Positions 1-34,511 of a stretch of DNA of 34,511 nucleotides are shown in pieces. Positions within the stretch are counted from its first letter, which is position 1. Each line of letters begins with the position of its first letter. The notes beneath the pieces are model-generated. The model did not search any database. It saw only the letters and a program-made list of their open reading frames with translations, and was not told the origin of the DNA. A program made the translations under genes and the position numbers. The DNA is taken from the NCBI GenBank assembly GCA_007117885.1, contig SKFS01000001.1, positions 1 through 34,511 of the forward strand, in the 5' to 3' direction. Source of the DNA: Candidatus Izemoplasma sp. GTDB lineage: Bacteria > Bacillota_I > Bacilli_A > Izemoplasmatales > Izemoplasmataceae.

Positions 1-1
1 C

Positions 2-70
2 TACCCAAAGTTACAGTAGTTGCTTATGCTCATCGTTGAATCATAGATTGGACTCTTCCGTTACTTCTCA
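2..70 (+). pseudogene. Apparent remnant of the cardiolipin synthase N-terminal membrane segment, with two in-frame TAG codons
   Basis: This stretch is in the same frame as the downstream synthase. Read through, it gives PKLQ, TAG (17-19), LLMLIVES, TAG (44-46), then IGLFRYFS leading into the ATG at 71. From memory of Bacillus cardiolipin synthases, the second membrane helix has a WAWLLVL segment followed by a P-x-x-G-x-x-x-Y-x-x-x-G pattern. Here LL, L, G, Y and G fall in matching places, and the first TAG sits where a Trp is usual. This suggests a decayed or mis-sequenced membrane anchor. TAG ends other genes in the window, so readthrough is unlikely. The alignment is by eye and short. Confidence 0.4.
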
Positions 71-1342
71 ATGGGGCGCAGTTTTAAAAACAGTCTCCGC
101 TACAAAAATCGCCCTCTCATCCATGACCACAGCTACATTACCAAAGAACAAAAACCTGGTCAAATCAGCTACCCTGAAAACCTTGATCCCTTTGTCAAAA
201 CCGTTTTCGAAACGGCCCACAAAATCACCCATCATGAACCGACTATCGACACCACACGGCCGACCCTTTTAAACAATGGTGAACAGTTTTATCCAGACAT
301 GATCAAGGAACTTAAACAAGCCAACGATTTTATTCTTATGGAATTTTTTATTTTCGCTCACGATACAAGAGGTCAAGAAATCATTGATATCCTCATTGAA
401 AAAGCCGCCTCAGGTGTCGACGTGAAACTGATTGTCGATGCTTTAGGAAGCCGTCGAAGAATGAAACGTAGCGTCACCAAGAAAATCAAAAACTCAGCCA
501 TTGACTTCATCGTCAACGACCCCATCATATTTCCTTTCTTTAACACCCGTGTCAACTACCGTAACCATCGGAAAATTGTCGTGATTGATGGCACCATCGG
601 CTATACCGGCGGCATGAACATTGCCGACGAGTACGATAACTCTATCGCCTATGATTACCACTTTCGCGATCTTCAGATTAAACTCGAAGGCAGCGCCGTC
701 ACCACCCTTACCACGCTCTTTTTCAAAGACTACTATTACAACACAAACCGCTTTATCCAAGACAAACGGTATTATCCTAAAAAGCCCCTCAGCTGTCCCG
801 GCATTACCCAAGTTATTCAGTCCGGGCCCGATTCCGATGAAGCGTATATCCGTGATGTTTATTTAAAGATGATCATCGGGGCAAAAAAATCGGTAAAAAT
901 TATGACACCGTACATGGCCTTAGATCAAGAAACTTTAACGGCCTTAAAACTCGCGGCATTATCCGGGATTGATGTCAGCATTATTATCCCTGGAACACCC
1001 GATAAAGTGCTCGTCTATAAAGTGACAAAATACTATGCAACCGTCCTGATTGAGCACAAAGTACATGTCTACCAATACACCAAAGGGTTTGCCCACGGGA
1101 AATGCTTAATCGTCGATGATCTCATCGCTTCAGTGGGTTCGTATAATCTCGATAATCGCAGTGCCATTATCGATTTTGAAGTGACAGCCCTGCTTTACGG
1201 TCCCATCGTTGATAAGTTAGTGCAAACCTTTGACAACGACCTTAAGGACTCCCGTCAAATCGAACCAAGCGTCTGGTTAAAACGCCCAATTACGACTAAA
1301 CTCATCGAGGGGATACTTAGTATTTTTACCCCAATTATATAG
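71..1342 (+). CDS. cls: Cardiolipin synthase (phospholipase D family), N-terminally shortened
   Basis: Makes cardiolipin by transferring a phosphatidyl group between two phosphatidylglycerols at the membrane. Both PLD active-site motifs are intact: HxKxxxxD at residues 166-173 (H166, K168, D173, followed by the usual GG) and at 342-349 (H342, K344, D349). The 423-residue frame lacks the two N-terminal membrane helices of the roughly 480-residue family. The ATG at 71 has no Shine-Dalgarno sequence, so it is probably not the original start. The frame continues upstream but meets TAG codons at 17 and 44. Either a shortened protein lacking its membrane anchor is made, or the gene is decaying. The downstream ABC gene starts 8 bases later. 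Family assignment is secure; functionality is uncertain. Confidence 0.85.
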   Translation: MGRSFKNSLRYKNRPLIHDHSYITKEQKPGQISYPENLDPFVKTVFETAHKITHHEPTIDTTRPTLLNNGEQFYPDMIKELKQANDFILMEFFIFAHDTRGQEIIDILIEKAASGVDVKLIVDALGSRRRMKRSVTKKIKNSAIDFIVNDPIIFPFFNTRVNYRNHRKIVVIDGTIGYTGGMNIADEYDNSIAYDYHFRDLQIKLEGSAVTTLTTLFFKDYYYNTNRFIQDKRYYPKKPLSCPGITQVIQSGPDSDEAYIRDVYLKMIIGAKKSVKIMTPYMALDQETLTALKLAALSGIDVSIIIPGTPDKVLVYKVTKYYATVLIEHKVHVYQYTKGFAHGKCLIVDDLIASVGSYNLDNRSAIIDFEVTALLYGPIVDKLVQTFDNDLKDSRQIEPSVWLKRPITTKLIEGILSIFTPII

Positions 1343-1350
1343 GAGGTTTT

Positions 1351-2259
1351 ATGAACGCGATACAAGTCAAAAATCTACACAAATCTTACGGCGATAAAGC
1401 GGCCGTAAAAGGCATTCACTTCAGTGTTAAGAAAAACGCTTTTTTTGCTTTACTCGGTCCCAATGGTGCCGGCAAATCCACGACCATCGAAATTCTCTCA
1501 ACGCTTTTAGAGAAAAATCAAGGCGATATCGCCATCAACGGGTATACCCTGGGTCAGGATGACGCCGCCATTCGCCAAACGCTCGGCGTGGTGTTTCAGT
1601 ACAGTGTCTTAGACCCGAGTCTAACGGTTCTCGAAAACTTAAAACTTCGCGCGGCCTTTTACCATCTAAACGGTGAAGCCCTTGAAGAACGCTTGGCGTT
1701 TTTAGACCAACTCATTCACTTTTCGCCTTTCCAAGATCAACGCTTTCAAACGTTAAGTGGCGGTCAAAAACGAAAAGCTGATATTGCAAGAGCCTTACTC
1801 CATAACCCTGAAATCCTTATTCTCGACGAGCCGACCACCGGTCTTGACCCTAAATCCCGTAAAGAAATATGGCAGTTGATTTTACAACTTAAGTCAATTT
1901 CAAAAATGACCGTATTTCTCACCACTCACTACATGGAAGAAGTGCTTGACGCCGATCATGTTATCATCTTACATGAAGGCCGGATTCGCGCTGAAGACTC
2001 CGCTGAACGCTTACGGATTAAGTACGCCAACGATACGTTAAAAATCGTCCCTAAAAACGATTTAGAAAGCCAATTAAAGCAAGCCAATATTCCTTACCAA
2101 AAACACAACACCACTTTACACTTACCGATTGAAACATCGTTTCAAGGTATCGATCTCGTGCAGCAGTTTAAAGACCAAATCGAAACCTTTGAAATCGTTA
2201 AAGCGAACATGGACGATGTCTTCTTAAACATTACCGGTGAACGATTGGAGGCCGAATAA
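1351..2259 (+). CDS. ABC-2 type exporter ATP-binding protein
   Basis: ATPase of a drug/lipid-export type ABC transporter (CcmA/DrrA-like). Walker A GPNGAGKST is at residues 36-44, the signature LSGGQ at 136-140 (followed by KRKADIARAL), Walker B ILILDEP at 156-162 and the H-loop His at 194. The roughly 100 residues after the ATPase core form the C-terminal extension usual for this subfamily. A strong AGGAGG lies just before the ATG. The stop overlaps the next gene's start (TAATG), indicating translational coupling with the permease. The substrate cannot be told from sequence. Confidence 0.93.
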   Translation: MNAIQVKNLHKSYGDKAAVKGIHFSVKKNAFFALLGPNGAGKSTTIEILSTLLEKNQGDIAINGYTLGQDDAAIRQTLGVVFQYSVLDPSLTVLENLKLRAAFYHLNGEALEERLAFLDQLIHFSPFQDQRFQTLSGGQKRKADIARALLHNPEILILDEPTTGLDPKSRKEIWQLILQLKSISKMTVFLTTHYMEEVLDADHVIILHEGRIRAEDSAERLRIKYANDTLKIVPKNDLESQLKQANIPYQKHNTTLHLPIETSFQGIDLVQQFKDQIETFEIVKANMDDVFLNITGERLEAE

Positions 2260-3113
2260 TGCTAACGTCATTGATTAAACGTCATCTGCTTATCTACCTA
2301 CGTGATCGTTGGGCGATTTTCTTTTCCTTTCTCTCGGTCCTCATTATTTTAGGACTCTTCATCTTATTTTTACGCAATACCTTTGACTTAAGTGCTCCGG
2401 ATGTTGACTACATGGTCTATGCATGGATTTTATCAGGGGTCCTCATGGTGAGTACCGTAACCGTACCGCTAGGTTTTTTAGGCACCATGGTGGTCGACTT
2501 AGAAACCAAACGTCTCAACGATTTTTATGTCTCGCCGATCCCAAGAAAAACGATTGTTTTTAGTTACTTAATCGCCGCGATTATTATCGGCACCGTGTTT
2601 TCAATGGTCAATTTTATAATCGGCCAACTGTTTTTATTACTCCGTGTCAATCAAACGATTCCTCTCATTGATATGATCTACGTCTTTTTCATGGTCATCC
2701 TCTCCACGGCACTATTCTCAAGTCTCTTTTTCTATGCGGTAAGTTACCTAAAAACCTCAAACTCCCACAGCACCTTAAGCACCCTAGTCGGCACACTCAT
2801 CGGCTTCTTAACGGGACTCTATGTGCCCATTGGTGTTTTAAATACCGCGACAAGAACCGTTCTAAGCTTACTGCCAACCCTTCACTCCGTAAGTGCATTT
2901 AGACAAATCTACATGCGCGATGCCTTAGAAACCGTCTTCGCTGGAGCCCCAGCCGAAACGCAAGTTCACCAAGAGTTCATTCTCGGAATCACCCTGCGCA
3001 TTCACGAGACCAACCTCAGTTTAAACGTGATTTTACTATTGGTCATTGCTTGGACCGTGTTATTTAGTATCCTTTCCATCGTTCGCATCGGAAAGTTTAA
3101 GCGTGTCTCATAA
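2259..3113 (+). CDS. ABC-2 type transporter permease
   Basis: Membrane partner of the preceding ATPase, starting on its stop codon. I count about six hydrophobic segments (roughly residues 20-38, 52-78, 99-128, 139-164, 175-194 and 257-275), the usual ABC-2 permease fold. A longer polar loop of about 60 residues lies before the last helix. The segment ETKRLNDFYVSPIPRK (about residues 83-98) matches the conserved cytoplasmic coupling region of this family, where E, K, R and P are typical. The substrate is unknown. Export of a lipid, peptide or drug is the usual role. Confidence 0.9.
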   Translation: MLTSLIKRHLLIYLRDRWAIFFSFLSVLIILGLFILFLRNTFDLSAPDVDYMVYAWILSGVLMVSTVTVPLGFLGTMVVDLETKRLNDFYVSPIPRKTIVFSYLIAAIIIGTVFSMVNFIIGQLFLLLRVNQTIPLIDMIYVFFMVILSTALFSSLFFYAVSYLKTSNSHSTLSTLVGTLIGFLTGLYVPIGVLNTATRTVLSLLPTLHSVSAFRQIYMRDALETVFAGAPAETQVHQEFILGITLRIHETNLSLNVILLLVIAWTVLFSILSIVRIGKFKRVS

Positions 3114-3131
3114 ATCGCCAGCGCTACAGTA

Positions 3132-3140
3132 TGCTATAAT
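3132..3140 (+). promoter_or_regulatory. Extended -10 promoter for the adenosyltransferase gene
   Basis: TGCTATAAT, a perfect -10 with the TGN extension, lies 28 bases before the ATG at 3168. No good -35 is seen 17 bases upstream. It is followed by a strong AGGAGG. The position between the ABC permease and the next gene supports a new transcription start. Confidence 0.6.
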
Positions 3141-3167
3141 AAGCATAAATTAGGAGGAGGACCGACG

Positions 3168-3698
3168 ATGAAAATAGACAATGTCCACATTATATCAACG
3201 AAAAAAGGCGACCAAGGTACGAGTAAAAATTACTCCAATCAAAGTTTTAGTAAAGACGACATCCTCTTTGATACCTTAGGTACCATCGATGAACTCAGCT
3301 CCCATTTAGGGCTTACCTACCACCACACAAACTATGAGAAAATCAAAGTCATTCAAACAACACTCCAAGCCATTAATGCGTTGATTGCGACCGACTTATC
3401 CGTTCACCCAGAACGCTACGAAGCACTGCGTAAAATCAATGATAAAGACATCGTTGCTCTTGAAGAAGAAGGCCAAAAACACCTTCAACAAAATCCTTTA
3501 GAACCGCGTTTTGTCTTACCAGGTAGCGAAGCGACTTTAGGCGGTGCCTATTGCGATCTTGCCCGTGCCGTCTGCCGTCGTGCAGAGCGCACATTAGTCC
3601 GCTATGTCAACACCACAAACCGGCGTGATTTAGAAGGGCCTAAAAAATACTTAAACCGTTTAAGTGATTTTTTATTCATCCTCGCAAGAAGCTATTAG
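3168..3698 (+). CDS. ATP:cob(I)alamin adenosyltransferase, PduO type
   Basis: Adds the 5'-deoxyadenosyl group of ATP to cob(I)alamin, giving adenosylcobalamin. The C-terminal half has the family hallmarks: FVLPGS at 115-120, RAVCRRAER at 133-141 and YLNRLSD at 161-167. The N-terminal ATP loop is diverged: STKKGDQGTS replaces the more usual TxTGDxGTT pattern, but GTIDEL at 38-43 is normal. Length (176 residues) fits the family. It probably serves the adenosylcobalamin-dependent lysine 5,6-aminomutase encoded at 13139-15425. No cobalamin riboswitch is visible upstream. It has its own promoter and is followed after 15 bases by the pirin gene. Confidence 0.9.
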   Translation: MKIDNVHIISTKKGDQGTSKNYSNQSFSKDDILFDTLGTIDELSSHLGLTYHHTNYEKIKVIQTTLQAINALIATDLSVHPERYEALRKINDKDIVALEEEGQKHLQQNPLEPRFVLPGSEATLGGAYCDLARAVCRRAERTLVRYVNTTNRRDLEGPKKYLNRLSDFLFILARSY

Positions 3699-3713
3699 AA
3701 AGAAGGTTTTACC

Positions 3714-4394
3714 ATGATTAAAGTGATTCGCCGCGAAGCACTCGAACAATCCGATTACGGTTGGTTGAACATCGAACACCATTTCTCAACCCCGCATAAT
3801 CCGAAAAAAAAGCTCGGTCCTGTGCGCGTCTTAAACCATGAAACCATCCAACCAAAAACAGGGTATGATTTTCACCAACATCGTGATTTAGAAATGATTA
3901 CCTACGTTTATCATGGAACCTTAACTCACGAGGATAGTCTAAACAACAACCACCATGTTTACCAAAACCATCTTCAGTTTCTCCGTGCCGGCAGCGGTGT
4001 GGTCCACACCGAAAAAAACCACCAAGAAGAACAACTCCTCATGGTGCAAATCTGGATTGATCCGAAACACTTACACTTAGATCCAGACTACCGAGTCGAA
4101 CCTTTATCGCGTGATGAACGTCGTAATAAAATCGTTAAAGTCGTGAGCTCAGAAAGCCAAGATGGCAAAATTAAAATCGATCAAAACCTCAACATTTTCA
4201 TTCTTGATCTCGATGAAGAACACACCAAAACCTTTGAACTAAGACACGCTAAAGAAAGCTATCTAATTCAACTTCAAGGCCAAGCAAGCATCAACCACAA
4301 ACACCTAAATCCTGGCGATGCAATGCATGCCGATGAAACCCTTGAAATCATTCCCATTACCCATAGTCATCTCCTCATTATCGAAATATTTTAA
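3714..4394 (+). CDS. Pirin-family bicupin protein
   Basis: Pirins are metal-binding cupin proteins, some with quercetin dioxygenase activity. In bacteria most have no fixed role. The metal ligands of the family are all present: His54 and His56 in FHQHRD, His98 and Glu100 in GSGVVHTE. Length (226 residues) is near the usual 230, with an N-terminal catalytic cupin and a C-terminal second cupin. It lies 15 bases after the adenosyltransferase gene, with AAAGAAGG as ribosome site, and is followed by a terminator, so these two genes form one short unit. The cellular function here is unknown. Confidence 0.9.
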   Translation: MIKVIRREALEQSDYGWLNIEHHFSTPHNPKKKLGPVRVLNHETIQPKTGYDFHQHRDLEMITYVYHGTLTHEDSLNNNHHVYQNHLQFLRAGSGVVHTEKNHQEEQLLMVQIWIDPKHLHLDPDYRVEPLSRDERRNKIVKVVSSESQDGKIKIDQNLNIFILDLDEEHTKTFELRHAKESYLIQLQGQASINHKHLNPGDAMHADETLEIIPITHSHLLIIEIF

Positions 4395-4413
4395 AAGCAC
4401 TTCGGTGCTTTTT
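4393..4413 (+). terminator. Rho-independent terminator after the pirin gene
   Basis: AAAAGCAC, loop TTCG, then GTGCTTTT and further T residues. This is an 8-bp stem with a stable UUCG tetraloop, ending transcription from the 3132 promoter. The hairpin overlaps the stop codon. Confidence 0.9.
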
Positions 4414-4440
4414 TTAATGCTTTTTTACCCCACGATAGTG

Positions 4441-4449
4441 TGCTATAAT
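4441..4449 (+). promoter_or_regulatory. Extended -10 promoter for the first DegV/FakB gene
   Basis: TGCTATAAT lies 37 bases before the ATG at 4486, right after the terminator. The -35 zone is only T-rich. Confidence 0.6.
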
Positions 4450-4485
4450 GATAGCGAACTTCATTTTACATTAAAGGAGATTAGT

Positions 4486-5346
4486 ATGACAAAAAAAATA
4501 GGCATTATTACCGACACAAACGCGTGTTTAGATTACTTTGATCACGATTATGATATTCCCGTATTACGCAGCATGATTCACTTAGGGGAAGAGGAGTACC
4601 TCGATCACATCGAACTGACCGCAGAACAGTTTTACGAGAAAATTAAAGCCGATAGTTCACTGTTTCCAAGAACCTCACAACCGCCCACAGAAAAAATGCG
4701 TGAAACCTATTTAGCCATGAAAGAAAAAGGCTACACAGACCTCATCTTTATTACGATTTCATCGCATATGAGTGGCATCTATGGGGCCGCACAAATCGCC
4801 AGTGAGAACATCCCTGACCTTCACGTCCACGTCTTTGATTCTAAATCCGTGGCCTTCCCTCAAGCAAAAATGGTCCTCACGGCCGCTGAACTCGCCCGCA
4901 ACAATCAACCGTTAAACAAAATTTTAAAAACCTTAGAACACATCCGTGATCACAACCATATTTATTTTGCGGTTGAAACATTGGTCTACCTCGTTAAAAA
5001 CGGCCGTTTATCCCAAGCGAAAGGCTTTATGGCAAGCATGTTGAAAATTAAACCTTTACTGCACATATCTAAAGCGGGCCAAGTTGAAAACGTTGAGAAA
5101 ATTCGGACCTTTAAAAAAGCCGTTGATCGTGTCATCGAAATGTTTCTTGAAGAAACTGAAGGAAAAAACATCGAACCGTTTATTTGTCATGCGCACAACG
5201 AAACCACGAAAACCTATATCGAAACAAAACTCCGTGAGGCCCGTCCAGACATCAACGCCATCTTTACCATGCCTTTAACCCCCGCCGTTGGTGCGCACGC
5301 CGGACCCGGCGCCATCGGACTAGGGTACTACATTAAACCGTCATAG
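4486..5346 (+). CDS. fakB: DegV family fatty-acid-binding protein (FakB-like), copy 1
   Basis: FakB proteins carry a fatty acid for phosphorylation by the kinase FakA, feeding exogenous fatty acids into phospholipid synthesis. The 286-residue product starts with the typical KIGIITDTNACL and has the fatty-acid-site signatures ISSHMSGIY, VKNGRLSQAKGF and, near the C-terminus, the HAGPG segment. The frame is open further upstream, but ATG 4486 is chosen because AAAGGAG lies 6 bases before it and the family N-terminus begins there. Its paralogue is at 29793. No FakA is in this window, so the fatty-acid role is inferred from family knowledge. It is followed 8 bases later by a small membrane protein gene. 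Confidence 0.9.
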   Translation: MTKKIGIITDTNACLDYFDHDYDIPVLRSMIHLGEEEYLDHIELTAEQFYEKIKADSSLFPRTSQPPTEKMRETYLAMKEKGYTDLIFITISSHMSGIYGAAQIASENIPDLHVHVFDSKSVAFPQAKMVLTAAELARNNQPLNKILKTLEHIRDHNHIYFAVETLVYLVKNGRLSQAKGFMASMLKIKPLLHISKAGQVENVEKIRTFKKAVDRVIEMFLEETEGKNIEPFICHAHNETTKTYIETKLREARPDINAIFTMPLTPAVGAHAGPGAIGLGYYIKPS

Positions 5347-5354
5347 GCGAGACA

Positions 5355-5684
5355 ATGAACCCAACAACACGCCTAAAAAAACAAACGGTTATCTTCACGT
5401 TATCCTTGCTTCATTTCATTGCCGGCCTTTATCTTTATACCGATCATATTGTTTTGAGTGTCCTCGGGTTTTTTCTAGTGCTTTTAAACGTCGGCTACTT
5501 GCTGCATCACTTTAGTTTTACCCTACGTTTCATGCTCCTATATCGAACTAAAAAACCGTTAGAACACATCCCGCAAGCCATCGGTCTTATCGTTGTTGGC
5601 ATCATTGGACAGGCTGCGTTAAGCTATGGCTTCTTCTTATTGATCTATCGTTTAATCGTGCAAATCATTCTCCTGATGCAATAA
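5355..5684 (+). CDS. Small integral membrane protein of unknown function
   Basis: I do not recognise this 109-residue protein. It is strongly hydrophobic, with three to four likely membrane segments at about residues 13-28, 31-52, 74-92 and 93-108. A basic N-terminus (TRLKKQ) and a basic loop around residues 64-67 suggest those sides face the cytoplasm. It follows the FakB gene by 8 bases and is probably cotranscribed, with a weak ribosome site (GCGAGA). A link to lipid uptake is possible by position only. Confidence 0.7.
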   Translation: MNPTTRLKKQTVIFTLSLLHFIAGLYLYTDHIVLSVLGFFLVLLNVGYLLHHFSFTLRFMLLYRTKKPLEHIPQAIGLIVVGIIGQAALSYGFFLLIYRLIVQIILLMQ

Positions 5685-5685
5685 A

Positions 5686-5705
5686 AAAAGCCCACACGGG
5701 CTTTT
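5686..5705. terminator. Bidirectional terminator between convergent genes
   Basis: AAAAGCCC, loop ACAC, GGGCTTTT, with an A-run on one side and a T-run on the other. It can serve both the FakB/membrane unit (plus) and the TetR gene (minus). Confidence 0.85.
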
Positions 5706-6306
5706 ACTTATAAAAATGTTTTTTAAAAAACTCAACGTATTGCCGAATTTCAGTTTCGAGAATTCGTAAAGCTTCAGTATTATCGTAATCAACATACTGT
5801 TTTTCCCATTCATGGACAATCCGTGAAAACGACCAGGTCACGGTTTTAAAAATCTCTTCGATATGCTCAGGATGTCTAAACGCAGTACTATCATAATCTT
5901 CAAAGATTTTTTTATAATGTTTTTGATTGTGATGATTATAAATCTTTAACCGCTGCTTAGTGATGGCCTTATCGCTATTCATATGCACACGTTTCATAAA
6001 CGCCGCAATCGTTTTATGTTTTTGAAGACTGCCTGTTTTCCGTAAAATAAGCGTTTGTAAGCGTTCGAAAAAGTCCCGATTATCAAAGGGAAACGCCTCA
6101 AAAACATCACGATAAATGACATTCCATGCTAAATCATAAAGCGTTAAATAAAAGTTCTCTTTATTGTTAAAGTAATGAAACAAGAGTCCTTTAGAGACGT
6201 TGGCTGCACTGACAATATCGTTGGTTGACACTTTTTTATACTCTTGTTGAGCAAACGCTTTAAAGCCCGCTTTAATCAAATTATTTTTTAACCGGTACTC
6301 TTTCAT
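5704..6306 (-). CDS. TetR/AcrR family transcriptional regulator
   Basis: A 200-residue repressor with the typical N-terminal helix-turn-helix: AFAQQEYKKVSTNDIV then AANVSKGLLFHYFNNKENFY, where the second helix and the HYF-x-x-K segment are hallmarks of the family. The C-terminal ligand domain is not recognisable. Two in-frame ATGs exist (6315 and 6306). The 6306 start is preferred because AAAGGA lies about 8 bases before it, whereas it abuts 6315. It is divergent from the small gene at 6367, 60 bases away, which is therefore the likeliest regulated neighbour. Confidence 0.9.
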   Translation of the reverse strand: MKEYRLKNNLIKAGFKAFAQQEYKKVSTNDIVSAANVSKGLLFHYFNNKENFYLTLYDLAWNVIYRDVFEAFPFDNRDFFERLQTLILRKTGSLQKHKTIAAFMKRVHMNSDKAITKQRLKIYNHHNQKHYKKIFEDYDSTAFRHPEHIEEIFKTVTWSFSRIVHEWEKQYVDYDNTEALRILETEIRQYVEFFKKHFYK

Positions 6307-6366
6307 TTGCGCCATCCTTTCATCGCTTATCTACCTATAGCATATCATAAGATTAGGAGTGATACC

Positions 6367-6681
6367 ATGCTTTATGCTAAAGAACTTACGCGGACAAAAC
6401 ACTTAATCGCCAAAGGGCGATACAAAAAAGGCTATTCTAAAGACATTTCGGCGTTTAAACCAATCGCAAGCGAAATCTCCGTGAAAATTAATCAAATCAC
6501 CTACACACCGTATTTTTACGCACCCCTTGAGCAAGTGGTTTTTGGCACCATCGAAAAACAAAACACCTCGCGGGTTATGCATTTTTTATCGTTTACCAAC
6601 TTTGATTACACCTACGGCTCAGAGAGCGTCTATATCTGGTTTGATAAAGACGAGGATCCGTTTGTATATCTTGAGGATTAA
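6367..6681 (+). CDS. Small orphan protein, unknown function
   Basis: I do not recognise this 104-residue protein. The open frame extends upstream to 6307, but ATG 6367 is chosen because TTAGGAG precedes it by about 8 bases and the upstream part overlaps the TetR gene start. The N-terminal third is basic (KELTRTKHLIAKGRYKKG), while the C-terminus is acidic and aromatic (YIWFDKDEDPFVYLED). There are no membrane segments, cysteine motifs or nucleotide-binding motifs. It is divergent from the TetR gene and lies directly upstream of the lysine operon promoter. It could be a TetR-controlled effector, by position only. Confidence 0.65.
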   Translation: MLYAKELTRTKHLIAKGRYKKGYSKDISAFKPIASEISVKINQITYTPYFYAPLEQVVFGTIEKQNTSRVMHFLSFTNFDYTYGSESVYIWFDKDEDPFVYLED

Positions 6682-6721
6682 GCGTTGATAACTCACCCAT
6701 TTAAGGAATCCTAAAAAACCA

Positions 6722-6751
6722 TTGACAACGCTTACATTTTTAGTCTATAAT
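6722..6751 (+). promoter_or_regulatory. kam operon promoter: Promoter of the lysine fermentation operon
   Basis: TTGACA (6722-6727), an 18-base spacer and TATAAT (6746-6751) match both consensus hexamers. It is the only clear promoter here with a perfect -35. Predicted transcription begins near 6758, just ahead of the riboswitch P1 strand, which fits a leader RNA of about 200 bases. Confidence 0.9.
6723..6736 (+). promoter_or_regulatory. cre-like catabolite-response element overlapping the -35
   Basis: TGACAACGCTTACA matches every fixed position of the cre pattern TGWNANCGNTNWCA bound by CcpA with HPr-Ser-P. It covers most of the -35 and the first part of the spacer, where binding would block RNA polymerase. 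It has one mismatch to the stricter Bacillus pattern (C instead of A at position 4). CcpA is not in this window, so regulation is inferred. Confidence 0.6.
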
Positions 6752-6764
6752 GGAGGCGGTTAGA

Positions 6765-6927
6765 TACAGAGGTGCACGGATTTGGGTACTTAAATCAAAC
6801 GAAGTTGGACATTCATCGATTTAAGGAAGGCAAGCCGTGCCGAAAGTTTATTGGTCGTCCAAAACCAGTAGACTTGATGATTAAAGACAGTCTTTAATCA
6901 TTGCCATTGAGAAAATGGAGAGCTGTG
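6765..6927 (+). ncRNA. L box: Lysine riboswitch (L box) aptamer
   Basis: The conserved segments occur in order: AGAGGTGC (6768-6775), GCCGAA (6839-6844) and GGAGAGCTG (6917-6925). Visible helices are P1 TACAG (6765-6769) with CTGTG (6923-6927), P2 GCACGG (6774-6779) with CCGTGC (6835-6840), an 11-bp arm TGATTAAAGAC (6878-6888) with GTCTTTAATCA (6890-6900), and CCATT (6904-6908) with AATGG (6914-6918). This matches the five-armed lysine aptamer as known from Bacillus lysC. It sits ahead of lysine catabolic genes rather than biosynthetic ones. The P1 3' strand is also part of the terminator 5' arm, so lysine binding should prevent termination. Confidence 0.92.
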
Positions 6928-6952
6928 AAATTCACAGCTCTTTTATCTTTTT
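6919..6952 (+). terminator. Riboswitch-controlled intrinsic terminator
   Basis: GAGCTGTG (6920-6927), loop AAATT, CACAGCTC (6933-6940), then TTTTATCTTTTT. The 5' arm contains all five bases of the P1 3' strand, so aptamer P1 and this hairpin exclude each other. AAGGAGG for the first gene follows at 6953. Confidence 0.92.
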
Positions 6953-6966
6953 AAGGAGGCGTTACG

Positions 6967-7386
6967 ATGATAAAAACAATGAACATTGGCGACACCCGTT
7001 CCTACACCCGGACGATTACCGAAGAAGACGTCCAAAAATTTGCCGAGGTCACCAAAGACTTTAACCCCGCGCATTTTGATGAAGCCTACACTCAAACAAC
7101 TATCTTTAAAAAACCGATTGTTCATGGCATGTTAGTGGGCGCGCTCTTCAGTAAAATATTCGGTCTTGAGTATCCTGGAGAAGGCACCATCTACATCGCT
7201 CAAAGTCTTAAATTTCTTCGCCCTGTCTATCCGAACACCGAACTCATTGTTCGTGTGACAGTGAAAGAAATACTCGCCGAAAAAAACCGTGTCATTTTTA
7301 CCACGGAGATTTTTGATCAAGCCCAACATTGCTTGCTTACGGGCGAAGCGACACTGATGCCTAAAAAGGAGACAACTCATGGATAA
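6967..7386 (+). CDS. MaoC-like enoyl-CoA hydratase (R-specific type)
   Basis: A hot-dog-fold hydratase. The family interconverts crotonyl-CoA or longer enoyl-CoAs and (R)-3-hydroxyacyl-CoA. The catalytic pair is present: Asp31 and His36 in KDFNPAHFDE, followed by the conserved IVHGML. Length (139 residues) fits PhaJ-type hydratases. It is the first gene under the lysine riboswitch and overlaps atoD by 8 bases, so it belongs to the operon. The pathway end makes crotonyl-CoA, which is a plausible substrate, but the classic lysine route reduces crotonyl-CoA to butyryl-CoA and needs no hydratase. A thioesterase or other hot-dog activity cannot be excluded. Confidence 0.85.
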   Translation: MIKTMNIGDTRSYTRTITEEDVQKFAEVTKDFNPAHFDEAYTQTTIFKKPIVHGMLVGALFSKIFGLEYPGEGTIYIAQSLKFLRPVYPNTELIVRVTVKEILAEKNRVIFTTEIFDQAQHCLLTGEATLMPKKETTHG

Positions 7387-8032
7387 AACCCTCGAAAAAA
7401 AGCAGTTTCAAGCGCTTCTAAAAGACGGTCTATCGATTATGGTCGGTGGCTTTATGACCTGCGGCACCCCTGAAACACTCATCGATTGGGTTGTTGAAAG
7501 CGGTGTGAAAGACTTAACGATTATTTGTAATGACGCAGGCTTCCCAGAACAAGGGGTGGGTAAATTAATTAAAAACCACCAAGTGAATACCTTAATTGCA
7601 TCCCATATTGGACTCAATCCATTCGCCGGTGCACAAATGAGCAGTGGCGAACTCAACGTCATCCTTATTCCGCAAGGGACACTTGCCGAACAAATCCGTG
7701 CCCACGGTGCCGGATTAGGGGGCATCCTCACACCCACCGGTCGCAAAACAATCGTCGAAGAAGGCAAACAGCTAATGGCTGTTAACGGCGTGGAGTATTT
7801 ACTCGAACCTGCACTCGGTGCCGATTTAGCACTCATCGAAATCGCCAAGTGCGATCCCTTAGGCAATGCCGTCTACGCAAAAACCGCACGCAACTTCAAT
7901 CCAGTGATGGCCACGGCCTGTGAAACGGTGGTTGCTTTAACCCATAAGATGGTTCCAGCAATCGATCCCGAAGTCATTGTCACGCCACACGTTTTTATCG
8001 ATTACATTGTAAAGGAGCATGACCATGCATGA
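7379..8032 (+). CDS. atoD: Acetoacetate/butyrate CoA-transferase, alpha subunit
   Basis: Subunit A of a family I CoA-transferase. In lysine fermenters this enzyme exchanges CoA between butyryl-CoA and acetoacetate, giving butyrate and acetoacetyl-CoA. The 217-residue length fits. The N-terminal glycine-rich IMVGGFMTCGTPETLI and the segments VNTLIASHIGLNP and RAHGAGLGGILTPTG are typical of AtoD/ScoA alpha chains. It starts within the end of the maoC-like gene and overlaps atoA by 8 bases. Substrate specificity is inferred from the lysine operon context. Confidence 0.92.
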   Translation: MDKTLEKKQFQALLKDGLSIMVGGFMTCGTPETLIDWVVESGVKDLTIICNDAGFPEQGVGKLIKNHQVNTLIASHIGLNPFAGAQMSSGELNVILIPQGTLAEQIRAHGAGLGGILTPTGRKTIVEEGKQLMAVNGVEYLLEPALGADLALIEIAKCDPLGNAVYAKTARNFNPVMATACETVVALTHKMVPAIDPEVIVTPHVFIDYIVKEHDHA

Positions 8033-8672
8033 AAAGGAAATTATCGCGCGTCGCATCGCTAAAGAACTTCGTGATGGCGACCTCGTGAATCTAGGCATTG
8101 GCTTGCCAACGCTAGTTGCTAACTATATCGATCCCAATATCACCGTTTTCTTACAAAGTGAAAACGGCTTAATCGGACTCGGTCCAAGTCCAGAAGAAGG
8201 ACACGAAGACCCAAACCTCACCAATGCTGGCGGCCAGTATGTCACACTTAATCCTTACGGCATGTATTTTGATTCGGCGACCAGTTTCGGAATTATCCGT
8301 GGTGGCCATGTAGACATCACTGTCCTCGGTGCCTTAGAAGTCGACGCTGAAGGATCCTTAGCTTCGTGGATCATTCCAAAAAAACTCGTACCCGGCATGG
8401 GCGGCGCGATGGACTTAGTTGTTGGTGCCAAAAAAGTCATTGTTGCAACGACCCATACAAACAAAGGCAAAGCCAAAATAAAAAACCAGTGTCAACTTCC
8501 GCTAACCGCCTATAAAGAAGTCGATCTAATCGTCACCGAACTCGCCGTGATCGCGGTGAAAGAAAACGGCCTACAGCTCCTTGAAAAACACCCTGACACC
8601 ACGATCGAAGAAATCATCGCATTGACCGAAGCACCCTTGCATTACGACACTGTGAAAGATATGGAGGTATAA
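8025..8672 (+). CDS. atoA: Acetoacetate/butyrate CoA-transferase, beta subunit
   Basis: Catalytic subunit B. The family active-site Glu is in [10 protein letters not shown] (Glu46 with this start), which forms the glutamyl-CoA intermediate. GIGLPTLV and the C-terminal region match AtoA/ScoB. The start at 8025 is preferred over the in-frame ATG at 8019 because AAAGGAG (8011-8017) is 7 bases from the former and only 1 base from the latter. It overlaps atoD by 8 bases and is followed 2 bases later by kal. With AtoD it should form the heteromeric transferase that activates acetoacetate. Confidence 0.92.
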
Positions 8673-8674
8673 CT

Positions 8675-9055
8675 ATGAAAGTCATTCACCGTCTACGTTT
8701 ATCCCAACAAGATGCCCATTATGGTGGCAATCTTATCGATGGCGCTAAAGTGCTTGCCCTTTTTGGCGACGTTGCTACCGAACTCTTAATCCATCTCGAT
8801 GGCGATGAAGGCTTATTTAGAAGCTACTCAAGCGTCGATTTTCTCGCCCCCCTATACGCCGGTGACTTTATCGAAGTCGTCGGTGAAATTACCAAAGTCG
8901 GCAACACCAGTCGACAAATGACGTTTTCCTGCTTTAAAGTCATTGAAGCACGCCCCGATATTAGTGAAAGTGCCGCTGAATGCTTACCAGAAAAAATCCT
9001 CACAACACACGCTGTAGGGACGTGTATTACACCGAAGGATAAGCAACGTAAATAA
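8675..9055 (+). CDS. kal: 3-aminobutyryl-CoA ammonia-lyase
   Basis: Releases ammonia from L-3-aminobutyryl-CoA to give crotonyl-CoA, the last nitrogen-removing step of lysine fermentation. The 126-residue hot-dog protein begins with [23 protein letters not shown], characteristic of Kal. The early HYGG and the later [12 protein letters not shown] segment fit the acyl-CoA hot-dog fold. It sits between atoA (2 bases upstream) and kce, which it overlaps by one base (TAATG). This order is the conserved context from which Kal was originally identified in fermenters. Identification rests on both sequence and context. Confidence 0.9.
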
Positions 9056-9894
9056 TGGAAAAACTCATTATAACCTGCGCGATTACTGGGGCAGAAGTTA
9101 CCAAAAACGACAATCCCTACGTGCCGTATACTGCCGAAGAAATGGCCGAAGAAGCCTATCAAGCCCATCAAGCAGGGGCCGCGATTATCCACCTTCATGC
9201 CCGCTATGATGATGGCACACCAACGCAAGATAAAGCCCGCTATGAAACCCTCATTAAAGCCATTCGAGAACGTTGTCCTGACGTGATCATCCAAGTCTCA
9301 ACCGGCGGCGCCGTTGGCATGGATATCGCGACACGCATCAACGTCACAGAACTGCCTTTAGAAATGGCAACCTTAGACTGTGGGACCCTAAACTTTGGGG
9401 GCGATGCCATCTTTGTGAACACAGAAAACGACATTAAATATGTCGCCAAAACATTAAAAGAACGCGGCATCTATCCCGAACTTGAATGTTTTGAAAAAGG
9501 CCATATTGACATGGTTTTACGCCTTTACAAAAAAGGCTTCATCCACCCACCCTTACACTTTAGTTTTGTCCTCGGTGTCAACGGTGGCATGACCGGTGAA
9601 GCCCGAGACTTTCATTTTCTCCGGGAATCGATTCCTAGCGATGCGACATACAGTGTCGCCGGCATCGGCCGTTACGAACTGCCACTTGCCGAACTCGCCA
9701 TTGCCCATGGCGGTCATGTGCGCGTCGGTTTAGAAGACAACATCTTTATTCGTAAAGGCGTTCTTGCCAACGGCAATCAAGAACTCGTAAACGCCGTTAA
9801 AACCCTTGCTAAAAAGTACCAGCGTGACATTGCTTCACCCGCTGAAGCACGCGCTATCTTATCGATGAAGGAGAAAACCGATGATGTATTGTAA
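9055..9894 (+). CDS. kce: 3-keto-5-aminohexanoate cleavage enzyme
   Basis: Condenses 3-keto-5-aminohexanoate with acetyl-CoA and cleaves it to acetoacetate and 3-aminobutyryl-CoA. It is a zinc TIM-barrel enzyme (BKACE family). The zinc ligands His46 and His48 are seen in IIHLHAR, and later segments QVSTGGAVGM, LECFEKGHID, FVLGVNGGMTG and HVRVGLEDN are family hallmarks, the last containing the conserved Glu. The 279-residue length fits. It starts on the kal stop codon and overlaps kdd by 14 bases. Given its neighbours kal and kdd, the substrate is well supported within this otherwise broad family. Confidence 0.93.
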   Translation: MEKLIITCAITGAEVTKNDNPYVPYTAEEMAEEAYQAHQAGAAIIHLHARYDDGTPTQDKARYETLIKAIRERCPDVIIQVSTGGAVGMDIATRINVTELPLEMATLDCGTLNFGGDAIFVNTENDIKYVAKTLKERGIYPELECFEKGHIDMVLRLYKKGFIHPPLHFSFVLGVNGGMTGEARDFHFLRESIPSDATYSVAGIGRYELPLAELAIAHGGHVRVGLEDNIFIRKGVLANGNQELVNAVKTLAKKYQRDIASPAEARAILSMKEKTDDVL

Positions 9895-10927
9895 ATACGG
9901 TAGCCACCGAGTCATCCACCCTAAAAACACTCTGCCTCAAGCGGCCGATAAAATTGATAATCATATGGTTTGTTTAGACAACGAAATGCTCATTGATGTC
10001 GAAACACTAAACATTGATTCGGCTTCATTTCATCAAATCAAAGAAGCCTGCAACTACGATATTGAAGCGATGAAATCGATGATTTTAAGCATTGTCCAAC
10101 GCCAAGGCAAAATGCAAAACCCCGTCACAAAAAGCGGCGGCATGCTCATTGGTTCAGTGCGTGAAGTCGGAAAAAACTTTCACAATCAAAACCTTAAAAA
10201 AGGGCAAAAAATAGCCACCTTAGTTTCCTTATCCCTCACGCCCCTCTTCATTAAAACTATCAAAGCCATCCACATCGAAAACGAACAAGTCGATATTGAA
10301 GGTCAAGCGATTCTCTTCGATTCAGGCATTTACGCAGTCATTCCTGAAGACCTTAACGAGCACCTTGTCCTCGCTGCCCTCGATGTCGCCGGCGCTCCCG
10401 CTCAAGTTAAACGCCTCAGCAAAAAAGACGACACCGTCGTCATCATCGGTGCCGCGGGAAAAAGTGGCTTGCTTTGCGCTTATCAAGCCAAGCAAAACGT
10501 CGGACCCAAAGGCACCGTCATTGGCGTTGTCAATGAAGCGTGGCAAATCGATGTTTTAAAGGCGTTAGACCTGTGCGATGAAATCCTTTTAGAAGACGCC
10601 ACAAAACCGCTGGCTGTCTATCAAAAAGTGCATGACCTAACGGCGGGAAAACTCGCCGACTTAACGCTCAACGTCGTCAATGTTGAAAACACCGAGATGA
10701 CCACTATCTTAGCGACAAAAAACCACGGTATCGTCTATTTTTTCAGCATGGCAACCTCGTTTACTAAAGCGGCACTCGGCGCTGAAGGCATTGGTAAAGA
10801 TGTCACCATGATCATCGGCAATGGCTACTGTCAAGACCACGCTAACATTACGTTAGACTTACTTCGCCAAGCGCCAAAAATCAAAGCCTACTTCGAGAAA
10901 AAATACACGTCAGGAGGTCCACGATGA
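9881..10927 (+). CDS. kdd: L-erythro-3,5-diaminohexanoate dehydrogenase
   Basis: Oxidative deamination of 3,5-diaminohexanoate to 3-keto-5-aminohexanoate with NAD(P)+. The 348-residue protein has a GroES-like N-terminal half and a nucleotide-binding Rossmann motif VVIIGAAGKSG at residues 186-196. It is related to alcohol dehydrogenase-type oxidoreductases, but the N-terminal segment GSHRVIHPKNTLPQAA is typical of Kdd. AAGGAG lies 9 bases before the first of two adjacent ATGs (9881, 9884), so the exact start may be one codon later. It overlaps kamA by the ATGA tetranucleotide. It produces NAD(P)H and ammonia, which ties it to the redox genes downstream in the window. Confidence 0.93.
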   Translation: MMYCKYGSHRVIHPKNTLPQAADKIDNHMVCLDNEMLIDVETLNIDSASFHQIKEACNYDIEAMKSMILSIVQRQGKMQNPVTKSGGMLIGSVREVGKNFHNQNLKKGQKIATLVSLSLTPLFIKTIKAIHIENEQVDIEGQAILFDSGIYAVIPEDLNEHLVLAALDVAGAPAQVKRLSKKDDTVVIIGAAGKSGLLCAYQAKQNVGPKGTVIGVVNEAWQIDVLKALDLCDEILLEDATKPLAVYQKVHDLTAGKLADLTLNVVNVENTEMTTILATKNHGIVYFFSMATSFTKAALGAEGIGKDVTMIIGNGYCQDHANITLDLLRQAPKIKAYFEKKYTSGGPR

Positions 10928-12198
10928 AAAATCAATTTAACACGCTTCATCATCAACGACGAGCCCAGTATTTCCCCAACGTCACTGACGAACAATGGAA
11001 TGATTGGAAGTGGCAAACAAAACACCGCATTAAAAAGGTGGAAGATCTCAAACAAACGCTAACCCTAAGTGACCGAGAAGAACAGATGATCAATGACGTA
11101 CTCGGTCGCTTTCGCATGGCGATTACCCCTTATTACTTTACACTGATCAATCCAGAAAGAATCGATTGTCCGATTCGTGCCCAAGCGATTCCTTTTGGCA
11201 ATGAACTCAATATCGGTAAATACGATTTACACGACCCGCTATCAGAAGATCACGACTCGCCCGTCCCTGGGTTAACCCATCGCTATCCCGACCGCGTTTT
11301 ATTTCTTATCACCGATATGTGCAGCATGTACTGTCGTCATTGTACACGCCGTCGTTTCGCTGGCATGAAAGACGCTGAAATGACAAAAACACATATCGAC
11401 TTAGCCATCGAGTACATCGCTGACCATCCTGAGATAAACGACGTGCTATTAAGCGGTGGTGACGCGTTCTTAGTCAGCGATGAACGGATTGAATACATCT
11501 TAGAAAAACTGCGCGCCATCGACCATATTGAAGTCATTCGCTTCGGCACACGAACCCCTGTCGTCATGCCTCAACGCATCACCGACAAACTCGTCAACAT
11601 CTTAAAAAAATACCATCCAATCTGGGTGAACACCCATTTCAATCATCCCGACGAAATTACGCAAGAAGCGGCCTCAGCCATCGATAAACTGAGCTTCGCC
11701 GGCATTCCCGTGGGCAACCAAAGCGTTCTCTTACGCGGTGTCAACGACTGCGTCCATGTCATGCGCCGTCTCGTCAAAAAACTCATCGCCATTCGCGTTC
11801 GTCCTTACTACATTTACCAATGTGACCTATCAATGGGCATCGAACACTTTCGTACCCCAGTAAGTAAAGGCGTCGAAATTATTGAAGGCTTACGCGGACA
11901 CATTAGCGGATTTGCAGTGCCCACGTTCGTCGTAGACGCCCCAGGTGGTGGCGGCAAGATTCCTGTGATGCCAAACTACGTCATCTCAAGCGCCCCTGGA
12001 AAAATCGTCTTAAGAAACTACGAAGGCGTCATTACAACCTACAGTGAACCGACCCATTATGTCGCTGAGTGTCACTGTGAGGACTGCCAAACAAAACTTA
12101 GCGATGGTGTCAGTGGATTACTCTTTGGTAAACGTATTTCTTTAGAGCCTAAAGAACTCTCTAGAAAAGAACGGATTAAACGTGAACATTCCAGCTAA
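10924..12198 (+). CDS. kamA: Lysine 2,3-aminomutase (radical SAM)
   Basis: Converts L-lysine to L-beta-lysine using S-adenosylmethionine, a [4Fe-4S] cluster and PLP. The radical SAM cysteines are C133, C137 and C140 (CSMYCRHC). PLP Lys is K345 in APGGGGKIPV. The substrate-binding Asp residues align at D302 and D339. C-terminal zinc ligands C383, C385 and C388 together with C276 match the interdomain zinc site of the clostridial enzyme. All key residues are present, and the 424-residue length is normal. It overlaps kdd by 4 bases and the P-loop gene by 17. This is the entry enzyme of the pathway. Confidence 0.97.
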   Translation: MKNQFNTLHHQRRAQYFPNVTDEQWNDWKWQTKHRIKKVEDLKQTLTLSDREEQMINDVLGRFRMAITPYYFTLINPERIDCPIRAQAIPFGNELNIGKYDLHDPLSEDHDSPVPGLTHRYPDRVLFLITDMCSMYCRHCTRRRFAGMKDAEMTKTHIDLAIEYIADHPEINDVLLSGGDAFLVSDERIEYILEKLRAIDHIEVIRFGTRTPVVMPQRITDKLVNILKKYHPIWVNTHFNHPDEITQEAASAIDKLSFAGIPVGNQSVLLRGVNDCVHVMRRLVKKLIAIRVRPYYIYQCDLSMGIEHFRTPVSKGVEIIEGLRGHISGFAVPTFVVDAPGGGGKIPVMPNYVISSAPGKIVLRNYEGVITTYSEPTHYVAECHCEDCQTKLSDGVSGLLFGKRISLEPKELSRKERIKREHSS

Positions 12199-13135
12199 AA
12201 TCCACACTTTAGCGATTTTTGGCCTCGCCAAAAACACCGGTAAAACAACGACGCTTAACGCCATAATAAACGCCACAAAACGTACGATTGCCATCACAAG
12301 CATCGGTTTAGACGGAGAGCACTACGACCAGATTAACTTTTTACCTAAACCCCAGATTACCTTGCCTAAAGGGACCATCATTGCCACTGCAGAAGAAACC
12401 CTTACCCACCAAGAAAACATGACGTTGATTAAAAAGACCGCGCTACAAACCGCGTTAGGACCGATTGTAATCGTTCGGACGACAAAACGCGCAAACTTTT
12501 TAATCGCCGGTCCCACCAGTAATCAAGATTTAAACAAACTGCTAGACATCCTTAAACCGATGGCAGACCTCGTTTTAATCGACGGGGCCTTAAACCGGAA
12601 AACATTTACCCAACTAAACTGTATCGATGGCTTAATCTTAGCGACCGGTGCCAGTGTCTCAAAAACCCTTGACGATACGGTGCGCTTAACAAAAAATACC
12701 GTGCAACTCTTTGCGCAAAAAACGACGCATAATCCGCTTTCTTTGCCGTATAAAATCGCCACCGTCATTGGCCAAGAAAAAACCTATTACCAAAGCAAAA
12801 ACTCAACGATTCTAAAACAATGCTTAAAACCTCACGCTAAAATCTATTTTAAAGGCGCGATTACTAATCACTTAATCGATACCGTTTTGAAGTTCAGCGA
12901 AGGTCCTTTAGAACTCATCGCAGAAGACCCAAGCAAATGGCTCTTCGACCTTAAAAAAATCGATTATTTAACGCACAAACAAATCACCCTCAGTGTCCTC
13001 CACGCCGTCAAACTACTCGCCATTACCATTAACCCCACACGGCCATCGGGTGAAAACTACGATGCTGAAGACTTCAAAAAACAGCTTGTAAACACGCTTG
13101 AAATCCCAGTTTACAACGTCTTAGAAGGGAAGTGA
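12182..13135 (+). CDS. P-loop protein of the lysine fermentation cluster (KamB-like), possible aminomutase accessory
   Basis: A 317-residue protein starting with GTG inside the end of kamA. It has a Walker A motif GLAKNTGKTT at residues 14-23 and a Walker-B-like LVLIDGA near residue 133, so it should bind ATP or GTP. Genes of unknown function lie between kamA and kamD in known lysine-fermentation clusters, from memory called kamB and kamC, the latter MutS-like. Only one such gene is present here. A role in loading or reactivating the cobalamin of KamDE is attractive, because P-loop G proteins serve other B12 mutases, but there is no direct evidence. The position assignment is firm; the function is inferred. 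Confidence 0.75.
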   Translation: MNIPAKIHTLAIFGLAKNTGKTTTLNAIINATKRTIAITSIGLDGEHYDQINFLPKPQITLPKGTIIATAEETLTHQENMTLIKKTALQTALGPIVIVRTTKRANFLIAGPTSNQDLNKLLDILKPMADLVLIDGALNRKTFTQLNCIDGLILATGASVSKTLDDTVRLTKNTVQLFAQKTTHNPLSLPYKIATVIGQEKTYYQSKNSTILKQCLKPHAKIYFKGAITNHLIDTVLKFSEGPLELIAEDPSKWLFDLKKIDYLTHKQITLSVLHAVKLLAITINPTRPSGENYDAEDFKKQLVNTLEIPVYNVLEGK

Positions 13136-13138
13136 ATC

Positions 13139-14704
13139 ATGAAACTCAATCTGAATCAAACACAAATCAACCGCTGCCGAGCCCGCGCGAAAACCATTGC
13201 TGATACCATTCAAACGTTTATCGATCAGTCTACGACAGTCAGTGTTGAGCGAACCATCTTACGGTTTTTAAGCATCGACGGTGTCAACCCACTCGATGTA
13301 CCCTATGTGAACGTTATTACTGACCATATCATCGCCGAGGCTGACCTTTCTTTAGGCGTTGCCCATTATCTCAGTTTAGCGATAGAAGACACCGGGCTAA
13401 CCCCTCAAGAAATCGCCCAAGCCATCGACCAAAAACAGCTGAGTCTAAAACCTTACCAAACAAAGACGCATCCTAATCATTCCCTGTTGTATCCTACTAT
13501 TGAAGAACAGTTAAACCGCGTCAATAAACAGCGTCGTATCCGCGAGAAAACTCTGGCCGAAAACCCTAAGAAAAGCACCCCGGAACTGTATGTCATTGTG
13601 GCGACAGGAAACATCTATGAGGACATCGAACAAGCATTATCGGCTGCCCATAAAGGTGCGGACATCATCGCCGTTATCCGCACGACCGGTCAATCTCTAC
13701 TCGACTTCGTGCCTTACGGCCCGACAACCGAAGGGTTCGGCGGCACGATGGCAACCCAAGAAAACTTTAAACTCATGCGCCAAGCACTCGATGACTTCAC
13801 TACCAGCCATCAACGCTACATCAAACTCGTTAACTATGCCAGTGGACTATGCATGCCAGAAATCGCAGCCATCGGCGCTTTAGAACGCCTCGACATGATG
13901 CTAAATGATTCACTTTACGGCATTATCTTTAGAGACATCAATATGCAAAGAACGTTCATTGATCAGTATTTCTCACGCCTCATTAGTGCCTACGCAGGCA
14001 TCACCATCAACACCGGCGAAGACAACTACCTCACAACATCCGATGCCTATGAACACGCACACACAGTGTTAGCGAGCCAGTTTATCAATGAGCAGTTCGC
14101 GAAAAACGCCTTAATGGAAGAACGGTTTATGGGACTCGGTCACGCCTATGAAATCGACCCTAATCTTGAAAATAGCTTTCTTTATGAACTCGCGCAAGCC
14201 GAACTCTCTAAAGCCATCTTTCCTAACGCACCTCTAAAATACATGCCCCCGACAAAACATATGACAGGGGATATCTTTAAAGGGCTCATTCAAAACGCGC
14301 TCTTTAATATCGTCGCGGTGACATCCCATCAAAGCATCCATCTTCTCGGCATGCTCACCGAAGCAATTCACACCCCTTTTATGAGCGATCGTGCCTTAGC
14401 AATCGACAACGCCACTTACATCGCTAAAGCCTTTAAAGATTTTTCCCATGAAATTAGTTACCGGCCCGATGGCATCATTATGAATCGTGCCAACGACGTT
14501 TTACACCAAGCCGAAACCCTCCTCAAGACCATTCAAGAAGAAGGCCTCTTCACCACCCTTGAAAAAGGCCGTTTTGCAGGCATCTCACGAAAACTTAACG
14601 CCGGCAAAGGCCTCGACGGAGTCTTCAAAAAAGCCCCGTCTTATGAAAACCCCGTCATGACACGACTCATTGAGCGTTTAAAGGAGGGCAACCATGAAGA
14701 TTAG
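13139..14704 (+). CDS. kamD: Lysine/beta-lysine 5,6-aminomutase, alpha subunit
   Basis: Large subunit of the adenosylcobalamin- and PLP-dependent mutase that moves the terminal amino group of beta-lysine from C6 to C5. The 521-residue protein contains the conserved core RTTGQSLLDFVPYG then TTEGFGGTMATQENFKLMR (about residues 181-220) and GLGHAYEID around residue 335, all characteristic of KamD. It lies 3 bases after the P-loop gene and overlaps kamE by 11 bases, so the two subunits are translationally coupled. The cofactor demand explains the adenosyltransferase gene at 3168. Confidence 0.95.
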   Translation: MKLNLNQTQINRCRARAKTIADTIQTFIDQSTTVSVERTILRFLSIDGVNPLDVPYVNVITDHIIAEADLSLGVAHYLSLAIEDTGLTPQEIAQAIDQKQLSLKPYQTKTHPNHSLLYPTIEEQLNRVNKQRRIREKTLAENPKKSTPELYVIVATGNIYEDIEQALSAAHKGADIIAVIRTTGQSLLDFVPYGPTTEGFGGTMATQENFKLMRQALDDFTTSHQRYIKLVNYASGLCMPEIAAIGALERLDMMLNDSLYGIIFRDINMQRTFIDQYFSRLISAYAGITINTGEDNYLTTSDAYEHAHTVLASQFINEQFAKNALMEERFMGLGHAYEIDPNLENSFLYELAQAELSKAIFPNAPLKYMPPTKHMTGDIFKGLIQNALFNIVAVTSHQSIHLLGMLTEAIHTPFMSDRALAIDNATYIAKAFKDFSHEISYRPDGIIMNRANDVLHQAETLLKTIQEEGLFTTLEKGRFAGISRKLNAGKGLDGVFKKAPSYENPVMTRLIERLKEGNHED

Positions 14705-15425
14705 ACCGTATGGCGATACTTTGAATGATGGCAAGATTCAACTGAGTTTCACCTTACCACTCCCGTGCAATGCCCATGGTGAAGAAACCGCCAAAGCACT
14801 CGTTCAAAAAATGGGCATTCACGATGTTCAAATCGTTCACGCCTCGCCACTCAACGCAACCTTTAGTTTTTACATCGTCTATGGGACAACCCACCATCAA
14901 ATCGACCCGACAACGATTACTGTCACAGAAATTGATAGTGACACCCTCACTAAAAGTGAGATTGAAGCCTTCATCGCTACCCACTTTGATCGTCCGATTA
15001 CCTTTATTGGCGCGTCAACAGGCACCGACGCTCACACCGTCGGTATTGACGCGATTATGAACATGAAAGGGTACGCAGGACACTATGGCTTAGAACGCTA
15101 TAAAGGCATCCAAGCGATTAACCTCGGCAGTCAGGTTGAAAATGAAACACTTCTTGAAGAAGCGATTAAACATAATGCCGACGTCATTTTAATCAGCCAA
15201 ACGGTGACCCAAAAAGATGTGCACATTCAAAACTTAACCAGTTTTATTGAGCTCCTCGAAGCCGAAGGAAAACGGGACGACTTTATCGTCATCATCGGGG
15301 GTGCAAGAATCAACCATGCCCTCGCCAAAGAACTCGGTTACGATGCCGGTTTCGGCCCTAAAAAATACGCCTATCACGTCGCAAGCTTTGCGGTTCACTT
15401 ACTCAAACAAAAAAAAGACGCCTAG
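14694..15425 (+). CDS. kamE: Lysine/beta-lysine 5,6-aminomutase, beta subunit
   Basis: Carries the cobalamin-binding domain. The DxHxxG motif DAHTVG places the cobalt-binding His at residue 114. The PLP Lys is K125, exactly 11 residues later, the same spacing as His133 and Lys144 of the clostridial enzyme. Further B12-domain segments are INLGSQV and the C-terminal VIIGGARI, DAGFGP. The 243-residue length is normal. AAAGGAGG precedes the ATG within kamD. It is the last gene of the operon, and its stop codon lies inside the terminator hairpin. Confidence 0.96.
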   Translation: MKIRPYGDTLNDGKIQLSFTLPLPCNAHGEETAKALVQKMGIHDVQIVHASPLNATFSFYIVYGTTHHQIDPTTITVTEIDSDTLTKSEIEAFIATHFDRPITFIGASTGTDAHTVGIDAIMNMKGYAGHYGLERYKGIQAINLGSQVENETLLEEAIKHNADVILISQTVTQKDVHIQNLTSFIELLEAEGKRDDFIVIIGGARINHALAKELGYDAGFGPKKYAYHVASFAVHLLKQKKDA

Positions 15426-15443
15426 CTAACTAGCGCGTCTTTT
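15413..15443. terminator. Bidirectional terminator between kamE and the HD-GYP gene
   Basis: AAAAGACGC (15413-15421) pairs with GCGTCTTTT (15435-15443), with an inner CTAG/CTAG pairing around CTAA. The A-run and T-run serve both directions. It contains the kamE stop codon. Confidence 0.88.
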
Positions 15444-15446
15444 GAT

Positions 15447-17450
15447 TTACTCATAAAAGCCATCGAGCAATCCATACTGTATCGCCTTTAGGGCTATATC
15501 GGTCACGTCTTTAGAAAAGTGTTTACCGCGTAGCCTTTTTAACTCGCTCACGATTTCTACTAATGACTTTTGTGGACTATAGGGTTGCCTTCGAGCCATG
15601 GTCGCTATCACTTCTGCGAGCGCCAAAATCTCTGAAGGTAAACGCAATCGTTGCCCACTCAAACCTTCAGGATATCCCGAACCATCATAGCGTTCATGAT
15701 GGTGCAAAACATACTCTGCAATCGTTTTTAGTTCAAGTGAATCTTTTAATGTTTCATAGCCTAAACGAGGATGCTCTTTCATCATCTCATACTCTGATAA
15801 AGAAAGTTCACCTGTTTTTGTGATCAGCGCTTTGGGTAAACCTAGTTTACCAATATCATGCATAATGCCTGCCCAATAAAGTAAATCCCTTGTTTCTTTA
15901 TCACAATCAGCATGCTCAGCAAGCTTCTTAGCCATCTCGGCAACGTCGACACTGTGATTCATCGTGGCTTCATCGAACAAACGAATCGTCTTCAACATCG
16001 TATCAACTAACTGATCTTTTGTTGTTTCGTACTCACTAATTAAATCATCGGTCCTAAACAGACCATTTAAAAGTTTTTGCATCGAATTAAAATAAACTAA
16101 ATCATCCTCACTAAACGAGTGAGGGCTCTCACTATCTAAATCAAAACAGAGCGTACACAACACTTTTTCTGTAAAACGAATCGTAAAATAAATACTCTCC
16201 TTCAATGGCGGATTTTTTTCACGATACTCAGCATAATACTCACCAAACTGGGATTCAACAAAGTTTTCTGATTGACGAACAATCTTTGGTTCTTCAAAGG
16301 TAATTCTGCGGGTAAACTGATTCGGCATGCGATTCAAACTACCGAGATTAAACCCGATGGCATCAACAAACCGAAACCCCTCCTCAACCAAAAGACACGA
16401 TCCATACTCAGCTTTATTAAATAACGTGAATACCACTCTAAAGATCTTCTTCGCTTGGATTTCAATGCGATTAAGCTCAACAGCATTTAAGTCACTCGAC
16501 AAGCCAAGAAGATCTTCCGCTGCCGTAAGTAAATCATCAAGCCGTTCACTCTTCACTTCTAAACTCACCTGTTTCTCTTTATTTGAGTCAACAAAATAGC
16601 GAATAGTCATGACAATAATCGTTAAGACAACGAGAAAAGTATTAATACTAATGACATAGTAGTAGTCTCCAAACTCGGTAAAATCCGGAGGCCAAAACGA
16701 AAGCATAATCAACGTCATGACTGAAAATGCCACCGGGGTGCGATACCCATAATTAAACGCCATAATAATCGCAAAAATGATAAACAAATACCGGTGTTCA
16801 ACGTAGTTAAAGAACGGTACTTGTTCAATCAACAACGCACTAGCAACCACAATAAAGCTTAAATAAAATAGGACTTCTTTCCATTCAAACGTTGTGTAGT
16901 AAGGATCCTCATCCTCACGCAAGGCAAAATAATAGGGCACACCAATAATCAGATAGCCAAAAATATCGCCAACCATCCAGGTTGTGACATTATCGATGAA
17001 ATGATCGAAAGTATCAAAACCAACCATTAGATAAAGCCCATTACCAATCAACGCCGAGAGCAGTGCCAAAGTACCAATCGCAACGGCTGCCTTCGCAATG
17101 TTCGCACCGGTAAGCGTTTCACCAATCTTGAACCATTGCCAAAACCGGAGCACCATATAAAGCGTAAAAACAAACGCTAAGGATTGCAACACTGCGACGA
17201 AAATAGCCATCAAAGACCAGGGTGTACCGACTAAAAAAGCAATGTTGATGCCAATAAAATACCCTATAAATAGCGCCGGTAAAATACGTGTCCTCTGATG
17301 AAGCACAAACGCAAACCCCATCCCAATCGCCGGCCAAATAAGCGAACCCTCCATCGTTCCAACACGAAATAGCCGTCCTAATACGACAGAAAGCATCACA
17401 AACAATACCACAAAGACATCATTGCGTACAAAACGAATCGCTATTTTCAT
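15447..17450 (-). CDS. Membrane-anchored HD-GYP c-di-GMP phosphodiesterase with MASE1-like sensor
   Basis: Probably degrades cyclic di-GMP in response to a membrane signal. The N-terminal 290 residues contain about eight hydrophobic segments; LIWPAIGMGFAF near residue 37 resembles the MASE1 sensor domain. A linker and GAF-like region spans about 300-470. The C-terminal HD-GYP domain (about 480-667) is complete: His499, the HDIGK motif at 531-535, His560 and HHERYDGSGYP at 584-594. With all metal ligands and the GYP motif present, activity is expected. The protein is 667 residues long and monocistronic, convergent with the lysine operon. No diguanylate cyclase is in the window. Confidence 0.9.
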   Translation of the reverse strand: MKIAIRFVRNDVFVVLFVMLSVVLGRLFRVGTMEGSLIWPAIGMGFAFVLHQRTRILPALFIGYFIGINIAFLVGTPWSLMAIFVAVLQSLAFVFTLYMVLRFWQWFKIGETLTGANIAKAAVAIGTLALLSALIGNGLYLMVGFDTFDHFIDNVTTWMVGDIFGYLIIGVPYYFALREDEDPYYTTFEWKEVLFYLSFIVVASALLIEQVPFFNYVEHRYLFIIFAIIMAFNYGYRTPVAFSVMTLIMLSFWPPDFTEFGDYYYVISINTFLVVLTIIVMTIRYFVDSNKEKQVSLEVKSERLDDLLTAAEDLLGLSSDLNAVELNRIEIQAKKIFRVVFTLFNKAEYGSCLLVEEGFRFVDAIGFNLGSLNRMPNQFTRRITFEEPKIVRQSENFVESQFGEYYAEYREKNPPLKESIYFTIRFTEKVLCTLCFDLDSESPHSFSEDDLVYFNSMQKLLNGLFRTDDLISEYETTKDQLVDTMLKTIRLFDEATMNHSVDVAEMAKKLAEHADCDKETRDLLYWAGIMHDIGKLGLPKALITKTGELSLSEYEMMKEHPRLGYETLKDSLELKTIAEYVLHHHERYDGSGYPEGLSGQRLRLPSEILALAEVIATMARRQPYSPQKSLVEIVSELKRLRGKHFSKDVTDIALKAIQYGLLDGFYE

Positions 17451-17473
17451 AATGGAAGTCTCCTATAAACTGT

Positions 17474-17482
17474 ATTATATCA
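17474..17482 (-). promoter_or_regulatory. Extended -10 promoter of the HD-GYP gene
   Basis: On the minus strand this reads TGATATAAT, 23 bases before the ATG and followed by a TAGGAG ribosome site. The -35 is weak. Confidence 0.65.
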
Positions 17483-17565
17483 TAGATACTTAAGGATAAA
17501 TTAAAAAAATTAGTGTGACCTTCCCTAAAAAAAATAAGACAAGAAAATTCTTACATAAAAGGTAA

Positions 17566-17593
17566 ATAGCTTTACTCTAAGCTATGATATAAT
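17566..17593 (+). promoter_or_regulatory. ABC operon promoter with overlapping inverted repeat
   Basis: TGATATAAT (17585-17593) is an extended -10. Directly upstream, and ending inside it, lies ATAGCTT (17566-17572), six bases, AAGCTAT (17579-17585), a perfect 7-bp inverted repeat across the -35 and spacer. It may be an operator. The rest of 17483-17560 is AT-rich with no gene. Confidence 0.55.
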
Positions 17594-17616
17594 GAGTACG
17601 CAAAGAGGTGATAAAA

Positions 17617-19806
17617 ATGCTGAAACTTGATCAAGTATCAAAGTACTACCGAAGCCCCGAAACCGTCACACAAGCACTTAGACGGGTTTCCTTATCCATG
17701 CATGCTGGAGAGTTCGTCGTCATCACCGGTGAGAGTGGCAGTGGCAAGAGCACCTTGCTCAACGTCATTAGTGGCCTCGACACCTACGAAGAAGGAGAAC
17801 TCTATATCAATGGTGAAGAAACCAGTTACTTTACTAAAGAAGATTGGGAGTACTACCGTAGCCAATACATCGGGTTCATATTCCAAAACTATAACATCAT
17901 CGACGCGTACACTGTTTATCAAAACGTTCTAGCCGCCTTAATCATTCAAGGCTATGCGCCGGATAAACGTAAAGAAAGAGCCATGGAGCTCATCGAAAAA
18001 GTTGGCTTAAAAGACCAAGCGCATCAAAAATCGAGCACCCTTTCAGGCGGTCAAAAACAACGCGTATCGATTGCCCGTGCGCTCGCTAAAGATGCACCGA
18101 TTATCGTTGCTGATGAACCCACAGGGAACCTCGACAAAGAAAGTGGTAAACGCATCATCGCCTTACTTAAAGAGGTCAGCCAAGAAAAACTTGTCATCAT
18201 GGTCACTCATAGCTTTGACCATGTTAAAGACCATGCCACCCGCCGCATTCGTCTATTTGATGGAGAAATAAATGAAGACAAAGTCTTAAAACCGCAACCA
18301 GAAAAAAACGTAAAGCCCTCAACAATGAGCGAAGGGATGCTTCTTAAAGAACAACTCTATATCGCCTTTAAAAACCTATTGTCCGCACCAAAGCGATTGG
18401 TTTTAACGATGGCTATTAGTCTTTTTATCGTCGCCATCTTTTCCTTAGCCTATGGCTCATACGTTCAATCGAGTGCGAGTCCTAACCAATTTACCTTTGG
18501 CTCCTATCTCTTTAACAATCATCATGAAAGTCGCATTATCGCTTACCGCTATGACAATCAACCGTTTAGTGAGCTAGAACTTAATCAAATTCAAGCGCTA
18601 CCCGGTGTTTCAACCGTAGTCTTATTTGATCCTTTACTCGACATGTACTTATACTCAGAAACAGATTTTGTCAGTTTCAATCCATTACCTAGTGCTGTGT
18701 TAAGCACCCGTGATTTACGAGAAGGGCGTTTCCCACAGTCCATCAATGAAATCGTTGTACCCTCTCAGAGTGATTTAGAGGTTGGCGATCGCATCAGCTT
18801 AAATCTCAACACCTACCCTCGGTATGGTTGGTGGGATCGTCCAGATGGAATGGACCCAGGCATGGCCGTCGTTCGCGAGTTCGAAGTCGTCGGTGTCTAC
18901 CGGGCGCAAACCGTCCGTTATGCAATCGTTCATGATGACTTCTTTACCGAACCCATCCACCAAATTCAAACACTCCAAGGTGCCATGAATGACATTCATT
19001 TCGAACTAATTCTCAGTGGCACACGACAGTTTCTCTTCGGGCAAACTTTTGCCTTTATCATCGATAATCAACTGGACGATAACACGATAGTTATTGCTCA
19101 AAACCTTGCGACAAAAGTGGGATTAGATCCAAGTGGTGAACACGCACAAATAACCTTTAAACATCCATTTATCACGAATCCTAACCCGGTTTCGGTAACC
19201 CTCCTTCGTGATACCAACACCAGTCATCAAAATACCTTAACCCTTTCAGAAACCACCTTGCTTTCTCTTTATCAAAGCGAGATTAAGCAAATAAGTATCA
19301 TCGCTCCCGATGCCCTCCGATTACCGCAAACGATGACCGCACTCGAAAACCAGCATCCAGAGGTTCAACTCAACCACCTCGCGTCTTTTGAACCGACATG
19401 GAACTTCGATTTAGGTATCTTTGGTCGTGTCATGAGCACCATCGGTATTATCATGTTGCTTTTAGCGATGTACTTTATCACCTACTTATCGTTAAGAAAC
19501 ATTATGCAATCACGGAAAAAAGACTACGTTATCTTCCGTTCCATTGGGGCCAGTAAGCGCGATCTCAACCGCATCACACTGATCGAACTCATCTTAGTGT
19601 TCAGTTTTGCCGCAAGTTTGGTATACCTAGGACTGTTTATCAACGCACTCATCCCAAGCGTCATTCCAAACTTCTTAAACTTCTATACCTTCACCGACTA
19701 CCTCTTCGCATTTATCTTATTACTCGCCCTTGCCGTTTTACTCGGCTTACGCTTCAACAAACATATCTTCCAAGATAGCGTGATCACCGCGCTGAGAGTC
19801 GAATAG
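17617..19806 (+). CDS. ABC transporter, ATPase fused to FtsX/MacB-type permease (first of pair)
   Basis: The 729-residue protein joins a LolD/MacB-like ATPase (about residues 1-220) to an FtsX-type permease. Walker A GESGSGKST is at 38-46, LSGGQ at 142-146 and Walker B IIVADEP at 162-168. One membrane helix follows near residue 260, then a roughly 330-residue extracytoplasmic region and three C-terminal helices. The family usually exports peptides or lipoproteins or signals mechanically rather than importing. The frame opens at GTG 17608, but ATG 17617 is chosen because AGAGGTG covers the GTG. Its partner begins 10 bases after the stop. No sensor kinase or response regulator is adjacent. Confidence 0.9.
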   Translation: MLKLDQVSKYYRSPETVTQALRRVSLSMHAGEFVVITGESGSGKSTLLNVISGLDTYEEGELYINGEETSYFTKEDWEYYRSQYIGFIFQNYNIIDAYTVYQNVLAALIIQGYAPDKRKERAMELIEKVGLKDQAHQKSSTLSGGQKQRVSIARALAKDAPIIVADEPTGNLDKESGKRIIALLKEVSQEKLVIMVTHSFDHVKDHATRRIRLFDGEINEDKVLKPQPEKNVKPSTMSEGMLLKEQLYIAFKNLLSAPKRLVLTMAISLFIVAIFSLAYGSYVQSSASPNQFTFGSYLFNNHHESRIIAYRYDNQPFSELELNQIQALPGVSTVVLFDPLLDMYLYSETDFVSFNPLPSAVLSTRDLREGRFPQSINEIVVPSQSDLEVGDRISLNLNTYPRYGWWDRPDGMDPGMAVVREFEVVGVYRAQTVRYAIVHDDFFTEPIHQIQTLQGAMNDIHFELILSGTRQFLFGQTFAFIIDNQLDDNTIVIAQNLATKVGLDPSGEHAQITFKHPFITNPNPVSVTLLRDTNTSHQNTLTLSETTLLSLYQSEIKQISIIAPDALRLPQTMTALENQHPEVQLNHLASFEPTWNFDLGIFGRVMSTIGIIMLLLAMYFITYLSLRNIMQSRKKDYVIFRSIGASKRDLNRITLIELILVFSFAASLVYLGLFINALIPSVIPNFLNFYTFTDYLFAFILLLALAVLLGLRFNKHIFQDSVITALRVE

Positions 19807-19816
19807 GAGGTAAACG

Positions 19817-22270
19817 ATGATAAAACTAAACCATATTGACAAATATTATAACCGTCATAAACGCAACGAACTCCACATTCTAAACGAAGTCAGTTTAACC
19901 TTCGAACAGCAAGGACTCGTCGTCTTGCTCGGGCCATCTGGATCAGGAAAAACCACCTTATTAAATGTTTTAGGTGGCCTCGATCGATTCCAAAATGGTA
20001 CCATGAACTTCGCTGACAAAACCATCCAAAAATACCGTTCTAAGCAGTTCGATGACATACGCTTAAACGACGTTGGCATCGTCTTTCAAAACTATTACTT
20101 AATTCCTAATCTATCCGTGTATGAAAACATCGCAATGACGTTGCGCGTCATTGGTATTACTAACGAAGCCTTAATCGAAGAACGAATCGACTATGTATTG
20201 AATGCAGTCAACATGAAAAACTACAAAAAACGTAAAGCCTCGCAACTTTCAGGTGGCCAACAGCAACGCGTTGCCATTGCGCGCGCTTTAGTTAAAAATC
20301 CTCAAGTTATTTTAGCGGATGAACCGACGGGAAACCTCGACAGCAAAAACACCTATGAAATCATGCGCATTATCAAAGCCATCTCAAAAGAAAAACTTGT
20401 GATTATGGTGACCCACGAGCGCAAGCTCGCGCATTACTTCGCTGATCGCATCATCGAAATAGAAGACGGCAAAATCGCCAAGGATGACGCCAACATATCC
20501 ACCGGTGAAATTGATTACGACACCGAAACAGAAATCTACTTAAAAGACTTAAATCCACCGATTAACCTTCAACAAGAACCTGTAAACCTTCGTTACTACA
20601 ATGACTTGAGTGAAGATAAACCCTTGAACGTTACCTTAGTATTAAAAAACAAAACCTTGTATTTAACCATCGATAATGACGAAGCAAAAAAAGTCGTCGT
20701 CCTTGATGACAAAAGTGAAATCAAACTGCTCGATGCATCGCAAACAACAAAATCAGAAACCACCGAAAAACCGCTTGACTTTGAGATTGCTAAACTAAAG
20801 CTTCCTGAAGAAAAACAGGCAAAAAAAAGTGTCATTGATTTAAAACAGGTCTTTAGCCAGACGGTCGGTCGCATTCTCGATGCTTCACGCGGTTCGCGTT
20901 TACTCTATCTTGGCTTTGCTATCGGCGCAATGATTATGGCGTATGCGATTTCAAGCTTATTGCTCATTGTCACCGTCGACGACGAAGAAATTTTGCGGAT
21001 GCCAAAAGAAACCATCGTCATCCCTTCAAACCAAATTGCCACACTCGATGAATTTTTACTCTTACGTGAGCTCGACTTTGTCAACGACATAAACTTTATG
21101 GGTTTAAACTATACCAATATGCGTTTCCCGACGATTTTCTTAAGTGGTCGCGGTGTTGTAAGTGGCACGTCTGTCGACACTCGATTTGTGCCGAGCACCC
21201 TTTTAAACGAAGCCCAAATCAGCCATGGACGCTTACCTGAAAACGACCGAGAAATTGTCGTTGATCAAGCTTGGATTGATCGCTTTGCCCGCTACAATGA
21301 TACATTGAATAGCTTGAACTTAGCGCATCCTCAAGCCATGTTGAACCTTGTGTTTACCATACAAAACCCCCTTATCGGCGATAACCAAAACTATCCTTTT
21401 GATTTTACCATCGTCGGTGTCTCACAAACCTTAGCCCCGGTAATCTATACTTCAGAACTGGCCATGTACCAACTCGCAAGCTTTGAATACTTAGCCCTTG
21501 ATTTCTTTGATGAGGCGATTGATTTAGTCGCCGGGACCCTGCCTAGCAATAAAAACGAAATCCTTCTTCCTTACAATGATCTGCTTGAGTTTCGTATTGA
21601 CGATTTACCCTTTACGCACACCGACTTTTATGGCAGTTACACCGTGACCGGTTTTTACACATTAAGCTATCAGGAAGAAACCATCCATACGATCCAATCT
21701 ATGCTAACAAAAGAAGCCATGCGAGAACACATGTTTAACCGCCGCATTGGACAATTTGAGTACTACGTTTACGTCAACAACGTGACGACAGCATTAAATC
21801 ATTTTGAAGCCGAAGGCATCGAAGCCAACCACATTTACACCCTCGCTCGCCAAGAGTATTTCCAACGCAATCTCAACATCGGTAATCTTGTCTTTACAAG
21901 CATTGCCATCCTTGCTTCAGGCTTGAGTTTTTACTTCATCATTCGCTCTTCGATGATCAGCCGTATTTATGAACTCGGTGTCTACCGTTCATTAGGCATA
22001 AAAAAACCCACCATCATCAAACGATTCATCGTTGAAAGCGTGGTGATCACTACCTTTAGTTCATTGATTGGACTCCTTCTAATGAACTATATCATTTATA
22101 GCGCACAAAACGCAGTCAGTGCCTTTACCCGCGTGGGCTATGTAACCCTTCCTTCAATCCTTTTAGGCATTGTCATCATTTACAGCATCAACATTTTATC
22201 CGGGGTCATACCCATCGCAAACCTATTGCGTAAAACCCCTGCAGAAATCAATACCCAATACGACTTATAA
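19817..22270 (+). CDS. ABC transporter, ATPase fused to FtsX/MacB-type permease (second of pair)
   Basis: The 817-residue partner has the same architecture: Walker A GPSGSGKTT at residues 39-47, LSGGQ at 144-148 and Walker B VILADEP at 164-170. A charged linker of about 130 residues (about 220-350) rich in Asp, Glu and Lys is absent from the first protein. Then come one helix, a roughly 300-residue external domain and three C-terminal helices. TAGGAGG precedes the ATG. Because each half carries one four-helix permease, the two proteins probably form a heterodimer. The substrate is unknown; defence against antimicrobial peptides or lipoprotein handling are possible. Confidence 0.9.
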   Translation: MIKLNHIDKYYNRHKRNELHILNEVSLTFEQQGLVVLLGPSGSGKTTLLNVLGGLDRFQNGTMNFADKTIQKYRSKQFDDIRLNDVGIVFQNYYLIPNLSVYENIAMTLRVIGITNEALIEERIDYVLNAVNMKNYKKRKASQLSGGQQQRVAIARALVKNPQVILADEPTGNLDSKNTYEIMRIIKAISKEKLVIMVTHERKLAHYFADRIIEIEDGKIAKDDANISTGEIDYDTETEIYLKDLNPPINLQQEPVNLRYYNDLSEDKPLNVTLVLKNKTLYLTIDNDEAKKVVVLDDKSEIKLLDASQTTKSETTEKPLDFEIAKLKLPEEKQAKKSVIDLKQVFSQTVGRILDASRGSRLLYLGFAIGAMIMAYAISSLLLIVTVDDEEILRMPKETIVIPSNQIATLDEFLLLRELDFVNDINFMGLNYTNMRFPTIFLSGRGVVSGTSVDTRFVPSTLLNEAQISHGRLPENDREIVVDQAWIDRFARYNDTLNSLNLAHPQAMLNLVFTIQNPLIGDNQNYPFDFTIVGVSQTLAPVIYTSELAMYQLASFEYLALDFFDEAIDLVAGTLPSNKNEILLPYNDLLEFRIDDLPFTHTDFYGSYTVTGFYTLSYQEETIHTIQSMLTKEAMREHMFNRRIGQFEYYVYVNNVTTALNHFEAEGIEANHIYTLARQEYFQRNLNIGNLVFTSIAILASGLSFYFIIRSSMISRIYELGVYRSLGIKKPTIIKRFIVESVVITTFSSLIGLLLMNYIIYSAQNAVSAFTRVGYVTLPSILLGIVIIYSINILSGVIPIANLLRKTPAEINTQYDL

Positions 22271-22273
22271 AAC

Positions 22274-22300
22274 GAAGAGGCTCAAAAAAGCCTCTTCTTT
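22274..22300. terminator. Bidirectional terminator between ABC operon and photolyase
   Basis: GAAGAGGCT (22274-22282), loop CAAAAA, AGCCTCTTC (22289-22297), then TTTAT. Convergent genes end on either side. Confidence 0.85.
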
Positions 22301-23645
22301 ATAGTTTATTGACATAATCAAGATACGTATCAATCGCAAACTTGCGTTTCAATCCGTTGGCATTCATGTAGCGTAACTTGCCAAAAATTTCTCGCTCAGT
22401 CCAGGCGCGGTCATGCCTGCCAAACAACCAGGCGACACTGGCATAACTATTCGGATCGCGGCCATCTAAAAAATAGCGATTGTTCAACGTGATAATCGTC
22501 TCGTACGCCGTTTTATAGTCGACGCTCCACTCGATAATTTTCTTACCCCAATACATGCGCATGTAATTATGCATGAAACCGGTCTTCACCATTTCTGTCA
22601 TCGCTGCATTAAAGTAAACATCGTGTGTTTTCGACTCGGCTAGTTCGTTAAGTGAATAAATGAACTCACGTCGATCATCACGATGCGCCGCCATGGTTTC
22701 ATACGCCCACGGATACGTCATCGTCTCAAACCGATCATACCCTTCACAAAAATACACGAAATTAAACGCCAACTCACGCCGCACCAAAAGTTGTTCCAAA
22801 AATGCTTCACAGGCCGCGGGGTACGTATCAAGATACGCCGCAACCTCCAAATACACCTCCTGTGGCCCAATCATCCCAAAATGTAAGTAAGGACTTAAAT
22901 AACTGGTTAACTGTGTACTCGGATCTTGACTATCAAGATAGTGTTCTAGCGCGTTTTCAATAAAGTCAGAAAGGCGTTTTAAAGCCGCTTTACGCCCTCC
23001 GGTAAAATACCTGCTATGGGTCACGCACCGATCAACATCTAACTGGTTAATCAGCGTATCAATATCAAAATCAGGTCCCTTTAAGGCTGGTTCACTAAGT
23101 TTTTTTAATGGCGGTTTTTCTAAGTAATCGTCAACCTTCTTTAAGAGTTTAGGACGAATCGTGCGTGCGCTATAAGCACACTTCGATTCCGCGACTTCAA
23201 CAGGAACAATCACATCGGATTCGACGCTTACGACCCCTAAACTCAATCGCTCTGCATGCTCTTTCACAACCTGTCTCAATTGCTTATGATGCGCTAAATA
23301 GCCAAAATCCATCACCATATACGCCGCGTCAACCCAATAACGCGCCAGCGTTGCTTCAAAGTCGCCTATCTCAACGCAAAACGTAGCATTTAGTGAAGTG
23401 ATCGCACGTTTAAGTTCACTCAAACCTTCGAGCATAAACTGATAGTGACGTAGATTGGCATCCGGATAATGTGGTGTCACAATAAACAAAACCTTGAGCG
23501 GCAACTGGTAACGATTTGCCAGTGCAATTGCATCACTCAATCCATAGTTATATTCAACTCTTTGAGTGCTTTGCATCCAGTATAACAAATACGCTTTATC
23601 ACCCTTCACTGAACCCTCGGTTAATCGATGCCTACGTGCTCTCAC
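22299..23645 (-). CDS. phr: Class II CPD photolyase
   Basis: Light-driven, FAD-dependent repair of cyclobutane pyrimidine dimers. Class II hallmarks are clear: YLLYWMQSTQRV near the N-terminus, LVRRELAFNFVYF mid-protein, MRMYWGKKIIEW and, near the C-terminus, FLDGRDPNSYASVAW, HDRAWTEREIFGKLRYMN. The 448-residue length is normal. The frame opens at TTG 23651, but GTG 23645 is preferred because GAGGG lies 6 bases before it. The usual DPNGY is DPNSY here, a small variation. The gene implies exposure to sunlight or inherited light-repair capacity in an otherwise anaerobic gene set. It is monocistronic, convergent with the ABC operon. Confidence 0.93.
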   Translation of the reverse strand: MRARRHRLTEGSVKGDKAYLLYWMQSTQRVEYNYGLSDAIALANRYQLPLKVLFIVTPHYPDANLRHYQFMLEGLSELKRAITSLNATFCVEIGDFEATLARYWVDAAYMVMDFGYLAHHKQLRQVVKEHAERLSLGVVSVESDVIVPVEVAESKCAYSARTIRPKLLKKVDDYLEKPPLKKLSEPALKGPDFDIDTLINQLDVDRCVTHSRYFTGGRKAALKRLSDFIENALEHYLDSQDPSTQLTSYLSPYLHFGMIGPQEVYLEVAAYLDTYPAACEAFLEQLLVRRELAFNFVYFCEGYDRFETMTYPWAYETMAAHRDDRREFIYSLNELAESKTHDVYFNAAMTEMVKTGFMHNYMRMYWGKKIIEWSVDYKTAYETIITLNNRYFLDGRDPNSYASVAWLFGRHDRAWTEREIFGKLRYMNANGLKRKFAIDTYLDYVNKL

Positions 23646-23673
23646 AAACAACCCTCATTTCCTTCATCAAGCT

Positions 23674-23702
23674 TTTGTAAAAAACAAAAAATCAAGTATA
23701 AT
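23674..23702 (+). promoter_or_regulatory. Promoter of the 23730-27412 operon
   Basis: TTTGTA (23674-23679), a 17-base spacer and TATAAT (23697-23702), 28 bases before the first ATG, with GGAGGTG as ribosome site. It is one of two promoters here without a TGN extension. Confidence 0.65.
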
Positions 23703-23729
23703 AGTATTATACACTATGGAGGTGCAACG

Positions 23730-24224
23730 ATGAAATTTTATATTAAACCGAAACACTTTGCCCGCTATCGCAGTTTTAAAATTCGCGACGAATCACAAGG
23801 TGAACTGTTTAAAATTAAAGGGAAGTTTCTTCTTGGCATGCGTCAACTCGAAATGCAGGACATGAATGGGCAAGTGCTTTACATCGCAAAAAAGCGTCCT
23901 TCTTTATCCTTGTATCGCAGTTATGATATCTTAAACGAAAAAGGTGAATCGATCGCGCAAGTCAACCGTAGTTTAAGCTTAATACGGCCCTCTTACACAA
24001 TGAACTTAGGGGATAAAACCTATCATTTCAAAGGAAGCTTGCCTCACCACGCCTTCTCTATCTATGACGATGAAAAAGAACTCGCAAGTATTGAAAAAGG
24101 CATTTTTGATTTTGGCGATGCCTATGAAGTCGAAGTTTTTAGTGACAAAAGTCCACTCTTGCATTTGTTTTTAATTGTCGTTATTGATCAACTCAATCAC
24201 GAACGTAAGAAGTTCAATGTCTAA
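23730..24224 (+). CDS. LURP-one-related (YxjI-like) protein
   Basis: A 164-residue protein of the LURP-one/YxjI family, a 12-stranded barrel related to Tubby C-terminal domains, whose bacterial members have no settled function. It opens with KFYIKPKHFARYRSFKIRDE and proceeds through repeated beta-strand pairs (LFKIKGKF, LGMRQLEMQD, VLYIAKKR, YHFKGSL). The hydrophobic segment near the C-terminus (LLHLFLIVVIDQL) is the central helix of this fold rather than a membrane span. ATG 23730 is chosen from GGAGGTG 7 bases upstream; upstream codons overlap the photolyase gene. First gene of a six-gene unit; overlaps the next by 8 bases. Confidence 0.8.
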   Translation: MKFYIKPKHFARYRSFKIRDESQGELFKIKGKFLLGMRQLEMQDMNGQVLYIAKKRPSLSLYRSYDILNEKGESIAQVNRSLSLIRPSYTMNLGDKTYHFKGSLPHHAFSIYDDEKELASIEKGIFDFGDAYEVEVFSDKSPLLHLFLIVVIDQLNHERKKFNV

Positions 24225-24873
24225 CTGTTTAATCTGTCAGTCTGCGACAGAACAATGGATGGATTCACAAATCAAAATTGCCAAAGAGTTTGTCGTGTAC
24301 CACACCTGTAAACACTGTGGGTTTACATCGAAAGCCCGCCGTTTTTTTATCGATCAAGCGGCGGAAAAAAGACAGTACGACACCCATCAAAACTCCCTTG
24401 AAAACGAAGGCTATGTGACGATGCTAAACAACTTTATCGATACTGCAGTGATGCCCTTTATTAAGTCTGGCAACGCCTTAGACTATGGTTCAGGTCCCGA
24501 GCCCGTTTTACAAAGTTTACTGCGGCAAAGAGGTTTTGATGTAGCGATCTATGATCCTTATTACGCAAACGACCAAAACGTCTTCGTTAAAGACTATGAC
24601 CTCATTACATCTACCGAAGTCTTCGAACATTTTTACAGCCCCTTAAACGCCATTGAACGGATCGTAAAGAGACTAAAAAAAGCTGGGTATATAGCGATTA
24701 TGACACAGTTTAAACCCAACGATCAAGCCACGTTTTTACAGTGGTGGTATCGTCGCGATGCCACCCACGTTAGCTTTTATACCCTCGATTCTTTTCGGAT
24801 TATTGAAGAGAAGTTCGGTTTAATACGCCGCTATACAAACCATAAAAATCTACTTGTCTTGCAGAAAAGGTGA
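24217..24873 (+). CDS. SAM-dependent methyltransferase with N-terminal zinc ribbon
   Basis: The 218-residue protein has four cysteines, C4, C7, C31 and C34 (CLIC and CKHC), forming a probable zinc ribbon, followed by a class I methyltransferase domain. The SAM motif LDYGSGPEP is at about 88-96, with a likely acidic ribose contact in VAIYDPYY and the post-motif STEVFEHFYSP. The start at 24217 is chosen because the zinc ribbon begins there and upstream codons lie in the LURP-one gene. The substrate is unknown. Similar ribbon-methyltransferases act on small molecules or RNA. It sits 4 bases ahead of the hydroxyacid dehydrogenase gene, within the same operon. Confidence 0.82.
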   Translation: MSNCLICQSATEQWMDSQIKIAKEFVVYHTCKHCGFTSKARRFFIDQAAEKRQYDTHQNSLENEGYVTMLNNFIDTAVMPFIKSGNALDYGSGPEPVLQSLLRQRGFDVAIYDPYYANDQNVFVKDYDLITSTEVFEHFYSPLNAIERIVKRLKKAGYIAIMTQFKPNDQATFLQWWYRRDATHVSFYTLDSFRIIEEKFGLIRRYTNHKNLLVLQKR

Positions 24874-24877
24874 AACC

Positions 24878-25807
24878 ATGAAAATCTATTTACCGACTCC
24901 CGAATACCGCACTTACTTTAACCAACACACGACCCTCAACCTCACATTTGTCGATGCCAAAAGTGAGGCGGAAGTGATTATATCGGGTCGTTTTTCACGC
25001 GAAGACTTTCAGCCAAAACTCAAAGCGGTCATCGTCCCTTATACAGGGTTAGACCATATCGATTTAGCGTTAATTAAAGCCGAATCGATACCTTTATTTA
25101 ACACGACAGAACACTCTAAGTTTGTCGCAGAGAAAGCTCTTCAACTGTTGCTTGCGTTGCTCGGAAACGTCGTGAATTTTCACAATGCCTTAAGCCATGG
25201 CGATTGGAGTGAGCGCATCAACAAAGATCGTAAACCATGGGTCAGCCTATTCAACCGCAAAATCGGTATTTATGGGTATGGCCGCATTGGCCGAATCTTT
25301 AAAGACATCGTCGCCCCGTTTACTAAGGATATTACCGTGATCGATCGTGGTAAAGACTATCCTGGGGTCACCGCTGTCAAAGACCTCGAAACACTGATCG
25401 CAAAAAGTGAGATTGTCGTGATTGCTGCCCCATTAACCTGCACCACCCGTGGCAGCTTTAATCAAACCATTTTAAACCAAATGCAGGACAAGTATTTAAT
25501 CAACGTAGGAAGAGGGCCAATCATCGAAGAAGAAGCCCTGTTCTATGCGCTTAAAAACCAGGTTCTAAAAGGCTTCGCGAGCGACGTTTGGTACCAGTAT
25601 CACAGTCAAAAACAGCCGATAATACCACCTTCAAAATACCCCTTGGAGCTTTTTGATAACGTCGTCTTAAGTCCACATTGTGGTGGCTACACCACAGAGT
25701 TTAACGCGCTGATGGTCGCCAAACTGCTCGACTACGTTGAAGCCATTGCCAAGGGGGATTACTCCGAGGCGCTTATGAATGGAGGCGACAATGAAAACCT
25801 ATTATGA
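24878..25807 (+). CDS. D-2-hydroxyacid dehydrogenase family protein, atypical active site
   Basis: A 309-residue NAD(P)-dependent oxidoreductase. The nucleotide-binding GYGRIG is at 133-138, the catalytic Arg is R212 in NVGRGP and the catalytic His is H267 in SPHCGGYT. The segment that usually reads DVFExEPL, carrying the acid that pairs with His, is DVWYQYHSQKQP here, so the canonical Glu is missing. A Gln at this position is known in formate/phosphite dehydrogenases, so the substrate may differ from lactate-type acids. AAAGGTG sets the start at 24878. It overlaps the next gene by 17 bases. Family certain, reaction not. Confidence 0.85.
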   Translation: MKIYLPTPEYRTYFNQHTTLNLTFVDAKSEAEVIISGRFSREDFQPKLKAVIVPYTGLDHIDLALIKAESIPLFNTTEHSKFVAEKALQLLLALLGNVVNFHNALSHGDWSERINKDRKPWVSLFNRKIGIYGYGRIGRIFKDIVAPFTKDITVIDRGKDYPGVTAVKDLETLIAKSEIVVIAAPLTCTTRGSFNQTILNQMQDKYLINVGRGPIIEEEALFYALKNQVLKGFASDVWYQYHSQKQPIIPPSKYPLELFDNVVLSPHCGGYTTEFNALMVAKLLDYVEAIAKGDYSEALMNGGDNENLL

Positions 25808-26882
25808 TGAACGCCATTTGATCTTTTCTAGAATGCGCTTAAAACCAGGAACAGACGCCTATCAAGATTACTACCAAAAACAGCCTCACCTCAAAGCGAA
25901 AGACGACGCCATGCGTGGTCTGAATATTACCGAAAAACTCCGTGTCAGCAATCACTATAAAAGCCTCTTTTTCCCCTTAACACAAAACAATAAAGCCCTC
26001 CTAAAAAACTGGCATGATTTCCTCGAACATCACCCCTTAAAAAGCCCACCCGTCACCATCCCTAAACACTTTTCTAAAAACATTAAAGAAATTGCCAAAC
26101 ATTTTGGCGCCGATGCGGTAGGGATTGTTCGCTTAACTGACGATCACTTTTATTCCCATCACGGTGCACAAAGTGACGATATCGGTCGGCCTCTATATGG
26201 CCAAAAGACCGATAAAGACTATCGTTATGCGATCGTCTACGTGCAGTCGATGAACCGTGATATGATTAATCGGGCGCCGTTTTTTGAAGAAATGTTGGAA
26301 ACCGAAAACGTCTATTTAAACATTGCCTATACAGGTTTTCGTTTAGCGCTTTACTTAAAAAGCCTAGGTTACAAAAGTCTCTTTCAAAGCGAGGCCTTTT
26401 ACCTCACACCACTTGTGCCTTTAGCTTACGACGCAGGACTCGGTGAAATCGGCATGGCCAATCATCTAGTGCATCCAGAGTACGGGGATGCCATCCGCAT
26501 CGGTGCTGTCCTTACCCAACTGCCATTAGAAGCCGATCGGCCCATCGATTTTGGTCTTGAAGCTTTTTGTAAACGATGTGCCTTATGCTTAATGAACTGT
26601 CCCTCAAACTCGATTAAACCTCACCCTAGAATAGTGAACCAGCGACGGTTTTACAAGTTTGATGATCAAACCTGCTTTCAACTGTGGAAAAACACCGGCA
26701 CCGATTGCGGTACCTGTCTCCAAAGCTGCCCATTCACCCAAGGCATTGAACGCACCACGTTGGATTGGATGAAAAATGATATCGAGCGCATCGACCGCGT
26801 CATTCAACAGCACCTCGAAAGACACACGCGACGTAAATTCATTAAAAAACCTTTAAGTATAGTTGCGATAGAGGAGGAATAA
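25791..26882 (+). CDS. Reductive-dehalogenase-like cytoplasmic protein with two [4Fe-4S] sites
   Basis: The 363-residue protein has a C-terminal double cluster motif: C260, C263, C266 and C270 (CxxCxxCxxxCP), then C295, C306, C309 and C313 (CPF). Ahead of it, GEIGMANHLVHPEYGDAIRIGAVLT (about residues 218-242) follows the pattern of the corrinoid-binding core of reductive dehalogenases (RdhA) and of epoxyqueuosine reductase QueG. There is no Tat signal, no membrane helix and no RdhB-like partner, so it is not a respiratory dehalogenase. GGAGG 5 bases upstream sets ATG 25791 over the ATG at 25779. A B12-dependent reduction of an unknown substrate is inferred. A degenerate ferredoxin-like role is also possible. 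Confidence 0.8.
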   Translation: MKTYYDERHLIFSRMRLKPGTDAYQDYYQKQPHLKAKDDAMRGLNITEKLRVSNHYKSLFFPLTQNNKALLKNWHDFLEHHPLKSPPVTIPKHFSKNIKEIAKHFGADAVGIVRLTDDHFYSHHGAQSDDIGRPLYGQKTDKDYRYAIVYVQSMNRDMINRAPFFEEMLETENVYLNIAYTGFRLALYLKSLGYKSLFQSEAFYLTPLVPLAYDAGLGEIGMANHLVHPEYGDAIRIGAVLTQLPLEADRPIDFGLEAFCKRCALCLMNCPSNSIKPHPRIVNQRRFYKFDDQTCFQLWKNTGTDCGTCLQSCPFTQGIERTTLDWMKNDIERIDRVIQQHLERHTRRKFIKKPLSIVAIEEE

Positions 26883-26883
26883 C

Positions 26884-27117
26884 ATGCTTACCATCGATCT
26901 TCATGGAATGCTCGTCAATCAAGCACTAAAAACTCTTGAAAAAGCCATCAAAGACGCACCGAAAGGCACAGAACACATCCGTGTTATTCACGGGCATCAT
27001 CACGGCGACGCCATCCGTCAGATGGTGCGAGATCCAAATCAATTACGCAGTCGCCGCCTAATTCGTCGCAAACAAACCAAAAACCCTGGTGAAACGATTC
27101 TCGTAATCGATGACTAA
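26884..27117 (+). CDS. Stand-alone Smr domain protein
   Basis: A 77-residue Smr (small MutS-related) domain with both hallmarks: IDLHGMLVNQAL at residues 4-15 (canonical LDxHG) and IRVIHGHHHGDAI at 32-44, where the usual HGxGxG is HGHHHG. Smr domains act as nucleases or nucleic-acid-binding modules, for instance in ribosome rescue and repair. It starts 1 base after the preceding stop, with AGAGGAGG as ribosome site, and overlaps the next gene by 8 bases. The role within this operon is unclear. Confidence 0.85.
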   Translation: MLTIDLHGMLVNQALKTLEKAIKDAPKGTEHIRVIHGHHHGDAIRQMVRDPNQLRSRRLIRRKQTKNPGETILVIDD

Positions 27118-27412
27118 CTCCCCTTTCGCAAAAGCATTATTTTTAGTTATTGCGACGATGGCCTTACTACTTATCTTCATCTTCATCGTGCTGCCCCTCA
27201 ATAATCTGATCCTGACAATCATTTCAGTGGTGCTAATCGTTACGATGCTTGTTGCTGTGCAACTGTTTCATTCCTACACCTTGTTTAAGCGCGATCAAGA
27301 CGACCAAGCACTCAATATGAGACCGTGTCCTCACTGTGCAGTACCGATCTATAAAAGTGATAAAATGTGTCCTTACTGTAAAAAAAACTTCAAGGATGAA
27401 AAAAAACCGTGA
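27110..27412 (+). CDS. Small membrane protein with C-terminal zinc ribbon
   Basis: The 100-residue protein has two hydrophobic helices (about residues 8-29 and 33-54) followed by a cytoplasmic zinc ribbon, C73, C76, C87 and C90 (CPHC, CPYC). Function unknown. Such two-helix/ribbon proteins are common unassigned membrane proteins. It begins inside the Smr gene's last codons and is the final gene of the operon, its stop lying in the terminator. Confidence 0.75.
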   Translation: MTNSPFAKALFLVIATMALLLIFIFIVLPLNNLILTIISVVLIVTMLVAVQLFHSYTLFKRDQDDQALNMRPCPHCAVPIYKSDKMCPYCKKNFKDEKKP

Positions 27413-27428
27413 GAGACACGGTTTTTTT
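27401..27428 (+). terminator. Terminator of the 23730-27412 operon
   Basis: CCGTG (27407-27411), loop AGAGA, CACGG (27417-27421), flanked by an A-run and TTTTTTT. It overlaps the end of the last gene. Confidence 0.88.
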
Positions 27429-27436
27429 GATATAAT
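27428..27436 (+). promoter_or_regulatory. Extended -10 promoter of nfnAB
   Basis: TGATATAAT immediately after the terminator T-run. No -35 is recognisable. The leader is about 50 bases, with GAGGTG as ribosome site. Confidence 0.6.
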
Positions 27437-27491
27437 AGGGTTGTGAGTAAAAAAAAGAAAGCGTTTTTATTTTAAATGATGAGGTGACTGA

Positions 27492-28307
27492 ATGTACAAA
27501 ATAACAAAGAAAGTAGTACTTAATGAAGCCATCGATTTAATGCATATCGAAGCCCCTTTAGTGGCAAAAAATGCAAAGCCTGGACACTTCGTAATTGTCC
27601 GTGTCGATAAAGATGGCGAACGCATTCCCTTAACGATTGCGGGTATGAACGGGAACGATGTTCATATCATCTACCAAAAACTCGGATACTCGACGCAACT
27701 ACTCGGTGAAAAAGCGGCCGGCGATACGATTGAAGACTTTGTCGGTCCCCTTGGTAAAGCGGCCCACATCCGTGATAAAAAACATGTGGTTGGCGTCGCA
27801 GGTGGCGTGGGCAGTGCCCCGCTCTTACCGCAGTTAAAAGCCTATTATGAACAAGGTACGAAAGTCACGTTAATCCTTGGTGCACGGAATCAAGACTACA
27901 TTATCTTGCGTGATGAGTATGCTAAGTTCTGTGACCAAATTATCGTCACCACTGACGATGGATCACTCGGCCAAAAAGGCCTTGTCACTGACGCCTTAAA
28001 ACCATTGTTAGCGTCGGATAAAAGCATCGATCATGTCATTGCTATCGGGCCAGTAATTATGATGAAATATGTGACATTAATGGCAAAAGAATATCAAAAA
28101 ACCATTGATGTTAGCTTAAATCCAATTATGATTGATGGGACAGGGATGTGTGGAAACTGTCGTGTTAGCATCGGCGGCGAAACCTTTTTTGCCTGCATCG
28201 ACGGTCCAGACTTTGCTGGAGAAGACGTTGATTTCGATGAGCTTATGGCTCGGCAAAACTACTATAAAGAAGAAGAACATGTCTGCTATATGAGGTTGAA
28301 AAAATGA
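27492..28307 (+). CDS. nfnA: NADH-dependent reduced ferredoxin:NADP+ oxidoreductase, subunit A
   Basis: FAD and [2Fe-2S] subunit of the flavin-based electron-bifurcating NfnAB complex, which couples reduced ferredoxin plus NADH to NADP+ reduction. It is related to PyrK. The 271-residue protein has a ferredoxin-reductase-like FAD domain (RIPLTIAGM near residue 44), an NAD site (GVAGGVGSAPLLP, 101-113) and the distinctive cluster ligands Asp215, Cys220, Cys223 and Cys235; one Asp plus three Cys is known for NfnA. It overlaps nfnB by the ATGA tetranucleotide. A sulfide dehydrogenase-type (Sud) role is the alternative name for the same family. Confidence 0.9.
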   Translation: MYKITKKVVLNEAIDLMHIEAPLVAKNAKPGHFVIVRVDKDGERIPLTIAGMNGNDVHIIYQKLGYSTQLLGEKAAGDTIEDFVGPLGKAAHIRDKKHVVGVAGGVGSAPLLPQLKAYYEQGTKVTLILGARNQDYIILRDEYAKFCDQIIVTTDDGSLGQKGLVTDALKPLLASDKSIDHVIAIGPVIMMKYVTLMAKEYQKTIDVSLNPIMIDGTGMCGNCRVSIGGETFFACIDGPDFAGEDVDFDELMARQNYYKEEEHVCYMRLKK

Positions 28308-29689
28308 TTAAAACCCCAAGAACAAAAATGCAAGAACAAGATGCCAACATCCGCATCGAAAACTTTTTAGAAGTTGCACTTGGCTATTCCCTTGAAGAAG
28401 CCCGCGAAGAAGCACGCCGCTGCATCGATTGTAAAAATCCTCGCTGCGTCGTTGCCTGTCCTGTTCGCGTTAAAATACCCGAGTTTATCAAGTTGCTTTT
28501 AGAGGATGCTTTAGATGAGGCCTTTGAGACCATCTATGAAGACAATATCCTGCCCTCAATTTGTGGCCGTGTCTGTCCTCAGGAAAGTCAATGTGAAGGC
28601 GCGTGTATTTTAGGGATTAAAAGCCAACCCGTATCGATTGGAGCATTAGAGCGTTTTGTTGGTGATTACGGGATGGAAAAAGGACTAGCAAATACCGGTG
28701 CACCGCCCTCAAACGGCATTAAAGTCGCCGTGGTCGGCAGTGGCCCTGCAGGGTTAGCAAACGCAGCTAGCTTACGAAAAAAAGGCTACGAAGTAACAAT
28801 ATTTGAAGCCTTGCATGATTACGGTGGCGTTTTGAAATACGGCATCCCTGATTTTCGACTACCTAAAGAAATCGTTACTAATGAGGTGCAAAACCTTGAA
28901 AACCTCGGCGTGAAATTTGTCAAAAATGCCGTTATCGGCAAAAGTCTAACCATTGATCAACTCTTTGAAGAAGGCTTCGAATCGATCTTCATCGGCAGTG
29001 GTGCTGGACTTCCGAGCGCCTTAGGTGTTCCCGGTGAAAACCTTAATGGTGTCTACTATGCAAACGAGTTTTTAACCCGTGTAAACCTAATGAAATCACG
29101 GAAAGGTGTCTTTAGCAAAACTCCCATTAAACTCGGCGATAATGTTGCCGTAGTTGGTGGTGGCAACGTCGCAATGGATGCCGCCCGTACTGCCAAACGT
29201 CTTGGCGCTAAAAACGTCTTTATACTCTACCGTCGCGGACGTGAAGGCTTACCGGCACGTTTAGAAGAAATCCACCATGCTGAAGAAGAAGGCATCGTCT
29301 TTAACCTATTAACCAACCCTGTAGAAATCATTGGCGAAGATCGTCTCGTCAAGCAAGTCCGCTGTGAACACATGAAACTCGGTGAACCCGATACAAGTGG
29401 GCGCAGACGTCCGCTACCTACTGGCGAATTTACGACCTTTGACATCGACAATATCATCATCTCAATCGGTCAAAAACCAAACCCAATATTAAAAGACAAT
29501 ACCCTCGGCCTTGACACCCAACCCTGGGGTGGTATTATTACCGATGAGTTCCAAATGACCTCGATTCCTGGCGTCTTTGCAGGGGGAGACGTAGTCACCG
29601 GTGCGGCAACTGTTATTTTAGCTATGGGTGCGGGAAAAGACGCCGCCCATCATATGCATGAATATTTACAAACAAAAAACAAGCAATAA
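28304..29689 (+). CDS. nfnB: NADH-dependent reduced ferredoxin:NADP+ oxidoreductase, subunit B
   Basis: Bifurcating FAD subunit, related to the glutamate synthase small subunit. The N-terminal two [4Fe-4S] motifs are complete: C40, C43, C48, C52 and C87, C91, C97, C101. FAD-binding GSGPAG lies at 145-150, the second Rossmann motif is VVGGGNVAMDAA, and the C-terminal FAGGDVVTGAATVILAMGAG closes the FAD site. Length of 461 residues is normal. Presence of nfnA and absence of a glutamate synthase large subunit gene argue for Nfn rather than GltD. It would balance NADH, NADPH and ferredoxin in the fermentation. Confidence 0.92.
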   Translation: MIKTPRTKMQEQDANIRIENFLEVALGYSLEEAREEARRCIDCKNPRCVVACPVRVKIPEFIKLLLEDALDEAFETIYEDNILPSICGRVCPQESQCEGACILGIKSQPVSIGALERFVGDYGMEKGLANTGAPPSNGIKVAVVGSGPAGLANAASLRKKGYEVTIFEALHDYGGVLKYGIPDFRLPKEIVTNEVQNLENLGVKFVKNAVIGKSLTIDQLFEEGFESIFIGSGAGLPSALGVPGENLNGVYYANEFLTRVNLMKSRKGVFSKTPIKLGDNVAVVGGGNVAMDAARTAKRLGAKNVFILYRRGREGLPARLEEIHHAEEEGIVFNLLTNPVEIIGEDRLVKQVRCEHMKLGEPDTSGRRRPLPTGEFTTFDIDNIIISIGQKPNPILKDNTLGLDTQPWGGIITDEFQMTSIPGVFAGGDVVTGAATVILAMGAGKDAAHHMHEYLQTKNKQ

Positions 29690-29714
29690 TTTTACTAAAT
29701 CCATAGCACAACTA

Positions 29715-29743
29715 TTGACTTTCTACCGATTTATTGATAAACT
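29715..29743 (+). promoter_or_regulatory. Promoter of the fakB2-fabT unit
   Basis: TTGACT (29715-29720), a 17-base spacer and TGA-TAAACT (-10 at 29738-29743). Predicted start near 29750, just before the palindrome. Confidence 0.65.
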
Positions 29744-29756
29744 TTGAAAATAAGAT

Positions 29757-29773
29757 ATTTTGAAGTTCAAAAT
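29757..29773 (+). promoter_or_regulatory. FabT-box-like operator
   Basis: ATTTTGAAGTTCAAAAT is a perfect palindrome with 8-base arms around G29765. From memory, the lactococcal FabT box is close to ANTTTGATTATCAAATT; the outer TTTGA and TCAAA and their 3-base spacing agree. It lies just downstream of the predicted transcription start and ahead of a gene pair that itself encodes a FabT-like protein, suggesting autoregulation. Confidence 0.7.
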
Positions 29774-29792
29774 AAAATAAATGGAGGTCATT

Positions 29793-30647
29793 ATGAGCAA
29801 AATAGGACTTGTGGTTTGTGGAAACTCTGGAATTGATTACATTAAGCATGATTACGATATTCGTGTCATCCGTTCAATGTTATTGTTTGGTGACGATGAA
29901 TACACAGATTTCATTGACATCAAAGCCGATGCGTTTTACAAAATGCTTATCGAAAAACCAGAATTACACCCATCTACAGCCCAAACAGCAACAGGCGTTA
30001 TTCTCGAAACTTATGAGAAACTAAAAGCCGATGGTTACGATGAAATTCTCGTTATTACGATTTCATCAAAACTCAGTGGTACTTACGAAGGTGCCGTGAT
30101 GGCGAAAAACATGATTGAAGGCATTAAAGTGACGGTTTTTGATTCTTTAACGGTGTCTTATCCAGAAGCCTACATGGTTCTCACCGCCGCAGAAATGATC
30201 AAAAAAGGGAAAGGCGTTTCTGAAGTCATCGATCGCTTAATGTTTATTCGTGAAAACCATGGAATTTTAGTTTCTGTCGATACCTTAAAATATTTAGTCC
30301 GCAACGGACGTTTAAGCGGTGCAAGTGGTTTCTTAGGTGGCTTATTAAACATTAAACCAATGTTAACACTCACCCGTGAAGGACGACTTGAACCTCTCGA
30401 GAAAATTCGTACCCGCAAAAAAGCCATCAACCGCATTATCGATAAGTACGTTGAAGAACACGCTGAGGATAATCAAGAAGTCTTTATCGCCCATGCGAAC
30501 GCCTTTGATGTCTTAGACGAAGTCAAAGAGAAGTTGCTTGAGCGCTGTCCACAAATTAAAGAACTAAAAGTCCACCCGCTCACACCGGTCGTTGGCGCAC
30601 ACGCTGGACCCGGCACCCTAGCGATTGGCTGGATTAAGAAAAAATAA
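29793..30647 (+). CDS. fakB: DegV family fatty-acid-binding protein (FakB-like), copy 2
   Basis: A 284-residue paralogue of the protein at 4486, with the same layout: N-terminal KIGLVVCGNSGIDYI, fatty-acid site ISSKLSGTY, RNGRLSGASGF, and a C-terminal HAGPGTLAIGW. The DegV fold supplies bound fatty acid to the FakA kinase. The N-terminal acid-loop region (CGNSGIDY) replaces the more usual DTxxDL pattern. The frame opens at ATG 29781, but ATG 29793 is chosen because GGAGGT at 29783 lies 4 bases before it. It is cotranscribed with the FabT-like regulator 22 bases downstream, which is good context for a fatty-acid role. Confidence 0.92.
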   Translation: MSKIGLVVCGNSGIDYIKHDYDIRVIRSMLLFGDDEYTDFIDIKADAFYKMLIEKPELHPSTAQTATGVILETYEKLKADGYDEILVITISSKLSGTYEGAVMAKNMIEGIKVTVFDSLTVSYPEAYMVLTAAEMIKKGKGVSEVIDRLMFIRENHGILVSVDTLKYLVRNGRLSGASGFLGGLLNIKPMLTLTREGRLEPLEKIRTRKKAINRIIDKYVEEHAEDNQEVFIAHANAFDVLDEVKEKLLERCPQIKELKVHPLTPVVGAHAGPGTLAIGWIKKK

Positions 30648-30669
30648 CCGATAAAAGGGGGACCCAACA

Positions 30670-31110
30670 ATGGCCCACACACCAAAATACGTCATCAATG
30701 AACTCTTGGTTGAAGTCTTCAACCAAATTCTGTCGATAGAACAAGAAAACCTCAAAGCACGTGGGGTTAAGCTATCGATGAACGAAGTCCATGTTATTGA
30801 GGCCATTCAAAAAGAAGCAGAACCCACAATGTCAAAAATCGCCCGTCGCTTAAGAATTACGGTGGGCACCCTCACAACGTCCATCAATCGTCTTGTGACG
30901 AAAGGTTACTGTGAACGCTTTTCGAATCCTGAAGACCGTCGCAAAGTGTTTATCCGTTTAACCGAGAAAGCACTCGAAGTTATTCGTATCCATGAAGCGT
31001 TTCACGATGAGATGATTGATGCTGTAATCGAAGACTTACAACTCGATCAAAACCATGTTTTAATTGACAGTTTAGAAAAGCTTACCGATTACTTCAAAAG
31101 CAAGTATTAA
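30670..31110 (+). CDS. fabT: FabT-like MarR family regulator
   Basis: A 146-residue winged-helix repressor. Compared by eye with the streptococcal FabT I remember, it matches in INELLVEVFNQILSIEQ, the recognition region ITVGTLTTSINRL then KGYCERFSN and EDRRKVFIRLTEKA, and the following HEAFH-D-E-M segment. FabT represses fatty-acid genes when bound to acyl-ACP. Here it is not in a fab operon but follows fakB, with a FabT-box-like palindrome upstream of that gene. GGGGG lies before the ATG. It is a MarR protein with certainty; FabT identity is a strong inference from both sequence and site. Confidence 0.85.
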   Translation: MAHTPKYVINELLVEVFNQILSIEQENLKARGVKLSMNEVHVIEAIQKEAEPTMSKIARRLRITVGTLTTSINRLVTKGYCERFSNPEDRRKVFIRLTEKALEVIRIHEAFHDEMIDAVIEDLQLDQNHVLIDSLEKLTDYFKSKY

Positions 31111-31119
31111 CGACGCACC

Positions 31120-31148
31120 TTTACACACCCAACTTAATTTGATACAAT
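31120..31148 (+). promoter_or_regulatory. Promoter of the PadR/HAAS-like pair
   Basis: TTTACA (31120-31125), a 17-base spacer and TACAAT (31143-31148) with TGA before it. The predicted start is just ahead of GGAGGTG. Confidence 0.75.
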
Positions 31149-31179
31149 GAATTGAGCACAGTGTGTGGAGGTGTTTTTT

Positions 31180-31521
31180 ATGGCAATAAGTTCGGATTTA
31201 ATCCGGGGTCATCTCGAAGTCGTTATCTTAAAGATGATCAGCGAAAAAGACCGCTATGCCTACGATTTATCCAATCAAATAACCAAACGTAGCCAGGCGC
31301 AGTTCACGATTAAAGAAGCGACCCTCTACGCCATGGTCCAACGCCTTGAAAAAAAAGGCTTAATCGAATCCTATATCGGCACTAAGTCAAAAGGAAGCAA
31401 ACGGCGATACTATACTATAACAACCTTAGGAAAAGCCTATTATCAAGAACGTCTTAAAGAATGGCAAGAACTAAAAAGTGTGATGACGTCGTTATTGGAG
31501 GATACCCATGAAAGAGATTAA
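31180..31521 (+). CDS. PadR family transcriptional regulator
   Basis: A 113-residue winged-helix regulator of the short PadR (PadR-s2) type. LIRGHLEVVILKMISEKDRYAYDL, TIKEATLYAMVQRLEKKGLI and SKGSKRRYYTIT are family hallmarks. The frame opens at GTG 31165, but ATG 31180 is chosen because GGAGGTG (31168-31174) lies 5 bases before it. It overlaps the following membrane gene by 14 bases. Such PadR genes are commonly paired with a HAAS-domain membrane protein and regulate their own operon. Confidence 0.92.
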   Translation: MAISSDLIRGHLEVVILKMISEKDRYAYDLSNQITKRSQAQFTIKEATLYAMVQRLEKKGLIESYIGTKSKGSKRRYYTITTLGKAYYQERLKEWQELKSVMTSLLEDTHERD

Positions 31522-31936
31522 ACAGTTTGTTGATAAACTTTTTAAACCGTATCAGAAAACACCTGAGACGCTTGACACGATTGAAAAACTCAATGAGATG
31601 CTCACCGAGAAAGTTGAAGATCTCATCGAACAAGGGATAGAAAAATCAGAAGCCATTCATAAAACAATCGTGGAGTTTGGTGAACTCGATGAAATATACA
31701 AAGACGTTCTCAAACAAGAAAAACGCCGCTATAAACGCCAAAAGACCATTCAACATTACCGCAACGATCTACTATTTTCTAGCTTAAGTACTCTCTTCAT
31801 TATCGGCTTGTTTCTCTTCATCAACTTACAGTATATTACTAACTATGGACTCTGGTTTATTATACCGAGTATCGGCATTCTCTTTTGGCCATTAAGTTTG
31901 CTCTATAAACTTCTCAATAAAAAGACCGAAAAGTAA
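31508..31936 (+). CDS. HAAS-like membrane protein partner of PadR
   Basis: A 142-residue protein. The N-terminal 80 residues are helical and charged, with the pattern LTEKVEDLIEQGIEKSEAIHKTIVEFGELDEIYKD resembling the HAAS/permease-prefix domain that typically follows PadR genes. A basic segment (KRRYKRQK) is followed by two hydrophobic helices at about residues 94-109 and 114-135. It overlaps PadR by 14 bases, so they are coexpressed. The role is unknown; a membrane-stress signalling partner is the usual guess. Confidence 0.75.
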   Translation: MKEIKQFVDKLFKPYQKTPETLDTIEKLNEMLTEKVEDLIEQGIEKSEAIHKTIVEFGELDEIYKDVLKQEKRRYKRQKTIQHYRNDLLFSSLSTLFIIGLFLFINLQYITNYGLWFIIPSIGILFWPLSLLYKLLNKKTEK

Positions 31937-31960
31937 AAATACGCCAACGCGTATTTTTTT
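31935..31960 (+). terminator. Terminator of the PadR/HAAS-like pair
   Basis: AAAATACGC (31936-31944), loop CAAC, GCGTATTTT (31949-31957), then further T residues, right after the stop codon. Confidence 0.88.
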
Positions 31961-31993
31961 AGCCACAAAACTTTAGGGTAATTCATAAAAAAG

Positions 31994-32002
31994 TGATACA
32001 AT
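31994..32002 (+). promoter_or_regulatory. Extended -10 promoter of the Gx transporter gene
   Basis: TGATACAAT, 16 bases before the ATG. The -35 is poor (TTTAGG with a 19-base spacer). Confidence 0.5.
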
Positions 32003-32017
32003 AATAACGGTGATATT

Positions 32018-32563
32018 ATGCAAACAAAACGCCTAACCATGCTCGCTATTCTTTTAGCTGCTAGCGTGGTTTTAAATATCGTAGAACGCACGACAATGGC
32101 TGCTCTAACCCAACCCTTTGTCGCCATCCTCGGTCCTGTTGTCGGCGCCGGTGGTATCCGAATCGGGCTCGCGAACGTTGTGATTTTACTCATCTTATAC
32201 ACCTACGGCACTAAAGATGCTTTTGCCTTGCTTCTTTTTAGAATTATTATTGTCGGGCAACTCGCTATTGGGTTGTTTAGTGTTCCTTTTTTTACGAGTT
32301 TAGTCGGTGGTCTCATCTCATTTACTTTAATGATTCTCTTCAAAAAACTTCAAGGATTTTCATTGATCAGTGTCAGTATTGTCGGCGCTGTCGGCCATGT
32401 ACTCGGGCAAATTATTGTTGCGATGGTTCTTTTTGGTTTACCGATTCTCTTTTACTTACCCGCGATGATTTTAATTAGTATTCCGGCCGGCATCTTTACT
32501 GGCAAACTTGCGGAACGCCTGTTAATCAACTTAAAACCCGCGCTTCAAGACACGTCATTATAA
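32018..32563 (+). CDS. Gx transporter family membrane protein
   Basis: A 181-residue integral membrane protein with about five to six helices. It belongs to the family annotated as Gx transporter or heptaprenyl diphosphate synthase component I, which resembles ECF S-components. The N-terminal KRLTMLAILLAASVVLNIVER and the motif GPVVGAGGIRIGLANVVILL are the signature region. In many anaerobes this gene travels with apbE, NusG-like FMN proteins and the Rnf operon, as here. A flavin-related or quinone-related transport role has been suggested from context only. The gene has a weak ribosome site. Confidence 0.85.
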   Translation: MQTKRLTMLAILLAASVVLNIVERTTMAALTQPFVAILGPVVGAGGIRIGLANVVILLILYTYGTKDAFALLLFRIIIVGQLAIGLFSVPFFTSLVGGLISFTLMILFKKLQGFSLISVSIVGAVGHVLGQIIVAMVLFGLPILFYLPAMILISIPAGIFTGKLAERLLINLKPALQDTSL

Positions 32564-32565
32564 AA

Positions 32566-32592
32566 AAAACTTCGAGAACGCTCGAAGTTTTT
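32566..32592. terminator. Bidirectional terminator between the Gx gene and apbE
   Basis: AACTTCGAG (32568-32576), loop AACG, CTCGAAGTT (32581-32589), with A-run and T-run flanks. Convergent gene ends lie on both sides. Confidence 0.9.
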
Positions 32593-33699
32593 TTAATCAA
32601 CACGCAACTCAACTAGATGGTTCGCTTCTAAATTATCACTGAAATGCACTACACCATGACGATCAATAAGAATCATCTCTATATCATCAAGACTATTAAT
32701 TAACGTAAGCGCATCGTCAATTTCTAACAAAAACACCACCGTCGATAAGATGTCCCCTAAAACAGGGTCTTTCGTTAACACCGTAACCGCACGGGTATGA
32801 AAGGTTGGATAAAATGTATGTGGGTTAATAATGTGATGATACTCAACACCATCGACTTTATAATACCGTTCATAATCGCCACTTGTGACAGTATTCCAAC
32901 CCCCTTCTAAGCGTACCACAGCATACGAAGATAGATGAGGAGAATCCTTTTGTGGATCATAAAACGGATTGGTCAAGCCAATCGCCCAATGATCACGCTC
33001 AGGATGAGGATTACTGCCAAAAAACTCAATATTCGATGTTCCAGCGTTCACAACAAACGCTTTAGGTTCTATACTCCGAAGATATTCCGCAACACGGTGT
33101 GCACCATAGCCTTTGGCAATCCCCCCTAAATCAAGTTTCATGCCTTCAGGAATCATAATTTCTGACGTTTCATGCCGAATGGAAATGAGCTTTGGATCAA
33201 TAAACTGTCCCGCTGTTTCTAACGCTTCCTGAGAAGGTAACTCACAAATCGCTTCATTCAAGCAACGATTTCGGTACTCCGACCAAACCGCTAAAACACT
33301 TCCTAAGCTAATATTAAACATTTGCTGGGTTAATGGATTTTCATAGATTTCCATGCTCAGTTCAATCATCTCAATAATCATCGGGTCAACGGTATGATAC
33401 ACGCCAGGATTTTCATTGAGGTACTTAATATTGATGACGCCATCGTATAAATCATACTTAGTTGAGACCCGGTGGACATCCCAAAGAATCGTATCGATGG
33501 TTTCAAAGATAGGCAACGGATTTGACCCTTCTTCAAAATACACGCGAACATTAATAATCGAATCAAAAACATCAAAGAAATTTCGATCAAACCAAGCATA
33601 GTTTGGTTCAGAACCATCGCCATTTCTATCGTTTGTATCGCAGGCCATCAACAGGCTTATCATCATTAAAAAAGAAACTAAAATCAATAATTTACGCAT
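32593..33699 (-). CDS. apbE: FAD:protein FMN transferase, lipoprotein
   Basis: Attaches FMN covalently to Thr of Rnf/Nqr-type subunits outside the membrane. The 368-residue protein begins with a lipoprotein signal: KLLILVSFLMMISLLMAC, lipidated Cys20. The catalytic domain has the ApbE hallmarks LDLGGIAKGYGAHRV, VNAGTSNIEFFG and TSGDYERYY followed by HHIINPHTFYP; the last usually reads HIxxPxTGxP, so Gly is replaced by Phe. The C-terminal GDILSTVVFLL region completes the magnesium site. It is divergent from the rnfC-like gene, 119 bases away, which fits its role in flavinylating the Rnf complex. Confidence 0.93.
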   Translation of the reverse strand: MRKLLILVSFLMMISLLMACDTNDRNGDGSEPNYAWFDRNFFDVFDSIINVRVYFEEGSNPLPIFETIDTILWDVHRVSTKYDLYDGVINIKYLNENPGVYHTVDPMIIEMIELSMEIYENPLTQQMFNISLGSVLAVWSEYRNRCLNEAICELPSQEALETAGQFIDPKLISIRHETSEIMIPEGMKLDLGGIAKGYGAHRVAEYLRSIEPKAFVVNAGTSNIEFFGSNPHPERDHWAIGLTNPFYDPQKDSPHLSSYAVVRLEGGWNTVTSGDYERYYKVDGVEYHHIINPHTFYPTFHTRAVTVLTKDPVLGDILSTVVFLLEIDDALTLINSLDDIEMILIDRHGVVHFSDNLEANHLVELRVD

Positions 33700-33723
33700 C
33701 GTATTACTCCTTTCAGCTGTATC

Positions 33724-33752
33724 ATTATAGCACTAAAGAAGATGCTTGTAAA
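33724..33752 (-). promoter_or_regulatory. apbE promoter
   Basis: On the minus strand: TTTACA (33752-33747), a 17-base spacer and TATAAT (33729-33724), with TGC directly before the -10. A near-consensus, extended promoter 24 bases from the ATG. Confidence 0.85.
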
Positions 33753-33757
33753 TGACA

Positions 33758-33769
33758 TAGCTTAAGCTA
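33758..33769. repeat. 12-bp perfect palindrome between the apbE and rnfC promoters
   Basis: TAGCTTAAGCTA lies between the two divergent promoters, at the -35 position of the rnfC-like gene and just behind the apbE -35. It is suited to control both. The half-site TAGCTT also occurs in the inverted repeat at 17566. The regulator is unknown. Confidence 0.45.
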
Positions 33770-33778
33770 CACTATCTG

Positions 33779-33787
33779 TGATATAAT
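33779..33787 (+). promoter_or_regulatory. Extended -10 promoter of the rnfC-like gene
   Basis: TGATATAAT, 31 bases before the ATG, followed by GAGGAGGG. A TGTGA (33777-33781), 8 bases, TCACA (33790-33794) inverted repeat spans the -10. Confidence 0.65.
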
Positions 33788-33818
33788 ATTCACATACTAA
33801 GACATGAGGAGGGTCCCT

Positions 33819-34511
33819 ATGATCTCGACAGCGAAAAACTACACCCAATCGAAAACCATTGCGATTCCTCTTTTTACATTGAATAAAATTGAAGTCATTG
33901 CTGAAGTTGGCCAAGACGTTATGATTGGAACACCACTCTTATCGCATAGTCAGCGGAGCATTTATAGCACAGTGAGTGGCACCATTTCAAACATTATCAA
34001 AATGCGTGATATCGAAGGTGAACAGTGCTATCATGTCCTCATTCAAAATGACACTAAAAATACGGTTGAGCCAAGCATTCAAGCGCTCTCACTTGAAGAG
34101 CTTATTTATCGTTATTACACTAAAACGACCGATTTAGAGTCGTTTGTCTTTAGAAAACAGCAACCGATTATCATTAACACATTGTTTATTCATGAACCGT
34201 TTATCTCACTTGATCCAAAGTTTCTTACAGAAAGTATTGACCGCATTAATGAAGTCCTCACGACGCTCAATCAACAGTGGGAGTTCAGTAAAATCTATTT
34301 TCTCGTAGAAGAAGGGTGTTCTATTGAGCTCACTACGATTCCTCAAGACCGCGTTGAAACGCTTATCGTCAAACCAGAAAAAGACGTTGATTATGCTTAT
34401 AAAGCCATCAATAAAATCTTTAAAGAAGCGCTTATTCGCCAACACGATTATCAATACTTAAACATCGAAAGTATTTATCGCTTACACGAACTGATCACCT
34501 ACCATCGTCCC
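33819..34511 (+). CDS. RnfC-like protein, diverged, 3' end outside window
   Basis: An open frame of 231 codons that continues past the window edge. The N-terminal part (about residues 13-60) resembles the RnfC barrel-sandwich domain: IAIPL, VIAEVGQDVMIGTPLL and IYSTVSGTISNII. HVLIQND, LSLEELI and PIIINTLFIHEPFI align by eye with RnfC segments VIENDG, LSPEEII and TLIINGAECEPYLT. The glycine-rich GLGGAGFPT loop that binds FMN/NADH in RnfC is absent, and the usual N-terminal GGIHP is missing. The neighbouring apbE and Gx genes support an Rnf locus. It may be a degenerate paralogue or an RnfC with a different electron donor. Confidence 0.65.
   Translation, partial: MISTAKNYTQSKTIAIPLFTLNKIEVIAEVGQDVMIGTPLLSHSQRSIYSTVSGTISNIIKMRDIEGEQCYHVLIQNDTKNTVEPSIQALSLEELIYRYYTKTTDLESFVFRKQQPIIINTLFIHEPFISLDPKFLTESIDRINEVLTTLNQQWEFSKIYFLVEEGCSIELTTIPQDRVETLIVKPEKDVDYAYKAINKIFKEALIRQHDYQYLNIESIYRLHELITYHRP

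What the first reader, a model, noticed from the sequence alone, without database searches (positions are those of the whole stretch)
6765..6952. Lysine riboswitch wired as an ON switch for lysine fermentation
The L-box aptamer precedes ten lysine-catabolic genes. Its P1 3' strand, CTGTG (6923-6927), is also the core of the terminator 5' arm (6920-6927). P1 and terminator therefore exclude each other, so lysine binding should stop termination. Most known lysine riboswitches repress biosynthesis or uptake. L boxes ahead of catabolic genes have been noted in a few anaerobes, but the direct P1/terminator overlap here gives an explicit mechanism. No separate antiterminator is needed.
Basis: partly seen in the sequence, partly recalled or inferred. 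Interest (0 to 1): 0.75.

Follow-up and report, generated by a model that had tools for sequence, protein, structure and literature searches.

The report
Lysine-activated riboswitch controlling lysine fermentation
Ahead of a ten-gene operon for fermenting lysine, the RNA folds into a known lysine sensor whose closing stem shares its bases with a transcription stop signal, so lysine should switch its own breakdown on; this wiring was already known for this sensor class, and here it is shown to be conserved across a whole bacterial order.

Summary
Window 6759-6933 is a lysine riboswitch aptamer (Rfam RF00168, 69.7 bits, E 2e-18), although Rfam's default filters miss it. It sits between a 12/12 sigma-70-type promoter and an 11-bp terminator, ahead of ten contiguous genes: maoC-like, CoA-transferase A/B, kal, kce, kdd, kamA, kamB, kamD, kamE. 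The P1 3' strand (6923-6927) lies inside the terminator 5' arm (6918-6928). The ON-switch logic is strongly supported by comparison. In all 49 distinct, readable fermentation loci from related Bacilli the terminator 5' arm takes bases of the P1 3' strand, even where the P1 sequence differs. In the same clade 20 other L-boxes (lysA, lysine-type ABC transporter, amidohydrolase) have the terminator 16-45 nt downstream with a classical antiterminator, that is, OFF logic. The wiring is not new: Barrick and Breaker (2007) describe lysine ON riboswitches that bury terminator pieces, and Mukherjee et al. (2017) list lysine riboswitches on kal/kce. New here are the Izemoplasmatales/Acholeplasma-wide clade, the ON/OFF pair within single genomes, and an aptamer subtype in which the otherwise conserved L4-P2 contact is altered while the ligand pocket is invariant. 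Lysine binding and readthrough are inferred, not shown.

The parts
6722..6751 (+). sigma-70-type promoter TTGACA-18-TATAAT; transcript expected to start about 6757-6759
   Evidence: 12 of 12 matches, the only promoter-like site found in 6300-7400; start position is inference
6759..6933 (+). lysine riboswitch aptamer (L-box, RF00168)
   Evidence: 69.7 bits, E 2.3e-18; 140.5 bits with the clade model R1 built partly from it
6765..6769 (+). P1 5' strand (UACAG)
   Evidence: fold of 6758-6932
6805..6810 (+). L2 half of the L2-L3 kissing loop (UUGGAC)
   Evidence: perfect 6-bp complement of 6857-6862; own L2/L3 pairs average 5.5 bp in 37 relatives against 3.7 after swapping partners, 0 of 500 swaps reach it
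6857..6862 (+). L3 half of the kissing loop (GUCCAA)
6919..6923 (+). J5/1 and top of P1 (A162, G163, G165, C166 equivalents), shared between ligand pocket and terminator 5' arm
   Evidence: those four positions invariant in 31 relatives; inside terminator arm
6923..6927 (+). P1 3' strand (CUGUG), also part of the terminator 5' arm
6918..6942 (+). intrinsic terminator hairpin, 11 bp, -15.8 kcal/mol
6943..6952 (+). T-rich tract of the terminator
   Evidence: and sequence
6953..6959 (+). ribosome-binding site AAGGAGG
   Evidence: sequence
6967..7386 (+). MaoC-like enoyl-CoA hydratase, first gene
   Evidence: PF01575 2.7e-21
7379..8032 (+). CoA-transferase subunit A
   Evidence: TIGR02429 over cut-off
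8019..8672 (+). CoA-transferase subunit B
   Evidence: TIGR02428 over cut-off
8675..9055 (+). kal, 3-aminobutyryl-CoA ammonia lyase
   Evidence: NF052388 over cut-off
9055..9894 (+). kce, 3-keto-5-aminohexanoate cleavage enzyme
   Evidence: NF052387 over cut-off
9881..10927 (+). kdd, 3,5-diaminohexanoate dehydrogenase
   Evidence: NF052381 over cut-off
10924..12198 (+). kamA, lysine 2,3-aminomutase
   Evidence: TIGR03820 over cut-off
12182..13135 (+). kamB, lysine 5,6-aminomutase reactivase subunit
   Evidence: NF052386 over cut-off
13139..14704 (+). kamD, lysine 5,6-aminomutase alpha
   Evidence: NF052384 over cut-off
14694..15425 (+). kamE, lysine 5,6-aminomutase beta
   Evidence: NF052385 over cut-off

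Best explanation
A lysine riboswitch with ON logic acting on transcription termination. RNA polymerase starts just upstream of the aptamer. When lysine is plentiful it is bound in the five-way junction; this locks J5/1 and the short P1 helix, which takes up the 5' arm of the terminator, and polymerase reads on into the ten-gene lysine fermentation operon. Without lysine the 5-bp P1 gives way as soon as the terminator 3' arm is transcribed, the 11-bp terminator forms and transcription stops. No antiterminator is used. Shown here: aptamer, overlap, operon and conservation. Inferred: lysine binding, readthrough and kinetics.
For: RF00168 hit. All 19 pocket or junction positions checked are invariant in 31 relatives. 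Kissing loop covaries. P1 beats the alternatives by 2.5 kcal/mol in transcripts ending up to 6934; the terminator state is better by 11.5 kcal/mol from 6942, so the outcome depends on whether P1 is locked in time. No leader segment pairs with either terminator arm better than in shuffled leaders. Terminator 5' arm takes P1 3'-strand bases in 42 of 42 readable fermentation loci (34 of them all four P1 bases) and in 7 further distinct loci, some with unrelated P1 sequences such as UUAAUAG/CUAUUAA and GGUAG/CUACC. Contrast: 20 other L-boxes of the clade have no overlap, the terminator begins 16-45 nt after GCU, and 19 of 20 show an antiterminator pairing P1/J5/1 bases with the terminator arm; their genes sampled are lysA, lysine/arginine-type substrate-binding proteins and an M20-type amidohydrolase.
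Against: No experiment. Thermodynamics at full length favours the terminator by more than 11 kcal/mol, so lysine must act within the short time before the terminator 3' arm emerges. P1 is only 4-6 bp. The L4-P2 contact differs from the canonical aptamer, so affinity could differ.
Confidence: 0.88

Rival explanations
1. The aptamer is a variant that senses another ligand of the pathway, such as beta-lysine or 3,5-diaminohexanoate, with the same ON wiring.
For: The fermentation aptamers form their own branch (88/99) apart from the lysA/transporter aptamers of the same clade and differ from them at the loop E motif and L4.
Against: The differences lie in the peripheral L4-P2 contact; the pocket positions are invariant, and lysine is the substrate of the operon.
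Confidence: 0.06
2. OFF switch: lysine promotes termination, as in the classical L-box.
For: Most lysine riboswitches are OFF; 20 L-boxes in the same clade are built that way.
Against: P1 and the terminator share the same strand, so ligand-stabilised P1 opposes the terminator; no antiterminator was found in this leader.
Confidence: 0.02
3. The aptamer binds lysine but the main control is elsewhere (promoter, translation or mRNA stability) and the terminator is only weakly affected.
For: The predicted full-length energy gap favours termination; dual control is reported for other lysine riboswitches (title of ref. 42 in PMC5584792).
Against: Strict conservation of the overlap in 49 loci; the ribosome-binding site lies outside both structures.
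Confidence: 0.04

Closest known systems
ON-type lysine riboswitches on lysine catabolic genes (kal/kce of Clostridium sticklandii, kal of Fusobacterium nucleatum, pspF3-kal-kce of Thermoanaerobacter; PMC5584792)
   Same: Same aptamer class, same pathway genes, positive regulation by lysine predicted there too.
   Different: Here the switch heads the whole ten-gene operon, in Izemoplasmatales and related Bacilli; the overlap is tested over 49 loci with OFF copies as control.
Lysine, glycine and adenine riboswitches with ON logic that bury terminator pieces (Barrick and Breaker 2007, PMC2258182, citing Rodionov et al. 2003)
   Same: Ligand-stabilised helix takes up a terminator strand; no extra antiterminator.
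   Different: Nothing in principle.
Bacillus subtilis lysC L-box (OFF; PMC6614840)
   Same: Aptamer fold, junction, kissing loop.
   Different: There lysine-stabilised P1 blocks an antiterminator and lets the terminator form; here P1 blocks the terminator itself.
Lysine fermentation operon kamADE-kal-kce-kdd of anaerobes
   Same: All pathway-specific genes present.
   Different: A MaoC-like gene and a CoA-transferase pair lead the operon.

Membership tests
Lysine riboswitch (RF00168) | Covariance-model score above the curated threshold | tested here: met
   69.7 bits against 30; missed by default filters
Lysine riboswitch (RF00168) | Conserved junction and pocket nucleotides (list in PMC3764141) | tested here: met
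   19 positions checked, all identical in 31 of 31; placement through the Rfam alignment
Lysine riboswitch (RF00168) | L2-L3 kissing loop | tested here: met
   UUGGAC/GUCCAA in window; own pairing beats swapped partners in 37 relatives
Lysine riboswitch (RF00168) | Canonical loop E (AGUA/GAAAGG) with L4 contact, triple A127-A23-G69 (a common but peripheral feature, not one that defines the family) | tested here: not met
   GGUA/GAAGG and a varied L4 pentaloop, mostly GNACR, in the fermentation copies; AGUA in 20 of 20 other copies of the clade. The A127 equivalent is kept in 29 of 31. It lies outside the ligand pocket, and the Rfam score is well above threshold in spite of it.
Lysine riboswitch (RF00168) | Direct, selective binding of lysine | not testable with these tools
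   needs in-line probing or calorimetry
ON-type transcriptional riboswitch | P1 strand is part of the terminator stem, no antiterminator | tested here: met
ON-type transcriptional riboswitch | Ligand raises readthrough | not testable with these tools
   needs in vitro transcription
Classical OFF L-box | Antiterminator formed by P1 3' strand and terminator 5' arm downstream | tested here: not met
   terminator 5' arm includes the P1 3' strand itself; no leader segment pairs better than shuffles

The most novel reading that the evidence does not exclude
The fermentation-linked aptamers are a distinct lysine aptamer subtype, in which the pentaloop L4 and its receptor in P2 have changed together (GNACR loop with GGUA/GAAGG instead of GAAUA with AGUA/GAAAGG), perhaps tuning it to respond at higher lysine than the OFF copy in the same cell, so that breakdown starts only after uptake and synthesis have been shut off.
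Probability: 0.4. Interest if true: 0.45.

Novelty: new member of a known kind. Interest (0 to 1): 0.33.

Why it matters
It gives a large, well-controlled comparative set (49 ON against 20 OFF L-boxes, both in the same genomes in several cases) showing how one aptamer class is wired in opposite directions by moving the terminator by about 20-50 nt. It predicts paired regulation: lysine shuts off synthesis and uptake and turns on fermentation. It also shows that default Rfam filters miss 7 of 30 of these relatives and the window's own copy, so lysine ON switches are under-annotated.

Tried and rejected
Chance hit or non-L-box: rejected (conservation). Hidden antiterminator giving OFF logic: leader segments pair with the terminator arms no better than in shuffled leaders. 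Second lysine riboswitch in the window's own genome: none found with R1, but the genome is about 90% complete and RF00168 at default filters misses even the known copy, so this is weak. A search of plasmid records found only distant partial matches covering at most 17% of the query. Rodionov 2003, Serganov 2008, Serganov and Patel 2009 and Garst 2008/2012 are not held, so the prior ON-switch claim rests on PMC2258182 and PMC5584792. No experimental proof of a natural lysine ON switch was seen in the paper searches, which cover open-licence papers only and were read mostly as titles and abstracts.

Full report
What is there. The window comes from a roughly 90% complete, 1.75-Mb genome whose named relatives are Izemoplasmatales/Acholeplasmataceae ('Candidatus Izimaplasma'). 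A promoter with perfect -35 and -10 boxes ends at 6751. The next 175 bases match the lysine riboswitch model end to end, 69.7 bits, E 2.3e-18. Rfam's default filters lose this hit, and they lose 7 of 30 relatives as well (found: 3 of 4, 7 of 13 and 13 of 13). An 11-bp terminator and T-rich tract follow, then a ribosome-binding site and ten contiguous genes that cover the lysine fermentation pathway.

The overlap. P1 is UACAG/CUGUG, 6765-6769 with 6923-6927. The terminator 5' arm is 6918-6928, so it contains the whole P1 3' strand and J5/1, which is part of the ligand pocket. Folding transcripts of growing length shows P1 preferred by 2.5 kcal/mol up to 6934, near a tie at 6936, and the terminator preferred by 11.5 kcal/mol from 6942. 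The decision must therefore be made during transcription, and anything that locks P1 prevents termination. No leader segment pairs with either terminator arm better than in shuffled leaders, so no antiterminator is needed or visible.

Comparative test. A clade covariance model (R1) finds the element in 43 of 50 sources. Of the seven without it, six contigs are cut off near kce and one (L061) carries a group II intron in its place. In one of the 43 (L050) the terminator region is N. In the 42 readable loci the terminator 5' arm always takes P1 3'-strand bases: 34 fully, 6 with three of four, and 2 Haloplasma-like loci with the outer half. Seven further distinct loci from other families of the class give the same result, including ones whose P1 sequences are unrelated (the other four loci of that call repeat earlier contigs). 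The overlap is thus kept while the sequence changes.

Internal control. The same clade carries other L-boxes. Twenty were read: those sampled by profile lie ahead of diaminopimelate decarboxylase, lysine/arginine-type ABC substrate-binding proteins and an M20-type amidohydrolase. None has the overlap; the terminator starts 16-45 nt after GCU, and in 19 of 20 the P1/J5/1 bases pair with the terminator arm as a classical antiterminator. P1 could not be counted by script in 3 of these 20; on the 17 that could, against 42 fermentation loci scored conservatively as 40 positive, Fisher p = 6e-13. Related sequences are not independent, so the p-value only illustrates the contrast. Several genomes (for example G010, G017, G025, G029, G052, G056, G058, G063) hold one L-box of each kind.

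Ligand. All 19 pocket or junction positions checked are identical in 31 relatives, and the L2-L3 kissing loop covaries (5.5 bp own against 3.7 bp with swapped partners, 0 of 500 swaps as high). This supports lysine as the ligand. One feature departs from the canonical aptamer. The P2 loop E motif reads GGUA/GAAGG and L4 is mostly GNACR, whereas the other L-boxes of the clade read AGUA/GAAAGG with GAAUA-like L4. PMC3764141 reports the A127-A23-G69 triple at this contact as fully conserved in its alignment; here the P2 side is changed while the A127 equivalent stays. The fermentation aptamers form one side of a branch with support 88/99. The numbering is carried over through the Rfam alignment and the paper's base list, not through a structure.

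Novelty. Barrick and Breaker 2007 (PMC2258182) state that certain lysine riboswitches with ON logic bury terminator pieces in alternative pairings, citing earlier comparative work (their reference 21, which I take to be Rodionov 2003). Mukherjee 2017 (PMC5584792) lists lysine riboswitches ahead of kal/kce in C. sticklandii, F. nucleatum and Thermoanaerobacter, positively regulated. The class, the context and the wiring are therefore known; this is a new member, with a clade I found no earlier mention of and a possible aptamer subtype.

Shown: aptamer, operon, overlap, conservation, contrast with OFF copies. Inferred: lysine binding, direction of control in the cell, kinetics, and any tuning by the changed L4-P2 contact.

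Noticed in passing
L039, L041, L045, L046, L047, L052, L067, L076 (about 2.8-3 kb upstream of the lysine riboswitch): A cobalamin riboswitch (RF00174, 83-89 bits) precedes a lipoprotein-like protein, a small secreted-type protein and a membrane protein that looks like an ECF transporter S component, next to the lysine operon; the aminomutase KamDE needs B12. No profile match for the two smaller proteins tested.
   Followed up: partly
L061:1-804: In one of two near-identical contigs of MAG GH50 a group II intron (RF00029 at 729-804, with maturase/reverse transcriptase) sits in the T tract directly behind the site of the riboswitch terminator, between switch and operon.
   Followed up: partly
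L122, L125, L126: Short lysine riboswitches (139-142 nt, P2a and P3 nearly absent) ahead of an M20-type amidohydrolase; P1 not detected by the script, so the junction may differ.
   Followed up: no
window 6759-6933: A 69.7-bit RF00168 match is lost by default cmscan filters and by the whole-genome family search, so absence calls for this family in such genomes are unreliable.
   Followed up: yes
L112-L131: Many transporter/lysA L-boxes of this clade have ACUCC in place of the usual CUGUCA before P5 and GGCGCU in J5/1.
   Followed up: no
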